Origin: Paenibacillus sp. RC334
GTDB lineage: Bacteria; Bacillota; Bacilli; Paenibacillales; Paenibacillaceae
DNA: 64,000 nt
Assembly (NCBI RefSeq): GCF_030034735.1
Contig: NZ_CP125370.1
Span: forward strand, 124,001-188,000
Direction of reading: 5' to 3'
A program made the position numbers and the translations under genes. The notes below the pieces were generated by a model. It worked only from the letters and a program-made list of their open reading frames with translations. It had not been told where the DNA came from and made no database searches. Every line of letters begins with the position of its first letter. The stretch's first letter is position 1. This document shows positions 1-64,000 of the stretch, in pieces.

Positions 1-435
1 AAGCCTAAAATCAAAGTATTGAGTTTTGAGGTCATTCCACCAACAGAAGAATTACAACGCGATTTATTCTTGGAGACTCATGATTTTGTTTACAAAATTG
101 TTCGCTTACGTTTGTTTGATGATGATCCTTTTATGATTGAAACGGGCTATATCCCTATTAAAATTGTCCAAAATTTAAATCAGACGATTATCGAGGGGTC
201 GATTTTTAATTATTTGGAAGACTCGCGGAACCTGGCCGTCACTAAATCTTTTTTATCCATTTTTGCAGAGCCGTCCCAAGCAGACGATCAAGAACTACTG
301 CATTTGAAGGAAAATGAGCCCGTAGGCATCATGGAAGGTGTTTTCTTTTTAGATAATGGCACGCCATTTGAATTTTCTCATATGCGATTCCATTACAAAT
401 ATTTGAAATTCAACACCTTCGTATCGGTTCATTAA
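1..435 (+). CDS. GntR-family regulator, C-terminal UTRA ligand-binding domain (5' end off window)
   Basis: The reading frame is open from the first base, so this is the 3' part of a larger gene; the DNA-binding winged helix lies outside the window. The visible part (about 144 codons) has the UTRA effector-domain pattern of HutC/TreR-type GntR regulators: a 'Y.I.RLR..DDDPFMIETGYIP' strand-loop block, a 'DQELLHLKENEPVGIMEG' block and a closing 'PFEFSHMRFHYKYLKF' block. UTRA domains bind small molecules, often sugars or sugar phosphates, and control release from DNA. It ends in a clean hairpin terminator. The phosphoketolase downstream has its own promoter region, so regulation of that gene by this protein is possible but only suggested by position. 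Confidence 0.85.
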   Translation, partial: KPKIKVLSFEVIPPTEELQRDLFLETHDFVYKIVRLRLFDDDPFMIETGYIPIKIVQNLNQTIIEGSIFNYLEDSRNLAVTKSFLSIFAEPSQADDQELLHLKENEPVGIMEGVFFLDNGTPFEFSHMRFHYKYLKFNTFVSVH

Positions 436-440
436 CGATG

Positions 441-469
441 AGACTGGAAAAATTTCCAGTCTTTTTTTA
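441..469 (+). terminator. Rho-independent terminator of the GntR gene
   Basis: A perfect 10-bp inverted repeat (AGACTGGAAA, 2-nt loop, TTTCCAGTCT) at 441-462 is followed at once by a run of T. Confidence 0.9.
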
Positions 470-636
470 TGCTTTTGAAAAAAAAATCTGATCATACTAT
501 GGATAGATTGTAATAAAAAAACGTGGTTAAAATTTCCATTTATTTTAATGTAAGAGCTTTTTTACTGTCTTTTTAATTATATTTCATACTATGTTCAAAA
601 TTTCACAAAATTGGACCGTATCATTTGTTGAAAAGG

Positions 637-664
637 TTGAATTTAATCGACGCAGCGTTATGAT
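637..664 (+). promoter_or_regulatory. Candidate sigma-A promoter for phosphoketolase
   Basis: TTGAAT at 637-642 and TATGAT at 659-664 are separated by 16 nt, about 60 nt before the start codon. The rest of 470-725 is AT-rich and shows no other gene. No good cre box was seen here. Confidence 0.4.
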
Positions 665-725
665 GTACATGTCGATGAAATTTCCGGAATAAATTACAAA
701 CAAAATTGTTTAGGGAGTGGACATC

Positions 726-3110
726 ATGTCATTATCACCTGTAATAGTAGATTACTCATCTAAAGCATATTTGGAAAAACTTGATGCATATTGGCGTGCA
801 ACGAACTACATTTCGGTAGGCCAACTTTATTTAAAAGATAATCCTTTGTTAAAAGAACCATTAAAAGATTCGGACGTAAAGATTAAGCCTATTGGACACT
901 GGGGCACCATTCCTGGCCAAAACTTTATTTATGCACATCTAAATCGTGTTATTAATAAATATGATTTGAGCATGCTTTACATTGAAGGCCCTGGTCACGG
1001 CGGCCAGGTTATGGTTTCAAATTCATATCTCGATGGAAGCTACACTGAAATCTATCCGCAAATTACACAAGATATCCCGGGTATGAAGAAATTATTCAAA
1101 CAATTCTCGTTCCCTGGCGGTATTGCTTCACATGCCGCTCCTGAAACACCTGGATCTATCCATGAGGGTGGAGAATTAGGTTACTCCCTTTCTCATGGGG
1201 TGGGTGCCATTTTAGATCATCCCGATTTGATTTCGGCTGTTGTTATTGGTGATGGCGAAGCTGAAACTGGCCCATTAGCCGCTTCGTGGTTCTCTAACAG
1301 ATTTATCAACCCCATTACTGACGGTGCAGTGCTGCCAATCTTACACTTGAATGGCTTCAAGATTAGTAACCCAACGATTATGTCTCGTCAATCGAAAGAA
1401 GAATTGACCTCATATTTCAAAGGCTTGGGTTGGGAACCATTTTTTGTTGAAGGTGAGCATCCTGATCAAATGCATCCAGAAATGGCAAAAGTATTGGATA
1501 CCGTAATCGAAAAAATTGAAGCTATTCAAAAGAATGCGCGTGAAAACAATGACCTTACTCGCCCAGCATGGCCGATGCTTGTCTTCCGTACACCTAAGGG
1601 CTGGACGGGTCCAAAAGAATGGGATAACGTACCTAATGAAAATTCATTCCGTGCCCATCAAGTTCCAATTCCTGTTGACCAAAAAAATATGCAGCACGCA
1701 CCTGCTTTATTAGAATGGCTGAATAGCTATAGACCAGAGGAATTGTTCGACGAAAATGGCCGTTTAAAACCTGAGATTGCCGAAATTCTACCTACAGGCG
1801 ATAAACGAATGGGGATGAACCCTGTTACGAATGCGGGTAACCTCATTAAAGACTTGCATTTACCAGATTTCCGTAACTATACACTAGATAACTCTGTTCC
1901 TGGTAAAGTCATTGCACAGGATATGTCGGTTTTAGGGAAATACGTTAAAGATGTGGTTCTTTTAAATGAAGAAAATCGTAATTTCAGAATCTTCGGACCG
2001 GATGAAACGATGTCTAACCGCTTAGCTCCTGTTTTTGAAGTAACCAAACGTCAATGGATGGACCAAATTATTGAACCTAATGACGAATTTTTGTCTTCTT
2101 ATGGTCGTGTTATTGATTCCCAATTATCCGAACATCAAGCAGAGGGCTTGCTGGAAGGTTATGTGTTGACTGGTCGTCATGGTTTCTTTGCAAGTTATGA
2201 AGCCTTCCTGCGTGTGGTTGATTCAATGATTACTCAACACTTCAAGTGGTTACGTAAAGCAACGGATCAAGGATGGCGTGCAGATATCCCATCATTGAAT
2301 GTCGTAGCAACTTCAACGGTGTTCCAACAGGATCATAATGGGTATACACACCAAGATCCAGGTTTGTTAGGTCATTTGGCTGATAAAAAACCGGAATTTA
2401 TTCGGGAGTATCTGCCAGCTGATGCCAATTCATTGTTGGCTGTTTTTGACACCATTTTAAACGACCGTCAAAAGATCAATTTGATCGTTTCGTCTAAACA
2501 CCCACGTCCACAATGGTTTACTGCTGATGAAGCGAAAGAATTGGTGGATAAAGGGTTGAAGATCATTGACTGGGCAAGTACAGATCAAGGTGGAGAACCT
2601 GATCTTGTCATTGCTTCTGCCGGTACAGAACCAACGATTGAAAGCTTAGCTGCGATCTCCATTTTGCATGAGAAATTGCCTGAGCTGAAGATTCGATTTA
2701 TCAACGTGGTAGATTTATTGAGATTGAGAAGTCAAAAAATAGATCCTCGTGGATTATCTGACGCAGAGTTTGATCATTATTTCACAAAGGAAAAGCCAGT
2801 TGTTTTCGCTTTCCATGGCTATGAAGGTCTAATCAAAGATCTGTTCTTTGATCGTCACAATCATAACTTGTATGTGCATGGTTACCGTGAAAATGGTGAT
2901 ATTACGACCCCATTTGATATGCGTGTATTGAATCAAATGGACCGTTTTGACTTAGTGAAGGAAGCTGTTCTAAACTTACCTGAAGCCGGGAAGTACACAA
3001 GCATTGTGGTTGAAATGGATGCTATGGTTAAGAAGCATAATCAATGCATTCGTGAAGAAGGCATCGACTTACCAGAAGTAGAAAACTGGGTATGGAAAAG
3101 CTTGAGATAA
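726..3110 (+). CDS. xpk: Xylulose-5-phosphate/fructose-6-phosphate phosphoketolase
   Basis: Thiamine-diphosphate enzyme that splits xylulose-5-P (and usually fructose-6-P) with phosphate to acetyl-phosphate and an aldose phosphate; the key step of the phosphoketolase pathway for pentoses. The full-length protein (794 aa) carries the family blocks: '[18 protein letters not shown]' near the N-terminus, 'GPGHGGQ', '[17 protein letters not shown]', '[11 protein letters not shown]' with the ThDP/Mg loop, '[13 protein letters not shown]', '[10 protein letters not shown]', '[16 protein letters not shown]', '[17 protein letters not shown]' and '[18 protein letters not shown]'. An in-frame GTG lies at 717, but AGGGAG at 712-717 sits 8 nt before ATG 726, so 726 is preferred. 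It resembles enzymes of lactic acid bacteria as I remember them. Monocistronic: own promoter region and terminator. The pentose-releasing arabinosidases nearby make a pentose role sensible. Confidence 0.95.
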
Positions 3111-3184
3111 AAAATAAAGTCCACTTCAGCACTATACAGGACAAGCAAGCATGAAGTGGAATATATGATTAGTTACTGCGGTGC

Positions 3185-3242
3185 AAGTGCCTGCCCCCCG
3201 TGTCTTAAAGTATGATTTCACGGGGATCAGGCACTTTTTTTG
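3185..3242 (+). terminator. Terminator downstream of phosphoketolase
   Basis: AAGTGCCTG..CCCCGTG at 3185-3202 pairs with CACGGGG..CAGGCACTT at 3219-3236 and runs into T residues. A second hairpin without a T run (CCACTTCA 3121-3128 / TGAAGTGG 3152-3159) lies just upstream. Confidence 0.85.
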
Positions 3243-3318
3243 ATTTGGTTAGCTGTACTTTTGCCTATGCAGCGGCGAGGTGTTATCTTATATGAAAATA
3301 GTAAAGGAGGCTGTTCAT

Positions 3319-3405
3319 ATGAACTGGAAAATTTAGGAAAAGGTATTGAATGATGGCGTTAAAGTGCCTGTTATTGGATTTGGAAAGGGAAATGAACCCT
3401 TTTTT
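3319..3405 (+). pseudogene. N-terminal remnant of an aldo/keto reductase
   Basis: After a strong ribosome site (AAAGGAGG, 3302-3310) an ATG at 3319 reads MNWKI, a TAG stop at 3334-3336, then in the same frame EKVLNDGVKVPVIGFGKG. The block 'LNDGVKVPVIGFG' matches the conserved start of aldo/keto reductases (beta-hairpin plus first barrel strand, usually 'LNNG..(M/I)P.LGFGT'). Similarity stops after about 25 codons and runs into the pspA leader. I read this as a deletion remnant carrying a nonsense mutation; chance resemblance cannot be excluded. Confidence 0.5.
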
Positions 3406-3419
3406 CCGAATTTGATGTA
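3393..3419 (+). promoter_or_regulatory. Candidate ECF-sigma (SigW-like) promoter of the pspA operon
   Basis: TGAACC followed by a T run (3393-3405) resembles the SigW -35 TGAAAC-plus-T-tract; TGTA at 3416-3419 could serve as the CGTA-like -10 after a 17-nt spacer. In Bacillus subtilis the homologous operon is SigW-controlled. Both boxes carry one mismatch, so this is tentative. Confidence 0.35.
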
Positions 3420-3459
3420 TTATATGGTAGGAATGCAGTCTTTTCGAAGGGAGACCATG

Positions 3460-4116
3460 ATGGGGATTCTGTCGAGATTTAGGGATATTATGAAAATGAA
3501 TGTTAACGCCTTATTAGACAAGGTGGAAGATCCGGAGAAGACAATTGAGGATTACATGCAGAACCTGAACATCGACCTGGGCAGAGTGAAAGCGGAAACC
3601 GCTTCGGTGTTGGCGGATGAGAGAAGAGCGAAAAGAGCTTTGGATGAATGCAGAGCGGAGATCAAAAAGCTTCAGAATTATGCTATGAAGGCAGTGGAGG
3701 CTGGCAAGGATGAGAACGCTCGAAAGTTTCTGGAGAGAAAGGCAACGCAGGTGGAGAAACGGGGACAATTCGAAACCGCTTATGACTTGGCTTCATCAAA
3801 CGCCGCAAGTATGAAACAAATGCAGGATAAACTGGTGTCTGATATGGGCCAGTTGGAAGCACGGCGCATCAAGCTAAAAGGGAAAATGGCGGTTGCCAAA
3901 GTACAGCAATCATTGAACGCCATGGGCGGCCAGGATTCCGTATTCGAAGCTATGGAAGAGAAGGTTAATCGGGCATATGATGAAGCAATGGCTATAGCCG
4001 AGCTTAGAGCAGGGACGCAGGACGATCTGGATGATTTATTCGCACAAGTTGAGAAAAGCACGAACGCAGAAGATGAATTGGCTGCGATCAAAGAAAAAAT
4101 GAAAGATCAGAAATAA
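3460..4116 (+). CDS. pspA: PspA/IM30 family membrane-protection protein
   Basis: Cytoplasmic coiled-coil protein of the PspA/Vipp1 (ESCRT-III-like) family that assembles on damaged membranes. The N-terminus 'MGILSRFRDIMKMNVNALLDKVEDPEKTIEDYMQN' is typical, followed by long charged coiled coil ('ADERRAKRALDECRAEIKKLQ', 'KRGQFETAYDLASSNAASMKQMQDKL') and a Glu-rich C-terminus. A longer frame starts at 3346, but that part is the aldo/keto-reductase remnant; AAGGGAG at 3447-3453 and the family N-terminus support ATG 3460 (218 aa; ATG 3457 directly before it is an alternative). First gene of a four-gene operon in the order of B. subtilis pspA(ydjF)-ydjG-ydjH-ydjI. Confidence 0.93.
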   Translation: MGILSRFRDIMKMNVNALLDKVEDPEKTIEDYMQNLNIDLGRVKAETASVLADERRAKRALDECRAEIKKLQNYAMKAVEAGKDENARKFLERKATQVEKRGQFETAYDLASSNAASMKQMQDKLVSDMGQLEARRIKLKGKMAVAKVQQSLNAMGGQDSVFEAMEEKVNRAYDEAMAIAELRAGTQDDLDDLFAQVEKSTNAEDELAAIKEKMKDQK

Positions 4117-4142
4117 CAGTTCTTTATGATAGAGGTGAGCAG

Positions 4143-5174
4143 ATGCCGGTTATCGAATACAAATGCCCAAACTGCGGCAGTGGCATGGTCTTTGACAGTG
4201 AAACAGGAATGTTATCCTGTCATAGTTGCGGAAGAAAGGACAATATCGAGTATTTTCCAGATCCTCTGACGAATCACATTTTTTCAGAAGACGAGGCTCA
4301 GGAGTATCATTGCACCAGCTGCGGAGCAGTCATTATGACTGAAGTGGAGACAAGCGCGACGGTTTGCAGCTTTTGCGGATCAGCGGTTGTGCTTGGCGAA
4401 CGACTGACAGGGGAGCTGGCCCCGGCGCAGGTCATTCCTTTTTCGATCAGTAAGGAAGAAGCTATGCAAGCTTTCCGAAAATGGTGCAAGAATGGCCGTC
4501 TGACGCCGAATCGGTTCATGACAGCAGATCGAATCAAGGGAATCACCGGGATGTATGTGCCTTTCTGGTTATATGAATTACATAATAAAATTGAGGTTCA
4601 GGGTCAGGGCAAAAAAGTGAGAACCTATACAAGCGGGGACTACGAGTATACGGAAACGCAGCATTTTGATGTATACCGGAAAATTCGTCTGAATTACGTG
4701 AAGGTTCCGATTGATGCCGCGGAGAAAATGAACGACGAGCTGATGGATAAATTGGAGCCTTTTCCTTACGATCAGCTAAAAAGCTTTAAAACCCCGTATC
4801 TCGCCGGCTACATTGCGGAGAAATACAGTTATAACGACGAGGAGCTCTTCCCGCGAGTAAAAGAAAAAGTGAAGGAATATATTGATGCTTATATTCAGTC
4901 TTCGGTGTCGGAATATACTGCTGTGGACTATACGGATAAGCAAATAGACACAACACGAAAAAATGCCGACTATGTCCTGCTCCCGGTATGGGTAATACAC
5001 TATGACTATAATAGGTTGGAGCATACGTTTGCCATGAACGGTCAGACAGGCAAGGTAGTCGGCAAGCCTCCGATTAGCAAGGTCAAAGTGACTGCCTGGT
5101 TTGCAGGCATTTTCGGTGTCTCTTTCCTTTCATTGAAGCTAATCACTTGGGTGATCATGGGGGGGATGTTTTAA
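4143..5174 (+). CDS. ydjG: YdjG-like zinc-ribbon membrane protein
   Basis: 343-residue protein with two zinc ribbons at the N-terminus: CPNCG...CHSCG (about residues 8-31) and CTSCG...CSFCG (about residues 58-80). A middle domain follows with 'GMYVPFWLYELHNKIEVQGQG', and a C-terminal hydrophobic segment ('VTAWFAGIFGVSFLSLKLITWVIM', about 318-340) should anchor it in the membrane. This matches the family of B. subtilis YdjG, which with YdjH forms the membrane platform that recruits YdjI and PspA. ATG 4143 is preceded by GAGGTGAG. Its stop overlaps the start of ydjH by one base (TAATG), so the two are translationally coupled. Biochemical role beyond membrane-stress recruitment is not known to me. 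Confidence 0.85.
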   Translation: MPVIEYKCPNCGSGMVFDSETGMLSCHSCGRKDNIEYFPDPLTNHIFSEDEAQEYHCTSCGAVIMTEVETSATVCSFCGSAVVLGERLTGELAPAQVIPFSISKEEAMQAFRKWCKNGRLTPNRFMTADRIKGITGMYVPFWLYELHNKIEVQGQGKKVRTYTSGDYEYTETQHFDVYRKIRLNYVKVPIDAAEKMNDELMDKLEPFPYDQLKSFKTPYLAGYIAEKYSYNDEELFPRVKEKVKEYIDAYIQSSVSEYTAVDYTDKQIDTTRKNADYVLLPVWVIHYDYNRLEHTFAMNGQTGKVVGKPPISKVKVTAWFAGIFGVSFLSLKLITWVIMGGMF

Positions 5175-5965
5175 TGAAAAGGGTTGGACTGATCCTGGCA
5201 ATCTTGTTTTTCTTCACTGCTTTTCTAGCCTTTCCTGTGGAAATGAAGGCCGAGGCGGCTACAACGGAATGGAAGTCCTTGATTTATGATGAAGCGGGTC
5301 TGCTTAATCAGGAAGAGTATGATGAACTGAACACGATGGCTAATCAATACGGGGCCGAAAGAGAAACGGACATTATTATTTTTACCTCCAGCAATTCCGA
5401 CAATATGGATGTTATGAAAATGACGCAGGACTTTTATGATGATCAGGGACCTGGATATGACAGGACTCATGGAAATGCGGTTATTTTAACGATGGATATG
5501 AGAAATAGAGAGATTTATTTGGCCGGATTTTACAAAGCAGAGCGGTATCTGGATGACGACAGACTGGATAAAATACGTGACGAGATTAGCCCGTACCTGA
5601 CGAGCGGTAACTATGAGCTTGCATTCCAAAAATATATTTTAAGTGCGCACAGGTATTTGGGAATCCGACCAGGGGTGAACCCGGATAGTATATTTTATAG
5701 TATTGCGTTTCAATTGGTGGTTTCACTGGTATTGGCGGGGATTATCGTGGGTAAGATGGTTTCCAATTCCGGCGGCCGTGTTACGGTAAATCGGCAGACC
5801 TATGAGGATGCAAGCACTTCAGGGATTTTGGCTCATCGGGATCAATACCTCCACACAACAACAACGAAACGGAAGATCGAAAAGAGTAGCAGCAGTAGCG
5901 GCTCAAGCGGGGGCGGAACCACCAGTGGCGGTCATTCGCATAGCGGCAGTAGAGGTTCATTTTAA
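5174..5965 (+). CDS. ydjH: YdjH-like TPM-domain membrane protein
   Basis: Signal-anchor/signal peptide at residues 1-28 (MKRVGLILAILFFFTAFLAFP..AEA), then an extracytoplasmic TPM (repair/phosphatase-like) domain about residues 35-165 ('IYDEAGLLNQEEYDELN', 'HGNAVILTMDMRNREIYLAGFYKAERYLDDDRL'), one membrane helix about 178-197 and a cytoplasmic tail rich in Ser/Gly/His ('SSSSSGSSGGGTTSGGHSHSGSRGSF'). The tail resembles those of other TPM membrane proteins. ATG 5174 overlaps the ydjG stop; a frame opening at 5147 would lie inside ydjG and lacks the signal at its N-terminus, so 5174 is chosen. Partner of YdjG in the PspA-linked membrane-stress complex, by operon order. Confidence 0.85.
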   Translation: MKRVGLILAILFFFTAFLAFPVEMKAEAATTEWKSLIYDEAGLLNQEEYDELNTMANQYGAERETDIIIFTSSNSDNMDVMKMTQDFYDDQGPGYDRTHGNAVILTMDMRNREIYLAGFYKAERYLDDDRLDKIRDEISPYLTSGNYELAFQKYILSAHRYLGIRPGVNPDSIFYSIAFQLVVSLVLAGIIVGKMVSNSGGRVTVNRQTYEDASTSGILAHRDQYLHTTTTKRKIEKSSSSSGSSGGGTTSGGHSHSGSRGSF

Positions 5966-5984
5966 CTGAGGGGATGGGAACAGA

Positions 5985-6971
5985 ATGTCGTTCTTTAGAA
6001 ATCAATTTGCGAATGTTGTAGAGTGGGAAGAATTTAGAGATGATATGATTTTTTGGAAATGGAGCAATCGGGAGATTAAAAAAGGAAGCAAGTTAATGAT
6101 CCGCTCTGGTCAAGACGCGATTTTCGTAAATAACGGCAAGATTGAAGGGATTTTCGAGAATGAAGGATCTTACAATATAGATTCTGAGATTATCCCGTTT
6201 CTGTCCACGTTAAAAGGATTTAAATTTGGCTTTAACAGTGGCATGAGGGTGGAAGTTTTATTCGTCAATACGAAGGAGTTTACCGTGAAATGGGGGACGC
6301 AAAACCCGGTTTTGATCCCGACTCCCCAGCTTCCGGGGGGTATGCCCATTCGTGCCAACGGCACGTTTAATTTTAAGGTGGACGATTATGTTACGCTCAT
6401 AGATAAGGTTGCCGGGATGAAAGACAGCTATCTGGTGGAGGATGTTAAAATCCGGATTACTTCTGTGCTGGATCAGTTGTTAATGAAGTGGATCAGCAGA
6501 GAAGGGAAAGACATGTTCAATCTGCAAGCGAATGCTTCCGATATTTCCAAAGGCATTCAAGAAGATCTGGATATGCAAGTGATGGACAACGGGATGACGA
6601 TTACAGGCTTTCACGTGATGAGCTTCAATTATCCTCAAGAAATTCAGGATATGATTACGAAGACGGCTTCTCATGAAATGATCGGTAATTTGCAAAAGTA
6701 TCAACAGGTCACGATGACGGACGGTATTGCATCTGGCAACGTAAAAGGCGGCGGCGCTGCTTCGGATATGGCGAGTATGATGATGGGGATGAATATAGCA
6801 AACGAAATGATGAAAAATTTGAATCCCAACCAAAATCCTCCGGCCGAGCCTCAACCTGAATCTGCCGCTCCTTCTCCTTCTGGAGACCATAAAAAGCCCA
6901 ATTTCTGTCCTAACTGCGGTGTGAAAAACGAAGGAGCTAACTTCTGTCCGAATTGTGGTCAGAAACTCTGA
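5985..6971 (+). CDS. ydjI: YdjI-like SPFH-domain protein with C-terminal zinc ribbon
   Basis: 328-residue soluble SPFH (stomatin/prohibitin/flotillin-like) protein: 'FRDDMIFWKWSNREIKKGSKLMIRSGQDAIFVNNGKIEGIFENEG' at the N-terminus, SPFH core to about residue 230, a Met/Gly/Asn/Pro-rich linker, then a two-knuckle zinc ribbon 'FCPNCGVKNEGANFCPNCGQKL' (two CPxCG motifs). In B. subtilis YdjI links PspA to the YdjGH membrane complex. AGGGGATGGG at about 5969-5978 serves as ribosome site. Last conserved gene of the operon; the only other reading frame before the terminator is a possible 26-codon peptide. Confidence 0.87.
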   Translation: MSFFRNQFANVVEWEEFRDDMIFWKWSNREIKKGSKLMIRSGQDAIFVNNGKIEGIFENEGSYNIDSEIIPFLSTLKGFKFGFNSGMRVEVLFVNTKEFTVKWGTQNPVLIPTPQLPGGMPIRANGTFNFKVDDYVTLIDKVAGMKDSYLVEDVKIRITSVLDQLLMKWISREGKDMFNLQANASDISKGIQEDLDMQVMDNGMTITGFHVMSFNYPQEIQDMITKTASHEMIGNLQKYQQVTMTDGIASGNVKGGGAASDMASMMMGMNIANEMMKNLNPNQNPPAEPQPESAAPSPSGDHKKPNFCPNCGVKNEGANFCPNCGQKL

Positions 6972-7058
6972 ACGTGTAACCCATGAGGTCGGTTTATTTA
7001 CGAGTTGAAAATAAATTTGTTTGATATTGAATAAGTGGTTAGTCCCAAGGAGTGAATA

Positions 7059-7139
7059 TTGACTAAATCTTTGGGGCAAAAAGTTGTTTCCAATAGAGAA
7101 TTAAAGCAGTTCATCAATGGAGTGAGAAATTTACCCTAA
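7059..7139 (+). CDS. Possible 26-aa peptide at the end of the pspA operon
   Basis: TTG 7059 is preceded by AAGGAG at 7048-7053 with 5 nt between and opens 26 codons (LTKSLGQKVVSNRELKQFIN then GVRNLP) up to TAA 7137-7139, just before the operon terminator. The peptide is basic and amphipathic; I do not recognise it. It could be a real short gene, a relic of a longer one, or chance. Confidence 0.25.
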   Translation: MTKSLGQKVVSNRELKQFINGVRNLP

Positions 7140-7159
7140 CAAGGATGGTATATCTGAAA

Positions 7160-7184
7160 AACCGCTCATTGAGCGGTTTTTTTG
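7160..7184 (+). terminator. Terminator of the pspA-ydjGHI operon
   Basis: ACCGCTCA at 7161-7168 pairs with TGAGCGGT at 7170-7177 (tight loop), followed by seven T. Confidence 0.85.
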
Positions 7185-7221
7185 TCACTATAAAGGATTG
7201 AAAAATGTGGGCAGGATAAGG

Positions 7222-7239
7222 TACTATAGCTATATAGTA
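7222..7239 (+). promoter_or_regulatory. Palindromic operator candidate upstream of GH51 gene
   Basis: TACTATA-GCTA-TATAGTA is an exact 7-bp inverted repeat with a 4-nt centre, about 60 bp before the start codon in a very AT-rich promoter region (7222-7290). It may be a binding site for an unidentified dimeric regulator or part of the -10 region. Confidence 0.35.
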
Positions 7240-7300
7240 TATATTTATATTAATTAATTAGTTTTTACATTAACAAAATATATGTATAGGAGCAACGAAG

Positions 7301-10300
7301 ATGACCAAATTCCAAGATCAAATCATTGCGCGGTACAAGTTTGAGGATGCTGGGAACGTAGGCAAAGATAGCTCAGGGCAAGGTAATGACGGGGTTGCTT
7401 CTGGCACAGTAGCACCGACAATCTCCAATGCCAGCGGCAGAATGGCTTTAACGCTTGAGGGAGGTCCTAATGGTACATCGTATATACAGCTTCCTTCCGA
7501 TCTGCTTAAAGATGTAAGCGATAACACGGGTGCCACGGTGACTGCTTGGGTCAACTTCGGTAGATTCACGGATATGTGGGAACGTGTTTTTGACTTTGGC
7601 AAAGCCCATACAGGGCCTTATATGTTCATGACACGGAATCTGCGCGGGACTCTTTTCGCCGAGGCAGATCTGGCTGTAGATCCGGGGAGAGGTTTTGTCC
7701 GGGATGAGTGGATGCACATAGCCATGTCCGTGATCGGCACAAAAGGCGGCACATTAAGCAGTGCGGGTCCGGTTGTGTATGTGAACGGCGAAGTCGTAGC
7801 GGACGGCTCCATCAGCCAAACCTCCAGCGGCAACTATGCCAAGCTGCGCAAATGGTTTGAAACGTTTACAGACTCGTCCAACTACAGCAACAATTTTATC
7901 GGTCGTTCCCAGCATGCAGCGGATGTGGATTTTTCCGGTTCCCTATCGGACTTCCGAGTTTATAAAGCAGGCTTGTCAGCGGATGAAGTCATTGAAGTCA
8001 TGTGCGATTCGTTGACAGACGAAGAGGTTGTGAAGCTCGCTCGTGATAAGTATTTGTCCTTCCCAACGACGATTGTAACCAAGGACTTGTCCCTGCCAAC
8101 GGTCCTCATGGGCGGTAGAGTAGAAGTGACCTGGAAATCCAGCCACCCTGAGATACTCTCTGACAACGGTCTGGTCCAGACAATTACCTCCTCACAGGGG
8201 GTAACTGTGACAGCCTTCTTGACGAAGGGCCAAAGCTGTATTGAAAAAAGTTTTGAAGTATCCGTACTTCCAGAACAGCTACCTCCTTACACTTTGACCA
8301 TTCATGGAAATAGGGAAGTCATGGATATCAGCGAAGTGATGTACGGCTTGTTCTACGAAGATATCAATAACGCAGCGGATGGCGGAATTTATGCGGAGCT
8401 TGTTCAGAATCGTTCCTTCGAGTCCTTCGTGTTCGATACCTATTCCCATGCTTCCGGCGAATGCGGCTGCTCTACGGGGCGTAACCGTAATCCTTTGTTT
8501 GCCTGGTCTGGTGATACGGACAAGATGAATCCGCAAAATAGCGGCGGATTAAATGAATTTCTAGGCGCTAAAGACAAAGATGTGAACTCATATTATGTGA
8601 CGGTAGCGGATGGTGCAACTATTCGGAATAAGGGCTTTTCGGATTCTAACCAGAATTGCGCCATGTCTATCCAAGCGGGTGACAAGTATGATTTCACCAT
8701 CTGGGCGAAGGCTGAGTCGGCGGGCACAATCACGCTACAACTGCAAGACGCAAATGAGAAGGGGATTAGTGAGTCGTTAACCGTACAGGTGGAGGGCGGC
8801 AACACGTGGAAGAAGTACGGTATAGATTCCAAACTGGTGCTGACAGGATCGGCTACGGTTCTGGGGCAACTGGCGCTGACGTTTGACGGTGAGATTTCGA
8901 TAGATATGGTTTCCTTGTTTCCACAGGATGTGTGGGGTGCAGGGGAGGAAGCCCGATCCCCATCGGCACACGCCAACTTCCAAGGGAATCCCAACTATAG
9001 ACTGAGAAAAGATCTGGTGAACGCGCTGTTCGATATGCATCCGAAGTTCCTGCGTTTTCCGGGCGGTTGTATCTCTGAGGGTTCGTTTATATGGGAAAAT
9101 GTATACGACTGGAAGGAATCTATTGGCGATATTGAGCTGCGCAAGGAAAATTTTAATGTATGGGGCTATATGATGACCATGGGCCTTGGTTATATGGAGT
9201 ATTTCCAGTTGGCCGAAGATCTGAATGCGGCTCCGCTTCCGGTTATGGCCTGCGGCGTTCTCTGCCAAGCTCGTTCCGATTACGCTCATCCGGCTGGTGG
9301 CGCATTAAGAGAGTATTATATCAAGAACTTTACGGATCTGATCGACTTTGCGATTAATGTGGATTTCGAGAACAATGAATGGGCCGCCATGCGTAAAAAA
9401 ATGGGCCATGCAGCTCCGTTCGATCTGCACTATCTGGGTGTAGGGAACGAAAATTGGGGCGTCGAGTTCTTTGCCAACTTTGAAGTGTTCAAAACGTCTA
9501 TTGATGCGTACATGGAGGAAAACTATCCAGGCTATGAGCTGCATATCATCTCCACGGTTGGCGCTCAAGCAGACGACGATGCATATCAGCAGGGCTGGAA
9601 GTTCCTGAGTGGAAATATCACCGGTTCGGCTAAGGTCGCTTTTGCAGATGGTGCCCAAGTGACCGAAGAAACCGTGACCTGGTATGAGAAGCAAAAAAAT
9701 TACATGGACACCATTGCAGATGAGCACTACTACCGTTCCAACGAGTACCTGCTTCATAACGCGGACCGATATAATTATTACTATAGAGCGTATAACGCAG
9801 ACGGCAGCATAGACTGGAAGGAAACGTCCAAGGTGTTCGTGGGTGAGTATGCGTCTACGGATAAAAATACATTGGCAGGCGCAGTAGCAGAGGCAGCGGT
9901 GATGACGGGCTTCGAAAATAATGCCGATGTCGTTCTGTTGGCTGCCTATGCGCCGCTGTTCAACAAGGTGCTGACGGACGGAACCTATAGATGGACCCCG
10001 GACTGCATCTGGTTCGATGACGAAACGGTGTGGTTTACGCCAAACTACTATGTACAGCAAATGTATGCTAAATATTTAGGCAATAAAGTATTGGCGACCT
10101 CTTTTTCCACTTACAAAAACGGCAAGCCGATAGACCTCATTCCTCAGGGTGGAATTGAGATCGCGACAGGCAACGCCGAAGTGATTGTCAAGCGTGTGAC
10201 TGTCACTTCCAACAAGGACGGCTGCGTGCTGCTGGATCAGGATTTTACCCAGGAATGGAATCCGGCTTGGCAGGTCATTCCGGGCTCCGTGGGATCTACG

Positions 10301-11041
10301 GTGGAGGCAGGCAAGGGGCTTGTCCTCAAAGCTCAAGCCAGCGGTCTGAACGGCCTGTACATTTTGGACGACCAATGGACGAATTATAAGGTGGAGGTTG
10401 TGGCTTCCCGTATTTCTGGCACGGACGGTTTTTATGTGGGCGCAGGTCTTACGGATATTTCCGCAGAGAAAAAGGACGTGGTCGAATATGCCGTTGGCTA
10501 TGGCGGCAAGGCAACGGGCGTGAAGGTTTACAAGCAAGGGGTGGAAGGCTATACCTTAGGTGACTACTCTTCCAGTACTGCGGCAGGCAACCTGAGAGCG
10601 GCCAGCTATGAAGAGCTTGCTGACAACACGGATTACACCATCACGGTGAATTACGGCGGTGAAACGGGCAACAGCCTGATCTGCTCTTACACCGACGGAG
10701 TGACAAGCAGCAAAGTGCTGGACTACAAGCTGGAAGCTTACAACAGAGACGTGTTCAACTCGGTGACCAAAGATGCTGAGCATGTATATGTGAAGCTTGT
10801 GAATGCCGATAACGTGGATAAGGCAATGCAGTTGAACCTTCAGGAATTGAGTGTGGAGTCCAGCGCCAAGCTGATTACACTAACTGGCGATGCTTCTCTG
10901 GTTCATGTATCTAATGTGAATAAGAAGAATGATGAGAAGGTAGTGCCTATCGAGCAGCAGGTTTCGCTCAGTCATAACGCGATCCTTCTACAATTACCCG
11001 CTAATTCGGTGAATGTACTGATGCTGGATCTTAAAGCATAG
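7301..11041 (+). CDS. Multidomain alpha-L-arabinofuranosidase (GH51) with N-terminal LamG domain
   Basis: 1246-residue enzyme predicted to release alpha-L-arabinofuranose from arabinan or arabinoxylan side chains. Order: LamG/concanavalin-like domain (about 8-230, 'RYKFEDAGNVGKDSSGQGNDG', 'FSGSLSDFRVYKAGLSADEV'), Ig-like module (about 245-325, 'VTWKSSHPEILSDNG'), GH51 catalytic region with an inserted carbohydrate-binding-like part (about 350-930), a second concanavalin-like insert (about 970-1110) and a C-terminal beta domain. Acid/base is E717 in GVGNENWG; nucleophile is E849 in VGEYAS. GGCISEG and GLFYEDINNAADGG are GH51 signatures. There is no signal peptide, so despite binding-type modules it looks cytoplasmic. 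AGGAGC precedes ATG 7301. Single-gene unit with its own terminator. Longer than usual GH51 enzymes (about 500-850 aa). Confidence 0.9.
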   Translation: MTKFQDQIIARYKFEDAGNVGKDSSGQGNDGVASGTVAPTISNASGRMALTLEGGPNGTSYIQLPSDLLKDVSDNTGATVTAWVNFGRFTDMWERVFDFGKAHTGPYMFMTRNLRGTLFAEADLAVDPGRGFVRDEWMHIAMSVIGTKGGTLSSAGPVVYVNGEVVADGSISQTSSGNYAKLRKWFETFTDSSNYSNNFIGRSQHAADVDFSGSLSDFRVYKAGLSADEVIEVMCDSLTDEEVVKLARDKYLSFPTTIVTKDLSLPTVLMGGRVEVTWKSSHPEILSDNGLVQTITSSQGVTVTAFLTKGQSCIEKSFEVSVLPEQLPPYTLTIHGNREVMDISEVMYGLFYEDINNAADGGIYAELVQNRSFESFVFDTYSHASGECGCSTGRNRNPLFAWSGDTDKMNPQNSGGLNEFLGAKDKDVNSYYVTVADGATIRNKGFSDSNQNCAMSIQAGDKYDFTIWAKAESAGTITLQLQDANEKGISESLTVQVEGGNTWKKYGIDSKLVLTGSATVLGQLALTFDGEISIDMVSLFPQDVWGAGEEARSPSAHANFQGNPNYRLRKDLVNALFDMHPKFLRFPGGCISEGSFIWENVYDWKESIGDIELRKENFNVWGYMMTMGLGYMEYFQLAEDLNAAPLPVMACGVLCQARSDYAHPAGGALREYYIKNFTDLIDFAINVDFENNEWAAMRKKMGHAAPFDLHYLGVGNENWGVEFFANFEVFKTSIDAYMEENYPGYELHIISTVGAQADDDAYQQGWKFLSGNITGSAKVAFADGAQVTEETVTWYEKQKNYMDTIADEHYYRSNEYLLHNADRYNYYYRAYNADGSIDWKETSKVFVGEYASTDKNTLAGAVAEAAVMTGFENNADVVLLAAYAPLFNKVLTDGTYRWTPDCIWFDDETVWFTPNYYVQQMYAKYLGNKVLATSFSTYKNGKPIDLIPQGGIEIATGNAEVIVKRVTVTSNKDGCVLLDQDFTQEWNPAWQVIPGSVGSTVEAGKGLVLKAQASGLNGLYILDDQWTNYKVEVVASRISGTDGFYVGAGLTDISAEKKDVVEYAVGYGGKATGVKVYKQGVEGYTLGDYSSSTAAGNLRAASYEELADNTDYTITVNYGGETGNSLICSYTDGVTSSKVLDYKLEAYNRDVFNSVTKDAEHVYVKLVNADNVDKAMQLNLQELSVESSAKLITLTGDASLVHVSNVNKKNDEKVVPIEQQVSLSHNAILLQLPANSVNVLMLDLKA

Positions 11042-11077
11042 GTAAACTGGGGCACGTAATCATGTGTAGAAAATTTG

Positions 11078-11106
11078 AAAAACCCGCTCACTGAGCGGGT
11101 TTTCTT
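11078..11106 (+). terminator. Terminator of the GH51 gene
   Basis: AACCCGCTCA at 11081-11090, one-base spacer, TGAGCGGGTT at 11092-11101, then TTC TTT. Confidence 0.85.
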
Positions 11107-11126
11107 TGGGTGAAACTAGTGTTAAA

Positions 11127-11139
11127 AAAGTCCTAGACT
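11127..11139 (+). repeat. Direct repeat, left copy, flanking the cupin pseudogene
   Basis: AAAGTCCTAGACT occurs here and again at 11648-11660. Similarity continues imperfectly for about 16 more bases (xCGxxGTTTTAxxGA in both). Confidence 0.6.
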
Positions 11140-11188
11140 CCCGTAGTTTTAACGATGTAATCAAACGAGTTCATTATTCTAACAGACG

Positions 11189-11554
11189 CTATATCCAAAT
11201 ATCATTGGCTGCTGTTAATTCGGACTCAGTCCCGCCAGTGTTAACTAAACCTCTAGGCTCCACCAGCATGATATGGCATTCCTTTTCGGCGAAAGGTTTG
11301 TGCTCGACTCCCCTTGGGACAATAAACATCTCGCCCTGGGAGATTTTCACCTGACCATCGCGGAAATCAATGAACATCTCCCCTTCGAGCACGATAAACA
11401 CCTCGTCAGTATCTTGATGATCGTGCTATACAAAATCCCTAACAATCTTGACGAGCTTAAATTGATAGTCATTCATTTCGCCAATAACTTTCGGAGACCA
11501 ATGATCGTTGAACTTAGATAATTTCTCATTCAGGTTAATAGCTTGGTAATGGAT
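11189..11554 (-). pseudogene. Broken cupin-domain protein gene
   Basis: In one frame on the minus strand the sequence encodes a near-complete small cupin: 'LNEKLSKFNDHWSPKVIGEM', 'NDYQFKLVKIVRDFV', stop, '[17 protein letters not shown]', '[31 protein letters not shown]', ending '[17 protein letters not shown]'. The TAG at 11426-11428 stands where family members have Trp before the metal-binding H.H.....E block (one G-to-A change from TGG). The expected start, 6 nt after GGAGGGAT, is ATC rather than ATG. An internal GTG at 11401 leaves a 70-aa remnant without the His-x-His ligands. Intact relatives are metal-binding cupins of unknown substrate. Two lesions in otherwise conserved sequence suggest recent inactivation. 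Confidence 0.75.
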
Positions 11555-11647
11555 ACTAATCCCTCCGATTCTTTTACCTCCATTATACCATTAACGAGGT
11601 TTAGGTATTATGAAGATAATACAGTCAGAATGTTGTCAGAAGAAAAT

Positions 11648-11660
11648 AAAGTCCTAGACT
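11648..11660 (+). repeat. Direct repeat, right copy, flanking the cupin pseudogene
   Basis: Second copy of AAAGTCCTAGACT (see 11127-11139); the pair brackets a 508-bp segment holding the dead cupin gene. Confidence 0.6.
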
Positions 11661-11774
11661 GTCGCTGTTTTATTGAACTAACGTTCCCCGTTAATTTAAT
11701 AACTCTATCTGCAATTTCCCTTACTGTCCATCATGTATTATGATTCTATAAAAAGGGAAGGGACTCTTCTGCCC

Positions 11775-12860
11775 ATGGAATTATCGAGGTCTCAGCAATT
11801 AGCTCAAGAGTATATAACAAATTACGCAAGAAGCCGCAAAAATGAGGTGGAGCAAACAATTAGGGAAATCCTTCAAATGTCCAGCATCGAGCTGAAGACA
11901 TTTGAAGATGCTATCACTAAACTAAAATCTCATGCAAGTATTGCGCTACACTTTCACCCAGATCGATTAGATCCGACCATGAAAAGCGTTGCTGAAGCAC
12001 TACTTGAGCAGGGAATTTATAAAAGCCAGTTTGAGACTTTCCTATCGAATGGAAGTGTATCAGCATTTTCAGGTGGTGAACGTGACGTTTGGGAGAATAA
12101 AATGTTTGGCGGAGCGTACCAAATAAATGGCTCAACCAATAGCGAACGGCCCAAGTATGGGGCACTCAATGTCATGTTACATCCCGATGGACCTGCTCCA
12201 CGTTTTGGATCATGCTATTTCCTTTTATCCACTGAGGTCTCTCATCGTTGCACTTATACTTATTTGGATTCTCACCAAGACCCCAAGGAAAAGGGGACGT
12301 ATGAGGAATTTGACCTCATTTTGGCTGCTCTCATGAGGGATGCGTTCTATAGTGATTTTGCCATTGGTGAAAGAAATCTGACGGTTCGAAAGTTAATCGA
12401 CCATATGCTCGTCAATCTTGAGAAACCATTCCAAAATCCATCAAACAAAGAGCCAAACCGAAATCTTAACCACTATATCGAAGCTCAGGTTCATGGTGAC
12501 ATTTTTCTTAAAGAAGACGTAACGATGCTTGTTGCCGATCCATCATTTAAGGGCACCCATACAGGACGAATCTTAGAACAGATATGTTTAAAGTATTCAG
12601 TTGATCTTTACTGGCACATGGGCTTTACACTTTTGGTTGATGAGGTTCCTATGAATTTTAGAGGTCCTTCGATGCCTTCACTAGCCAAAAGAATTGCGCA
12701 AAGTGATTTTATTGATGTAAATATGATTGGCTCTGCAGCTATGGACTTGAAACGAAATCCAAGTAATTGGAGCGATAGAGGAACCTACAAAGAAGTTCTG
12801 CAAGAATTAAAATTACTCTGGCATGTTTTAGTGAGATATGGAAAGCCAATGGAAAAGTGA
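11775..12860 (+). CDS. DUF3626-family protein
   Basis: 361-residue soluble protein recognised as DUF3626 by the blocks 'ALHFHPDRLDPTMKSVAEALLEQGIYKSQFETFLSNGS', 'GGERDVWENKMFGGAYQ', 'RPKYGALNVMLHPDGPAPRFGSCYFLL' and 'EAQVHGDIFLKEDVTMLVADPSFKGT'. The function of this family is not known to me; the conserved Arg, Ser and Glu blocks recall ADP-ribosyl-transferase folds, but that is only an impression. A frame from ATG 11733 is possible, but AAGGGAAGGGA at 11753-11763 favours ATG 11775, and the TATTAT/TATGAT stretch between the two ATGs could be a promoter. It stands alone next to degraded sequence, which suggests an accessory locus. No terminator was seen on its strand before 12998. Confidence 0.7.
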   Translation: MELSRSQQLAQEYITNYARSRKNEVEQTIREILQMSSIELKTFEDAITKLKSHASIALHFHPDRLDPTMKSVAEALLEQGIYKSQFETFLSNGSVSAFSGGERDVWENKMFGGAYQINGSTNSERPKYGALNVMLHPDGPAPRFGSCYFLLSTEVSHRCTYTYLDSHQDPKEKGTYEEFDLILAALMRDAFYSDFAIGERNLTVRKLIDHMLVNLEKPFQNPSNKEPNRNLNHYIEAQVHGDIFLKEDVTMLVADPSFKGTHTGRILEQICLKYSVDLYWHMGFTLLVDEVPMNFRGPSMPSLAKRIAQSDFIDVNMIGSAAMDLKRNPSNWSDRGTYKEVLQELKLLWHVLVRYGKPMEK

Positions 12861-12997
12861 ACAATTTTCCGTGAAGATGGAGCAATTCTGTACCCTTCTC
12901 CTTCAGTCACTAACCTGCCAGTTAGCGTAATAGGAGGTTACCAGTCTAATACTTTATTTTCTTTTAACAGATGTTGAATGTAACTTTCTGACAGGCA

Positions 12998-14398
12998 TTA
13001 CTTCGTGCTTCTGTTCACCAATTCACGCGGGTTGATGCCATCGTCTATCGTTAGCGGGATGCGTGCGCCCTTGGCGATCTGCTCCCAAGGCACCATTTTA
13101 AAATTCTGATTCAGCTTTTTGCCATTTTGAAGATTTTCATCATCTTGTACAACGAAGATACCGTGCGGGAAGTTCTTGCCTAATCCATAGCCAAGAACAT
13201 CAATACCGTCTGTAACAGAGGTGCCGTCGACTGTAGGACTGGCGCTGATCGTAAAGTTGCTTATATAAGCATTGTCACTTTGTCGTTCATAGATCGCATA
13301 GCTGCTGTTTCCTTGGCTGGAGGCGATGAGATACCCCTTGCCGTCTTTGCCGTAATACAATGTAAGTCCCTCTATATCATCCTGAAGTCTGCGCCCGTCT
13401 GCAACATCAACACGTCGTAGCGGCTCGGAGGAACCGTCTGGCTCGGCATCATATTTCCAAATGGCGTGATCCTCTTCAGCGATGTAGACCGTGCCATATT
13501 CATCATCAGCCACCATGCCCTCGGATTGCGTAGCGAGCTTGAACTGGCGGACCAGCTTACCAGCTATTTTGCCATTTCCGTTGTCCGTCAGCTCATATTG
13601 CTCAAATTCACCCTCTTTGCCCAAAACGAGTGCGTAAAAATTATCTGTCTTGAGGCTATGGTACAAGCTGAACCCGTACACTTCTTTCATAGATGATTTA
13701 ATAGGCTGGTCAACCACGTTTGTTAACGTTCCTGATATCCCGTCAATGGCAAAGATATCAACGGTGTTGTTGGTGCGATTGGTTGCTCCTGCAATATCAA
13801 TCTTTTTACCGCCCAGTGTAAAACCGTACCGGATATCCACATTGTTCATTTTGCCGACCTTATAGTTCTGTAATTGCTTGCCTTGCAGATCATAGACCAA
13901 AATTCCGCCGCCTTTATTGGTCGCTACAAGTCTGCTTTTCTCCGGGTCGGTCGGATTCAGCCAGATAGCAGGATCGTCGGCCGCGTCATCTCCATCCTCC
14001 ACTGCTTCTGTCTCGGCAGTAGGGGTAACCTTATAGGTAGGAACTGCGTCTTTGGGATCCGTATATTTGCTGTTTTCTGCTTCAAGCGTGGTAAGAATTT
14101 TTGTAGGAAGATAAATATTTCCACCGACCATCTTAATTTCACGATCCGTTTCCCCTGTTTGGCCAGCTAGGCGATATTGCTTCTCACCGACTGTAAAGGT
14201 TCCGACGATGCCATTTTTCAGCTTCACCAAGGCAGATTTGTCGTCACTGTCCCAGGTAATGACTGCCCCCATTTTGTCTGCCTGTGTTCGTAGCGGTGCA
14301 TACCCGGATGGCTGAACCTCTGCCGCACGGGTCATTACGGTAGGTGATACCAAAACCCCTGTCAAAATCGTCAATAAAGCTAGTTTAGTTGCCTTCAT
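12998..14398 (-). CDS. Secreted beta-propeller phytase with N-terminal stalk domain
   Basis: Releases phosphate from phytate outside the cell; calcium-dependent 3-phytase family. Signal peptide at residues 1-26 (MKATKLALLTILTGVLVSPTVMTRAAE), then a copper-amine-oxidase-N-like stalk domain (about 35-105: 'GAVITWDSDDKSALVKLKNGI', 'VGGNIYLPTKILTTL'), then the six-bladed propeller ('EAVEDGDDAADDPAIWLNPTDPEKSRLVATNKGGGILVYDLQGKQL', 'VDIRYGF', 'EGMVADDEYGTVYIAEED', 'DDIEGLTLYYGKDGKGYLIASSQG'). D/E-rich loops that bind Ca2+ are present. Phytases without the stalk are about 380 aa; this one is 466. A frame from 14416 exists, but AAAGGAG just before ATG 14398 fixes the start. PhoP-box-like repeats lie upstream. 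Confidence 0.9.
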   Translation of the reverse strand: MKATKLALLTILTGVLVSPTVMTRAAEVQPSGYAPLRTQADKMGAVITWDSDDKSALVKLKNGIVGTFTVGEKQYRLAGQTGETDREIKMVGGNIYLPTKILTTLEAENSKYTDPKDAVPTYKVTPTAETEAVEDGDDAADDPAIWLNPTDPEKSRLVATNKGGGILVYDLQGKQLQNYKVGKMNNVDIRYGFTLGGKKIDIAGATNRTNNTVDIFAIDGISGTLTNVVDQPIKSSMKEVYGFSLYHSLKTDNFYALVLGKEGEFEQYELTDNGNGKIAGKLVRQFKLATQSEGMVADDEYGTVYIAEEDHAIWKYDAEPDGSSEPLRRVDVADGRRLQDDIEGLTLYYGKDGKGYLIASSQGNSSYAIYERQSDNAYISNFTISASPTVDGTSVTDGIDVLGYGLGKNFPHGIFVVQDDENLQNGKKLNQNFKMVPWEQIAKGARIPLTIDDGINPRELVNRSTK

Positions 14399-14439
14399 AT
14401 GTATACTCCTTTTCACGATGTAAAATCTATAGCTGACTC

Positions 14440-14493
14440 AGTATAAAGGGGCAATATAACGGGAGTATGTTAAAAATGTAAAGGAGATGTAAT
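14440..14493 (-). promoter_or_regulatory. PhoP-box-like repeats and -10 of the phytase promoter
   Basis: Read on the minus strand: ATTACA (14493-14488), 5 nt, TTTACA (14482-14477), 3 nt, TTAACA (14473-14468), then TATACT (14445-14440) as -10. PhoP of Bacilli binds TT(A/T/C)ACA repeats spaced near 11 bp; phytase genes of the Bacillus type are known to be phosphate-starvation controlled. Spacing of the third box is short. Confidence 0.5.
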
Positions 14494-14511
14494 GCCTATA
14501 TATTTTACGAT

Positions 14512-15387
14512 TCAATTAGCTGGCTTCCAGTATTGTTGTCTATAGTTTTTCGGGGACATCCCGAATTTTTGTTTAAAGCATTTGGAAAAATAGCTGGCTT
14601 GGGAGAACCCCGTTTCCTCTGTAATTTGTTGCACAGACCAGTCGGTTTGCAGCAAAAGACTGCGCCCCTGATCCAGTCGGTAATCCATTAAATATTCAAG
14701 CGGCGTACGCTGAAAAGCGACCTTCATGCATCTGGCGAGATAGTTTTGATGTACGTGAAAATGAGCCTCCAGGTCTTTATTGGTGATCGTATTTTTGTAA
14801 TTCTGTTTTAAGTATATTTCGATTTGTTCTGCTAACTTGGAAGAACTGCTTTTATAATTCTCATCATATTCCAAACTCTGAAAAATATTCACAAACGTCT
14901 GTTGGGCCTCCCATAGGGCCAGCTTTCTAGGTTTTAAGGTAGAGGCTAGTAAGTAGTCTAATTTAGAAAACAGCTCATGGGGATTGATTAGTTTTTGAAA
15001 TTTGGGTAAATGGATTGTTGTATGTTCGGAATGAAAATGCAGCTCGGGTATGGGCGAGCTTGGTGTGATCAGATTGGGTGAGGCTTGTGCGCACCACATA
15101 CTACTGGCTTGAAAATGGAACCAGTAAAAGGAGGTTTGTTCTGTACATGCCTCAATGGGAAAATGGTGTTTATCCGGTTCGAGAATTAAAGCGAAATTTG
15201 GGGTAACCTTCCATGATTCATCTTCCTCGCCTATGTGCAGCAGTCCTTCTTTGATGATAATAACGTCAAAATAGCCCAAGTTATAACGATTCGGGTGCCA
15301 GTCCCCTTTTTGGTATGTAGTAAAATTTCCCTCAATGAAATAAGGCAATGGAGGGACAAGGAAAGATAGAAAGTTTGTTTTGCTCAT
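14512..15387 (-). CDS. AraC-family regulator, likely of the GH127/GPH pair
   Basis: 291 residues: N-terminal cupin-like sensor half ('GYFDVIIIKEGLLHIGEEDESWKVTPNFALILEPDKHHFPIEACTEQTSFYWFHF') and C-terminal double helix-turn-helix ('LEAHFHVHQNYLARCMKVAFQRTPLEYLMDYRLDQGRSLL' and 'WSVQQITEETGFSQASYFSKCFKQKFGMSPKNYRQQ'). This is the two-domain AraC/XylS layout that senses a sugar. It is divergent from the GH127-symporter pair across about 200 bp, which is typical of a local activator; this link is inferred from position. Confidence 0.9.
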   Translation of the reverse strand: MSKTNFLSFLVPPLPYFIEGNFTTYQKGDWHPNRYNLGYFDVIIIKEGLLHIGEEDESWKVTPNFALILEPDKHHFPIEACTEQTSFYWFHFQASSMWCAQASPNLITPSSPIPELHFHSEHTTIHLPKFQKLINPHELFSKLDYLLASTLKPRKLALWEAQQTFVNIFQSLEYDENYKSSSSKLAEQIEIYLKQNYKNTITNKDLEAHFHVHQNYLARCMKVAFQRTPLEYLMDYRLDQGRSLLLQTDWSVQQITEETGFSQASYFSKCFKQKFGMSPKNYRQQYWKPAN

Positions 15388-15584
15388 GGAAGTCAGCTCC
15401 TTTATGTGTGTGAAATCGTATAACTTTTAGTTAAAGATCGCGATTTTTTTTATAAGTTCAGGTTGATAAAATAAGGACTGTAGCAAGGAAACCCCAGATT
15501 AGCTTGGTCGGGTATTTATCATTACTTTATCCTTATTTTTTTAAAAATGAAAGCGTTCTATTTTCGGGAAGGGATGTTTATCCA

Positions 15585-17528
15585 ATGAAAACAGCTAAGC
15601 CAGTAAAACATGTCGTCGTTGAGGATTTATTTTGGAAAAAGTATAAGCAGGTTGTGGCAGAAGAGGTCATCCCATATCAGTGGAAAGCATTAAATGATGA
15701 GTTACCAGATACAGAACCCAGTCATGCGATTGAAAACTTTAAAATTGCGGCTGGTGAATCCAGCGGGGAGTATTATGGAACCGTTTTCCAAGATAGTGAT
15801 ATTGCAAAATGGCTGGAAACGGTGGCCTTTAGTTTAAGGGATCATCCGAACCCTGAACTTGAAGAACGGGCGGATGAAGTGATTGCGTTGTTGGGAAGAG
15901 CTCAAGCTGAAGATGGCTATTTGAATACGTATTATTTGCTGAAAGAGCCCAACAATCGTTGGACCAACTTACGCGATAACCATGAGCTATATTGTGCGGG
16001 ACATTTTATAGAAGCGGCGGTTGCTTATTACGAAACGACAGGCAAAACGAAGTTCCTTCACATTATGGAGAAATACGTGGACCTGATTCAGCAGGTTTTT
16101 GGTACGGAAGCGGGGAAACGAAAAGGCTATCCTGGGCATGAAGAAATCGAGCTGGCTTTGATCAAATTATACGACGTAACTGCAAAGAATCAATATCTCA
16201 AATTAGCGCAATATTTTATTGAACAGCGGGGGCAGCACCCGATTTACTTTGAAGAGGAACGAGAAAACAGAAAACAAATTCAAACAGAGCCCACCTGGAA
16301 TGATGATAACAACATTAATTTTGGCTTAGGCTTCGAATACCAGCAGGCACACAAGCCTGTCCGGAAACAAACGGAGGCTGTTGGTCATGCCGTAAGAGCG
16401 GTGTACTTGTATATTGCAATGGCAGACTTGGCTGCGAAGACAGGAGATGCCTCCCTTTTAAAAGCCTGTGAAGCCCTGTGGGACGATGTTACGAACCGAA
16501 AAATGTATATTACCGCTGGCATCGGATCTTCTGTAAATGCAGAAGCGTTCACTTGCAATCATGATCTCCCGAATGACAGCATGTACTGCGAAACCTGTGC
16601 CTCTGTAGGGCTGGCCTTTTGGGCCAATCGTATGCTGCGCTTAGCACCAGACCGGAAATATGCCGATGTGCTGGAACGTGCGCTGTACAATGGAACAATT
16701 AGTGGGATGGATCTGGATGGAAAACGATTTTTCTACGTAAACCCACTGGAAGTAAATCCTTTTCAAAAATCCAGAAAAGATCAGGAGCACGTAAAAACAG
16801 AACGGCAAAAATGGTTCTTCTGTGCGTGCTGTCCGCCCAATTTAGCGCGCATGATCGCTTCGGTCGAAGATAATATGTATACCCAAACCGAGGATACTCT
16901 GTATACGCACCTGTATATTGCAAGCAAGGTAAACATGGTTTTATCCGGTCAAAAGGTGGAAATTACACAAACTCATCATTATCCATGGGATGCGGACCTG
17001 ACCTTTTCGATTCATGTAGCAGAGCCGACTTCGTTTACATGGGCTTTGCGGATTCCGGGGTGGTGCAAGCAGGCAGAGGTGAAGGTGAATGGCGAAACCA
17101 TTTCATTACATCATCTGAAAAAAGGCTATGCAGAGATTCAGCGCACCTGGAATGATGGTGATGTGGTAACCCTGCATTTGGCTATGCCGGTGGAACGGAT
17201 TCGGAGCAATACTCTTGTCTCCATGAATCAGCAGCAGGTCGCTCTCCAACGTGGTCCAATCGTGTTTTGTCTGGAAGAAGTGGATAACGGGGAGAACCTG
17301 GCGGGATTAAGATTGCCGAAGGACAGTCTCATTACCGAAGAGTTTAGCGAAAACCTGCTTGGTGGCATTGTAAAGCTGACCACGGAGGGGTATCGGGTGA
17401 AAGGTTCACCGACATTATATAGCTCGGAGCCCCCTGAATTGGTTTCTCAACAAATCACAGCTATTCCTTACTACGCCTGGTGCAACCGGGATAAAGGAGA
17501 AATGCGTGTGTGGGTTTATGAATCATAA
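15585..17528 (+). CDS. Beta-L-arabinofuranosidase, GH127 (HypBA1-like)
   Basis: 647-residue cytoplasmic enzyme (DUF1680 fold) predicted to release L-arabinofuranose from beta-linked arabino-oligosaccharides such as those of hydroxyproline-rich plant proteins. The zinc-thiolate site of the family is visible: E336 and C338 in 'YCETC', C415 and C416 in 'CACCPPN', corresponding to E338, C340, C417 (nucleophile) and C418 of bifidobacterial HypBA1. Other blocks: 'QAEDGYLNTYYLLKEPNNRWTNLRDNHELYCAGHFIEAAVAYY', 'MYITAGIGSS'. GGAAGGGA at 15567-15574 precedes ATG 15585; an earlier frame start at 15504 lacks both family similarity and a ribosome site. A weak cre-like TGAAAGCGTTCTAT lies at 15547-15560. 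Paired with the downstream symporter; no export signal, so substrate must be imported. Confidence 0.92.
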   Translation: MKTAKPVKHVVVEDLFWKKYKQVVAEEVIPYQWKALNDELPDTEPSHAIENFKIAAGESSGEYYGTVFQDSDIAKWLETVAFSLRDHPNPELEERADEVIALLGRAQAEDGYLNTYYLLKEPNNRWTNLRDNHELYCAGHFIEAAVAYYETTGKTKFLHIMEKYVDLIQQVFGTEAGKRKGYPGHEEIELALIKLYDVTAKNQYLKLAQYFIEQRGQHPIYFEEERENRKQIQTEPTWNDDNNINFGLGFEYQQAHKPVRKQTEAVGHAVRAVYLYIAMADLAAKTGDASLLKACEALWDDVTNRKMYITAGIGSSVNAEAFTCNHDLPNDSMYCETCASVGLAFWANRMLRLAPDRKYADVLERALYNGTISGMDLDGKRFFYVNPLEVNPFQKSRKDQEHVKTERQKWFFCACCPPNLARMIASVEDNMYTQTEDTLYTHLYIASKVNMVLSGQKVEITQTHHYPWDADLTFSIHVAEPTSFTWALRIPGWCKQAEVKVNGETISLHHLKKGYAEIQRTWNDGDVVTLHLAMPVERIRSNTLVSMNQQQVALQRGPIVFCLEEVDNGENLAGLRLPKDSLITEEFSENLLGGIVKLTTEGYRVKGSPTLYSSEPPELVSQQITAIPYYAWCNRDKGEMRVWVYES

Positions 17529-17555
17529 TTCATTCTTATGGGGAGAGAAGAGATC

Positions 17556-18923
17556 ATGAGCACGAGAATTGTGAGTACGGAACCACCCGAGAAAGCAGAC
17601 AGTACTGTTCCTTTTCATCGTAAAATCAGCTATTCATTAACGGATACAGCAGGCAATCTTTTATACTGTGTCATTTCCAGCTATTTATTATATTTTTATA
17701 CAGATGTGTTCGGTCTTTCTATTGGAATTGCCGGGACCTTACTATTTATCACCCGCTTCATTGATGCCATTGATGCCCCGATTTGGGGCATCCTGATTGA
17801 CCGGACCAAGTCAAAATACGGGCAGAGTAGACCTTATTTTCTATGGTTATGTATCCCGTTTGCGGTGTTCATGGTTCTTACGTTCACAACACCCAACTGG
17901 AGTGAGTCTGGAAAGATTGCGTACGCGGCGATCACTTATATCATAGCCGGTATCCTGTATACAGGAATCAGTACGCCAATTACGTCCATTCTGCCTAACC
18001 TGAGCACGAACTCTAACGAGCGCGTCGTATTGAACTCCTTCCGTATGGTCGGGGGGAATGTGGGCTTCTTCATAGCTACGACGTTTACATTGCCTCTGGT
18101 TGCCTTCTTTGGACAGGGGAATGATCAAAAAGGTTTTTCCTTAACGCTCGTTTTATTTGGAATCATGGCCGTTATCATGTTTTTGATAGCGTTTGCCGAT
18201 TTGCGAGAAAATGCAGGGGTTAAAACGAAATCCGTTCCGATTGCTAAAAGTTTTACAGCCATCAAACGAAACTGGCCCTGGATGCTCGTCGTAGCTGCTA
18301 ATTTGTGCTACTGGATTGGCTTGAATATCCGTTCAGCGACGCTTATCTTTTATCTGCAATACAATCTGGATAGCAAGGACTTGGTACCTTTAATCAACGG
18401 ACTGACCTCTTTACAATTGATCTCGATGGTCCTGATTCCGTTTTTCGCCAGAAAATTAAGTAAAAATTCGATCATGATTATTGGATTGATCCTGGCTGCA
18501 TTGGGTCAGGTTGTGATTTTAATGGGAAGTACGGACTTAACCCTCATTATAATTGGTTGGATTATTGGTGCGTTAGGATCAGGCTTTGCATGTTCTATGC
18601 CGTTTGCGATGTTATCAGATACAGTTGATTACGGGGAATGGAAAAATGGTATTCGGGCAAGTGGATTCCTGACCTCCATTGGAAGCGCATTCTGTATTAA
18701 AGCGGGTAGCGGAATCGGCGGATTATTGCCAGCATGGATCATGGGCAGCACCGGTTACATCGCCGGGAAGGTCCAAACGCCTACTGCGTTGTCTGGAATT
18801 CAGTTCAGCTTTATCTGGCTACCGTTTATCGTCTTCCTGATCGGTATCATTCCTATGTTCTTGTATAAAAAATTCGAAAAGAACGAAGCTTCCATTCAAC
18901 AGGATTTAATTGCGAGAAGATAA
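17556..18923 (+). CDS. GPH-family sugar:cation symporter (MFS superfamily)
   Basis: About 455 residues with roughly 12 hydrophobic helices and the glycoside-pentoside-hexuronide symporter marks: 'KISYSLTDTAGNLLYCVISSYLLYFYTDVFGLS' at the N-terminus, 'DAIDAPIWGILIDRTKSKYGQSRPYFLW' in loop 2-3, and 'GFACSMPFAMLSDTVDYGEWKNGIRASG' in the second half. It likely imports the arabino-oligosaccharide cleaved by the GH127 enzyme encoded 28 bp upstream. Starts at ATG 17538 or 17556; GGGGAGAG at 17540-17547 lies within the first option and 8 nt before the second, so 17556 is preferred. Followed by a terminator. Confidence 0.9.
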   Translation: MSTRIVSTEPPEKADSTVPFHRKISYSLTDTAGNLLYCVISSYLLYFYTDVFGLSIGIAGTLLFITRFIDAIDAPIWGILIDRTKSKYGQSRPYFLWLCIPFAVFMVLTFTTPNWSESGKIAYAAITYIIAGILYTGISTPITSILPNLSTNSNERVVLNSFRMVGGNVGFFIATTFTLPLVAFFGQGNDQKGFSLTLVLFGIMAVIMFLIAFADLRENAGVKTKSVPIAKSFTAIKRNWPWMLVVAANLCYWIGLNIRSATLIFYLQYNLDSKDLVPLINGLTSLQLISMVLIPFFARKLSKNSIMIIGLILAALGQVVILMGSTDLTLIIIGWIIGALGSGFACSMPFAMLSDTVDYGEWKNGIRASGFLTSIGSAFCIKAGSGIGGLLPAWIMGSTGYIAGKVQTPTALSGIQFSFIWLPFIVFLIGIIPMFLYKKFEKNEASIQQDLIARR

Positions 18924-18979
18924 TTTTAATTCGTCTAACAAGGATTTAATCATATCGTAAAAACATTAATGCCACTTCA

Positions 18980-19018
18980 AAACCTGTTCACTGAACTGAG
19001 CAGGTTTTTGTGTTTTTT
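18980..19018 (+). terminator. Terminator of the GH127-symporter operon
   Basis: AAACCTGTTCA (18980-18990) pairs with TGAGCAGGTTT (18997-19007), then T-rich sequence to 19018. Confidence 0.8.
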
Positions 19019-19044
19019 TCTATTTTTAAATGTGAGCAAAACCA

Positions 19045-19073
19045 TTGACAGGATTTTCTTTTGGAGTGATACT
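19045..19073 (+). promoter_or_regulatory. Promoter of the MATE exporter gene
   Basis: Consensus TTGACA at 19045-19050, 17-nt spacer, GATACT at 19068-19073. It would start a leader of about 120 nt. Confidence 0.6.
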
Positions 19074-19146
19074 TCTATGTAGAGAAAAGTGTACGAAATC
19101 AAGAACTAGGTACATCTAGCCTTGCAACTCTATACATTTTCCCGCC

Positions 19147-19206
19147 ATGGAAGCTCTTCTGTTGAAGGGTTTTTTTCAATTTGATAAAAAGAATGTGATG
19201 ATATGA
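19147..19206 (+). promoter_or_regulatory. Leader with terminator-like hairpin and overlapping 19-codon uORF
   Basis: CTCTTC-tgtt-GAAGGG (19154-19169) followed by seven T looks like a short intrinsic terminator inside the leader. An upstream frame (ATG 19147, 19 codons, reading MEALLLKGFF...) runs through this hairpin and stops at TGA 19204-19206, overlapping the MATE start codon (ATGA). No clear ribosome site precedes the uORF. Translation-dependent attenuation is possible. Confidence 0.35.
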
Positions 19207-20594
19207 GTCAACTGAGTGTAAGAATAAGAACACATGGCTTTCTGAATAGGCATTTTTCGGGAGAGTCTATTGATTATCGACAGATTATTGCTCTGTTTAT
19301 CCCGCTTCTGATTGATCAGGCTTTTATCGTGGGTCTTAATTTGGTGAATACGGCAATGATCAGTTCATCGGGTATGGCGGCGGTCAGCGCGGTGAATATG
19401 ATTGATTCCCTGAATATTTTCCTGATTAATGTATTTGTCGCTGTGTCTACCGGGGGAACGGTTGTCGTGGCACAGTATAAGGGGAGCGGTAACGACCTTA
19501 TGGTCTCTAAAGCCGCATCCGGCACCATTTCCTCCGTTTCCTTGCTGGCCTTGGCTATCAGTCTGTTTATGATCGTGTTGTACAATCCGATCTTAAGTGT
19601 TCTGTTTGGCTCCGCCTCGGCTGATGTATTAGCTAACGGTAAGGTGTATCTGCTGGGAAGCTGTATGTCTTTCGTGGGGATTGCGATCGTTGAGGCGGTG
19701 TGTGGAGCGCTGAGGGGGATCGGGAAGACGAGGGCATCGCTGGCTCTTTCTCTCATCATGAACCTCTCGTACGTGCTTCTAAATGTAGTATTCATTAATG
19801 TATTGGATATGGGTGTGCTGGGCATGACGATTGCCGTAAACGTGTCCAGATATGCAGGGGCAGTTTGTGCATTGGTCTATTTGGTCAGGGTAGATGACGA
19901 CTTGCGTGTTCAGCTTAGAGATATGCTTTATTTTAATCTAGCCATGCTTAAAAAGATTCTGTTCATCGGGCTTCCATTTGCAGCAGAGCAGATGTTTTTT
20001 AATGGGGGTAAAATTTTAACCCAAATTTTCATTGTGAGCCTGGGGACAAATGCGTTGGCGACGAATGCCATTTGCTCATCACTGGCTAATGTGTTCCAAA
20101 TTCCTGCGAATGCCTTGGCTCTTACGATTGTGACTGTAGTCGGTCAATGTATGGGTCGTCGAAATGTCGAGGATGCCAGAAAGTTTACCAAATCATTTAT
20201 TTGGCTGTCGTCTCTTTCTTTTATTGTAATGGGCCTCATTCTTATGCCTTTGTTCAAGCCGATGGTGGGGCTATTTCATCCGCCTGCTGAAATCGTAGAT
20301 GACATTTTCATTGTCATACTGATTAATACGTTGGCCCAGATCCCGCTCTGGTCCATCGCCTTTATTACACCCTCTGCGCTTAGAGCAGCAGGTGATTCGA
20401 AATTTACATCCCTCACCTCGATGCTGTCCATGTGGTTGTGCCGGGTGGTGCTGGGGTATATTTTGGGCATTGTGTTCAATATGGGGATTGTTGGTGTCTG
20501 GCTGGCTATGGATATTGAATGGGGCGTGCGGGGGATCGTTTTCCTTTGGCGCTTCCGCGGCAACAAATGGGTCCAGCATCGTTTGATCGACTGA
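19203..20594 (+). CDS. MATE-family multidrug/toxic-compound exporter
   Basis: 463-residue integral membrane protein with about 12 helices arranged as two MatE repeats: 'QIIALFIPLLIDQAFIVGLNLVNTAMISSSGMAAVSAVNMID' starts the first and 'LKKILFIGLPFAAEQMFFNGGKILTQIFIVSLGTNALATNAI' the second. 'GALRGIGKTRASL' and 'PSALRAAGDSKFTS' are the matching loop motifs of both halves. Exports drugs or metabolites in exchange for Na+ or H+; substrate unknown. The ribosome site before ATG 19203 is poor, so it may depend on coupling to the overlapping uORF. Monocistronic, closed by a strong hairpin. Confidence 0.92.
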   Translation: MSQLSVRIRTHGFLNRHFSGESIDYRQIIALFIPLLIDQAFIVGLNLVNTAMISSSGMAAVSAVNMIDSLNIFLINVFVAVSTGGTVVVAQYKGSGNDLMVSKAASGTISSVSLLALAISLFMIVLYNPILSVLFGSASADVLANGKVYLLGSCMSFVGIAIVEAVCGALRGIGKTRASLALSLIMNLSYVLLNVVFINVLDMGVLGMTIAVNVSRYAGAVCALVYLVRVDDDLRVQLRDMLYFNLAMLKKILFIGLPFAAEQMFFNGGKILTQIFIVSLGTNALATNAICSSLANVFQIPANALALTIVTVVGQCMGRRNVEDARKFTKSFIWLSSLSFIVMGLILMPLFKPMVGLFHPPAEIVDDIFIVILINTLAQIPLWSIAFITPSALRAAGDSKFTSLTSMLSMWLCRVVLGYILGIVFNMGIVGVWLAMDIEWGVRGIVFLWRFRGNKWVQHRLID

Positions 20595-20599
20595 ATAGG

Positions 20600-20657
20600 T
20601 CCACTACCATAAAATTGACTTCTGGATGAAGGCATTTTATAGTAGTGGATTTTTTTT
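20600..20657. terminator. Bidirectional terminator between MATE and MDR genes
   Basis: TCCACTACcaTAAAAT (20600-20615) pairs with ATTTTATaGTAGTGGA (20634-20649), followed by a T8 run on the plus strand. It serves the MATE gene and may also end the convergent MDR gene. Confidence 0.8.
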
Positions 20658-20680
20658 CTTCCTGTACTTCGTTCAGGCTC

Positions 20681-21670
20681 TTACTTCATCCTGATCCCTA
20701 TATTGCCTAACTGTGCTCCCTGCTGCATACGGTGGAAGGCTTGTGCCGTGTCTTGTAAAGGGAATACGCTATCTATAATTGGATGGAGTGCATGGCGCTC
20801 CATGAATTGAAGCATATCTGCGAATTCCTCGCCACTGCCCATGGAGGTGCCGATGATGCTGATTTGAGGGAAAAATATAGACCGCAGCGGAATCTCTATT
20901 CGATCTACTGAGCTTGCGCCAAATGTAACGATTCGACCATTCGGTTTGAGGATTTCCAGGTATTTGTCGAACGTAGCAGGGCCGATACTGTCAAGGATCA
21001 GATCCACGGAGTCTCCGTTCATACTTTCTTTCCAATCGTCATGGCTGTCAAATGCTTGATTAGCGCCATGGGCGAGGGCAGCTTGTCTTTTCGCTTCGCT
21101 ACGTGATGTGACGCTGACCCGTGCGCCCGCCGCTAAAGCCATAAGCATGGCATACGTGGCTACGCCGCCGCCAATGCCGGGAATGAGGACGTGCTCACCC
21201 TGCTGTAATTGGCCTCTGGTAAAGAGAGCGCGGTAAGCGGTTAAAGCAGACAAAGGTAGCACCCCTGCTTCGTCCCAAGATAGGTAAGTTGGCTTGCTGA
21301 CGGCATTTTGGACGGGGATGATAACCGATTCAGCGAATGTCCCGTCTGAAGGTCCGCCCAGAATGGCTGGGACCAAAGGGACGTGGTGCGTATTCTCCCA
21401 TCCGATACATGGATTGATGATTACATCAGTACCTACGAGCGAGGTTGGGACGCCATCGCCCACAGCCTCGATCACACCTGCGCCATCCGACCCGAGAATG
21501 AGTGGAGTATCGTTGGCTGTTCGATCCGCTATGAGGAACAGATCCCGATGGTTCAAGCCTGCGGCTTGGAGTCTTACCTTCACTTCGTCGTGCCCGGGTT
21601 GTCTATCGGTAACGTCTTTATACATTAGGCCTTCAAGGCCGTTTTTGCTGGCATGTATCATAGCTTTCAT
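20681..21670 (-). CDS. Zinc-type/quinone-oxidoreductase MDR family dehydrogenase
   Basis: 329 residues of the medium-chain dehydrogenase/reductase family: GroES-like N-domain ('[20 protein letters not shown]', '[16 protein letters not shown]') and Rossmann domain ('[34 protein letters not shown]', '[26 protein letters not shown]'). NAD(P)H-dependent alcohol dehydrogenase or quinone reductase activity is likely; the structural-zinc Cys cluster is absent. A longer frame starts at 21775, but GGGAGG 7 nt before ATG 21670 ([11 protein letters not shown]) fixes the start. Divergent from a LysR gene, which probably controls it. Confidence 0.88.
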
Positions 21671-21698
21671 TGTAAAACCTCCCGTGGTTCGAATTGAG

Positions 21699-21710
21699 AT
21701 GCATTTGCAT
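21699..21710. promoter_or_regulatory. Palindrome between LysR and MDR genes
   Basis: ATGCAtttGCAT-type palindrome (ATGCA-TT-TGCAT) in the 135-bp divergent region; a plausible binding site for the LysR protein. Inference from position and symmetry only. Confidence 0.35.
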
Positions 21711-21805
21711 GTATATTGAATTGTACAGAGCGATAAGCATCCGGTAAAATGAACAAAATCGAACGTGAGTATCATAAATGATCATACCAAGCAGGTGACG
21801 TATAT

Positions 21806-22684
21806 ATGGAAAGCAGTGATTTGAAAATATTTCAGGCTGTTGCTCGCGAGGGCAGTATCACGAAGGCTGCGCAGGTTTTGAACTATGTACAGTCCAATGT
21901 GACCTCCCGGATTCAGCAGCTTGAGGCACAATTGAACGTACCGCTTTTTCGTCGATCTAATCGCGGAATGACGCTAACGCCAGCGGGAGAGAATCTGTTG
22001 GGGTATGCGGATACAATCCTGACCTTGCTGGACGAGGCTGTAAAGTCCACTCAATATTCGGACCATCCTACGGGACCTTTGCGATTGGGCTCGATTGAGA
22101 CAGCGGCGGTCACGCATTTGACTTCATTATTGGCGGAATACCACTCACAATACCCGGATGTCCAACTATCCCTTTTGACAGGCGGCACGCATGATCTCGT
22201 ACAAAAGGTATTGAATTATGAATTAGATGGAGCCTTCGTCTATGGGCCTGTCGATGATCCGCATATAGAGCATGTTGCGGCCTATGAAGAGGAATTGGTG
22301 CTTATCTCGGAACCTGGGAACAAGAACATGGGCGAGCTGCTTGCCAAGCCTATGCTGTTTTTCGACGTGGGCTGCACACATCGGGCAAGAGCGGAAAGTT
22401 TTTTGAGCGAAACAGGTATTAATGCCTATCAGATTATGGAATTTGGAACATTGGAAGTTATTCTGGGTGGTGTAGCTTCTGGTATGGGAGTGTCTATGCT
22501 GCCACAATCCTCGATTGCGAAGGCGGAGGAAACGGGAAGTATTGCTTCACATCGTCTGCCTGAAAAATATCGGAAATTGGAGGTGTGGTTTGTTCATCGG
22601 CGGGATTCCGTTTGCTCCAGTGCGCTGTCAGGCTTGCTTCACTGGATGAAAAGGAATGCTATACTGAATGAGGATTTAATTTGA
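21806..22684 (+). CDS. LysR-family transcriptional regulator
   Basis: 292 residues. N-terminal winged helix-turn-helix typical of LysR ('ESSDLKIFQAVAREGSITKAAQVLNYVQSNVTSRIQQLEAQLNVPLFRRSNRGMTLTPAGE', residues 2-62), then a periplasmic-binding-like effector domain ('GPLRLGSIETAAVTHLTSLLAEYHSQYPDVQLSLLTG...'). The effector is unknown. It is transcribed away from the MDR dehydrogenase gene and is the natural candidate for its regulator. Its last codons overlap or abut the start of the RDD gene. Confidence 0.92.
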   Translation: MESSDLKIFQAVAREGSITKAAQVLNYVQSNVTSRIQQLEAQLNVPLFRRSNRGMTLTPAGENLLGYADTILTLLDEAVKSTQYSDHPTGPLRLGSIETAAVTHLTSLLAEYHSQYPDVQLSLLTGGTHDLVQKVLNYELDGAFVYGPVDDPHIEHVAAYEEELVLISEPGNKNMGELLAKPMLFFDVGCTHRARAESFLSETGINAYQIMEFGTLEVILGGVASGMGVSMLPQSSIAKAEETGSIASHRLPEKYRKLEVWFVHRRDSVCSSALSGLLHWMKRNAILNEDLI

Positions 22685-22701
22685 CATTAGAGGTGTATGA
22701 T

Positions 22702-23811
22702 TTGGAAGAACAAGATTTAATGAAACATCCATCCACCGTAGTATCGGGTGAGCATGTAGTCAATGGGAGCTATATTCGACCCAAGCCGGACAGGATGGCT
22801 GTGTTATCAGCAACATACGGAGCCTCTATTTTTTTCAGAAGATGGGCTGCCTGGATGATTGACTTCATCCTTATCGTTTTTGGATATGGAGGACTGGTTT
22901 ATTTTGCAGCGAAAAAGTTAGCTGCTGCCGAAAGTCCCAATATCGTTATGGTTGTGGGTATCTTCCTGATCGGCTCCTTCTGCTATTATCTCTTACTGGA
23001 AGGACTTACAGGCTACACGCTGGGCAAATATCTTCTTCGTATCCAAGTTGTGAATGGGGAAGGAAGCTCGCCGGGCATGGTTAAATCGTTGATCCGCACC
23101 GCCATACATCTGGTGGATACGAATCCGCTGCTTTTCTGGGGGTTACCTGCAGGTATATGTGTGCTGGCGACACCCAAAAAACAACGGCTGGGTGATATGG
23201 CTGCGGGTACATATGTTGTAAAGGTACGGGATCTGAGAGCTGTGGGAAGAAAGAAAACCGGGATTTTTGCAGGGGCAATCATCCTGATGACGATCATTTC
23301 GGCCATCTTTGCTGTATCCCTTATTTCTTCTCTCATCACACAAGTAACCAAGCCCGACGTTTTTGTCAGTAAGGACGATCAGTTTGAAGTTACGGCTCCG
23401 TGGAGCTGGTCACGGGATTATACGATTAATGAGGATGCGGATATCTCCATTAAAAATGAATTTACAGAAAGATACTTGATTGTATTATCTGAACCGAAAA
23501 GCGATTTCGACAGCAGTATGACTCTTCAAGAGTATAAACAGATCATTCAGAGCCATATAGAATCAGGGCTTACAACCCCTGAATCGGGAAAGGTTTCCAA
23601 CATCGTGGTAAACGGCTATCCTGCTATTGAATTTACATTAAAAGGAGAAGTGGAAGATACTCCAGTTATGTATAACGTGACTACGATAGAGACTCCTTCG
23701 CATTATCACCAAGTGCTTGCCTGGACGTACGCTTCCCGATATGGTCGATCACAGCAAGAGTTGCGCAAGATTAGAGACAGCTTTCGCGAAATGAACATTA
23801 AAACGGAGTAG
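22702..23811 (+). CDS. RDD-family membrane protein
   Basis: About 369 residues. RDD domain at about 40-175: Arg in 'IFFRRWAAWMIDFILIVFGYGG', Asp pairs in 'AAWMID' and 'QRLGDMAAGTYVV', with helices at about 50-70, 80-100 and 130-150; a further helix near 190-215 and a C-terminal soluble domain ('VFVSKDDQFEVTAPWSWSRDYT...'). RDD proteins are poorly understood; some act in ion transport. No ATG fits: GAGGTG at 22690-22695 sits 6 nt before TTG 22702, the start chosen; TTG 22681 overlapping the LysR stop and ATG 22720 are alternatives. The last codons (IKTE) and the TAG stop lie inside a dispersed repeat element, so the original 3' end may have been replaced. Confidence 0.8.
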   Translation: MEEQDLMKHPSTVVSGEHVVNGSYIRPKPDRMAVLSATYGASIFFRRWAAWMIDFILIVFGYGGLVYFAAKKLAAAESPNIVMVVGIFLIGSFCYYLLLEGLTGYTLGKYLLRIQVVNGEGSSPGMVKSLIRTAIHLVDTNPLLFWGLPAGICVLATPKKQRLGDMAAGTYVVKVRDLRAVGRKKTGIFAGAIILMTIISAIFAVSLISSLITQVTKPDVFVSKDDQFEVTAPWSWSRDYTINEDADISIKNEFTERYLIVLSEPKSDFDSSMTLQEYKQIIQSHIESGLTTPESGKVSNIVVNGYPAIEFTLKGEVEDTPVMYNVTTIETPSHYHQVLAWTYASRYGRSQQELRKIRDSFREMNIKTE

Positions 23812-23983
23812 GCGGAATGGTGCTGTACAAGCGAAGCGGTCGCTTTCAAAGCCTTCTGTAGGAAAGCTCGCTTCGGAAGCATCACCACCCCCGGATTTCC
23901 ACCGATGAAGGGCTTTATTCCAGAAATCCGGTGGGCGATGGGAAGCACTATCCGACTGCGTAGTGGCGCTATAGGTAACTTTT
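23797..23983 (+). repeat. Dispersed structured repeat, copy 1 (about 187 bp)
   Basis: Shares with copies at 29471-29625 and 42808-42994 the left core CGGAATGGTGCTGTACAAGC, the right core GCGATGGGAAGCA..ATCCGAC and a central stem (GGATTTC .. GAAATCC). The ends are roughly inverted (GGAATGGTGCT against AGCACCATCC read backwards). The left end carries the stop codon of the RDD gene, the right end the stop codon of the convergent GH127/146 gene. Confidence 0.8.
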
Positions 23984-26224
23984 GATTATCCGCAATCCGG
24001 CAACTTTCGCAACCTTGCCTTGTGGATGGGCTGTGAATTGAATCGTAACTTCATTCTTTTGGTTCGTCACAGACAGAGGCAGCTCATACGCGAACGTTTC
24101 GAATTTATTCATTTCCTCGGACTTCAGCTTGCCTTCTCCTAACATCTGCCCATCTGCGATGATATCAAAGTCACGATGAGAGCGATCTGAATCTTTCAGA
24201 TAAGTCACCGCTAATTGGACGGGCTCATCCGGAAGAACCTTCATGACAAAAGAAAACCAGCCCCCAGGCCAGGTATCACGATATTTACGGTTATAGATGG
24301 ACCCCAGACTCACATGTTCGCCCATAAAGGCATGATCCCGTTCAGGCTGCATTTCAGCAGGTTGCACAACATCCACCGTAAGTCGCTCCAACTCCAACTG
24401 GTACGCTAACGCAGTGCGGTATTCCGCCTCTGTTGATGCCCATTCTTCCTTGGAAAAGAGGTCCCAATAAACGGTATAAGAACGATCATACATCTGATAA
24501 AACGGGCGAAGCTCCAAATCTCTGACATAGCCTAAATCGTCCATACGAAATACATTAGACTCGTTCCCATCAGCAATGAGTTTCGTTGTCAAAGAGTCGG
24601 CCGATCCAATCAGAACAGACGCAAGCAGACGTTCCTCGTTGGACTCCTGTCCTACGGGCCCAAGGTCCCCAGCCAGCACAAGCGGACCGTACATAAAGGC
24701 AATCCGGCGCGGATTATCTGGCATTTCCTCGATTCTTACTGTCATAGGAATGTCGTACTCGACCGTATCCCCATCGTTCCATTCCCGTTCGATTACAACG
24801 TAGCTGGTAGGACAAGCCTCTGCGGCATACTCTTCCCCGTTGATTTTAATGATCATACCTTGCTCCGCCCAATGCGGGCATCTTAGCTTGATCGTGAACA
24901 ATTTGGATTCCTTGCTGATGACGCGCAGCGTTCCCCGACCATTTTGCGGAAAGAGAGTCTCTTGTTTGAGCTGTACGCCCATCTCATCCCACGTCACAGT
25001 AGAAGGGACATATTGATTAACATAGATCGTTTTTGGCGTGTGAAAATAAATCGCAGTGCCGTACATGGAATGGCTTTCCATCCCGGACCCGACACAGCAT
25101 GTAAAATCCTCATATTGAGAATTGAAGGACTTGTGCCCGCCCATTTCCAGCGATACAAAGTAGCATACACGTCCATCGACAGGCTGCTGTGAAGCCAGAA
25201 TATGATTGAACATCGCCCGTTCATAGTAGTCCGCATACGCTGCATATGCGTTCCATTCGAACATATGTCTCGTTAATTTCAGCATGTTGTAGGTGTTGCA
25301 GGTTTCGCAGGTACCTTCGCCCAAACGGTCATTCAGCTTCCCCGGTTCACCAAAATGCTCATTATAGCTATTGCCGCCGATCACGTAGGAATGCTTGTGA
25401 ACAACCCGATCCCAAAAAAAGCGGGAGAGATCCGCATACTGCGGTTTCCCGGTCATTTCATATTGCCGTGCAGCGCCAATGATTTTGGGGATTTGCGTAT
25501 TGGCATGTCGTCCTGCCAGCGTATCGTGGTTTACTGCAAGATCGTTCAGCACTTCCCCATGATAAAAGCGTTCCGCCAGCTTCAAGAAGCGCTCTTCCCC
25601 GGAATGTTCGGCCAGATCCGTCAGCACCTCGTTCATGCCGCCAAACTCGCAATGAAGCACCTGCTGCACCTGATCATCGTTCAGACCCTGGAATACATCC
25701 TCCAGCCAGTCGCCGAGTTTGATTTCCATCTGCAAAGCCTTGGGATGATGCGCGAGCAGATAGGCATCCCGCAAGCCTGCGAAGAGCTTATGCATGGTGT
25801 ATAGCGGCACCCAGCCTCCGTTCAGATCAAAGCCCTGCGAGCGTATATCGCCAGCCTTCACTTCCTCGAAAAGCTCTTTCCCACGCGGAATACCGGAAAT
25901 GTATCCGTTTCCATGACTATTTTGGCATATTTCCAGCTCGTTGATAACATAATGTACTCGTTCAAGCAGCTTTTCGTCACCCGTTGAGGCAAACATCAGC
26001 GAGCAGCCGGACAGATAGTGACCGAGGGTATGCCCGCTGATGCCGCGGGATTCCCAGCCTTCATAGTGAGCCGCTTTGGGCTCCAGTCCTGCATATTCAC
26101 GAAAGCGCGATAATAGACGGTCGGGTTCCAAACTCAACAGATAGGCCGCATTCAGCTCCATAGCATGTAAAAGTGGGCCGGAATCAATGCTTACGTTATG
26201 CAAGTCAAAAGCTTTTGCTTTCAA
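23969..26224 (-). CDS. Beta-L-arabinofuranosidase-like enzyme, GH127/GH146 (long form)
   Basis: 751 residues: catalytic (alpha/alpha)6 DUF1680 domain to about residue 540, then beta domains of the DUF4986/DUF6805 type. Start 'LHNVSIDSGPLLHAMELNAAYLLSLEPDRLLSRFREYAGL' and 'GWESRGISGHTLGHYLSGCSLMFAST' resemble the GH146 branch. The metal-thiolate residues are kept: E307 and C309 in 'TCETCNTYN', C376 and C377 in 'TCCVGSGMESH'. No signal peptide, so intracellular. It differs strongly from the GH127 enzyme at 15585, so it probably handles another linkage or oligosaccharide. Divergent from an AraC regulator. The last residues (KSYL) and the stop are encoded by repeat copy 1. Confidence 0.87.
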   Translation of the reverse strand: MKAKAFDLHNVSIDSGPLLHAMELNAAYLLSLEPDRLLSRFREYAGLEPKAAHYEGWESRGISGHTLGHYLSGCSLMFASTGDEKLLERVHYVINELEICQNSHGNGYISGIPRGKELFEEVKAGDIRSQGFDLNGGWVPLYTMHKLFAGLRDAYLLAHHPKALQMEIKLGDWLEDVFQGLNDDQVQQVLHCEFGGMNEVLTDLAEHSGEERFLKLAERFYHGEVLNDLAVNHDTLAGRHANTQIPKIIGAARQYEMTGKPQYADLSRFFWDRVVHKHSYVIGGNSYNEHFGEPGKLNDRLGEGTCETCNTYNMLKLTRHMFEWNAYAAYADYYERAMFNHILASQQPVDGRVCYFVSLEMGGHKSFNSQYEDFTCCVGSGMESHSMYGTAIYFHTPKTIYVNQYVPSTVTWDEMGVQLKQETLFPQNGRGTLRVISKESKLFTIKLRCPHWAEQGMIIKINGEEYAAEACPTSYVVIEREWNDGDTVEYDIPMTVRIEEMPDNPRRIAFMYGPLVLAGDLGPVGQESNEERLLASVLIGSADSLTTKLIADGNESNVFRMDDLGYVRDLELRPFYQMYDRSYTVYWDLFSKEEWASTEAEYRTALAYQLELERLTVDVVQPAEMQPERDHAFMGEHVSLGSIYNRKYRDTWPGGWFSFVMKVLPDEPVQLAVTYLKDSDRSHRDFDIIADGQMLGEGKLKSEEMNKFETFAYELPLSVTNQKNEVTIQFTAHPQGKVAKVAGLRIIKSYL

Positions 26225-26353
26225 AATTATCGCTCCTTAGCTAAGATGAAAGTGTATATTTCTCCACTACATTAGCATTGCCATCGCGGTATGTCAGTAG
26301 CTTAACCATACAATGGGTGGACAAATCCGAACATGAACTAAAGAGGCGATAAA

Positions 26354-27247
26354 ATGACTTATCTGAAAGTAAACGTGGATGCACCCGTTCAGCTTATCTC
26401 AGCAGGTGAGTTTATTTCCGAGGTGCCCTGGAAGCATATGAGTCGTTCTATAGAGAACTTCGAGCTGATCCTTGGCGTCCATGAGAAAGTATATATACGA
26501 GAGGAACAGGAGCATTTTGAGATCGGGGAAGGAGATATTGTGTTGCTTTATCCCGGTCGTACACATGGAGGATATCAGGAATCGTTGCCGGGAGTTACAT
26601 TTTACTGGTTTCACTTCGATGTCCCCACGACCCCAAATGTATTATCTAATGAAGAAATGAAGCAGGAGACCCGTGTTATGGATGCTCATTTGCAGCGCCA
26701 TGGCTTTGTACGGGATATCTATATACCGCAATGTGTACGCGCAGGCAATGGAGACCGGATTCATATAATTGTCAATCAGATTCTGCACGTAGCCAATTCG
26801 CACTATCTTACGTATCACAGTGTAAATTATCTGTTCACCTCGCTGCTGATCGAGATATCTGAGCTGGCTCTCAGCCGCTTGACCTCCAGTCCCGCTAGCC
26901 CACAGGGGAATGTGAGCTTTAACAAAATTATCGAGTGGACCCGTATTCATGCGGAAGAACCGATAACCGTGACGGATTTAGCCCGAAAATTCAATTACAA
27001 CAAGGATTATATATCCCGTTTGTTCAAGCAAAATACAGGTATGCGGCCCTTGGAGTTCATTCACAGCATCCGTATCAATAAAGCCAAGGAGCTGATTTCC
27101 CGTACCGATATGAGCATTAAGCAGGTTGCGGAAGAAGCGGGATATACGGATGAAAAGTATTTCATGCGTATGTTTAAAAAAATAGTGAATATGACCCCTT
27201 CGCAGTACCGGAATGCCTATCATAAAACATTTATGAACAAAGTCTGA
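26354..27247 (+). CDS. AraC-family regulator, likely of the GH127/146 gene
   Basis: 297 residues: cupin-like N-terminal sensor ('IGEGDIVLLYPGRTHGGYQESLPGVTFYWFHFD') and C-terminal HTH pair ('PITVTDLARKFNYNKDYISRLFKQNTGMRPLEFIHSIRINKAKELI', 'MSIKQVAEEAGYTDEKYFMRMFKKIVNMTPSQYRNAYH'). Starts 130 bp from, and divergent to, the arabinosidase gene. GAGGCG precedes ATG 26354. Followed by its own terminator. Confidence 0.92.
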   Translation: MTYLKVNVDAPVQLISAGEFISEVPWKHMSRSIENFELILGVHEKVYIREEQEHFEIGEGDIVLLYPGRTHGGYQESLPGVTFYWFHFDVPTTPNVLSNEEMKQETRVMDAHLQRHGFVRDIYIPQCVRAGNGDRIHIIVNQILHVANSHYLTYHSVNYLFTSLLIEISELALSRLTSSPASPQGNVSFNKIIEWTRIHAEEPITVTDLARKFNYNKDYISRLFKQNTGMRPLEFIHSIRINKAKELISRTDMSIKQVAEEAGYTDEKYFMRMFKKIVNMTPSQYRNAYHKTFMNKV

Positions 27248-27256
27248 CGGCAAGCT

Positions 27257-27279
27257 AAAGCGCCTAGTGCGCTTTTTTT
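27257..27279 (+). terminator. Terminator of the AraC gene
   Basis: AAAGCGC-CTAGT-GCGCTTT (27257-27275) followed by a T run. Confidence 0.85.
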
Positions 27280-27374
27280 CTTTTCCATTCCCAAAAATTA
27301 ACTCTAATGCATTTCCGCTTGGATAGGGAAATTTTATAGGTAAAACATTAGCGGGGAGTCGGCTAGAATGAACT

Positions 27375-27387
27375 TGTAAGCGTTTCA
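27375..27387 (+). promoter_or_regulatory. cre-like site before the PTS-mannosidase operon
   Basis: TGTAAGCGTTTCA, one base shorter than the usual 14-bp cre (TGWAANCGNTNWCA), 33 nt before EIIA. Catabolite repression by CcpA is expected for such an operon. Confidence 0.4.
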
Positions 27388-27419
27388 CTTATAGATAGAA
27401 GGGAGGAGAGACATCCACC

Positions 27420-27875
27420 ATGATTACTAGAGAACAGATTTATCTGGATAAGAAGCTGGAGACAAAATCGGCTGTATTTGAATTTATTGCCCAAGAGGCT
27501 GAGAAGCTGGGTGTCACCGTCCATAGAGAACAGCTGGTGCAGGATTTGTGGGAAAGGGAGAAGGTATATTCGACGGGCCTTCAGGATCAGTTTGCCATAC
27601 CTCATACGCAGAGCGAAGCAGTCACTAGACCAGCAGTTCTAATTATCCGATTGCAAGATAGTATTGATTGGGCATCTCATGACGGTAAGCCTGTCCAGTA
27701 TATTTTCAGTATTTTGGTGCCAAAAGGCTCCGTGGATGTATCCCATTTGCAAATTATTTCCTCACTCGCAACCTTGCTATTGGAGAATTCCTTCAAAGAG
27801 GCGGTGGCGGGTGCCAAGAGCAGCGACGATGTGTATCATCTGCTCGAACAATATACAGAAGGGTTGGTGTCATAA
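27420..27875 (+). CDS. PTS fructose/mannitol-type EIIA
   Basis: 151-residue cytoplasmic phospho-carrier. Active His is H62 in 'FAIPHTQSEAV'; the 'PVQYIFSILVPKGSVDVSHLQIISSLATLL' block is typical of the EIIA-Fru fold. It takes phosphate from HPr and passes it to EIIB. GGGAGGAGAG precedes ATG 27420. Its stop overlaps the EIIB start by one base. Having EIIA, EIIB and EIIC as separate genes next to a glycosidase and a PRD regulator resembles the frv/mng type of PTS loci. Confidence 0.9.
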   Translation: MITREQIYLDKKLETKSAVFEFIAQEAEKLGVTVHREQLVQDLWEREKVYSTGLQDQFAIPHTQSEAVTRPAVLIIRLQDSIDWASHDGKPVQYIFSILVPKGSVDVSHLQIISSLATLLLENSFKEAVAGAKSSDDVYHLLEQYTEGLVS

Positions 27876-28192
27876 TGAAAATCGTAAGCGTTACATCGTG
27901 TATAGCAGGTTTGGCTCATACCCCAATGGCGGCAAAAGCACTGGAAAAAGCAGCAGCACAGCTTGGTCACAACATTAAAGTGGAACAGCAGGGTGCGCTA
28001 GGCCAGGTGAACAAGCTTACGGAGGAAGAGATTGCAGCAGCGGATTTTGTACTGATTGCCTCGGACCAGACGGTAAAGGATGCGGAGCGTTTTGAGGATA
28101 AACGAATCGTTCGTGTCAAAATCGGTCATGCGGTCAACAATGCGGAAGCGGTTCTCACCAAAGCGGTGGAAGCCATCTCGGCTCAAAAATAA
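27875..28192 (+). CDS. PTS fructose-type EIIB
   Basis: 105 residues. The phosphorylated Cys is C9 in 'VTSCIAGLAHTPMAAKALEKAA', a fructose-family EIIB P-loop; 'LTEEEIAAADFVLIASDQTV' and 'RFEDKRIVRV' are also typical. It transfers phosphate from EIIA to the incoming sugar at EIIC. Translationally coupled to EIIA. About 114 nt separate it from EIIC, including a small hairpin (GCAGC..GCTGC). Confidence 0.92.
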   Translation: MKIVSVTSCIAGLAHTPMAAKALEKAAAQLGHNIKVEQQGALGQVNKLTEEEIAAADFVLIASDQTVKDAERFEDKRIVRVKIGHAVNNAEAVLTKAVEAISAQK

Positions 28193-28306
28193 GGCTAAGG
28201 CTGGGGAACAGCAACATGTAGTAAAAAAGAAAAGCAGCAGCGTAGCTGCCTTGAATAACAACCGATTAGCCTTTGGATAACAGTAGTATTCAAGATAGGA
28301 GAGAAC

Positions 28307-29425
28307 ATGATGAAAAAATGGCTGAGTGAAGCTAGAAAGCATCTAATGACAGGCATTTCCTACCTCCTGCCAGTTATTATTGCAGGTTCCCTGATTGTTG
28401 CGGTGTGTAAGATTATTGGACTGACGATGGGGGTCACGGACTTTGGCCCCTATGCCGATAAAAGCGGATTTCTTCATATTTTATACTTGATGGAAAATGT
28501 CGGCTGGCGCGGAATTGGGTTGCTGAACATGGTGCTGGCCGGATATATCGCCTACTCGATTGCTGATAAGCCTGCGCTTGCTGCGGGGCTGATTGGTGGC
28601 GTACTGGCACAGGAAACGAACGCTGGTTTTCTGGGCGCGCTCGTTGCCGGGTTCTTTGCCGGATACCTAACCCTGTGGGTGAAAAATAAAGTGAAAATCA
28701 CAGGCCCAGCCGCTGGTTCTGTTCCACTGATTATTTTACCGCTCATTACCGTAGGCTTAACGGGGATTCTCATGTCCGTCATCCTGGGGGGACCGCTCAG
28801 TGCGATTAACGAAGGACTGGTTAACTGGATTAAGCATATGAGTGAAAGCGGAACCAGTACTCTGGTGCTTGCCCTGATTTTGGGAGCCATGATCGGGTTC
28901 GACCTTGGCGGTCCTGTCAATAAAGCAGCCTGGATGGCGGGAAATGCGTTATTCCTGTCAGGTGTGTATTTGCCTAATATTTTCGTAAACATTGCCATCT
29001 GTATTCCACCATTGGGCTATGGACTTGCGACTCTGATTCTGAAGCATCGTTTTTCCAAAACGTATCGGGAAGCTGGAAAAGGCTCGGTGATCATGGGTGT
29101 TATCGGAATCACCGAAGGGGCTATTCCCTTTACGCTGCGCAACCCTGCCAAGCTGATTCCACTGAACATGATTGCCTGTGCGGCAGGTGCGGCATTGACA
29201 GCTTTGTTGGGCGCACATGTCATCATGCCTCCAATCGGCGGCCTGTATGGCGCGATATCTGTAGGTACTCCATTTGCTTATCTCGCAGGAGGGATTACGG
29301 GAGCTTTAATCATTGTAGCGGGTACCCTGCTCGTCAACTTCCGTGAGGAAGAAAAGCAGCAGGCAGATACGAAGGAAGCATCCGTCAAGAAAAATGGAGA
29401 AGACATTGAACTGGTATTTGACTAA
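28307..29425 (+). CDS. PTS fructose-type EIIC permease
   Basis: 372-residue membrane protein with about 9-10 helices. 'HLMTGISYLLPVIIAGSLIVAVC' opens the domain; 'GEAGKGSVIMGVIGITEGAIPF'-like block (here 'GKGSVIMGVIGITEGAIPFTLRNP') and 'MIGFDLGGPVNKAAWMAGNAL' are EIIC-Fru hallmarks. It forms the sugar channel of the PTS. AGGAGAG precedes the tandem ATGs at 28307 and 28310. Followed by repeat copy 2 and then the GH38 gene, whose substrate is presumably delivered in phosphorylated form. Confidence 0.9.
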   Translation: MMKKWLSEARKHLMTGISYLLPVIIAGSLIVAVCKIIGLTMGVTDFGPYADKSGFLHILYLMENVGWRGIGLLNMVLAGYIAYSIADKPALAAGLIGGVLAQETNAGFLGALVAGFFAGYLTLWVKNKVKITGPAAGSVPLIILPLITVGLTGILMSVILGGPLSAINEGLVNWIKHMSESGTSTLVLALILGAMIGFDLGGPVNKAAWMAGNALFLSGVYLPNIFVNIAICIPPLGYGLATLILKHRFSKTYREAGKGSVIMGVIGITEGAIPFTLRNPAKLIPLNMIACAAGAALTALLGAHVIMPPIGGLYGAISVGTPFAYLAGGITGALIIVAGTLLVNFREEEKQQADTKEASVKKNGEDIELVFD

Positions 29426-29470
29426 ATTATTCCTGAACTTCACTAGATAAGTTGAATTCAAAAAATGCAC

Positions 29471-29625
29471 ATTAAAACGAAGTAGACGGAATGGTGCTGT
29501 ACAAGCGAAGCGGTCGCTTTTGTCCCCGGATTTCTACTCTGATTATAGGCTTTATTCCAGAAATCCGGGGGCGGTGGCGATGGGAAGCATCATCCGACTG
29601 CGCAGTGGCACAATATGAAACTTTT
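29471..29625 (+). repeat. Dispersed structured repeat, copy 2 (about 155 bp)
   Basis: Same ends as copy 1 (ATTAAAACG..AGTAG.CGGAATGGTGC; right end ATCCGACTGCG.AGTGGC, ending CTTTT) but with about 40 bp missing from the middle. The central stem is perfect here (CCCCGGATTTC / GAAATCCGGGG). It lies inside the PTS-GH38 operon. Confidence 0.8.
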
Positions 29626-29676
29626 AAGTTCAGCTTATATAAATAGAAGATAGACAACACAGAGGGAGATAGAGAT

Positions 29677-32352
29677 ATGAACCGTACGAAAGTGCATGTC
29701 ATTCCACATACTCACTGGGATCGGGAGTGGTACTTTACCACTTCCAGATCCAAAGTTTACTTGGTAAAGCATGTGAAAGAAGTGCTGGATGCGTTAGAAA
29801 ATAGGGATGGTTTTAAATATTATCTTTTGGATGCCCAAGGGTCCCTGTTGGATGATTACATCAAATGGTGCCCCGAAGATGAGGAACGCATTCGCCGTCT
29901 TGTGACGGACAAGCGCCTGATGACTGGGCCGTGGTATACGCAGACGGATCAGCTAGTCATTTCCGGTGAATCCATGGTCCGCAATCTGTACTACGGTATG
30001 GAGACGGCGCAGAAATATGGTCATGCGATGAAGGTTGGTTATGTGCCAGATGCTTTCGGTCAATCGGCGCAGATGCCGCAGATTTATCAGGAGTTCGGCA
30101 TTCGGCATTTTCTGTTCTGGCGCGGTGTAGCAGACAATACGAACCCGAAAACTGAATTTTTGTGGAAGGGCTCGGATGGGAGTCAGGTGTTTGCGGTTCA
30201 AATACCGTTCGGGTACTACTATGGCGGTAATATTCCGGAGGAACCCGGAGAACTTGAAGCATATCTGGACAGCCAAATCGGTGCACTGGAGGAAAAAGCG
30301 TCCACTCGCCATATTTATTTTCCGAACGGCTTCGACCAAGCGCCTGTCCGCTTGAACCTGCCGGAGCTGATCCGCAAGTTCAACGAGCTTGACCCGGAAC
30401 GGGAATATGTGATGAATGAGCCGGAGCGTTTCCTTGAAGAAATTGAAAAGGACAGCAGCGATCTTCCTGTGCTGGAAGGAGAGCTAATGGAAGCGAAGCA
30501 TATGCGTATCCATAAGTCGATCTTTTCTACGCGGGCTGACCTCAAGCAGCAAAATAACTATATTGAAAATTTAATTGTAAATACGCTGGAGCCTGTACTG
30601 TCGATCAGTCATGCACTGGGACATGACTACCCGCATTACATCGTGAAGGATATCTGGAAGCTGATGTTTGAAAATGCTGCCCATGACAGCATCGGTGGCT
30701 GCAACAGTGACACGACGAACCGGGATGTGGCTTTTCGCTACAAGCAAGCGCGGGATATCGCAGAAAATCTACTGGATCTGCATAAGCGCCTGATTGCTTC
30801 AAAGATTAAACAGGAGGAGACCTTTGCCTTCACCATCTTTAACACATTGCCTTATCCCCGTAAGGGCGTTACAGAGATTGATGCTTATTTACCGGAAGGA
30901 AGCTTTGTAATTCGGGATACGAACGGACAGCAGCTTCCGTATACGATTACCGAAAAAGTGGAACAGACAGACTATGTGCTTGGTCAGCATATTTACCTGA
31001 ATCCGAGCAAAAAGGTGTATCTGCCTGAACGTGTATTCCGTGCGAAGCTGCTGGTAGAGCTTCAGGAGGTACCTGCTATGGGATATACGCAGATTGTATT
31101 TGATTTCAGTTCGACCGGGGATGCCACGGCAGAACGCAGTAACGGAAACGGTATTGAAAACGAATTTTATAGCGTAGCTGTACAGGAGAACGGGGCATTA
31201 AGCATTACGGATAAAGTCTCGGGACGTGTGTACGCGGATCAGATGGTGTTTGAGGAAAATGGGGATGATGGAGATTCCTATAACTATTCTCCGCCGGAAC
31301 GTGACCTCACGGTTTCTTCGCTCGGTGCTGATGTGGAGACTGTGACATCTAAAAGTCCGGTAGCCGAGGAGCTGTCCCTCCGTATGAAGCTAAAGGTTCC
31401 GTACGATTTGAATGAACGCGCCGCTGCTTTGCCTTCTGCCGTGTTACCACTACAGGCATCGGTTTCCCTGCGGAAAGGTGAACGCCTGATACGCTTCTCG
31501 GTGGATGTGGACAATCAGGTGCTGAGTCACCGTTTGCGGGTGCTATTTGACACCGGGATTGCTTCCAGGCTTTCTATTGCGGATCAACCGTTCGGGGTCA
31601 TTGCCCGTCCAACAACGCTGGAAGAAGTAGAGGTGTGGGAACGGGAGCAGTGGACGGAAAAACCGATCACAATTGAGGCTCTGCAAAGCTATGCTGCGCT
31701 GAACGATGGTTCCCGTGGAGTAGCGGTGCTGACCGGAGGAGTACGAGAATATGAGGTCATTGGCAAAGAACATGATACAATAGCGCTGACGTTATTCCGT
31801 ACTTTCGGGTTTATGGGCAAGGAAAATCTGTTGTACCGCCCGGGACGCGCTTCGGGAGAAAAGATCGTAGAAACGCCGGATGCACAGCTCATTGGCGAGC
31901 TTTCATTCACTTTTGCCCTGCATGTGCATGAGTCCGGTTTTGATGAAGCAGATGTAGCTAAAGCGGCCAAGGAATATTTAACACCATTGACCAGCTACCA
32001 GTTGTCTGACTTCCTGAATGGTCGTTTAATTTTTGCCTTCCGTGACGAAGAAAGAATATTCGAGCAAAGCTACAGCCTGCTATCCTTTAGCGAGGATTCG
32101 AATGTGATCCTGAGTGCATTCAAGAAAGCAGAGCATAATGATGGATATATTGTGCGTGTATTTAATCCTTATTTGGAGAAGAATGCAGTCGGACGCATCG
32201 CATTCGGTGAATCGGCCCACTATGAGCTGGCTTCCCTGGATGAGCGCTCTAAGGGAGAAACGTTGGCCTCATCGGATGCCCAAGGCGCACCATTGCCGGA
32301 GTTGGGGCATTGCAAGCTGTTAACGGTACTGGTTACACCTGAATCGAAGTAA
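29677..32352 (+). CDS. GH38 alpha-mannosidase (MngB-like)
   Basis: 891-residue cytoplasmic retaining alpha-mannosidase. Zinc-site motif 'HVIPHTHWDREW' (H13, D15) and the nucleophile D125 in 'GYVPDAFGQSAQMPQI' are present; 'AAHDSIGGCNSD' supplies a further zinc His. The C-terminal beta domains characteristic of GH38 follow. In Escherichia coli MngB hydrolyses the phosphorylated form of mannosylglycerate delivered by the PTS MngA. Here the preceding EIIA-EIIB-EIIC genes suggest an alpha-mannoside-6-phosphate substrate, but its identity is not shown by the sequence. GAGGGAG precedes ATG 29677. Confidence 0.92.
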   Translation: MNRTKVHVIPHTHWDREWYFTTSRSKVYLVKHVKEVLDALENRDGFKYYLLDAQGSLLDDYIKWCPEDEERIRRLVTDKRLMTGPWYTQTDQLVISGESMVRNLYYGMETAQKYGHAMKVGYVPDAFGQSAQMPQIYQEFGIRHFLFWRGVADNTNPKTEFLWKGSDGSQVFAVQIPFGYYYGGNIPEEPGELEAYLDSQIGALEEKASTRHIYFPNGFDQAPVRLNLPELIRKFNELDPEREYVMNEPERFLEEIEKDSSDLPVLEGELMEAKHMRIHKSIFSTRADLKQQNNYIENLIVNTLEPVLSISHALGHDYPHYIVKDIWKLMFENAAHDSIGGCNSDTTNRDVAFRYKQARDIAENLLDLHKRLIASKIKQEETFAFTIFNTLPYPRKGVTEIDAYLPEGSFVIRDTNGQQLPYTITEKVEQTDYVLGQHIYLNPSKKVYLPERVFRAKLLVELQEVPAMGYTQIVFDFSSTGDATAERSNGNGIENEFYSVAVQENGALSITDKVSGRVYADQMVFEENGDDGDSYNYSPPERDLTVSSLGADVETVTSKSPVAEELSLRMKLKVPYDLNERAAALPSAVLPLQASVSLRKGERLIRFSVDVDNQVLSHRLRVLFDTGIASRLSIADQPFGVIARPTTLEEVEVWEREQWTEKPITIEALQSYAALNDGSRGVAVLTGGVREYEVIGKEHDTIALTLFRTFGFMGKENLLYRPGRASGEKIVETPDAQLIGELSFTFALHVHESGFDEADVAKAAKEYLTPLTSYQLSDFLNGRLIFAFRDEERIFEQSYSLLSFSEDSNVILSAFKKAEHNDGYIVRVFNPYLEKNAVGRIAFGESAHYELASLDERSKGETLASSDAQGAPLPELGHCKLLTVLVTPESK

Positions 32353-32398
32353 CACGGAAACAAAACATGGTTTATCGGAAAGGAGGTCTTGAAGCTAC

Positions 32399-34366
32399 AT
32401 GAATTTTCCCTACAAACGCTTGAAAAAGCTGTACCAGCTCGTCAGTGGAAACGATCAGGGCTGGTCTTGGACCACCAAAGCACTGTCTGAGCGGCTGGAG
32501 GTCACAGAGCGGACGATCCGCGATGATCTCAAAAAACTGGGCGGTATTCTGAATGAATATGGAGCACGTCTGGAATCCAAGAGGGGCAGCGGCTATACAA
32601 TCATGGTCGTTGATCCCGAAAGATACCGTTTTTTCGCTGAGGAAGGTCAGGAAGAAACGGAGGTAAGCGGGCGGTTACCGGGAGCACCGGAAGAACGCAT
32701 AAGGTATGAGCTGTTCAAGCTGCTGAATACGGGAGAATACGTGAAGATGGAAGACCTCGCCGACGAGCTGTATATTAGCCGGGCGACCATGAATAATGAT
32801 TTTAAAATCATTCGGCGGATTCTGGATGATTATGCTCTCACCCTGCGCACTAAGCCGGGATATGGCGTGAAGGTGGTTGGGGAAGAGAAAAGTATCCGTT
32901 ACTGTCTCGCTGAGTATGCCGATGTACGCGATGAAGAAGGACAACGCAGCGGTATGCCTTTGGAACAGCAACAGCTGTTTCAGGGGCTGGATTTACCGCG
33001 AATCCGTGCAATTATTTTGAATCATCTGCGGCCCAACGGCATCAAGATAGCGGATTTGGCACTGAAGGATCTGATCACTCATCTGGCGGTTATGGTACTG
33101 CGAGTGAAGGAAGGGCATGGATTGGAGCGCTTTGAAAAGGTGGCAGGCGGTCAGCGGGATATTGAACTGGCTACTACCATTCTGAGTGAGATGGAAGAGG
33201 CTTTTGGCATCACCTGTCCTTTAGGGGAGCTGGATTATGTCCTGCTGCATATCGTCAGCAAAAAGATGGCCGAAACCGAGTGGGAGCGTCTCCAGTCTGA
33301 CCGTCTCTTTCTGGCTGTGCGCGAGATGCTGACATTTGTCTACGAGCGCTTCACCTATGATTTGCGTGACGATGAACGGCTGTCCCGGGATTTGTTTGTG
33401 CATCTGAAACCGATGCTGACCCGGCTGGAGCATGGCATGAACATGCGTAATCCGTTGCTTGGGCATATCCGCAAGTATTACCCGCTCGCCTATGAAATCA
33501 CGGTCGGTGCAGTAAAAGAACTGCAAAAAGCATTTCCGTATGACATCAACGATAACGAAATCGGTTATTTGGCGCTTCATATCGGAGCCGCCTTGGAACG
33601 CAAATACAATATCCCACATCGGCGTCGTAAAACTGTGTTGCTGGTGTGCGGCTCCGGCTACGGAACCGCCCGGATTTTGGAATCCAGGTTGCGTTCGCTG
33701 TTCGCTGAGCTGGATGTATCCCGAGTGGTTTCACTTCGGGAATACGAGGAAATGCTCACTGTGGACGAGGACCTAATTGTATCCACGATCCACTTACAGC
33801 AGCGTAAGGATAAACCATCGGCGGTAATTAGTCCGATTCCTTCGGAACGGGATATGGAGACGATCACACGGATGGTGCGTGCCAGCGATGAGGAGCAGGA
33901 AATTTCGCTGCTGCGGTATTTTGACCGGAACTTGTTTATGACCCGATCCGATCGGCCGAATAAAGATGCTCTGATTGAAGAAATGAGCGGTATTTTGAGG
34001 CAAAAAGGAGTTGTGACTGACAAGTTCCTGCCAGCAGTCATGGAGAGAGAGAAGCTGGGATCTACGGCTCTGGATCGAGGTATGGCGATTCCCCATCCTT
34101 TGGAGCTTAGCTCTAACCGGACGGTCGTAAGCGTGTGTCTGCTGGAAAAGCCGATTCAATGGGATGCCAACCATGAGGTCCATGTTGTATTCCTGCTTTC
34201 GATCTGTAAAGAGGATTACGAGCAGGCGATGGGGATTTACGATCTGTTCGTAGAACTGATCCGTCAGGAAGAAACGCTAGAACGATTAAAGCATTGCCAT
34301 TCCTTTGATGCCTTTATGCTAATAGCCCGTCAGGTGCTTGCAGTCAAGAGCAATGATTTTCATTGA
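32399..34366 (+). CDS. PRD-domain transcriptional regulator with EIIB and EIIA modules
   Basis: 655 residues in the MtlR/LicR layout: DeoR-like HTH (1-60, 'WTTKALSERLEVTERTIRDDLKKLGGIL'), Mga-type HTH (about 95-165, 'VKMEDLADELYISRATMNNDFKIIRRIL'), two PRDs (about 195-405, with regulatory His in 'DLITHLAV', 'DYVLLHIVSK' and 'IGYLALHIGAAL'), an EIIB-like module ('TVLLVCGSGYGTARILESRL') and a C-terminal EIIA-Fru module with 'MAIPHPLELSSN'. Such proteins activate their own PTS operon and are tuned by HPr- and EII-dependent phosphorylation. AAAGGAGGT precedes ATG 32399. Last gene of the PTS-GH38 operon, so the target is probably the promoter near 27380. Confidence 0.92.
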   Translation: MNFPYKRLKKLYQLVSGNDQGWSWTTKALSERLEVTERTIRDDLKKLGGILNEYGARLESKRGSGYTIMVVDPERYRFFAEEGQEETEVSGRLPGAPEERIRYELFKLLNTGEYVKMEDLADELYISRATMNNDFKIIRRILDDYALTLRTKPGYGVKVVGEEKSIRYCLAEYADVRDEEGQRSGMPLEQQQLFQGLDLPRIRAIILNHLRPNGIKIADLALKDLITHLAVMVLRVKEGHGLERFEKVAGGQRDIELATTILSEMEEAFGITCPLGELDYVLLHIVSKKMAETEWERLQSDRLFLAVREMLTFVYERFTYDLRDDERLSRDLFVHLKPMLTRLEHGMNMRNPLLGHIRKYYPLAYEITVGAVKELQKAFPYDINDNEIGYLALHIGAALERKYNIPHRRRKTVLLVCGSGYGTARILESRLRSLFAELDVSRVVSLREYEEMLTVDEDLIVSTIHLQQRKDKPSAVISPIPSERDMETITRMVRASDEEQEISLLRYFDRNLFMTRSDRPNKDALIEEMSGILRQKGVVTDKFLPAVMEREKLGSTALDRGMAIPHPLELSSNRTVVSVCLLEKPIQWDANHEVHVVFLLSICKEDYEQAMGIYDLFVELIRQEETLERLKHCHSFDAFMLIARQVLAVKSNDFH

Positions 34367-34397
34367 GGGCTGACCAGCCTATATTGCCAATATATCC

Positions 34398-34438
34398 AGC
34401 AGAAAAGGGACTCTTTAGGGTCTCTTTTCTGCTTTTTT
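34398..34438 (+). terminator. Terminator of the PTS-GH38-regulator operon
   Basis: AGCAGAAAAGGGAC (34398-34411) pairs with GTCTCTTTTCTGCT (34420-34433), then six T. Confidence 0.88.
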
Positions 34439-34737
34439 AATGAACATTAGATGAGTGGGATTGGCGAATATTACCCAGCATTCTTAATAAACTTAATTTG
34501 AAGAATTTTTTTGATATTTGATCGGCTACCGATTAATACACCACAAAAACAAAAGTGGTCAACCAGTAAAAACTGGCTGACCTCATAATATGATTGAGAA
34601 CACCATCCAAAGCCATCGTCTCCGAAGCTACGGTTATGGTCTATTTGCGTGAATCCATTTTTCTCCTGTTCGCTCGCAATCCTCAACTATCCATAACGAA
34701 AATAATCCAATCCAAGCAGGAAATGTCTGTTTTCAAT
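34439..34737. other. Gene-free stretch between convergent units
   Basis: Holds the terminator of the ricin-lectin gene (34542-34583). Short open frames on both strands here show neither ribosome sites nor recognisable protein motifs. Confidence 0.5.
34542..34583 (-). terminator. Terminator downstream of the ricin-lectin gene
   Basis: On the minus strand GGTCAgCCAG (34583-34574) pairs with CTGGtTGACC (34567-34558) and is followed by ACTTTTGTTTTTG. Confidence 0.65.
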
Positions 34738-35748
34738 CTACATACCATCTTTTTTCATAGCATATACAATTCTGCAATGGTTTATATAATCTGCATCTGA
34801 TTTAACTTCACTAGCTTGATTGAGACCGTATGGCCAAAAATGATTTCTGTCTCCATGTATTTCGTCAGTATTCTTCCCTGTAATCGATCTTAGCTCGGCA
34901 GTTGCATTGGCGCCTTGCCAAATTCTAGTCGACATTAACGAAGCATAAACGCTGTTCTGTCCCACTCCCATTGTGTGACCCGTTTCATGCATAGCTGTGG
35001 CGGGAACCATAAACCCTCTGTTCGTGCCAAAGCTAATTGTGCCGTTGAAGCTTCCTTCAGCTGTAGGTACTCCTGGTCTATAGTATATAGTAAGATGCTT
35101 AGAAAAATCAGTGAAATTATTATAGTATTTTACTGTAGTATCCATAGCTCGGGTGATTCTTTCGTATGCATCCAATTGATCGGCTGTAGGGTTAGCTGAC
35201 TTCACGAGGGTGTATGTTACATTCCCTTTAATCTCTCGCGCGATGTACCACTGTTGGTTAGAGGCATTGGTATCGTTATACGCTATGATTTTAGCACCAT
35301 CGGCAGTACTATTTTGAAGTACATCCAAGACCTTGCCGCTATCACGGTTGACTATTTTGAAATAACCTCCAACAGCATTAACTAAACCCCAATTCTGGCT
35401 ATTGCTTCCTGAATCATCTGCCAGTATAATTCCATCAGCAGATACATCCATAACCTTGTTGCTGCTACTGTTAACAATTTTATAATACCCATCGCTTACA
35501 GCAACAAAATTCCACTTTTCGCTTGTTACCTTATTAAGGCCCATTTGTACAACAGTTGAACTAGTTGATGGATCAAGAAGCTTTCCGCTCGTTCGGCCTA
35601 CAATCCTATAATTTACACCTTCTACAACAGCACTGCCTTGCACTTCATTATCAGCAGCGGAGACAACAGATGCCAGACTGGAAAGAGAGCCTAATAAAGC
35701 AAACACACCTAAAAGAACGATAAACCTCTTAAAATTTTTTAGTTTCAA
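34738..35748 (-). CDS. Secreted ricin-type lectin with zinc-metalloprotease-like C-terminus
   Basis: 336 residues. Signal peptide 1-31 (KRFIVLLGVFALLGSLSSLASVVSA). Beta-trefoil ricin-type lectin domain about 43-170, with three repeats each ending in Q/K-x-W ('SEKWNF', 'SQNWGL', 'NQQWYI') and 'SGK(L/V)LD' sugar-site motifs. C-terminal domain about 178-336 contains H254-E255-T-G-H258 in 'ATAMHETGHTMGVGQ', a metzincin-like HExxH, and a conserved-looking 'HFWPYGLNQASEVKSDADYINHCRIVYAMKKD' tail. It is probably an extracellular enzyme or toxin-like protein directed to a glycan; actual proteolysis is not certain. Single gene with a terminator. A poor ribosome site (GAGGAG, about 6 nt before the start) is present. 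Confidence 0.82.
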   Translation of the reverse strand: MKLKNFKRFIVLLGVFALLGSLSSLASVVSAADNEVQGSAVVEGVNYRIVGRTSGKLLDPSTSSTVVQMGLNKVTSEKWNFVAVSDGYYKIVNSSSNKVMDVSADGIILADDSGSNSQNWGLVNAVGGYFKIVNRDSGKVLDVLQNSTADGAKIIAYNDTNASNQQWYIAREIKGNVTYTLVKSANPTADQLDAYERITRAMDTTVKYYNNFTDFSKHLTIYYRPGVPTAEGSFNGTISFGTNRGFMVPATAMHETGHTMGVGQNSVYASLMSTRIWQGANATAELRSITGKNTDEIHGDRNHFWPYGLNQASEVKSDADYINHCRIVYAMKKDGM

Positions 35749-36284
35749 TATAAACTCCTCCTCATAATGATTTCACATACTGTTTTTATGGTGGATGCAC
35801 AAAATTTATGGAACAATTTGTAAAGTGGTGAAAATTGTATTCTACTTTGGTTCTCTTGAGCCTCCTTAAGGAAACTGGTGAGTTTTACATCATTAATCCA
35901 AATATTTTTGGTTCAACAAGTTTTTCATATTTCGCCCTCCTTTTGTTAATGGTCGATTCATTTTTCTTGCCTTCTGTTTTTAGATTAAGATCGATTTTTG
36001 ATATATTTAGGAAGCTCTGATATATTATCGGAAGAAATTTGTCGAAAATTAATAGACTTTGTCAAAATAGTATTTCGTATGATCAAATAGCATTTAATTA
36101 TTCCTACCTTGTTTGGAACCGCTGAAAATGCTGTGTATGTAACTACATTGAAAAGGGGCGAGCGAGATGCCTTTTTCGCCATATGAGGGAATTCCTAATC
36201 AGGGAATGCTTTAAATCTTGATTTCAGGAAGACGTATGTCAATCTTGCGACTAGCTAATAGATAGGCGGTCATATTTGAACTTT
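35749..36284. other. Gene-free AT-rich stretch upstream of the lectin gene
   Basis: Over 500 bp without a convincing gene. It should hold the lectin promoter near 35760-35830. A 15-codon frame at 36167-36214 (MPFSPYEGIPNQGML) follows AAGGGGCGAG and could be a scrap or a tiny peptide; I do not recognise it. Other open frames here lack ribosome sites. Confidence 0.4.
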
Positions 36285-36328
36285 AAAAGCCCTTCCAGCT
36301 TCTTATAAAGGAAGCAACGGAAGGGCTT
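36285..36328 (-). terminator. Terminator of the ABC-lacZ operon
   Basis: On the minus strand AAGCCCTTCC (36328-36319) pairs with GGAAGGGCTT (36294-36285 region), followed by TTAAAG; the stem is 10 bp with a long loop that has an inner GAAGC/GCTTC pairing. Confidence 0.75.
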
Positions 36329-36368
36329 AGCTTTTGTTTAATAATACTTATCTATGCGGTGAACTTAT

Positions 36369-39300
36369 TTATACCCTTTGCACGGTAAACTCAAATTCCA
36401 ACTTCTGATCGGCTGCAATTTGGTATTCCTCGTGTACGGGAGCGCCCCAGCTATCGTCGCCGCCGACACCCATTTGCTTGCCAGCCACCGTGACGACAGT
36501 GTAGTAGACGTTGGGCAGCTCATACTGATGGTATGCACTTTCCAGCTCAAACGCTGTGTATGGTGAAATGTTGCATTCCACAGGCGCGGTTGCAGGTGCA
36601 GTAATGCGAATACCTCGCTGAGAATCGTCGGTAATATCGACACGACGTACGCCTGTACGGTTACCGGATTCCTGTGGCACGGCATAACCGGATACGTTGT
36701 CCGCTGCTTCGTTGTGGAATACGCCGAGTCTTGCTCCGAAGGCCCGGTCGATATAGTTTTCCTCTGGTCCCATGGCGTACCAGTCCAAATGGCGGTAGTC
36801 TGCTGGAACCTTGAAAGAAAGAGCAAAGATCGGCAGGTTAGGCAACCCGGATACGCCTTCATAAGTGGATTTCACTTTCAGGCTGCCATCGGCAAAGACG
36901 GTATATGTCACTGCTACCTGTACGTCTGCATGAATGCTTAGTGTATAACGGAACGTAACCGTTACGTGATCAGTTTGCTCCTCCGTGACTTCAATCCCCA
37001 CGCATCTGCGTGTTAGACTCGCAGCAAACCAACCGCCCGCTTCAAACCCAAGCGCTACACCTCTGTCATTGTCCGTGGTTGCACGCCAGAACAATGGGGC
37101 AGGAGGAATGGCGATCATCTCGCGTCCAGCGTAGCGCAGCGAAGTCAGGCTGCCTGCTCCTTTGGAGAACATGATACTAAAATCTGCACCGTGAACGCCG
37201 ATGTTTACATCGCCATGCACGACTCGAATGCTGCCAGCAGGAACAGTCTGTGGACGTGTATCTTCCACGATGAAAATATGCTGTCCAAAGGCTACTTCAT
37301 ATCCAGCCTCCGCCCAGAGCGCAGCTTCTTTCAAGACCAGAGACGTGTGAATAATATATTCACCAGGCGCGTCTACTCCGACCGTATTTACCAGCGTCAA
37401 CGGAATATGAGCTTCTGTTTGTGCCGCTACATCCACATGAATCACGTTCCGTGCGATTTCGTGGCCTTCATGAAGCAGGCTGTATACCAGCTCGTAGTCA
37501 TCCGTTCCCTCGAACAGATTTTCATTGCGAATCGTCACACCGCCCCGATCCGGGGTCAGCTTCAGATTTTGGTACAGGAATTTGACCTCCTGCATCTTCG
37601 GTGAAACCTTCCGGTCAGCATAGACAATTCCGTCCGTACAGAATCCATAGTCTGTGGCCCGGTCGTCAAAGTCGCCGCCGATAGCGAGGTACTCGCGTCC
37701 ATAGCGATCTTTTTTCATGACCGCCTGATCAATGTAATCCCAAATAAAGCCGCCCTGATAGAGCTCGTATTTGTTCTCCAGCTCTGTATACTTGTGCATA
37801 CCGCCTACGGAATTACCCATCGCATGCATGTATTCGCAACTGATATACGGCTTTTGCGGATTGTCGTTCAAATACTGCTCGATATCTGCGGGCTTGGCGT
37901 ACATCCGGCTCTCCATATCGCTGGCATCATCGTACGTGCGGTTGTGGAATACACCTTCGTAATGTACCAGACGGCTCGGGTCGGTGGCTCGGAAATAGTT
38001 GGCTACATTCCGCAGCACTTCACCCGCATAGGACTCATTACCGCAGGACCAGATCAGGATGGACGCATGGTTTTTGTCTCGTTCCAGCATGGAAATGGCG
38101 CGGTCCATAACGATATCCTGCCACTCAGGCAGATTGCCGGGAATGTTCCACGAAGGCTCGACTGCGCCAAGCTTTTGCCAGGAGCCGTGTGTTTCCAGGT
38201 TCATTTCGTCGATCACATACACCCCGTACTCATCACACAGCTCATACCACAGGGTCTGATTCGGATAGTGAGAGGTGCGAACCGCGTTCATATTGTTTTG
38301 CTTGAGCGTACGAATATCCCATAGCATATCTTCACGAGAAATCGCACGTCCAGTGCGGGCGTTGAATTCATGGCGGTTCACGCCTTTGAAGACGATCCGC
38401 TTGCCGTTCAGATGCATCACCTTGTTGATCAGCTCAAACTTGCGGAAGCCAATCTTCTGCGCAATGACCTCCACCAGTGTCCCGTCCGGCTCGTGAATTT
38501 GGATGAACAACGTGTACAGGTAAGGCTTTTCGGCGCTCCAGCGCTGGACTTGATCCAGTGTTGCCGACAGCGAAGCCTTGCCATCTGTAAAATCCGCCTT
38601 CAAAGAAGCTACAATCTGGCCCGCAGCATCTTTGACATCGACGGCTGCATAGGCTGCTACTGCTTTTTCCAAGGTTAGCTCAAGCCCCAGAAGACCCTGT
38701 GTGTACGAGGCGTCCAGATCGGCCTTGGCATGCAGGTCACGTACGTGAACAGATGGGATGGTGTACAGATATACGTCTCTGAAGATACCGGAAAAACGCC
38801 AGAAGTCCTGATCCTCCAGCCATGCCCCTGTACTTCTCTGATATACCTCAACCGCCAGTTTGTTTTCGCCTGCTTGCAGGAACGGTGTCAATTCAAAATC
38901 GGACGGTGTAAAGCTGTCCTCACTGTACCCGACAAATTGCCCATTCAACCACACATAGAAAGCCGACTCGACGCCCTGAAAAGAAATGAACACAGGCTGA
39001 CCGTCAGAAGCTATATTTTCTGGCAAAACAAAGCTTTTGATATAGCTCCCGACCGGGTTGTGATCTTCCGGAATATGTGGTGGGCGAACGTCCGAATGTC
39101 CGTCCCACGGATACATCGTATTCACGTACTGCATTTGACCGAAGCCTTGCGTCTGAATATGACCCGGTACCTGAATGTCGCTCCAGCCACCGTATTCAAA
39201 ATCAGGGGCATGGAACTCAACCGGACGGCTGGATGGATTCGTAGCATAGTTGAACTTCCAGCTACCGTTCAGACTATGACGCCAAGCCATATCGGCATGA

Positions 39301-39416
39301 CGCTCCGCTTCCTGAAGTGTAGCGTAATATTTATGATCGGAATAGGCAGGCAGCCGATGTACTGCAAACTTGGTTACGTCGGTTAGCCAATCCAGGCTGG
39401 GGGTGTGGATGGTCAA
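36369..39416 (-). CDS. lacZ: Beta-galactosidase, GH2 LacZ type
   Basis: About 1015 residues, close to E. coli LacZ (1023). Order: sugar-binding jelly roll ('NPVGSYIKSFVLPENI', 'GVESAFYVWLNGQFVGYSEDSFTPSDFELT'), Ig-like domain, TIM barrel ('GVNRHEFNARTGRAISREDMLWDIRTLKQNNMNAVRTSHYPN', 'DEMNLETHGSW'), then beta-gal small-chain supersandwich. Acid/base E461 in 'IWSCGNES' and nucleophile E528 in 'ISCEYMHAMGNS'. Cytoplasmic. A frame opens at GTG 39425, but that overlaps the ribosome site AAGGAG; TTG 39416 is spaced 8 nt after it and is preferred. Last gene of an ABC importer operon; likely splits lactose or galacto-oligosaccharides derived from plant galactan. Confidence 0.95.
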   Translation of the reverse strand: MTIHTPSLDWLTDVTKFAVHRLPAYSDHKYYATLQEAERHADMAWRHSLNGSWKFNYATNPSSRPVEFHAPDFEYGGWSDIQVPGHIQTQGFGQMQYVNTMYPWDGHSDVRPPHIPEDHNPVGSYIKSFVLPENIASDGQPVFISFQGVESAFYVWLNGQFVGYSEDSFTPSDFELTPFLQAGENKLAVEVYQRSTGAWLEDQDFWRFSGIFRDVYLYTIPSVHVRDLHAKADLDASYTQGLLGLELTLEKAVAAYAAVDVKDAAGQIVASLKADFTDGKASLSATLDQVQRWSAEKPYLYTLFIQIHEPDGTLVEVIAQKIGFRKFELINKVMHLNGKRIVFKGVNRHEFNARTGRAISREDMLWDIRTLKQNNMNAVRTSHYPNQTLWYELCDEYGVYVIDEMNLETHGSWQKLGAVEPSWNIPGNLPEWQDIVMDRAISMLERDKNHASILIWSCGNESYAGEVLRNVANYFRATDPSRLVHYEGVFHNRTYDDASDMESRMYAKPADIEQYLNDNPQKPYISCEYMHAMGNSVGGMHKYTELENKYELYQGGFIWDYIDQAVMKKDRYGREYLAIGGDFDDRATDYGFCTDGIVYADRKVSPKMQEVKFLYQNLKLTPDRGGVTIRNENLFEGTDDYELVYSLLHEGHEIARNVIHVDVAAQTEAHIPLTLVNTVGVDAPGEYIIHTSLVLKEAALWAEAGYEVAFGQHIFIVEDTRPQTVPAGSIRVVHGDVNIGVHGADFSIMFSKGAGSLTSLRYAGREMIAIPPAPLFWRATTDNDRGVALGFEAGGWFAASLTRRCVGIEVTEEQTDHVTVTFRYTLSIHADVQVAVTYTVFADGSLKVKSTYEGVSGLPNLPIFALSFKVPADYRHLDWYAMGPEENYIDRAFGARLGVFHNEAADNVSGYAVPQESGNRTGVRRVDITDDSQRGIRITAPATAPVECNISPYTAFELESAYHQYELPNVYYTVVTVAGKQMGVGGDDSWGAPVHEEYQIAADQKLEFEFTVQRV

Positions 39417-39472
39417 GGCGAACACTCCTTATTTTTAAAATGAAATGAAGGGATTTCACAACAGCGAATCCG

Positions 39473-40297
39473 TTATTTTACCGAGCCTACCATACCCGCT
39501 ACAAAATGCTTCTGCATCAGGAAAAATACCAGTGCAGTCGGCAACGTGGACAGGACGATAGCGATCATAATCACACCATAATCTGGTGCATAGCCGGAGC
39601 CGAGGTTCGAAATCAACAACGGAATCGTTTGATTTTCCGGCGTTTGCAACACGATCAGAGGCCAGAGATAGTTATTCCAACTCGACATGAACGTGATGAT
39701 AGCGGCAGCGGCATAGGTTGTTTTCATCGTAGGCATATACACCCGGAAGAACAGACCCAGCTCGGACAATCCGTCCATACGACCAGCTTCCAGCAAGTCC
39801 TTCGGAAACATCTTGGTGCTTTGACGGAAAAAGAAGATCAGAAACGCCGTAGTCACCGTCGGAATGACGACAGACGAAAGTGTATCAATACCGATCCAAG
39901 GCAGTGTATTGGAGATACTGCCGAACATCCGATAGAGCGGGATCATGATCGCCGCAAACGGAATCATCATAGACATCAGCAGGATATTGAAGACAATATC
40001 CTTGGCTTTACTTCTGTAAATTTCAAAGCCATAGCCTGCCAGAGAGGCAATCAGCATCGCCAGCAGTGTCGTGGAAATCGAGATTTTCGCCGAATTGCTC
40101 AGCGCAGTGACGATGTCCACCTTATCCATCAGATTGTGGATGTTATCCATCAGATGGGAGCCGGGCAGGAGTCTGCCCTTCGTAACATCGACCGACAGGT
40201 TCGTGGAGCTGGATAGCATCCACAGGAACGGGAAAATCGAAACGAACGACACAATGATCAGAAAGGCATACGTAAATATTCTTTTCGTTTTCATCAT
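39473..40297 (-). CDS. ABC sugar transporter permease (MalG type)
   Basis: 274 residues with six predicted helices and the CUT1 inner-membrane EAA loop 'LLEAGRMDGLSELGLFFRVYMPTMKTTYAAAAII' (about 185-218). Forms the channel with the MalF-type partner. Its first four bases overlap the upstream permease stop (ATGA-type coupling). No ATPase gene is in the operon; a shared MsmX-type ATPase elsewhere is usual for such Firmicutes importers. Confidence 0.93.
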   Translation of the reverse strand: MMKTKRIFTYAFLIIVSFVSIFPFLWMLSSSTNLSVDVTKGRLLPGSHLMDNIHNLMDKVDIVTALSNSAKISISTTLLAMLIASLAGYGFEIYRSKAKDIVFNILLMSMMIPFAAIMIPLYRMFGSISNTLPWIGIDTLSSVVIPTVTTAFLIFFFRQSTKMFPKDLLEAGRMDGLSELGLFFRVYMPTMKTTYAAAAIITFMSSWNNYLWPLIVLQTPENQTIPLLISNLGSGYAPDYGVIMIAIVLSTLPTALVFFLMQKHFVAGMVGSVK

Positions 40298-41196
40298 TTT
40301 TTCTCACCTGCCACTTTGAACTGGATGATCGACAAGATAATGATCATAATGACGATGGAGTAGGATACGGTCGCCGCATAACCAAAGTCGGATGAATACT
40401 TGAAGGACAGGTTGTAGATATATTGCGAAATAGAAGATGTCGCGTTCCCCGGTCCACCTTTGGTAATATTCATGATTTCATCAAAGAGCTGGAGTGTACC
40501 AATCGTCGATGTAATCGAGGTGAACAGGATAATCGGCTTAAGCAGTGGAACCGTAATGTTGAAAAACTGTCGAATAGGGGAAGCACCGTCAATACGGGCC
40601 GCTTCATAGATGGAGCTGTCAATATTCTGGAGACCGGACAAGTAAAAGATCATATTGTAGCCGGTCCAGCGCCATGTGATCGCAATAATAATCGTAACCT
40701 TGGCCCAGAAAGGGTCTGTAATCCATTGGATCGGCGTGCCAATCACATGTAGATTCAGCAATAAGGAGTTTACCAGACCGTCAGCCGAGAACAAATACTT
40801 GAACACAACGGAATAGGCTACCAGCGATGTAATACAAGGCAAGAAGATGGCTGTGCGGAAAAAGCCCTTGAATTTAAGATTTTTATCATTTAGCAATACC
40901 GAAATGAACAGAGCCAGAATCACCATCAATGGCACCTGGAAAATCAAATAGATAAACGTGTTCTTCACGGCGGTTATAAACATGCTATCTGTGAACAGAC
41001 GCTTGTAGTTATCAATGCCGTTGAAGGTCAGATTAGACCCCGTGCCTGTCTTGAAGGACAAGATAAGCGCCTGGATCATCGGGTAGAAATAAAAGGCTGC
41101 AATCATGATCACTGCGATGGATATGAACAACCATCCTGTCATACCTGCCTTGAAACGCGATGTCGTCATTTTGGGTGTGGCTGTCTTCATAACCAT
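40294..41196 (-). CDS. ABC sugar transporter permease (MalF type)
   Basis: About 300 residues, six helices, EAA loop 'IYEAARIDGASPIRQFFNITVPLLKPIILFTSI' (about 205-240). 'GWLFISIAVIMIAAFYFYPMIQALILSF' is the first helix. Start could be GTG 41196 or ATG 41190; both lie near GGGAGTTGAT. Partner of the MalG-type permease and of the solute-binding lipoprotein upstream. Confidence 0.93.
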   Translation of the reverse strand: MVMKTATPKMTTSRFKAGMTGWLFISIAVIMIAAFYFYPMIQALILSFKTGTGSNLTFNGIDNYKRLFTDSMFITAVKNTFIYLIFQVPLMVILALFISVLLNDKNLKFKGFFRTAIFLPCITSLVAYSVVFKYLFSADGLVNSLLLNLHVIGTPIQWITDPFWAKVTIIIAITWRWTGYNMIFYLSGLQNIDSSIYEAARIDGASPIRQFFNITVPLLKPIILFTSITSTIGTLQLFDEIMNITKGGPGNATSSISQYIYNLSFKYSSDFGYAATVSYSIVIMIIILSIIQFKVAGEKK

Positions 41197-41217
41197 ATCA
41201 ACTCCCTATGCAGCATT

Positions 41218-41246
41218 AAAACCTTGAACTCGCAAGCCCAAGGTTT
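41218..41246 (-). promoter_or_regulatory. Intercistronic hairpin between binding protein and permeases
   Basis: AAAACCTTG .. CAAGGTTT stem (41246-41238 / 41225-41218 on the minus strand). Hairpins here commonly protect the binding-protein mRNA or partly stop transcription, giving more binding protein than permease. Confidence 0.55.
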
Positions 41247-41292
41247 TAAGTGCTTATCGTTTTATTGTTTAGCCTTGGCTAGATGGACTGTC

Positions 41293-42582
41293 TTATTTAA
41301 GCTGTGCTTCTGCTTGTCCTTGAGCATCTTTCAGAACTGTGTCTACATCTTTGCCGTTCAAGTAGTTTTGAATTTCAACGGTCATGATGTCCTCAATGGC
41401 ATAAGTGTGCATGCCATAATTGACTTTTGGAACTTGTTTGGTCCATTCTGCGAATTTCTTGTAGACTTTGTCGCCACCGAAGTACGGATCTGTCTCGTCA
41501 TAAGCTTTACCGCTGGAAGCTGCGTTTAATGAACCGACAATTCCAATTTTGCTCAGCATATCTTGATATAGATCTTGATCTGAACCGAATGTTTCTTTCA
41601 GGAAATCAGCAGCGGTATCTTGACCGTCTGTGTTCAGGACATACCAGGAGCTGCCGCCGAGGCTGGAAGCATTCACGGATTCAGGTACATTTTTCAATTT
41701 AGGGAAAGGAACAACGGCCCATTTACCCGATTGCGAAGCTTCTGCTTTGATTGAAGGCGTAATCCAGTTACCTGTTGGTACGGAAGCAACTGCACCGCTA
41801 TTAAAGGCTGCCAGGAATTGACTCCAGTCGGCATTCATTTTAACAATGTTCGCATCGAACAAGGATTTGTACGTCAAGAGCGCTTCTTTCAGAGCTGTAT
41901 TACCTGCCAGGTTTGGTGTTTTACCGTCTTCTTTCAGGTACCATGAACCTGCGGATTGGATCATACCACGGATCAGACCGAGGTCGTTTGGATCTTGAGT
42001 CAGCATATCTTTACCTGTTTTTTGTTTTACGGCTTTACCGATTTCAATGAATTTGTCCCAATCAATGTTGGTCAGGTCAGCTACTTTGTAGCCAGCTTGT
42101 TCCAAATAATCCGTTCTTACATACAGACCCATAACACCGGAGTCGAATGGAACACCGTATTGCTTGCCGTTGTAGCTGGTCGGTCCAATTTTATAATCGG
42201 CGAAGTCGGATGCTTTGATCGAGTTGCTCATATCATGGAAGGAATCAGGATAGGCTTGCAGGAAGTTTTGTGCCCGGTAATCCTCAATCAGAACCACGTT
42301 AGGCAATCCTTTGGTAGAACCGGAGTTAAGACCGGCATTCATTTTTTGCACGATATCATTTTGAGCATATTCAACAATGTTTACGTTTACATCAGGATGT
42401 TTGGCGACGTAACGATCTTTCGCCAGCTTTAGGGCCGCGATATTGAAGTTCGGGTCCCAAGCCCAGACCGTGATTTCTTTCTTACCGGAATCCGTCGTGG
42501 TCGCGGCTTTCTCGGAATTGCTGGAACATGCAGATAGCAGGATCAAGCTTGCGATCAGCAGAAGGAAAGTCATTTTTTTCAT
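41293..42582 (-). CDS. ABC sugar-binding lipoprotein
   Basis: 429 residues of the CUT1 extracellular solute-binding family. Lipoprotein signal with lipobox 'LLSAC' (C19), then 'KEITVWAWDPNFNIAALKLAKDRYVAKHPDVNVNIVE', 'LPNVVLIEDYRAQNF' and 'GVMGLYVRTDYLEQAG' of the periplasmic-binding fold. Anchored outside the cell membrane, it captures an oligosaccharide for the permeases. TTG 42591 is also in frame, but AGGGG 9 nt before ATG 42582 and the signal sequence favour 42582. Together with LacZ, a beta-galactoside ligand is likely. Two cre-like boxes lie upstream. Confidence 0.93.
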   Translation of the reverse strand: MKKMTFLLLIASLILLSACSSNSEKAATTTDSGKKEITVWAWDPNFNIAALKLAKDRYVAKHPDVNVNIVEYAQNDIVQKMNAGLNSGSTKGLPNVVLIEDYRAQNFLQAYPDSFHDMSNSIKASDFADYKIGPTSYNGKQYGVPFDSGVMGLYVRTDYLEQAGYKVADLTNIDWDKFIEIGKAVKQKTGKDMLTQDPNDLGLIRGMIQSAGSWYLKEDGKTPNLAGNTALKEALLTYKSLFDANIVKMNADWSQFLAAFNSGAVASVPTGNWITPSIKAEASQSGKWAVVPFPKLKNVPESVNASSLGGSSWYVLNTDGQDTAADFLKETFGSDQDLYQDMLSKIGIVGSLNAASSGKAYDETDPYFGGDKVYKKFAEWTKQVPKVNYGMHTYAIEDIMTVEIQNYLNGKDVDTVLKDAQGQAEAQLK

Positions 42583-42626
42583 TTCGTTCAACCCCTACTC
42601 TTTTTTTATAATCATTTAAAACTTAT

Positions 42627-42640
42627 TGAAAGCGGTTACC
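42627..42640 (+). promoter_or_regulatory. cre-like site 1 upstream of the ABC-lacZ operon
   Basis: TGAAAGCGGTTACC matches the CcpA cre consensus TGWAANCGNTNWCA at all but the last base; about 45 bp before the binding-protein start. Confidence 0.6.
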
Positions 42641-42732
42641 TTGTTTATGAATCTAGTTTATCATCCTTGCTTTGCTGGCAGTTAGGAATATCTTTATACG
42701 GATTTGTCTTATTATTATGATTTGTCAAAAAA

Positions 42733-42745
42733 GGTACCGCTTACA
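42733..42745 (-). promoter_or_regulatory. cre-like site 2 upstream of the ABC-lacZ operon
   Basis: On the minus strand TGTAAGCGGTACC, clearly related to site 1 but one base shorter; it lies next to a TTGACA (42728-42723 region) that may be the -35 box. Confidence 0.4.
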
Positions 42746-42807
42746 TTTGTGCTTTTTTTAGATTCAGGTAATTTTTTTAGATTGAGCTAAAGACGAAAAA
42801 AGTGGAA

Positions 42808-42994
42808 CAAGAACGAAGTGGGCGGAATGGTGCTGTACAAGCGCTAGCGGTCGCCTTAAAAGCTTTCCATAGGAAAGCTAGCTTCGGAAGCATCACCTAC
42901 CCGAATTTCAACCTTTATAAATTGAATAAAGAAATCTGGGTACAACAGCGATGGGAAGCACCATCCGACCGCGTAGTGGCGCTTCGTGTATCTT
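42808..42994 (+). repeat. Dispersed structured repeat, copy 3 (about 187 bp)
   Basis: Same left core (CGGAATGGTGCTGTACAAGC) and right core (GCGATGGGAAGCACCATCCGAC). The middle has diverged, yet the central stem is kept with changed bases (CCCGAATTTC against GAAATCTGGG). It sits between the histidine kinase gene and the ABC operon promoter. Confidence 0.8.
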
Positions 42995-43015
42995 TAGTTC
43001 GGTTTATATTTTTTA

Positions 43016-44827
43016 TTAGTTAGGAGAGGCGGGTTTTACGATCAATGGCAGTGTCATTTTCACTTTGGTGCCTTCGCCTTTTTTGCTGGAGATGGTCACG
43101 CCATACTCTTCTCCATAAAGAAGGGTAATGCGGTTGTGTACATTCTGGATGCCGATACCAGTGAACAGTTGGCGCTTGCTTTTAGGATTGGGCAGTCCGT
43201 CCTTTGCCGTATGCCCGTCCAAATCCATACCGTCTCCGTCATCGACCACCTCGCAGATTAATGTATCGTCCGTTTTGGACACCAGTATATAGATGTGACC
43301 CGCGGTTTTCTCATTAAATGCATGGAAAAACGAGTTCTCGATAAAAGGCTGAATAATCAGCTTGGGCACATGGTACTCCAGACAATCCGGCGATACAAAA
43401 TAATTCACCTGTACCCGCTGACCGTAGCGAACATGGTTAATGAACACATAATTTTGCATGTTGGCCATTTCCTGCTCGATGGTGATCGTTTCGCTCACAT
43501 TGCTGATTGTATTTTGCAGTAGGGAAATGAGCGCATTGATCGTCTCAGCGGCGGTCTCCTTGTTTCCTTTGAGCACCAGCATTTTGATCGAAGCCAGTGT
43601 ATTGTACAGAAAATGCGGATTGATCTGCCGTTGCAGTGCAGCCAGCTCTGCATTCCGTTGTCCTTTTTGCGTCTCCAGCAGCTTACGAATATAGTCATTC
43701 AGTTCATCCAGCATGTAATTGTAGGCATGACTCAACTGCCTGACCTCATAGCTGCCCGTTACCGGGAGATAGTTATCAAAATTTTTCTCGCGGACAGTCG
43801 ACATTTGCTTAACCAGCCGAGTCAAAGAACGAATCAAACGCCGGGAAATCAGAAAAACGATCAACAAAGCAATCAGCACGATGCCAATGCAGATCAATAC
43901 AACAGATTTAACGTCAATAATTTGTCCGATTGCGGTTTGCCTGTCAATCATGTTAACCAGGTAAAAATCATACGAAGGAATATAGTTGGAAAGGAGGATA
44001 CTTTCCTTGTTCATCACGTTCGCATTAATGTAATTTAGTCCTTGCTCATTGATTTTTGTCGCATAGCCCAGCAGCTCACGGGAGTGTTGTCCGATCAAGT
44101 CCTGACGGTTGCTCGACACAATGAGTCCCGATTTGTCCAAAATAAGTACATCATTGCCGTTGCTTGTGAAGTTGTTATAGAAGCGGCGGAATTCGGGCTC
44201 GCGAATGGCAATGTAGATCATGCCATACAACGTACCGCTAGTTCGCTCCATGAATGCCCTGGAGGCGATAATATAGGGTGTGGGTTTCTGTCCGGTATTA
44301 TTCATTTGCTGACGAAGTAGATCCGTATCCAGCTGATACATGAGCCGTGTCGGCTGTGCCGCGCTTCGGGCTGTAATCAAATTGTTCCTGAGCTCCTCTG
44401 CAGTTACCGGCCAGTAGGACGAGTCGGAATAGAAGCTTCGGCCGTTCATGCCCGTGATGGCGACACTGACATCATAGGCGTCGACATTTGATTTAATCTG
44501 CTTCATCTGCTGTGCCATACCGAAGTAGATGCGTGCCGAGTTAATGGAATCGGATTGACCGCCTGTCAGATAGTTTTTGACCGTCCCGTTTTCCGAGGCA
44601 TGGGTTACGGCATTCACAATTGAGTCATTGAAGGACTCAAAGCTGGACTGAATTTGGCTGAGTACCTTGGCATTCGTAATACTGAATGTCTCGGCAAAGA
44701 GTCGTTCAGACATTCGAATCGTCACCAAAGAGGTCAGCAAGGACACCGCGGTGATGCTGACCACCATAACGACAAATATTTTAAAGAACAGACCTTGATA
44801 TTTGATTTTATGCATATACCTTTTCAT
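43016..44827 (-). CDS. YesM-type sensor histidine kinase
   Basis: 603 residues: N-terminal helix (about 15-38), extracellular dCache-like sensor (about 40-295), second helix ('SVVLICIGIVLIALLIVFLIS', about 305-325), HAMP linker, then His-kinase internal region with 'LQRQINPHFLYNTLASIKMLVLKGN' (phospho-His near residue 403) and HATPase 'PKLIIQPFIENSFFHAF', 'DDGDGMD', 'GIGIQNVHNRITLLYGEEYGV'. Pairs with the AraC-type response regulator encoded just upstream (33 bp gap) and probably controls the ABC-lacZ genes in response to an extracellular sugar or to the binding protein. TTG 44833 is an alternative start. Confidence 0.93.
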   Translation of the reverse strand: MKRYMHKIKYQGLFFKIFVVMVVSITAVSLLTSLVTIRMSERLFAETFSITNAKVLSQIQSSFESFNDSIVNAVTHASENGTVKNYLTGGQSDSINSARIYFGMAQQMKQIKSNVDAYDVSVAITGMNGRSFYSDSSYWPVTAEELRNNLITARSAAQPTRLMYQLDTDLLRQQMNNTGQKPTPYIIASRAFMERTSGTLYGMIYIAIREPEFRRFYNNFTSNGNDVLILDKSGLIVSSNRQDLIGQHSRELLGYATKINEQGLNYINANVMNKESILLSNYIPSYDFYLVNMIDRQTAIGQIIDVKSVVLICIGIVLIALLIVFLISRRLIRSLTRLVKQMSTVREKNFDNYLPVTGSYEVRQLSHAYNYMLDELNDYIRKLLETQKGQRNAELAALQRQINPHFLYNTLASIKMLVLKGNKETAAETINALISLLQNTISNVSETITIEQEMANMQNYVFINHVRYGQRVQVNYFVSPDCLEYHVPKLIIQPFIENSFFHAFNEKTAGHIYILVSKTDDTLICEVVDDGDGMDLDGHTAKDGLPNPKSKRQLFTGIGIQNVHNRITLLYGEEYGVTISSKKGEGTKVKMTLPLIVKPASPN

Positions 44828-44866
44828 ATTCAATCTCTTTTCTGCTGGCAGATATGCGTTTGCTCT

Positions 44867-46426
44867 CTAATGGAGATGCTCCCGGCGGTATTGACTGGGG
44901 GAGTAACCCGTCACCTTTTTGAACACTTTGGTAAAATAGCTGGGGTCCGAATAGCCGACGGTGCTGCTAATATCCGAAATGGACATCGTACCCGACCGCA
45001 GCAGCTCCGCAGCTTTTTCAACCCGAATTTTGTTCAAATACTCGCTGAAGCCCTCTGTATGATGTGCTGTAAAATAGCTCGACAAATAGGAGGGATTAAA
45101 ATGAAAATATTGACCGAGTGTCGTCAAATTGAGCGTCTCAGCGTGATGCTCCTCGATATATTCCAGCAGCTTCTTCATGCTCGCACTGCTTCCTTGCTGC
45201 GTTTTAGCCAAAATCTGCATGTTCGCTTCATCTAAAAAGGTCTCCAGCAATCGCACAGCTTCATGTACATGAGGTGCATCATTTATGGCTTTGAAATAGG
45301 AGTATTTTGCCGCATCCAGCTCTTTCATATCATACCCCTGATTCCCGAGCAAAGTCGTAATGTTAAACACGATGTTTCCGAGAAGAGATTTGAATTCAAA
45401 AGCGGTGGAGGTATAGTTGCGGGACATGGCAGCTACATAAGACCTTAAGTCCTGAAAGGCTGTATCAAAATGCTCGCGCTTCATCTCTTCTGTGAACTGC
45501 TTTAAGTTAAACGAGCTGTTTACCTGAACAGGCTTGGGAAGTTCGTCTTCCATCAGGAGCGCAGTTCCCGGGAAGTAAAAGCGATAGCTGAGCAGTTTTG
45601 GCAGTTCATCCTGATAGACCTCGCTAATCTGATTAAAATCATCAAATAGACGGCTAACCGCCCAGCCCGTCTGTGGCTCGACTTGCTTCGTCTCCTGAGC
45701 TACTTCCCTGATTGCAGGCATCCAGGAGTGTAATTCACGCGGCTCAAGATTGGCTAAAAAAACAGCCGCATTTGCATCAGACGGCAGTCGCCGCAACACG
45801 ATTTGTTCACAGGCAGATGTCACTCGATCAGTGAGCCTGGAAAATAGGTCCGAGGCAGGGTGGGACTGGCCTTTCCCCTGTGGTTCCGCCTGTTCCACGC
45901 CTATGAGTGCAAAACGGGCATACGGAAAATCCTGTTTCAGCAGTTCCATATCGTAGTCGATGCTATAGCCGGAAATGAGCTTTTCTATCACATGATCCAT
46001 CGTAATTTGATTATCCCCGGCATCTGCTTGATACTGAATAGACGGAATTTTGCGGGCCGTTCTCTGGAGCACTTGCAGCAGCTCATCCGTGTCCAGCTTG
46101 GGCTTCAAAATATAGTCAGCAACACCTTGCTGGAAGGTGGATCGCACGTAATTAAACTCGCCGTAGCTACTGAGCACAATGACCTCAATATCAGGATAGT
46201 TCTGTCTGACAATGCGCGTCAGTTCCTCGCCATCCATGATAGGCATCACGATATCCGTAATGACAATATGCGGGCGCAAAGTTTCAATCAGCTCTAACGC
46301 TTCTTTTCCATTAGAAGCCTCGCCTACAATGCGAAATCCATACTGTTCCCACGATAAATGATGCTTGATCCCTTGCCGTACCAATATCTCATCATCTACA
46401 ATCAAAATATTGCATAGCTCTTTCAT
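44867..46426 (-). CDS. YesN-type response regulator with AraC DNA-binding domain
   Basis: 519 residues. Receiver domain 1-120 with D11-D12 acidic pocket and phospho-acceptor D58 in 'HIVITDIVMPIMDGEEL'; central linker domain; C-terminal AraC HTH pair ('LNLTTLGQYFHFNPSYLSSYFTAHHTEGFSEYLNKIRVEKAAELL', 'MSISDISSTVGYSDPSYFTKVFKKVTGYSPSQYRR'). First gene of the regulator pair. A good cre site lies about 80 bp upstream, so the sensor itself may be catabolite-repressed. Confidence 0.94.
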   Translation of the reverse strand: MKELCNILIVDDEILVRQGIKHHLSWEQYGFRIVGEASNGKEALELIETLRPHIVITDIVMPIMDGEELTRIVRQNYPDIEVIVLSSYGEFNYVRSTFQQGVADYILKPKLDTDELLQVLQRTARKIPSIQYQADAGDNQITMDHVIEKLISGYSIDYDMELLKQDFPYARFALIGVEQAEPQGKGQSHPASDLFSRLTDRVTSACEQIVLRRLPSDANAAVFLANLEPRELHSWMPAIREVAQETKQVEPQTGWAVSRLFDDFNQISEVYQDELPKLLSYRFYFPGTALLMEDELPKPVQVNSSFNLKQFTEEMKREHFDTAFQDLRSYVAAMSRNYTSTAFEFKSLLGNIVFNITTLLGNQGYDMKELDAAKYSYFKAINDAPHVHEAVRLLETFLDEANMQILAKTQQGSSASMKKLLEYIEEHHAETLNLTTLGQYFHFNPSYLSSYFTAHHTEGFSEYLNKIRVEKAAELLRSGTMSISDISSTVGYSDPSYFTKVFKKVTGYSPSQYRREHLH

Positions 46427-46505
46427 GGCAGCACTCTCCGTAATTATACCTATTCAAAAAAAGACCTCCATTAAAGCGGACGTCACATCATTTGAGGCAC
46501 ATAAT

Positions 46506-46519
46506 TGATAACGCTTCCA
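46506..46519 (-). promoter_or_regulatory. cre site upstream of the two-component genes
   Basis: On the minus strand TGGAAGCGTTATCA, matching the cre consensus except for G at position 3, in the 238-bp region before the response regulator. Confidence 0.6.
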
Positions 46520-46613
46520 AATTGGCTCGAATATAAAGTATCCAATCTTTACATGCTAACATAAATCGGATGGGAATCCAAAAATAAATTAGTTCAAATG
46601 GCATATAAAACGA

Positions 46614-46645
46614 CAAAAAAGGCCATCGAGAAGATCTCGACAGCC
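46614..46645 (-). terminator. Terminator of the uridine kinase gene
   Basis: On the minus strand GGC..TCGAGA / TCTCGA..GCC stem (46645-46621) followed by six T. Confidence 0.85.
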
Positions 46646-46664
46646 TGAACAAACCGGGATTACC

Positions 46665-47300
46665 CTAAACCGTACCCCATGTCCGATCTCCTGCCAAATA
46701 TTTTTCAGTCAAAATAGACAGCAGTTGAATGCCAACCTCATTGTGGCCTCCCTCAGGAAGGATCAGGTCCGCGTATTTCTTGGAGGGCTCAATAAATGCT
46801 TCGTGCATAGGCTTGACCGTACTCAAATAGTGATCGTGGATCGACTGAATGGTGCGGCCGCGCTCCTCAATATCCCGAAGTACCCGGCGAAGAATACGCA
46901 CATCCGGATCCGTGTCGACAAATACCTTGATGTCGAGCAGTTGACGAAGCTTTTCGTCAGACAGCACGTGCAGACCCTCCAACATAACAATATGATTCGG
47001 CAGAAGCTCTACCGTCTCGTCTGTAGAACGCGCATGAACCGTGAAGTCATACACTGGCGCGTGGGTCGCTTGTCCTTCTTTCAGACAATGAAGATGCTCA
47101 ATAAGCAATTCATTGTCAAAGGCAAACGGATGATCATAATTGACCAAAGCACGATCATCATAACTCAGATGTGAATGGTCTTTATAGTAGTTATCCTGAG
47201 ATATGAAAGTCACTTTGTTTGATCCCAGACGTTCAACGACAGCGCGTGCTACCGTTGATTTACCGGAACCCGTACCGCCGGCAATACCAATAATAAGCAT
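46665..47300 (-). CDS. udk: Uridine kinase
   Basis: 211-residue cytoplasmic enzyme phosphorylating uridine and cytidine (pyrimidine salvage). P-loop 'GIAGGTGSGKSTVARAV' at residues 5-21, 'FISQDNYYKDHSHLSYDDRALVNYDHPFAFDNELL' substrate region, 'IVMLEGLHVLSDEKLRQLLDIKVFVDTDPDVRILRRVLRDIEERGRT' lid region. Length fits the family (about 210). Monocistronic, with GGAAGGG upstream and a terminator. Confidence 0.95.
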   Translation of the reverse strand: MLIIGIAGGTGSGKSTVARAVVERLGSNKVTFISQDNYYKDHSHLSYDDRALVNYDHPFAFDNELLIEHLHCLKEGQATHAPVYDFTVHARSTDETVELLPNHIVMLEGLHVLSDEKLRQLLDIKVFVDTDPDVRILRRVLRDIEERGRTIQSIHDHYLSTVKPMHEAFIEPSKKYADLILPEGGHNEVGIQLLSILTEKYLAGDRTWGTV

Positions 47301-47375
47301 GGCGTTTCACTTACCCTTCCCTGAATATATCCCGATACAACTCAAGTATTGTAGCACAACATGCACTTTTTTTCA

Positions 47376-47897
47376 TCAATGCAGAGCATTGTATTTCTTC
47401 CATTTTCGTATCTTGGCTCTGAATGTTTTAAACGGTGCCACTGAGTTGATGTGAATCCATCTAGCCATGGGCCACTTCGGATTACTGCCTGTCCACTTGT
47501 GAACGCCCTGCGTAAAGAGTTCTTCATGACTTAGCGTGTCAATCCAATCCAGCCACTTTTGCTCTGTCAGCTTGAATAGTTGGCGTAATTCACGTAAAGA
47601 GTGGTGGGTGTAGGTTTTGTAAAAGGATTGGTAAAGCTCGCCTAGCCTATTCCATTTATAATTTGGTGCAGGCATGATGACGGGTTTTCCTTCCTTTTCG
47701 CCCTTGTCCCATGACATGACAAGATGAAGCCATCCAAGCTGGTAGGCAATGATTTCTGCGGGTGTTTTGTCTACTTCGGAGATACGGATATCCTTTTGGT
47801 TCTCGTCAACCTCCTTGTATTCACTGTCTAACAGTAAGTAGGAGGCATGAATCGCTTCTTTTAACTCGGCTTTGGAAGCATAGTGATAGCTGGGCAT
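47376..47897 (-). CDS. ClbS/DfsB-family four-helix-bundle protein
   Basis: 173 residues with the family start 'ASKAELKEAIHASYLLLDSEYKEVD', 'DKTPAEIIAYQLGWLHLVMSWDKGEKEGKPVIMPAPNYKWNRLGELYQSFY' and the end 'KWPMARWIHINSVAPFKTFRAKIRKWKK'. ClbS is the colibactin self-resistance hydrolase; most homologues are uncharacterised. AGGAGTGATTAG precedes ATG 47897. No natural-product gene cluster is seen nearby, so a protective role here is unproven. Confidence 0.88.
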   Translation of the reverse strand: MPSYHYASKAELKEAIHASYLLLDSEYKEVDENQKDIRISEVDKTPAEIIAYQLGWLHLVMSWDKGEKEGKPVIMPAPNYKWNRLGELYQSFYKTYTHHSLRELRQLFKLTEQKWLDWIDTLSHEELFTQGVHKWTGSNPKWPMARWIHINSVAPFKTFRAKIRKWKKYNALH

Positions 47898-48222
47898 CTA
47901 ATCACTCCTATAGGTTCTTTTCATTATGTCGACCTCTTTAAATGTATCACTTTAAACATGACAACCTTATGCCTTATTCAAAAAAAGGTTTTTTGTGGTT
48001 TTATGAAAGGGTATTTGGTATATTCACGAAAAAGGATGCAAAATTAATAGAGAATTTAAACCAAAAGATAAGTAATTCGACATATTTTAATATTATTTTA
48101 TAAGTCTATAATTATTAGTGTATTGCGCTAGCATATATTGTTTGGAAAGGCCGTGTGGCACAAACAGCTATACAGTTATGTTGGTTGGTTCTTATCAATT
48201 TATCTAAAAAGGAGACTGTTAC
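47898..48222 (+). promoter_or_regulatory. AT-rich promoter/leader region of the pectate lyase gene
   Basis: 325 bp without a gene. TATAAT at about 48108-48113 and a strong ribosome site AAAAAGGAG (48207-48215) are visible; no consensus -35, cre or known riboswitch was identified. Confidence 0.4.
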
Positions 48223-50316
48223 ATGAAGTCGAGTTTGTTGAAAAAATGTGCAAGTGTAATGTTGAGCAGTACGATGGTTCTGTCTTTATCGTTACCGTTA
48301 CTAGGTCATGCGCATGCGGATGGGAATTTACAGGTAAGTGATGATTTTGAACAAGGGGAAGCTCAAGGCTGGACAGCAGGTTCAGGGAACTGGTCTGTTG
48401 TCGCGGACGGGAATGGCTCTACATACCAGCAATCTAGTCGAAGCGAAAGCCATTCTGTTAAAGGTAATGCATCATGGACGAACTATAGCGTACAAGCGGA
48501 TGTATATGTAGATGATTTTAATGGCTCCAATCGGGTATATGTTGCAGGCAGATACACAGATTCCAACAACTTTTATGCTGCATCCTTGTACAACAAGAAG
48601 GGTGGAGCACTTGAAATTCGCAAAAAGGTAAACGGTTCTATGAAGACACTGGCTACCAATAACAAATACAAACTGGACACCAATACCTGGTACAAAGTGA
48701 AGCTGGAGCTGTCCGGTTCGGAGATTAAGATGTATGTCAATGATCAGCTGGAGCTGACCGCAACAGATTCCAGCCTTGCTTCCGGAGCTATTGGTTTGGT
48801 AACCTCCAAGGCGGTTGCCCAGTTCGATAATGTTATCGTATCTGGCGCTTCAACTGAAGCAGATCCAGGTACAACACCTGTGAATCCAACACCAGGTACA
48901 GATAAACCAACTCCTGGGGTAGATAAAAACGCAACCTCAAATATTAACTATAATCTGGCCGGTTTCTCCTATGGTAATACAGGTGGCGGGGAAATTAAGG
49001 AAACCGATGCCAATTACAAAAAGGTTTACAACGCTGTAGATCTCAACGAGGCACTTAAAAAAGGTACTAAAGTCAAAGTTATTGAGATCATGAATGATCT
49101 TGATTTGGGATGGAACGAAATGCCTGATGCTGCGAAGGTCATGCCTTTTAGTGCAAACAACCCTGTGCTGACAAATCCTGTTTTGAAGAAAACAGGTGTG
49201 AGCAAAATCTATATAGAAAACTTGAATGGAATCACGATTTTCTCGGCAAATGGCGCTAAAATCAAACATGCTGGCTTTGTTATCAAAAGAAGCTCTAATT
49301 TGATTTTCCGTAACCTCGAATTTGACGAACTTTGGGAGTGGGATGAAGCAACCAAAGGGAACTATGACAAGAATGACTGGGATTATATCACGGTTGAAGG
49401 CCAAAGCTCCAAAGTATGGATTGACCATTGTACATTCAACAAAGCATATGATGGCTTGGTAGATGTGAAAAAAGGCAGTAACGGAGTTACCATTTCCTGG
49501 TCCTTGTTCAAAGGAGATGACCGCAGCTCCAATAGCTGGGTAACTCAACAAATTAACGCTATGGAAGCAGACAAAGCTTCCTACCCTATGTATGCTTATC
49601 TGAGAAGCAGTGCAGTAGGCTTGAGTAAAGAAGATATCATTGATATCGCAGCAGGACAAAAGAAAGCGCATCTGATCGGTGCTACTGAGATGGCCGCTGA
49701 TAATGCAGATTTGGCAGTAACATTGCACCATAACTACTACAAGGATATTCAAGACCGTATGCCGCGTTTGCGTGCTGGTAATGCCCATGCCTATAACATC
49801 GTTATGGACGATGCCGGATTGGCTAGAGCCAAGAACAGAATTACATCCGACATGGCTAAAGCGATTGCTGCCAAAGGATACCATTTTGACGTCGTAGGTA
49901 ATGGTGCGATTTCAACTGAAAATGGCGCGGTATTACTTGAAAAATCATATTTAATTGATGTATTTTCTCCAGTTCGTAATAATCAAAAAGACCCTAAAAA
50001 AGATGACTACACAGGTAAGATCAAAGCAGAAGATGTTATCTTCTCTGACAACGGTAAAGTATTCAGAGGGGGCAGCGAAGATGCAAATAGCCCGTTAGCC
50101 CCTTATCCTGTAAAAGGTAAGAACTTCTCCTGGAATGGATTCACAACGTTGCCTTACAGCTACACAGCCGAAGATCCTGAGAACCTGGTTGCTCAATTGC
50201 AAGCTAAGGACGGAGCAGGTGCAGGCAAGCTGAACTGGTCGAGTGAAAACTGGCTTAAAACAGCATACAAAGCAGTCGCTTCGAAAGCTACAGAAACGGT
50301 GGAAGATTCCGAATAA
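48223..50316 (+). CDS. Secreted pectate lyase, PL1, with N-terminal carbohydrate-binding module
   Basis: 697 residues. Signal peptide 1-32 (..VLSLSLPLLGHAHA), concanavalin-like/CBM66-type module about 36-208 ('VSDDFEQGEAQGWTAGSGNWSVV', 'AGRYTDSNNFYAASLYNKKG'), Pro/Thr linker about 213-236 and a PL1 right-handed beta-helix to the end ('NLIFRNLEFDE', 'DYITVEGQSSKVWIDHCTFNKAYDGLVDVKKGSNGVTISWS', 'LHHNYYKDIQDRMPRLRAGNAHAYNIVMD'). 'VWIDHCTF' and 'RMPRLRAG' (catalytic Arg region) are diagnostic. It cleaves polygalacturonate outside the cell by beta-elimination, with Ca2+. Closed by a strong terminator. Confidence 0.95.
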   Translation: MKSSLLKKCASVMLSSTMVLSLSLPLLGHAHADGNLQVSDDFEQGEAQGWTAGSGNWSVVADGNGSTYQQSSRSESHSVKGNASWTNYSVQADVYVDDFNGSNRVYVAGRYTDSNNFYAASLYNKKGGALEIRKKVNGSMKTLATNNKYKLDTNTWYKVKLELSGSEIKMYVNDQLELTATDSSLASGAIGLVTSKAVAQFDNVIVSGASTEADPGTTPVNPTPGTDKPTPGVDKNATSNINYNLAGFSYGNTGGGEIKETDANYKKVYNAVDLNEALKKGTKVKVIEIMNDLDLGWNEMPDAAKVMPFSANNPVLTNPVLKKTGVSKIYIENLNGITIFSANGAKIKHAGFVIKRSSNLIFRNLEFDELWEWDEATKGNYDKNDWDYITVEGQSSKVWIDHCTFNKAYDGLVDVKKGSNGVTISWSLFKGDDRSSNSWVTQQINAMEADKASYPMYAYLRSSAVGLSKEDIIDIAAGQKKAHLIGATEMAADNADLAVTLHHNYYKDIQDRMPRLRAGNAHAYNIVMDDAGLARAKNRITSDMAKAIAAKGYHFDVVGNGAISTENGAVLLEKSYLIDVFSPVRNNQKDPKKDDYTGKIKAEDVIFSDNGKVFRGGSEDANSPLAPYPVKGKNFSWNGFTTLPYSYTAEDPENLVAQLQAKDGAGAGKLNWSSENWLKTAYKAVASKATETVEDSE

Positions 50317-50341
50317 ATATATTGGAAAATAGCTTTGGAAT

Positions 50342-50390
50342 AAGAAGCAGCCAGGACAGATGTACTCTGTTCCTGGCTGCTTCTTTTCGT
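50342..50390. terminator. Terminator between pectate lyase and the 114-aa gene
   Basis: AAGAAGCAGCCAGGA (50342-50356) pairs with TCCTGGCTGCTTCTT (50371-50385), then TTTCG. Perfect 15-bp stem, usable from both sides. Confidence 0.88.
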
Positions 50391-50420
50391 ATACATTTTC
50401 AGACTGCGTTCGGCAAGCAC

Positions 50421-50765
50421 TTAACCGATAACGACATACGAGGACACACCAGCAGGTACCGATCTGACCCGGAACAGCGTTCCGTCGTCTCTAAAGGTAC
50501 GTAGAATATAAGGCTGGTTCGTAGGTGTACGCACATTGTTGAATCGGACTGTGCCGAAACTGTCGAAATTGGCAGCTTGCACAAAGCTTTCATCTGTACG
50601 GCGGAGGACTGCAAAAAATCCCGTTGTAATAAAAGGTACTCCATCATTACGAGCCCAAATGACCGTAAACCGGCTAAAGGTTTGCGTAGGACTCACATTA
50701 CGATATTTCGTAACAGGAACCTTTCTGCCCGTAGACTTTAAGGTTTGAGGAGGACGAATGGCCAT
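50421..50765 (-). CDS. Conserved-looking small protein of unknown function
   Basis: 114 residues, basic, with a beta-rich pattern ('FSRFTVIWARNDGVPFITTGFFAVLRRTDESF', 'FDSFGTVRFNNVRTPTNQPYILRTFRDDGTLFRVR'). No signal peptide, membrane segment or catalytic motif is apparent. AAAGGAG about 10 nt before ATG 50765 supports translation. I do not recognise the family with certainty. It lies alone between a terminator and the SNF2 operon. Confidence 0.65.
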   Translation of the reverse strand: MAIRPPQTLKSTGRKVPVTKYRNVSPTQTFSRFTVIWARNDGVPFITTGFFAVLRRTDESFVQAANFDSFGTVRFNNVRTPTNQPYILRTFRDDGTLFRVRSVPAGVSSYVVIG

Positions 50766-50866
50766 TACCTATCAACTCCTTTGTTGTGATGTGATAGTAG
50801 ATGCACACAAAGGAGTTTCGAACCGTGCGATAAACTACTTCTTCAAAAATAGGTTTATAGACCTCA

Positions 50867-53800
50867 TCACGCCCAGTCGCGACGTAGTGTAAAGAGTTCT
50901 TTTAATGCGTCTGTCGACAGCTCGGTAATCCAGCCCTCGGTGCTGGAAATGATTTGGTCGCTAAGCTGCTGCTTGCTCTCCAGCATTTCGTCAATACGTT
51001 CCTCCAGCGTGCCCAGCGAGATGAACTTGTGCACCTGTACGTCCTTCGTTTGTCCCATCCGGTAGGCGCGGTCTGTGGCCTGATTTTCAACAGCCGGATT
51101 CCACCAGCGGTCGAAGTGAAAGACGTGGTTGGCAGCTGTCAGATTCAGACCCACGCCCCCGGCCTTGAGCGACAAAATAAATACGGACGGCTGCTCGTCT
51201 GACGGCAGTGTGTGAGCTTGGAACTGATCAATCATCCGGTCACGGGCGGTTTTGGACGTGCTACCGTTGAGGTAGAGCACCGGCTCTTGCAGCTCTTGAG
51301 CGAGCACCTGCTGGAGCATACGTCCCATGCCAATATACTGTGTGAAAATAAGGCAGCGCTCGCCTTCCTCCCGCAGCTCCTTGACCATGGCCAAAATACG
51401 CTCCAGCTTGGATGAACGGCTGATAACTGCTTCGAAATCGGGCTGACTATAGCCGGAAGCCGTGGCATCCGGGGCTGCCTCCTTGGTTAAGAGCGCAGGA
51501 TGATCGCAAAGCTGCTTCAACTGGGTAAGGGCAGATAATATAGCACCTTTTCGCTCAATCCCCTCCAGCTTGTGCATCCGTTCCATGAGCTCTTTAACAA
51601 TTTGGTCATAGAGCGCTCCCTGCTCGGAGGTGAGGTGAATATACGTTTTCATCTCATTTTTCTCGGGCAAATCAAGCTGTATAGCCGGGTCTTTCTTCTT
51701 GCGTCGCAGCATGAAGGGCTGAACTAGTTTTTGCAGGTCTATCGTTCGTTGTTCGTTATGTTCCTTCTCGATAGCATTGATGAACCGATTGCTGAAGGAG
51801 CGTGCGCTGCCCAGATAACCGGGATTGATAAAATCATAAATCGACCATAGCTCGGACAGCCGATTTTCAATAGGCGTCCCGGTTAGCGCTATACGATGCC
51901 GGGCAGGGAAGCTGCGGACGGCACTGGATTGCTTGGTTTGCGCATTTTTAATGTTCTGCGCTTCATCCAGGCAAACCGAGTCCCAGGTTATGCTTTGCAG
52001 CTGCTCTTGATCAAGGGTCGCTGTTGCAAAGGAGGTCAGGATGACATCGGCTTGCTCGACTTCTTCGCGGAACAAGTCTCCCTGATCCCGCTTGCTTCCA
52101 TAGTGGAGCATGACCTTCAATGAAGGGGCGAATCGGCTAAGTTCCTTCTGCCAGTTGCCCAGTACCGAAGTTGGACAAATCAGCAGCGAGCTGGAGCGGA
52201 CGCTCGTCTCTGCTGCGATGTCCTGTAGATGTAGCAAATAGGCAATAAACTGCACCGTTTTGCCAAGCCCCATATCGTCGGCAAGGCAGGCGCCCAGTCC
52301 AAAGCGCCGTAAAAAGGCAAGCCACGCGTATCCGTCCCGCTGATACGTCCGCAGCTCGGCTTGCAGTCCATCCGGCACCTCCAGTGCGGGCCATTCCGAC
52401 TGTCGCCCAAGCTGGCTGATCAGCTTCAGCAGATGCCCGTTCAGCTCGACCTCCAGCCGGAAGCGTGCCGCATCCTCCGGCTGTTCTCCCGTAGCGTCGC
52501 TCTCCGCCTCATCAGCGTTGCCGAGCAGGTGTAGCTGCAGGATGCCCTGAAACGACAATCCCTGAGTGCTGTCGATCCCGGCCATGGCCCGACGGATTTG
52601 CGCCAGCAGCGCGGGATCGAGTGCGATCCATTGCCCGCGGAAGCGCACCAGCCGCTCGTTGCGGGCCACCAGCTCGGCGAACTCGGACTCGCTCAGATCG
52701 GCATCGCCAATGGCAACACGCCAATCGAACTGGACAATCGAGTCCAGTCCGAACAGCGAGCCGCCCTTCGCTCGCTCGCTCCCGCCTTCGCCAGGGCGGA
52801 CCTTGGCCCGCAGCTTCGGCTTCTTGCGGGTGGCTGCTTCCCACCAAGCGGGCAGCAGTACCTGCCAACCGCCTTCCAGCAAGCGATGGCTGTCGGTCGT
52901 CAGGAATTGCCACGCCGCCTCGTCGGAGAGCGGGCGATCCAGCACGTCATCGCGGCTTCCGGTCCGCTGCCCGGCGGGCAAAATCGCGGTCAAGCGCTCC
53001 AGCCATCCGGCTGAGCGCTCACGCACATGGGCTGTCCACGCATCGGGCCACGGGCCGGATGCGTATCCATCGTCGGCTAGCCGTACAGGCACCAGCAGTG
53101 CCGGGTCCTGCTTGTCCTGCAACACAAGCTTGAGCTGCCACGACGGATCGTCGTCCTCCAGCTCTGGCTCCAGCAGTTGCAGGAGCGGGCGGAAGGGCGC
53201 GGTATCGGCCTTCCAGCCGATAGCGATAAGCCATGCCCGCGCGTCCAGACCAGCCGCGGCCGGGCGGTTTTGGGCGAAGAGAATTGGATATTCTCTTCGC
53301 AAATCGGCGGCTTCCGCTTCGGTGCCGTACCAGCGTTGAAACACGGTGGCCGAGAACGCCGCAGCCAGCCCTTCGCGCTCGTCCTTCTCCAGGCTGTCAA
53401 GCAGAGCAAGCTCTGCCGGTTTGGTGCTTTCCAGCGTTTTCCCCGATTCTAACGCCTCTCGCGCCTCCGCCGCCTCCAGTGCTTCCGTATCCCAAATCCA
53501 TTGCAGCTTCCCTGTCTGAAATGCTGTGAAGCTGGGCACGTAGGCTTTCGCTTCAATGCAATGGGCAAGTAGAGGGATCAATCGAAGCCACGGGGCATTG
53601 TCCTCGTCCCAGATCCATTCGATATGCTCCAGCCATTTGCGCTCCGTCAGAAAGGGAATCACCTGCTCCGAGGGGAGGAGGATAATATCCGTGTCCTGAA
53701 CGTGCTGAATCTCCAGCTCGGTGCCATAGAAAGAAGCCTCATGCCAAGCAAATAAACGCTGCTTCAGGATTTGGCCGGAAATGCTGTAGTTCATAGACGA

Positions 53801-53875
53801 ATCGCCATAAATAAGCGCGTCTCCATAGGTGGTTAACTGGATGTGTACCGTAATCGTCTCCGTATATTGGCTCAT
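50867..53875 (-). CDS. SNF2-family DEAD/DEAH helicase (RapA/HepA-like)
   Basis: 1002 residues. N-terminal half is a bacterial SNF2-associated region; the ATPase core holds Walker A 'CLADDMGLGKTVQ' (about 529-541), DExH box 'DEAQNIKN' (about 636-643), 'LTGTPIENRLSELWSIYDFINPGYLGS', and the C-terminal helicase motifs 'LIFTQYIGMG', 'LSLKAGGVGLNLTAANHVFHFDRWWNPAVENQATDRAYRMGQ'. A DNA translocase that remodels protein-DNA or transcription complexes. Codons about 150-450 are noticeably GC-rich compared with neighbours. Its ATG overlaps the stop of the upstream SWIM gene by 4 bp, so the two are made together. Confidence 0.94.
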   Translation of the reverse strand: MSQYTETITVHIQLTTYGDALIYGDSSMNYSISGQILKQRLFAWHEASFYGTELEIQHVQDTDIILLPSEQVIPFLTERKWLEHIEWIWDEDNAPWLRLIPLLAHCIEAKAYVPSFTAFQTGKLQWIWDTEALEAAEAREALESGKTLESTKPAELALLDSLEKDEREGLAAAFSATVFQRWYGTEAEAADLRREYPILFAQNRPAAAGLDARAWLIAIGWKADTAPFRPLLQLLEPELEDDDPSWQLKLVLQDKQDPALLVPVRLADDGYASGPWPDAWTAHVRERSAGWLERLTAILPAGQRTGSRDDVLDRPLSDEAAWQFLTTDSHRLLEGGWQVLLPAWWEAATRKKPKLRAKVRPGEGGSERAKGGSLFGLDSIVQFDWRVAIGDADLSESEFAELVARNERLVRFRGQWIALDPALLAQIRRAMAGIDSTQGLSFQGILQLHLLGNADEAESDATGEQPEDAARFRLEVELNGHLLKLISQLGRQSEWPALEVPDGLQAELRTYQRDGYAWLAFLRRFGLGACLADDMGLGKTVQFIAYLLHLQDIAAETSVRSSSLLICPTSVLGNWQKELSRFAPSLKVMLHYGSKRDQGDLFREEVEQADVILTSFATATLDQEQLQSITWDSVCLDEAQNIKNAQTKQSSAVRSFPARHRIALTGTPIENRLSELWSIYDFINPGYLGSARSFSNRFINAIEKEHNEQRTIDLQKLVQPFMLRRKKKDPAIQLDLPEKNEMKTYIHLTSEQGALYDQIVKELMERMHKLEGIERKGAILSALTQLKQLCDHPALLTKEAAPDATASGYSQPDFEAVISRSSKLERILAMVKELREEGERCLIFTQYIGMGRMLQQVLAQELQEPVLYLNGSTSKTARDRMIDQFQAHTLPSDEQPSVFILSLKAGGVGLNLTAANHVFHFDRWWNPAVENQATDRAYRMGQTKDVQVHKFISLGTLEERIDEMLESKQQLSDQIISSTEGWITELSTDALKELFTLRRDWA

Positions 53876-55554
53876 GATAACAATTTCCCTTTCCGCAATT
53901 CCTCCTGTAGCGCCCGCAGGCGGCTATGGCGGCTGGTGAAGGTCGCGAAGAACAGCTCCCAGCGCGGCTCTTGCTTCATTTTTTTGTATAGCTTGAACAG
54001 CCGCTTCAACAGCTTGACCGCCGCTTTGTAGCTGGATCTGTTTTTTTCCAGCACATATCGTTCCACCGCCTGATGGTAGAAGGGCAGCAGCAGCTCCGGT
54101 GCGTTCTTTTCAATGGGCTGCAACACGCTCACCCGAAAACTCAAAGGCTCGCTGCGTATACTTAACTGGTAGTCGATCCATTGCCGCCATTTGTCGTGGG
54201 CAAGCAGTGCTTCTTCATACATTCCCCCGGCAAAAGGAAGCATTCCGACCAGTGTATCCCACATTTCCTGTTCTGCTTCTGGAAGATGCTGCAAAACCGT
54301 ATCCCAATCGTTCATATAATCGTGCAAATGATCGTCCCGATGGCTGTGGAGCAAGGGGCCGATATGCCGTAGTCCGTCCTTGAGGCGCGACCATTCCTCG
54401 GCTTCACGTAAGGCATGTAAGAACAAAAGCAGTTGACTGGAAGAGATTTTTAGCGGAAAAGCCTTTTCGGCCTTCTCAAGCAGTGACCAGGCTTGATCAT
54501 CCTGAGACTGGTAAAAATACATCCAGCTTTGGGCCAGCATCCAGGGAAGCCGGGCCAAAGCTGTACCAAGCTCATCCTCAGCCGCCCGTAAATGCTGTAA
54601 TTCCTCCGCATATATGCTGGAAGTGGAATCTTTCTGTTTGGGACGCATCCAATTTAGCCAAAATCGGTAGTACGCGTCTGAAAAATAAGTGCCGTTACGC
54701 GATTCTGCCAGCATTTTTCGGCGTAAATAGGCCAAGGTCTCTGCCATGCGTGCTTCTTGCATCGGTTCATTGGTTAGGGCAGGTGTTAGGACAAGCTGGC
54801 TCTCAAAATCACGCTCGATAGCTTCTTTAAGCTCATCGGCGGCGATTTGCGTGTAATATCCCATATAGGAATGGGTGGGATAGCCTGGCATAGGTGACTG
54901 AGGCACCAGCTTTTCCAGCACACGCAGATGAGCGTGCAATTCATACAACTGTTCCATGCCGGGTGAAAGCGGCGGCTTCACAGCATATATTGAGGCCAGC
55001 GCGCTTTGTGCATATTGGGAATTTTGCGTATTCATGTGGATAAGGGCGATGCACTGATCGAACAAGTCATGCCATTCCGAGATGGGCAAATTCAGTATGC
55101 GGCTTGCTGTTTTGCTGAGCGTGTTTCTGGCAGCCTGCTTGCGATCCGGTGAAGGAGTGGACCGGGAAGCAGGCGCGGTGGTGCGCGCGTCAGATTTGGT
55201 GGCCAACCGGGTGAAGCCCGCTGAATGGGCGTTCACCAACGCATGTACGGAACGCTCCTGCACATTCGCATAATTCAGCAGTACGGCGATCATGTGCTTG
55301 CAGTTCTTATGAACTGGACATGTACATCGGCTGGCAGCAAAAGCGCTCAAGTGCAGATCCACCTCGTAAAGATCGCTTCCATCTACGACAGCCGCGATAT
55401 GGTCGGCGTCAGGCAATGTAAATTCTTTTACCTTTCCTTGCTTGAAATATTGAAAGCCGCGTTTAATCGTCACGTCATTAAAATGGTCAGCCACGTTCTG
55501 GATAAGCTGCTGCCACTGTATATCATCCATAAGATAGGTTGGTTTCATATGCAT
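53872..55554 (-). CDS. SWIM zinc-finger protein
   Basis: 560 residues. SWIM motif C-x-C-xn-C-x-H in 'ASRCTCPVHKNCKHMIAVLL' (about 74-93), preceded by 'RGFQYFKQGKVKEFTLPDADHIAAVVDGSDLYEVDL'. The rest is a helical region with several Trp/Leu-rich repeats and no known enzyme motif. SWIM domains bind nucleic acid or proteins and are often encoded beside SNF2 helicases, with which this gene overlaps (ATGA). AGGAG 5 nt before ATG 55554 supports the start. Confidence 0.9.
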   Translation of the reverse strand: MHMKPTYLMDDIQWQQLIQNVADHFNDVTIKRGFQYFKQGKVKEFTLPDADHIAAVVDGSDLYEVDLHLSAFAASRCTCPVHKNCKHMIAVLLNYANVQERSVHALVNAHSAGFTRLATKSDARTTAPASRSTPSPDRKQAARNTLSKTASRILNLPISEWHDLFDQCIALIHMNTQNSQYAQSALASIYAVKPPLSPGMEQLYELHAHLRVLEKLVPQSPMPGYPTHSYMGYYTQIAADELKEAIERDFESQLVLTPALTNEPMQEARMAETLAYLRRKMLAESRNGTYFSDAYYRFWLNWMRPKQKDSTSSIYAEELQHLRAAEDELGTALARLPWMLAQSWMYFYQSQDDQAWSLLEKAEKAFPLKISSSQLLLFLHALREAEEWSRLKDGLRHIGPLLHSHRDDHLHDYMNDWDTVLQHLPEAEQEMWDTLVGMLPFAGGMYEEALLAHDKWRQWIDYQLSIRSEPLSFRVSVLQPIEKNAPELLLPFYHQAVERYVLEKNRSSYKAAVKLLKRLFKLYKKMKQEPRWELFFATFTSRHSRLRALQEELRKGKLLS

Positions 55555-55773
55555 TAGTCTCCTAAGAGAGAATAGTCAATCTGATGACAGCTTAACACTT
55601 CCATTATATCAGTTCATGAACGAGTATTTGTATTAATCCAGAGAGCGGTTTTTATTCGGCAATATAATAGATCGGAATGATTCTGTCCGTCTATATATTG
55701 TACCTGCGAGCGAATGGAAACGAATAATGTAAAATGCTGGGACGTAAATTGAGGTGGAGGGAGCAGATGGAAA

Positions 55774-56118
55774 GTGTCCATGTTTACACTGCACGGTAAA
55801 GGCTCCAATGAACAAGACATGTACGGAGTTACGCTGGGTAACCAATTGAAGGGAATCGTGGCGTTGAACGGCTATGTGCCTGACTTTGTGAAAACGGAAT
55901 ACGCGCTGCAAAGCACGGAGGACGTATCCGTATTTATTTCCTACGGCGGATACGATTCCGTATTTCCAATGAAGATCGGTCATGAGACCGCAGCGTATTT
56001 CCAGACCCGGACATCTCACTGCACGTTCAAAACGTACCCGACAGACCACGGTGTCTCACCCGACAACCAACGGGACGTGCTCCAGTGGCTGCGTGAGGAT
56101 GCGGGAATCTCGTATTGA
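55774..56118 (+). pseudogene. Internally deleted phospholipase/carboxylesterase-type hydrolase
   Basis: The frame begins with 'FTLHGKGSNEQDMYG', the oxyanion-region start of alpha/beta hydrolases of the phospholipase/carboxylesterase family, and jumps directly to 'LGNQLKGIVALNGYVPDFVKTEYALQ', the segment that normally follows the nucleophile. About 80-100 residues including the Gly-x-Ser-x-Gly nucleophile elbow are missing. Catalytic Asp ('GGYDSVFP') and His ('TDHGVS') remain. Upstream, GGAGGGAG leads to ATG 55767, whose frame soon stops (MESVHVYTAR), so the N-terminus is frameshifted as well. A non-functional remnant. Confidence 0.75.
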
Positions 56119-56140
56119 TGGCAGTACGTATGTATAGTAA

Positions 56141-56146
56141 TATAAT
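56141..56146 (+). promoter_or_regulatory. -10 box upstream of the 33-aa peptide gene
   Basis: Consensus TATAAT, 45 bp before ATG 56191. The best -35 candidate (TTGATG, 56115-56120) is 20 nt away, longer than ideal. Confidence 0.45.
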
Positions 56147-56190
56147 TTCAGAGGGTGTAGTAAGCACTCCGGAAAGGAGAACCTAAGACG

Positions 56191-56292
56191 ATGGGGACCG
56201 CGATTGTACTTCTACTCACGGCACTGGTTAATCTCGCAGCCGCTTGGATGAACTTCCAAACAGCCAAGAAAAATAACCGCCGGGTAAAGTAA
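56191..56292 (+). CDS. 33-aa hydrophobic peptide, possible type I toxin
   Basis: MGTAIVLLLTALVNLAAAWM followed by NFQTAKKNNRRVK: one membrane helix (about 3-20) and a basic tail, the layout of small holin-like/type I toxins of Firmicutes. AAAGGAG lies at 56174-56180, 10 nt before ATG. The 3' region forms two hairpins (56294-56324 and 56334-56362) and is covered on the opposite strand by a likely antisense RNA with its own promoter and terminator. Toxicity is an inference from layout; the peptide could also be a harmless small membrane protein. Confidence 0.6.
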   Translation: MGTAIVLLLTALVNLAAAWMNFQTAKKNNRRVK

Positions 56293-56375
56293 AAAGCCCC
56301 TTACGCTGCAACGTAAGAAGGCTTGAATCATCAGCAAGGTTGGGGAGCAATCCCCTTCCTGCACCCTATCATCTT
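56288..56375 (-). ncRNA. Candidate antisense RNA (antitoxin) to the 33-aa peptide mRNA
   Basis: On the minus strand TTTACA (56410-56405), exactly 17 nt, TAAGAT (56387-56382) would start RNA near 56375. It would fold GCAGG..GGGGA/TCCCC..CCTTGC, then AAGCC..TTACG/CGTAA..GGCTT ending in CTTTTT (56295-56291), a good intrinsic terminator right at the stop codon of the peptide gene. The RNA of about 88 nt would pair with the 3' end of the toxin mRNA, as RatA does with txpA in B. subtilis. Confidence 0.5.
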
Positions 56376-56452
56376 ATGCTTATCTTACCCTCTTCATTCT
56401 CTGTTGTAAATTATATTTTACAAATTCGAGAAACCATAAAGGAGGCATCAGT

Positions 56453-56539
56453 ATGCAAACTGTTACCCTTATCATCGCTTTGGTCGGTCTGGTTATTTCA
56501 CTGGCTGCTTTATCACAAGCTATTAAGAATAGGAGGTAA
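56453..56539 (+). CDS. 28-aa hydrophobic peptide, possible toxin partner
   Basis: MQTVTLIIALVGLVISLAAL then SQAIKNRR: one membrane helix (about 4-20) and a short basic tail. AAAGGAGG (56438-56444) stands 8 nt before ATG, an excellent ribosome site. The last codons (AGG AGG) also form the ribosome site of the next gene, so the two are coupled. Confidence 0.65.
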   Translation: MQTVTLIIALVGLVISLAALSQAIKNRR

Positions 56540-56544
56540 TCGCT

Positions 56545-56724
56545 TTGGCAAGGAATGCGCTATCTTTTAGATTTCCGGAAGAGTTCGCTACAATGCTGCG
56601 TACCTGGTCATTTGTTACCGAAAAGGATCAAAGAACCATTTTGCAAGAAGCCTTCACAGAATATGCGAATAATCACCCAGATACCAAAGAGAAAGTCCTT
56701 CAAGTCATAAACACACTAAAATGA
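56545..56724 (+). CDS. 59-aa small protein, possible ribbon-helix-helix regulator/antitoxin
   Basis: TTG start with AGGAGG at 56531-56536 spaced 8 nt. The sequence begins 'ARNALSFRFPEEFATMLRTW', an alternating strand followed by helix ('PEE' turn) as in ribbon-helix-helix proteins, and continues as a helical, acidic-basic segment to 'VLQVINTLK'. RHH proteins bind DNA as dimers and are common antitoxins. The assignment rests on pattern only. Ends in a terminator; five bases separate it from the 28-aa peptide gene. Confidence 0.55.
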   Translation: MARNALSFRFPEEFATMLRTWSFVTEKDQRTILQEAFTEYANNHPDTKEKVLQVINTLK

Positions 56725-56751
56725 CCTGTCACAGAGACAGGCCATTTTTTT
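56722..56751. terminator. Terminator after the small-peptide genes
   Basis: TGaCCTGTC-acaga-GACAGGcCA (56722-56742) followed by seven T; read from the other strand it can also end pgmB. Confidence 0.82.
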
Positions 56752-56767
56752 ATATTCTTTCCCTTCT

Positions 56768-57424
56768 TCATCCCCTGATAAAATGCGCCTCCAACATCCT
56801 CAAAGACAGCTCGGCGGTAGTAGCCACCACGATATCGGCACCCTGCATTTGCGAGGGCGTTCCCACACCGACTGCGAACATTCCTGCACTCTTGATCGCC
56901 TGGATTCCGGCCTGAGCGTCCTCTATACCGATACAGCCGGCAGGCTGAACACCCAGATTCACGGCTCCGGTGAGGAAGATTTCCGGGTCAGGCTTGCCAT
57001 GCCGAATGGCTGTGACATCCACCACACTGTCAAAATAGTGTGTCAGCTCCAGCCTATCCAGTATAAACGCTGCGTTTTTGCTCGCAGAGGCCAGCGCAAT
57101 TCCGATCCTGGCGTCGCGTAACTCCATTAGAAGTGCATGGATGCCCGGTAGTACGTCTGCCGGGGTCAAAGCCGAGATGAGCCGCTGGTACTCCGTATTT
57201 TTCCGTGCAGCCAGCTCCAGCTTATCCTCGGCAGTATATGCGTCCGCTTCACCCCGCGCCAATATTTTGTCGAGTGATTCCGTTCGGCTGATCCCTTTTA
57301 GCTGCTCATTAAATTCTCGATCAAAAGGAATGCCCAACGCCGCCGCCAAGCTGTCCCATGCCTGAAAATGGTATTCGGCGGTATCTGTAATCACGCCGTC
57401 CAAGTCAAAAATCACTGCCTTCAT
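56768..57424 (-). CDS. pgmB: Beta-phosphoglucomutase
   Basis: 218-residue HAD enzyme converting beta-glucose-1-P to glucose-6-P. Nucleophile D7 and acid/base D9 in 'VIFDLDGVITDTAEYHFQAW', substrate loop 'LKGISRTESLDKILARG', 'IGIALASASKNAAFILDRLELTHYFDSVVD', 'GKPDPEIFLTGAVNLGVQPAGCIGIEDAQAGIQAIKSAGM'. The 'LKGISR' cap signature separates it from general HAD phosphatases. It follows maltose phosphorylase (27 bp gap) and uses the beta-glucose-1-P that enzyme makes. Confidence 0.95.
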   Translation of the reverse strand: MKAVIFDLDGVITDTAEYHFQAWDSLAAALGIPFDREFNEQLKGISRTESLDKILARGEADAYTAEDKLELAARKNTEYQRLISALTPADVLPGIHALLMELRDARIGIALASASKNAAFILDRLELTHYFDSVVDVTAIRHGKPDPEIFLTGAVNLGVQPAGCIGIEDAQAGIQAIKSAGMFAVGVGTPSQMQGADIVVATTAELSLRMLEAHFIRG

Positions 57425-57451
57425 TCGCTTCTCCCCCTTGTCTGCCCGTAT

Positions 57452-59734
57452 TTATGAAACACTGCTCGTCATTAACGGTTGCCCATTGGTTATATGTGTC
57501 GGCTGTCCATACAGCTCCAGCGTCAAGGGTTCTCCGTCCAACAGCGTAATGATTACTTCATTTTCCTGTACGAGAATACTTAGCAAGCGACCGCGATAGT
57601 TGATTTTAAACGTATATTTGCTCCAGCCCTGAGGCAGGAAGGGGGAGAAGCTCAATGTTTCGTTATACGTTCTCATTCCGGCAAAGCCCTGCACAATCGC
57701 CAGCCAGCTTCCCGTCATGGAGGTAATATGCAGACCGTCCTCGGTATCGTTATTATAATTATCCAGATCCAGACGAGCCGTCCGTTGATACATCTGGACT
57801 GCTTTTTCCTCCATTTTGAGCTCAGCGGCCAGCACGGCGTGAATGGATGGGGACAGACTGGATTCATGAACGGTCATCGGCTCATAAAATGCAAAATTGC
57901 GCACTTTTTCCTCCAGCGTGAACTGATCTCCGAAGAAATACAGACCCTGTAGCACATCCGCCTGCTTGATGAAGCAGGAACGGAGGATTTTATCCCATGA
58001 CCATTTCTGATTTAGCGGCAGATGACTTGGATCAAGGGAGGATACAGGCTGCAAATCCTTATCCAGAAAGGTATCATGCTGTACGAATATGCCCCGTTCC
58101 TCATCGTAGGGATAGTACATACGGTTGATGATATCCTGCCAATGCGCAAGCTCATCCTCGGTAACAGCCAGCCTCTCCGATTTCTCTGAAGAAGTTTGAG
58201 ACAAGACCGATAACGTATATTTTAAAACCCATGCAGCCAGTGTATTGGTATACCAGTTGTTATTGACGTTGTTTTCGTATTCGTTCGGCCCAGTAACCCC
58301 GTGGATCATATACTGCTGATGGCGATGGGAAAAATGAACACGATCCGCCCAGAAGCGGCTAATTTCGACCAGTACATCTATTCCATATTCCCGTAAATAG
58401 GCCAAGTCGCCCGTGTAGTTGGTGTAATTGTAAATGGCATAGGCAATGGCCCCGTTACGGTGAATTTCCTCGAAGGTAATTTCCCATTCGTTATGGCATT
58501 CCACACCCGTAAAGGTGACCATAGGATACAGTGCGCCCTGCAGTCCTTGCTGTGCCGCATTATGCTTGGCACCCTCCAATTGATGGTAGCGGTATAGAAG
58601 CAGGTTTTTAGTCACATCAGGATCTGCCAGCGCCAAATACATCGGCACAGCGTACGCCTCCGTATCCCAATACGTGGCACCGCCATATTTTTCACCCGTA
58701 AAGCCCTTGGGGCCAATGTTCAGGCGGGCGTCTTCACCGTAGTACGTAGAGAATAGCTGGAAAATGTTAAAACGTATTCCCTGCTGGGCCTCTGTATCCC
58801 CTTCGATTTCAACATCCGCTTTGTCCCAACGTCCGTCCCAAGCGGCGATATGCTCCTGCTTAAGCAGTGTGTATCCTTTGTTCACGGCTTCCACGGCGAG
58901 ACGTTCAGCTTGTGGAATCAACGCATCCCTTTCTATGTCACGTGAGGTGGTGACAGCCACGATTTTTTGCAGATGAGCACTGTCACCTGGAGCAACGGTA
59001 TATTGATAGTGGCGTGCAGCATACAAAAAGCCCTCTTCCGTCGTTTGCTGATCCTGTCCTGCGGTCACAATACCCATGGTAGCGTTTACGGTAAAACGCG
59101 GAATACCAAACGAATTGTCTATCGTCGTTGTGGATAGGCTGATGAATTGTTCCTGAACCTCGCGCGCTTCCTCCAGCCAGAACACCTCATCATAGTTGGT
59201 GTCCTCATTTCTCGTATTACCGTCCAAATAAGGAACAAGCTCAATCGTTAGAGGCTGCTCGCTTATATTGGTTGCCTGGTAATCAATCAGGCATAGTTCA
59301 CGAGTGGTGATGCTTAGAAAACGTTCCGTAGTGATACGAACCTGACCGTTCACGGTACAGGCACGCCGCAGAATACCTTGCTTCATGTCCAGTTCCTGCA
59401 CAAAATCACTGATGTGGGCCGTAAATAAGTCCACTTCCTGCTGGTTCACGATCAGACCGATGCCGATAAAATTCATGGCGTTGATGACCTTGCCAAAATA
59501 CTCGGGATAGCCGTTTTTCCACCAGCCGACCTTTGTTTTGTCGGGGAACCAGACACCGGAGATATAAGTTCCTTGATGATGATCACCTGAATAGGCTTCT
59601 TCAAAATTGCCGCGCATGCCCATATAACCGTTGCCTATGGACATTATGCTTTCTTGTAATCGCATGTGTGTTGTATGTAGAGTGTGGGTTGTCAGTTTCC
59701 AGTTATCTACGTCAAATAATCGGTTATAAACCAT
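57452..59734 (-). CDS. malP: Maltose phosphorylase (GH65)
   Basis: 760 residues. Splits maltose with phosphate to glucose and beta-glucose-1-P in the cytoplasm. N-terminal beta domain ('[58 protein letters not shown]'), (alpha/alpha)6 barrel with '[21 protein letters not shown]' and acid catalyst E485 in '[19 protein letters not shown]', matching E487 of the Lactobacillus brevis enzyme, plus a C-terminal beta domain ending '[14 protein letters not shown]'. Sequence is closest in style to maltose rather than kojibiose or trehalose phosphorylases. Transcribed from a promoter containing the LacI-type operator. Confidence 0.93.
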
Positions 59735-59798
59735 GATTGCGTACCCCTCTCTGAAAATGAATTCGTTGTTTTAACGAAACCAGTATATGAGCGAGTTC

Positions 59799-59828
59799 AG
59801 TATATAGTGCAACCGATTGCCCTGTCAA
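59799..59828 (-). promoter_or_regulatory. malP-pgmB promoter with embedded LacI-type operator
   Basis: On the minus strand TTGACA (59828-59823) and TATACT (59804-59799, 18-nt spacer) or TATATA (16-nt spacer). The plus-strand sequence GTGCAACCGATTGC (59807-59820; palindromic core GCAACCGATTGC) fills the spacer, the classic place for repression. The identical 14-mer occurs at 61066-61079. Confidence 0.8.
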
Positions 59829-59831
59829 CGC

Positions 59832-59872
59832 AAAAAAACTGATTTTATGGATGTCCACAAAATCAGTTTTTT
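59832..59872 (-). terminator. Terminator of the LacI-family gene
   Basis: On the minus strand AAAAAACTGATTTT (59872-59859 region) pairs with AAAATCAGTTTTTT (59846-59832); a 12-14 bp stem whose right arm supplies the T run. Confidence 0.82.
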
Positions 59873-59874
59873 GT

Positions 59875-60897
59875 TCATTCCTCGGAGTACGGTAGCTTCT
59901 GACTGGATTCGCGTTCTACAATCCGGTGGGGAACGATGATATGTTTGGTCAGTTCCTTGGGGTCTTCGATTTTTTCGATCAGACTTTTGGCCGCCTGATA
60001 ACCAAGGGTGAAGATATCAATATCTACGGAAGAAAGAGGGGGATTCATCAGCTCAGCCAGCATCAGATTGTTAAAGCTCACCATGGAAAGCTGTTCTGGC
60101 ATGGATACGCCCAGTTGGGACAGAAATTTCTGTACAGCCATCGCTACAAGGTCGTCATTGACGATCATAGCGGTAGGCGGCGGGGAAACCTGCAATAGCG
60201 TCCGTATGTCCTCCAGGGTAAAAGGCTCCCTGACAACGTACTCGTCCGGTAGAGGCAAATGGGCCTCCCGCAGCGCATCCTGATAGCCCCTGAGTCTTTC
60301 GGTATTCACAGTGCGTTCATGATCTCCGCCAACATAAGCAATACGCTGATGATTCAGACGGATCAAATAAGTGACCACGTCCTTGGCGGCCTGATAGTTA
60401 TCGTTGTCCACATGAGTGGTTTCACTGATAAATTGCTGAGGCTTGCCGATTACAGTGTAAGGTATTTTTTCTTTATGAAAATACTCCACGATTTTATCCT
60501 CTTGCTTGGAATACAAGACAATATAGCCGTCAACACGTCCGGTTCGCGTCATCAGCTTCACGCGGGATAGCAATTCATCGCTCGTTTTTCCTGTGACAAT
60601 CGACAGTGTATAGTTATGCTCATTTACCCATTCGCTGATCCCGCGAAGGCTTTCCGGAAAGAACGGGTTTTGAAAGATCGCCACATCCGATTCAGGCATA
60701 ATAATGCCAATCGACTGTGTGACACGGTTAGCCAGACTTTGGGCTGAATAATTGGGCTCATAGCCAAGCGCCTTCATTTCTTTGCGGACACGTGCCTTGG
60801 TGGCCTCGCTAATTTTTGGGCTGTCTTGAATGACACGGGACACGGTGGAAGTAGCAACATTGGCACGCTTTGCGACATCTTTGATGGTTACTGCCAT
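59875..60897 (-). CDS. LacI-family repressor of the maltose genes
   Basis: 340 residues. LacI HTH 'TIKDVAKRANVATSTVSRVIQDSPKISEATKARVRKEMKALGYEPNYSAQSLA' (3-55, with hinge helix) and periplasmic-binding-like effector domain ('IGIIMPESDVAIFQNPFFPESLRGISEW', 'HVDNDNYQAAKDVVTYLIRLNHQRIAYVGGDHERTVNTERLRGY', 'TAMIVNDDLVAMAVQKF'). It lies between the maltose phosphorylase operon and the PTS operon, both of which carry the same operator. AAAGGAG precedes ATG 60897. It corresponds in role to MalR of lactic acid bacteria; effector not shown by sequence. Confidence 0.93.
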   Translation of the reverse strand: MAVTIKDVAKRANVATSTVSRVIQDSPKISEATKARVRKEMKALGYEPNYSAQSLANRVTQSIGIIMPESDVAIFQNPFFPESLRGISEWVNEHNYTLSIVTGKTSDELLSRVKLMTRTGRVDGYIVLYSKQEDKIVEYFHKEKIPYTVIGKPQQFISETTHVDNDNYQAAKDVVTYLIRLNHQRIAYVGGDHERTVNTERLRGYQDALREAHLPLPDEYVVREPFTLEDIRTLLQVSPPPTAMIVNDDLVAMAVQKFLSQLGVSMPEQLSMVSFNNLMLAELMNPPLSSVDIDIFTLGYQAAKSLIEKIEDPKELTKHIIVPHRIVERESSQKLPYSEE

Positions 60898-61032
60898 CGT
60901 CTTCTTCTCCTTTTGCTATCTCAAGCAGGAAATATTATGTTCTATCATACGATATTGCTCGAAAATCAACAAATTCGCGACTTTTTTCGAGCTTTTACAT
61001 CGTCATTAACCAAGATGTTTACAATCAGGGTA

Positions 61033-61079
61033 TTGCCAATAGAAAGCGATATCATTATAATAATTGTGCAACCGATTGC
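61033..61079 (+). promoter_or_regulatory. malT-mapP promoter with cre site and LacI-type operator
   Basis: TTGCCA (61033-61038), 17 nt, TATAAT (61056-61061). AGAAAGCGATATCA at 61041-61054 matches cre at 13 of 14 positions and lies between -35 and -10. GTGCAACCGATTGC at 61066-61079 lies just after the -10, over the expected start site. This suggests double control by CcpA and the local repressor. Confidence 0.82.
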
Positions 61080-61140
61080 ATTTATTTACGAGGTAACAAA
61101 CAACGCTATACATACTATATGGATGGAGATTGATGGAGAA

Positions 61141-62811
61141 ATGAAAAAACTTCTATCATTTGATTTTTGGCAAAAGCTTGGGAAAGCACTGCTTGTGGTT
61201 GTCGCTGTCATGCCAGCGGCCGGAATTATGATTTCGCTCGGTAAAGTGGTGGCAATGCTGGCTGGTGATGTTCATGTCTGGTTGACCGTCGGTGGGGTCA
61301 TGGAAAATTTGGGTTGGGGCATCATTAACAATTTACACATTCTGTTTGCGGTGGCAATCGGCGGTTCCTGGGCCAAGGAACGGGCTGGCGGGGCTTTTGC
61401 CGCCTTAATTGCTTTTATTCTTATTAATATTTCAACAGGAACGATTTTGGGCGTATCCTCGAAGATGCTAACGCAGGAGGGGGCAACCACCCATACTCTC
61501 TTTGGTGCATCTATTCCGGTCAGTGGCTATTTTACTTCTGTCTTAGGGGCACCTGCACTCAATATGGGCGTGTTTGTCGGTATCATCTCCGGGTTCGTCG
61601 GGGCAGTGGTATTTAACAAATACTACAATTACCGCAAGCTGCCGGACGCTTTAGCCTTTTTTAACGGTAAACGTTTTGTTCCTTTTGTCGTGATTTTATG
61701 GTCTGTCATCGTTAGTTTGATCATGTCTGCCATCTGGCCATTTATCCAGGGAGGGATTAACCAGTTTGGTGTTTGGTTGGCGACCTCTGGGGAATCGGCT
61801 CCTTTTGTAGCGCCATTTGTCTATGGTACACTGGAAAGACTGTTAATTCCCTTCGGGCTTCACCATATGCTGACGGTTCCTATTAACTATACTCAACTTG
61901 GTGGCGTTTACACGACGCTTACGGGTTCCGGGGCGGGCAGCGTCGTTGCTGGACAGGACCCGCTGTGGCTGGCTTGGGCAAGCGACCTGAGTGCGCTTCG
62001 TGGTACCGATCCGACAGCCTACAATAGCTTGTTGGAAGGCGTGACGCCTGCCCGCTTTAAGGTAGGGCAAATGATCGGCGGAGCGGGAATCCTTATGGGA
62101 CTGGCGGTGGCTATGTATCGCCGTGTAGACAAGGATAAGCGAAGCAAGTACAAGTCGATGATTTTTTCAGCCGCCGCTGCTGTCTTTTTGACAGGGGTAA
62201 CGGAGCCGCTGGAATTTATGTTTATGTTCGTAGCGCCTGTACTGTACGTGGTTTATGCTATTCTTACCGGAATTGCGTTCGGAATGGCGGACATCATACA
62301 TTTGCGTTTACATTCGTTTGGTATGATTGAGTTGCTGACTCGATTACCGTTGTCTATAAATGCGGGTTTGGTGCAGGACATTATCAATTTCGTGCTGACT
62401 TGTGTTGTATTTGCGGTGGTGACTTACTTTATCGCTTATTTTATGATCGGCAAATTCCAAATGGCTACGCCGGGAAGACTGGGGAACTATACGGATGAGG
62501 AGCCTCAGGAGGCTGGAGGGACTGGCAGCGCGGATTTGGATACAGGTCATGTAGCGGCCGTTTCCCCTCAGAATCAATTGGCGGCAGATATCATCAAAAC
62601 GCTTGGGGGTGAGCAGAACATTGTCGAGGTCGATGCCTGCATGACCCGTCTGCGTGTGACGGTGAAGGATACAGATGCCGTCGGGGACGAAAAGACATGG
62701 AAAGCGTTGGGCGCTCTGGGCTTAATTAAAGTAGATAATGGGGTACAGGCGGTTTACGGACCGAAGGCCGATGTGCTCAAATCAGATATACAAGACATAC
62801 TCAACAGGTGA
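61141..62811 (+). CDS. malT: PTS glucose-family EIICB, maltose type (MalT-like)
   Basis: 556 residues: EIIC membrane domain (about 1-440; 'QKLGKALLVVVAVMPAAGIMISLGKVV', 'AFFNGKRFVPFVV', 'FGLHHMLTVPINYTQLGG', 'FLTGVTEPLEFMFMFVAPVLYVVYAILTGIAFGMADI') and EIIB domain at the C-terminus with phospho-Cys in 'VEVDACMTRLRVTVKD'. It lacks EIIA, which must come from another PTS. The long extracellular insert and neighbours fit maltose-type transporters such as Enterococcus faecalis MalT. An open frame reaches back to 60826, across the LacI start, but the promoter lies at 61033-61061; ATG 61141 (or 61123) is the likely start. Confidence 0.9.
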   Translation: MKKLLSFDFWQKLGKALLVVVAVMPAAGIMISLGKVVAMLAGDVHVWLTVGGVMENLGWGIINNLHILFAVAIGGSWAKERAGGAFAALIAFILINISTGTILGVSSKMLTQEGATTHTLFGASIPVSGYFTSVLGAPALNMGVFVGIISGFVGAVVFNKYYNYRKLPDALAFFNGKRFVPFVVILWSVIVSLIMSAIWPFIQGGINQFGVWLATSGESAPFVAPFVYGTLERLLIPFGLHHMLTVPINYTQLGGVYTTLTGSGAGSVVAGQDPLWLAWASDLSALRGTDPTAYNSLLEGVTPARFKVGQMIGGAGILMGLAVAMYRRVDKDKRSKYKSMIFSAAAAVFLTGVTEPLEFMFMFVAPVLYVVYAILTGIAFGMADIIHLRLHSFGMIELLTRLPLSINAGLVQDIINFVLTCVVFAVVTYFIAYFMIGKFQMATPGRLGNYTDEEPQEAGGTGSADLDTGHVAAVSPQNQLAADIIKTLGGEQNIVEVDACMTRLRVTVKDTDAVGDEKTWKALGALGLIKVDNGVQAVYGPKADVLKSDIQDILNR

Positions 62812-63638
62812 TTACTTTGAAATTGTTAACCTTAAATGTACATGCTTGGATGGAAGAAAATCAGCTCGAAAAGCTAAAACAACTGGCCGCTTTTATTCAT
62901 GAGCAGCAGTTCGATATCATTGCTTTGCAGGAAGTGAACCAGTCTATGGACGAGGCTCCTTTATCGCCGGACGATTTGGGCGCTTACTATAGCGCTGATC
63001 CTGAGGTGGTCATTAAGCGCGATAATTACGCTTATGTGCTGAATGGGTTATTGTCCGATACCTATTATTGGACGTGGGCCCCCGCACATATTGGCTTTGC
63101 CAAATACGATGAGGGCTTGGCGATTTTGTCCAAAACACCGATTACAGGCACGGTGAACGAATATGTTTCCTCGCTACGGGACTATGACAACTACCGATCC
63201 CGTAAAATTGTGGGCGTGCAAACTGCGGTGGATGGAGTATCGGCTTGGTTTGTGAGCGGGCACTACAACTGGTGGAATGATGAGGAATCCTTCCGTGGAC
63301 TATGGGACCGTACAACGGAGGTATTGAATCCTTTTGCGCCGACGCCTGTTTTTATGATGGGGGATTTCAACAATGCGGCTGAAGTGCGCGGGGAAGGGTA
63401 TGACTATGTGCTGCAATCCGGCTGGTCGGACACCTATCCGAACGCAACGGTACGTGATGAAGGCCATACGGTCATCAAAGCCATTGCAGGCTGGGAAAGT
63501 AACGCCGAACCGCTGCGGATTGACTATGTTTTTTCCAACAAACCCGTACAGGTTCAATCTTCAACTGTCGTGCTGAACGGAAAAACGGGATTAGTCGTAT
63601 CCGATCATTTCGGGGTTGCAGTTGAATTGGAGCTGTAA
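62808..63638 (+). CDS. mapP: Endonuclease/exonuclease/phosphatase-fold protein, likely maltose-6'-phosphate phosphatase
   Basis: 276 residues of the metal-dependent EEP superfamily: 'LLTLNVHAWM' (Asn), 'FDIIALQEVNQSM' (metal Glu), 'SGHYNWWNDEE' (catalytic His), 'PVFMMGDFNNAAEVRGEGYDYVL' (Asp/Asn pair), 'RIDYVFSN' and 'VVSDHFGVAVEL' (Asp-His). In E. faecalis the MapP enzyme of this superfamily dephosphorylates maltose-6'-P made by MalT so that maltose phosphorylase can use it. The start GTG 62808 overlaps the PTS stop (GTGA), showing close coupling. The specific assignment comes from this context; TTG 62817 is a possible start too. Confidence 0.8.
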   Translation: MITLKLLTLNVHAWMEENQLEKLKQLAAFIHEQQFDIIALQEVNQSMDEAPLSPDDLGAYYSADPEVVIKRDNYAYVLNGLLSDTYYWTWAPAHIGFAKYDEGLAILSKTPITGTVNEYVSSLRDYDNYRSRKIVGVQTAVDGVSAWFVSGHYNWWNDEESFRGLWDRTTEVLNPFAPTPVFMMGDFNNAAEVRGEGYDYVLQSGWSDTYPNATVRDEGHTVIKAIAGWESNAEPLRIDYVFSNKPVQVQSSTVVLNGKTGLVVSDHFGVAVELEL

Positions 63639-63642
63639 TTAT

Positions 63643-63686
63643 AGGCCAAGGAACAGGCTGCCTGCTTATGCAAGTGGCCTTTTTCT
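63643..63686 (+). terminator. Terminator of the malT-mapP operon
   Basis: AGGCCA (63643-63648) pairs with TGGCCT (63675-63680), enclosing an inner CAGGC/GCCTG stem, followed by five T. It overlaps the 3' end of the convergent MFS gene. Confidence 0.65.
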
Positions 63687-64000
63687 TGAGGATTTCAACT
63701 TTAACCGAATGAAGTATTGGATAACAATAGCCATAAGCACCAAAAGCATATTGTAATAAAAAGGGGCATTTATGTTAAAACGTTCAATGAGTACGCCTGC
63801 GATGATTGGAGAGACAATGGCCCCTAATTCCGAAAATGATACGACGTTGCCGATAAATGAACTTCTATTTTCCTCAGGAATGACATCCCCCAGTTGGGAG
63901 TAAAAAGAATCCAGATAACTGGCTCCGCCAATGCCTCCGATGAACATCCCCAAGTATACAATCCATGGTTCCTTGAACCAAAGAAACAAGGCTATTTCCA
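63666..64000 (-). CDS. MFS transporter, C-terminal part (runs off window)
   Basis: The minus-strand frame is open to the last base, so only the C-terminal third or so is visible. It has three hydrophobic helices ('WIVYLGMFIGGIGGASYLDSFYSQLGDVIPEENRSSFIGNVVSFSELGAIVSPIIAGVLIERF' and 'FYYNMLLVLMAIVIQYFIRLKL') and the major-facilitator motif-like 'DVIPEENRSSFIGN' loop. Substrate unknown. The stop lies inside the convergent terminator hairpin. Confidence 0.8.
   Translation of the reverse strand, partial: EIALFLWFKEPWIVYLGMFIGGIGGASYLDSFYSQLGDVIPEENRSSFIGNVVSFSELGAIVSPIIAGVLIERFNINAPFYYNMLLVLMAIVIQYFIRLKLKSSRKRPLA

Follow-up and report, generated by a model that had tools for sequence, protein, structure and literature searches.

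In Bacillus subtilis, the type I toxin-antitoxin loci txpA/RatA, bsrG/SR4 and bsrE/SR5 each combine the gene for a small membrane toxin with an antisense RNA that converges on its 3' end, and the ribosome site of the B. subtilis toxin mRNAs lies in a stem of 4-5 base pairs (PMC6562991). In the B. subtilis prophage SPbeta, the yonT/SR6/yoyJ locus produces a polycistronic mRNA encoding two small membrane toxins; SR6, an antisense RNA of about 100 nt, is located between yonT and yoyJ, overlaps the 3' end of yonT and extends to the yoyJ ribosome site (PMC5848175). In hok/Sok of plasmid R1 and AapA1/IsoA1 of Helicobacter pylori, pairing between its two ends silences the full-length toxin mRNA (PMC8167048; passages on toxin mRNA structure are also present in PMC4147584). 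A 2019 review of B. subtilis systems sets the ribosome-site stems found there against Gram-negative bacteria, where long, inactive mRNAs are processed; its passages on B. subtilis name such a stem, not end-pairing, and it mentions pseudoknots proposed for other Gram-positive systems (PMC6562991).

The locus described here is found in Paenibacillus sp. RC334, in a 64,000-nucleotide stretch of contig NZ_CP125370.1 (hereafter the window, whose positions serve as coordinates). It follows the same order as yonT/SR6/yoyJ, with a gene for a presumed toxin, pep1 (33 aa), an antisense RNA, and a gene for a second membrane peptide, pep2 (28 aa), after which comes a gene encoding a 59-aa ribbon-helix-helix-like (RHH-like) protein. 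The unit spans approximately 56111 to 56756, and thus continues beyond 56410, where the preliminary description of this DNA ended. In the reading that we prefer, to which we assign a probability of about three in four, it would be a mobile type I cassette of the prophage type, here in a chromosomal copy, in which a lock in the mRNA and the antisense RNA together silence pep1 and the RHH-like protein acts as a repressor. The design of the locus as a type I toxin-antitoxin system is well supported by sequence comparison, with the role of pep1 as the toxin presumed. The yonT/SR6/yoyJ locus resides in a prophage, and relatives of the present cassette occur in viral contigs; in the window itself, translations read by eye place the cassette among helicase-like, sugar-phosphorylase-like and LacI-like genes, and a prophage context is absent.

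The terminator scan found no intrinsic terminator on the plus strand between pep1 and pep2, and the antisense RNA therefore lies inside a probably polycistronic unit. Like yonT and yoyJ, pep1 and pep2 are probably encoded on one transcript, which here would also include the RHH-like gene. A hairpin at 56718..56756, terminator-like on both strands in the scan, forms the end of the cassette. Immediately 5' of the cassette, a 114-aa open reading frame (55774-56118), whose residues 19-106 align with the C-terminal portion of Abhydrolase_2 (profile positions 124-213 of 217), seems to be the remnant of a hydrolase gene; a sequence resembling it also adjoins the cassette in genome G013. Across the whole window, no Rfam family reaches its gathering score, and the four weak hits, which are to families of snoRNA and microRNA, are taken as chance.

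The pep1 gene (56191..56292, plus strand) has an ATG start and encodes a hydrophobic, one-helix peptide with a basic tail, preceded by the ribosome site GGAAAGGAG at 56171-56179 on the same strand, as the preliminary description had it; a small hydrophobic peptide gene of the kind that type I loci contain is thus present. Its predicted promoter is TTGATG-17-TAATAT (56115..56143, plus strand), for which the scan gives ATGGCA-17-TATAAT (56118-56146, plus strand) as an alternative; in G063 and G019, TTGACA-17-TATTAT occupies this position. Six residues (M1, T10, N14, L15, A18 and N21) are invariant in an alignment of 12 sequences. Toxins of the txpA/bsrG type presumably belong to the Hol_Tox family (PF16935). 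The loci txpA/RatA, bsrG/SR4 and bsrE/SR5 have the convergent antisense RNA and the ribosome-site stem in common with the locus studied here, but pep1 has no Hol_Tox match, and searches of Pfam and NCBIfam gave it no match above cut-off (stray, weak Pfam matches have E values of 0.12 or more, in one member each). Kinship of pep1 with txpA/RatA was given up on this ground. A pep1 profile run against 75 genomes of the genus gave some match at E <= 1 in 46 of them, mostly noise, and all six strong places (E <= 1.4e-11) fall at this cassette. Six of the weaker matches were read; two on contig 11 of G019, L084, L086-L092 and those without a locus were left out.

On the minus strand, an antisense RNA of about 88 nt with two hairpins is predicted at 56288..56375. 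Its promoter, TTTACA-17-TAAGAT (56382..56410), is indicated by both scan and comparison, and its terminator hairpin (56297..56320) has a T-rich tail, CTTTTTACTT, that reaches the pep1 stop codon. Single matches of this kind are weak evidence, since a scan of 1.5 kb yields 8 promoter-like sites against 2.3 expected and 7 terminator-like sites against 1.1 expected. The antisense stretch folded alone has a z of -1.85, with 12/200 shuffles folding equally well. With the signals of the single sequence as weak as this, the case for the antisense unit rests on comparison. All 22 pep1 loci have a minus-strand -35/-10 pair that matches 9-11 of 12 consensus bases with a spacer of 17-18 (9 of 12 is reached by 91/1100 base-shuffled stretches), which bears out the minus-strand promoter proposed in the preliminary description. 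Among three loci without an intact pep1, two retain the promoter (11 and 9 of 12) and G007 scores 8 of 12.

A hairpin with a T-rich tail is present in 22/22 pep1 loci, and in 25/25 when those without an intact pep1 are included, against a control in which hairpins with at least 8 pairs arose in 26/110 shuffles. The earlier claim that this terminator ends at the pep1 stop codon holds for the window and, within 15 nt, for 16 of the 22 loci (G771, a weak case, among them), but not for the other six, where it was judged by eye to be displaced or weak: the pep1 stop is shifted relative to the hairpin in G008, the hairpin falls within the end of a longer open reading frame in G701, G503c and G417b, it is short in G503a, and a different hairpin was scored in G503b. 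Save for G008, these are the distant loci, and the lock is unaffected in them. The 22 loci are mutually non-independent, and most were reached through the antisense region itself, an ascertainment bias that weighs less on the search of 75 genomes with the pep1 profile. In 15 aligned sequences, RNAalifold finds 15 consensus pairs in the antisense RNA, 7 of them with compensatory changes on both sides. The antisense unit also outlives pep1: G013 and G418a retain it with pep1 lost or broken, as does G007, with a damaged -35 box. Loci in which the peptide is kept and the antisense promoter and terminator are gone, which the preliminary description had named as evidence against its proposal, were not encountered among the loci compared, most of which had been reached through that region. 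The comparisons point to an antisense RNA gene complementary to the pep1 mRNA, as in type I systems. The proposal of a type I locus with a convergent antisense RNA is well supported by conservation, with toxicity and antisense control still presumed, but it had overlooked pep2, the RHH-like gene, the palindrome upstream of pep1 and the lock.

This lock was found in the predicted fold of the pep1 mRNA, taken from its predicted start to just beyond the 3' segment. At the predicted mRNA start, AGAGGGTGTAGTAAGCA (56150..56166, plus strand) pairs with TGCTTATCTTACCCTCT (56377..56393, plus strand) in an outer helix; the start-codon region, TAAGACGATGGGG (56184..56196, plus strand), pairs with CCCTATCATCTTA (56364..56376, plus strand); and a hairpin, CTCC-GGAAA-GGAG (56167..56179, plus strand), hides the pep1 ribosome-binding site. 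Equivalent hairpins are formed from other sequences in G418b and G444. A single 3' segment (56364-56393) is thus predicted to pair with both the 5' end and the start-codon region, and its opposite strand contains the antisense -10 box (opposite TGCTTATCTTACCCTCT) and the start of the antisense RNA (opposite CCCTATCATCTTA).

In the first 13 loci folded, the ends are paired in every case (z -4.9 to -10.2; 0/100 shuffles each), and 13 further loci, consisting of seven diverged family members and six of a wider group described below, have z values of -3.7 to -9.8, with 0/60 shuffles each as good. By comparison, z does not fall below -3.31 in 150 stretches of 251 bases drawn at random from the window. 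However, at least 13 pairs between the ends occur in 40 of these 150 stretches; end-pairing alone is not rare, and stability and conservation therefore decide. When the end segments alone were shuffled, 0/100 were as good in eight loci, 1/100 in G304, V35, G444 and G424, and 2/100 in G008, where one lock pair is broken and the pep1 end is shifted. Across 17 columns of the outer helix (register set by eye) in 14 distinct loci, 205 of 238 cells are paired, and 0/20000 permutations that exchange the 3' segments are as good (mean 189.7, maximum 203); 9 of the 17 columns contain a compensatory change, some resting on one locus. When the partner was shifted out of register in an earlier data set (18 columns, 9 segment pairs), the number of paired cells fell from 135 to 49-98 of 162. 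For nine diverged loci, the 5'/3' duplexes have a mean of -38.6 kcal/mol with their own partners, compared with -35.5 kcal/mol when exchanged (permutation 0.0017), although the own duplex is not always the most stable and the 5' end from the window pairs better with several foreign 3' segments. RNAalifold recovers the outer helix unaided. No pair count includes the loci that look decayed or have no recognisable 5' partner (L052 in G388, L060 in G453 and L061 in G543).

The start codon is predicted to be paired with the 3' segment in 19/20 loci, and is partly paired in the exception, G503b. In silico, the probability that the ribosome site is unpaired is 0.00-0.12 in the full form, compared with 0.07-0.62 without the 3' segment; because removal of this segment frees the ribosome site only in part, the prediction that 3' trimming activates the mRNA is an uneven one. 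The models thus have the 5' and 3' ends of the pep1 mRNA pair with each other and hide the translation start, as in hok. Column 8 of the helix, which is G-U in 11/14 loci and A-U in 3/14, bears on whether this complementarity acts in RNA or in DNA; G-U is a pair in RNA but a mismatch in DNA. This argues against the idea that the two segments are oppositely oriented copies of a protein-binding site, one for each promoter, with no RNA pairing involved. Such a repeat would indeed be an inverted repeat in DNA, and its 3' copy overlaps the antisense -10 box. However, this places the 3' copy on a -10 box, whereas the 5' copy lies beyond the predicted start of pep1 transcription, and the start-codon region pairs as well, with changes in step. 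Binding sites of this kind seem to us a highly improbable explanation, and we retain RNA pairing. Both hok and AapA1 are Gram-negative systems, and the pep1 locus is by prediction likewise end-paired; it differs from them in that the other strand of the 3' lock segment carries the antisense promoter, and in the second peptide and RHH-like gene downstream.

The pep2 gene (56453..56539, plus strand), aligned in 14 sequences, has the ribosome site AGGAGG and encodes a one-helix peptide that is a possible second toxin. It scores 13.1 bits against Hol_Tox, below the cut-off of 23.3, with weak matches in 5 of the 14 members; a match to the PepG1 model is also weak and below cut-off. SR6 reaches the yoyJ ribosome site, whereas the antisense RNA of the present locus is predicted to start at 56375, some 78 bases ahead of pep2.

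The RHH-like gene (56545..56724, plus strand) has a TTG start, and its product, aligned in 16 sequences, is a presumed autorepressor. In a monomer model (mean pLDDT 73.5), it has helices at residues 12-25, 29-43 and 45-58 and no strand; the helices sit where ribbon-helix-helix proteins have theirs. No Pfam family matches the protein from the window above cut-off, and its weak matches are to unrelated models; the best Pfam match among its relatives is DUF4404 (E 8e-4), and the UniRef name of one relative begins 'CopG family transcriptional regu'. YonU, the product of the next gene in SPbeta, is by contrast not RHH-like in our comparison, and no sequence relation between the two proteins was detected.

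An imperfect palindrome, CGTATTGATGGCAGTACG, lies over the pep1 -35 box (56111..56128) and is a putative operator for the RHH-like protein. It is exact, GTATTGA(C/T)AGCAATAC, in G063, G019, G304, G232 and Aneurinibacillus. G424 and G458 have another inverted repeat in its place and no RHH gene seen downstream. The link between protein and palindrome is only suggestive, because the G418b and G503 loci have the RHH gene and lack the -35 palindrome. In G771 (L070), a small open reading frame judged by eye to be helix-turn-helix-like replaces the RHH-like gene, and a different inverted repeat is present at the pep1 promoter. A second palindrome, TTGTAAATTATATTTTACAA, over the antisense -35 box (56404-56423), was considered as a general operator and rejected for its patchy presence. 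It occurs complete, or almost complete, only in loci of Paenibacillus, in G304 and in the viral contigs L034/L035; because G063 has a cut version and G232 and Aneurinibacillus lack it, it falls outside the general design. It is partly duplicated in G008.

The proximity of the RHH gene to pep2 admits a type I/II hybrid, in which pep2 is the main toxin, the RHH-like protein its partner, and pep1 a leader peptide. G013 and G418a, which keep the antisense unit and pep2 with pep1 lost or broken, would fit such an arrangement. It accords poorly with the pep2-like peptides of G424, G458, G701 and G771, downstream of which no RHH gene was seen, and with the fact that both the antisense RNA and the lock target pep1, the antisense RNA being predicted to begin about 78 bases short of pep2. 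We regard the hybrid as very unlikely, and continue to treat pep1 as the presumed toxin.

A DNA search of 75 genomes of the genus gave matches in 9, five of which have the whole cassette (the RC334 genome itself, G018, G008 with its shifted pep1 end, G063 and G019). In G013, pep1 is gone but the antisense unit persists together with pep2; G007 lacks the start of pep1 as well as the antisense -35 box, and G046 and G028 contain remnants. The cassette is dispensable, judging by this decay in several relatives and a genome of the same species, G060, in which the DNA search found no cassette match. Named records with the RHH gene are from Paenibacillus maysiensis, P. farraposensis, P. ottowii and Aneurinibacillus aneurinilyticus; P. 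xylanexedens has the RHH gene without the cassette. A first covariance model of the antisense region detected 9/344 genomes of the family and 5/398 of the class, which we take to be Bacilli. A second model, with the new members added, detected 12/398 genomes of the class, G388, G453 and G543 appearing decayed, and 10/344 of the order, one being the G046 remnant; in the orders of two members, 4/14 and 2/39 genomes were detected. A search with the RHH-like protein in 220 genomes of the class returned 11 places in 7 genomes, which by eye are eight complete cassettes and one each that is pep1-less (G418, contig 134), stop-containing (G453) and solitary (G067).

A search with the RHH protein led to five viral contigs. 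The cassette is present in four of them (L033-L036, of which L033 has the Aneurinibacillus sequence and L035 and L036 are near copies of each other); L037 has, like G067, the RHH gene without it. Pattern scans added two viral contigs with sequences as in two G232 loci. Searches of phage and plasmid collections (the RHH-like protein in both, pep2 in phages) gave no match, or one chance match with an E of 2. In G232, two near-identical cassettes (L026 and L027) are located on two contigs, and each is followed by the start of an open reading frame judged by eye to be serine-recombinase-like. A wider pep1-like group found with the profile (L079-L083 and L085) has the same order, with a basic-tailed helix peptide and then a helix peptide of 29-32 aa, and end-paired folds. 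Its antisense promoter matches at most 8 of 12 consensus bases in five of the six loci and 10 in L085, and no terminator was found in two of the six; with antisense promoter and terminator signals this weak, the group was not accepted into the family. The order of the cassette is kept in distant genomes and viral contigs. By sequence, the cassette recurs in other Paenibacillus, in Aneurinibacillus, in other families of the class and in viral contigs.

The presence of the cassette in viral contigs, together with the weak resemblance of pep2 to Hol_Tox and PepG1, could also be explained if the locus were a membrane-peptide operon and not a toxin system. In that case, pep1 and pep2 would be membrane peptides of phage or host with a holin-like or regulatory role, whose dose is tuned by the antisense RNA and the mRNA fold; the toxicity of pep1 is, after all, presumed. 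Double silencing by a lock and an antisense RNA is, however, what a toxin would need. Additionally, pep1 was never found without the antisense promoter (22/22), but the antisense unit has persisted in G013 and G418a beyond the loss or breakage of pep1. A non-toxin operon therefore strikes us as unlikely, and a silenced toxin remains the preferred reading.

If that reading is correct, the locus might work as follows. One promoter would produce an mRNA for pep1, pep2 and the RHH-like protein. Once RNA polymerase had passed 56393, the pep1 part would fold end to end, as predicted by the fold and its compensatory changes; pep1 would then be silent, its ribosome site enclosed in a separate hairpin and both the 5' end and the start codon paired with the 3' segment. 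The antisense RNA, about 88 nt long, would pair with the part of the pep1 mRNA that begins at the stop codon, most likely leading to cleavage by RNase III, by analogy with yonT/SR6 and bsrG/SR4 (PMC5848175, PMC6562991). It could also pair with the segment that covers the start codon. The outer lock helix would be out of its range and would not be opened by it, given that the antisense RNA is predicted to start downstream of its -10 box. The RHH-like protein would probably repress the pep1 promoter via the -35 palindrome. Production of pep1 might then begin once the 3' part of the mRNA was removed and the antisense RNA exhausted, for example after loss of the element, with pep2 as a second membrane peptide, as in yonT/yoyJ.

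It may be that the lock is more widely distributed. In the predicted fold of the yonT mRNA (L072:6466-6760), the region of the GUG start pairs with a segment beyond the SR6 promoter; in this one sequence, z is -6.0 over 275 nt but only -1.65 once that segment is omitted (218 nt). Homology between pep1 and YonT was not accepted (hhalign P-value 0.077 over 5 columns), nor was homology between the antisense RNA and SR6, for which R2 matches in a 12-kb stretch of SPbeta are at chance (best E 0.73; SR6 region 6.1). Even so, yonT of SPbeta may be a remote relative that has the same putative lock.

In the literature searched, with most subscription papers outside our reach, neither this family nor end-pairing in a Gram-positive type I system was found described. 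On balance, we think it probable that the cassette represents a previously undescribed, prophage-borne type I family, present in several families of the class, in which the same 30 bp provide both a hok-like lock and the promoter and 5' end of the antitoxin, with the RHH-like protein as a third layer of control and yonT as a possible remote relative. If so, pep1 would be, within the literature searched, the first Gram-positive example of a type I toxin whose mRNA is end-paired, and end-to-end locking of the hok/AapA1 type would extend to these organisms; the lock could not change without touching the promoter of the antitoxin. The analysis additionally provides covariance models and alignments of 13 to 15 loci, a predicted fold (from one sequence) for the well-studied yonT/SR6 pair, and a likely function for small open reading frames of various genomes and viral contigs.
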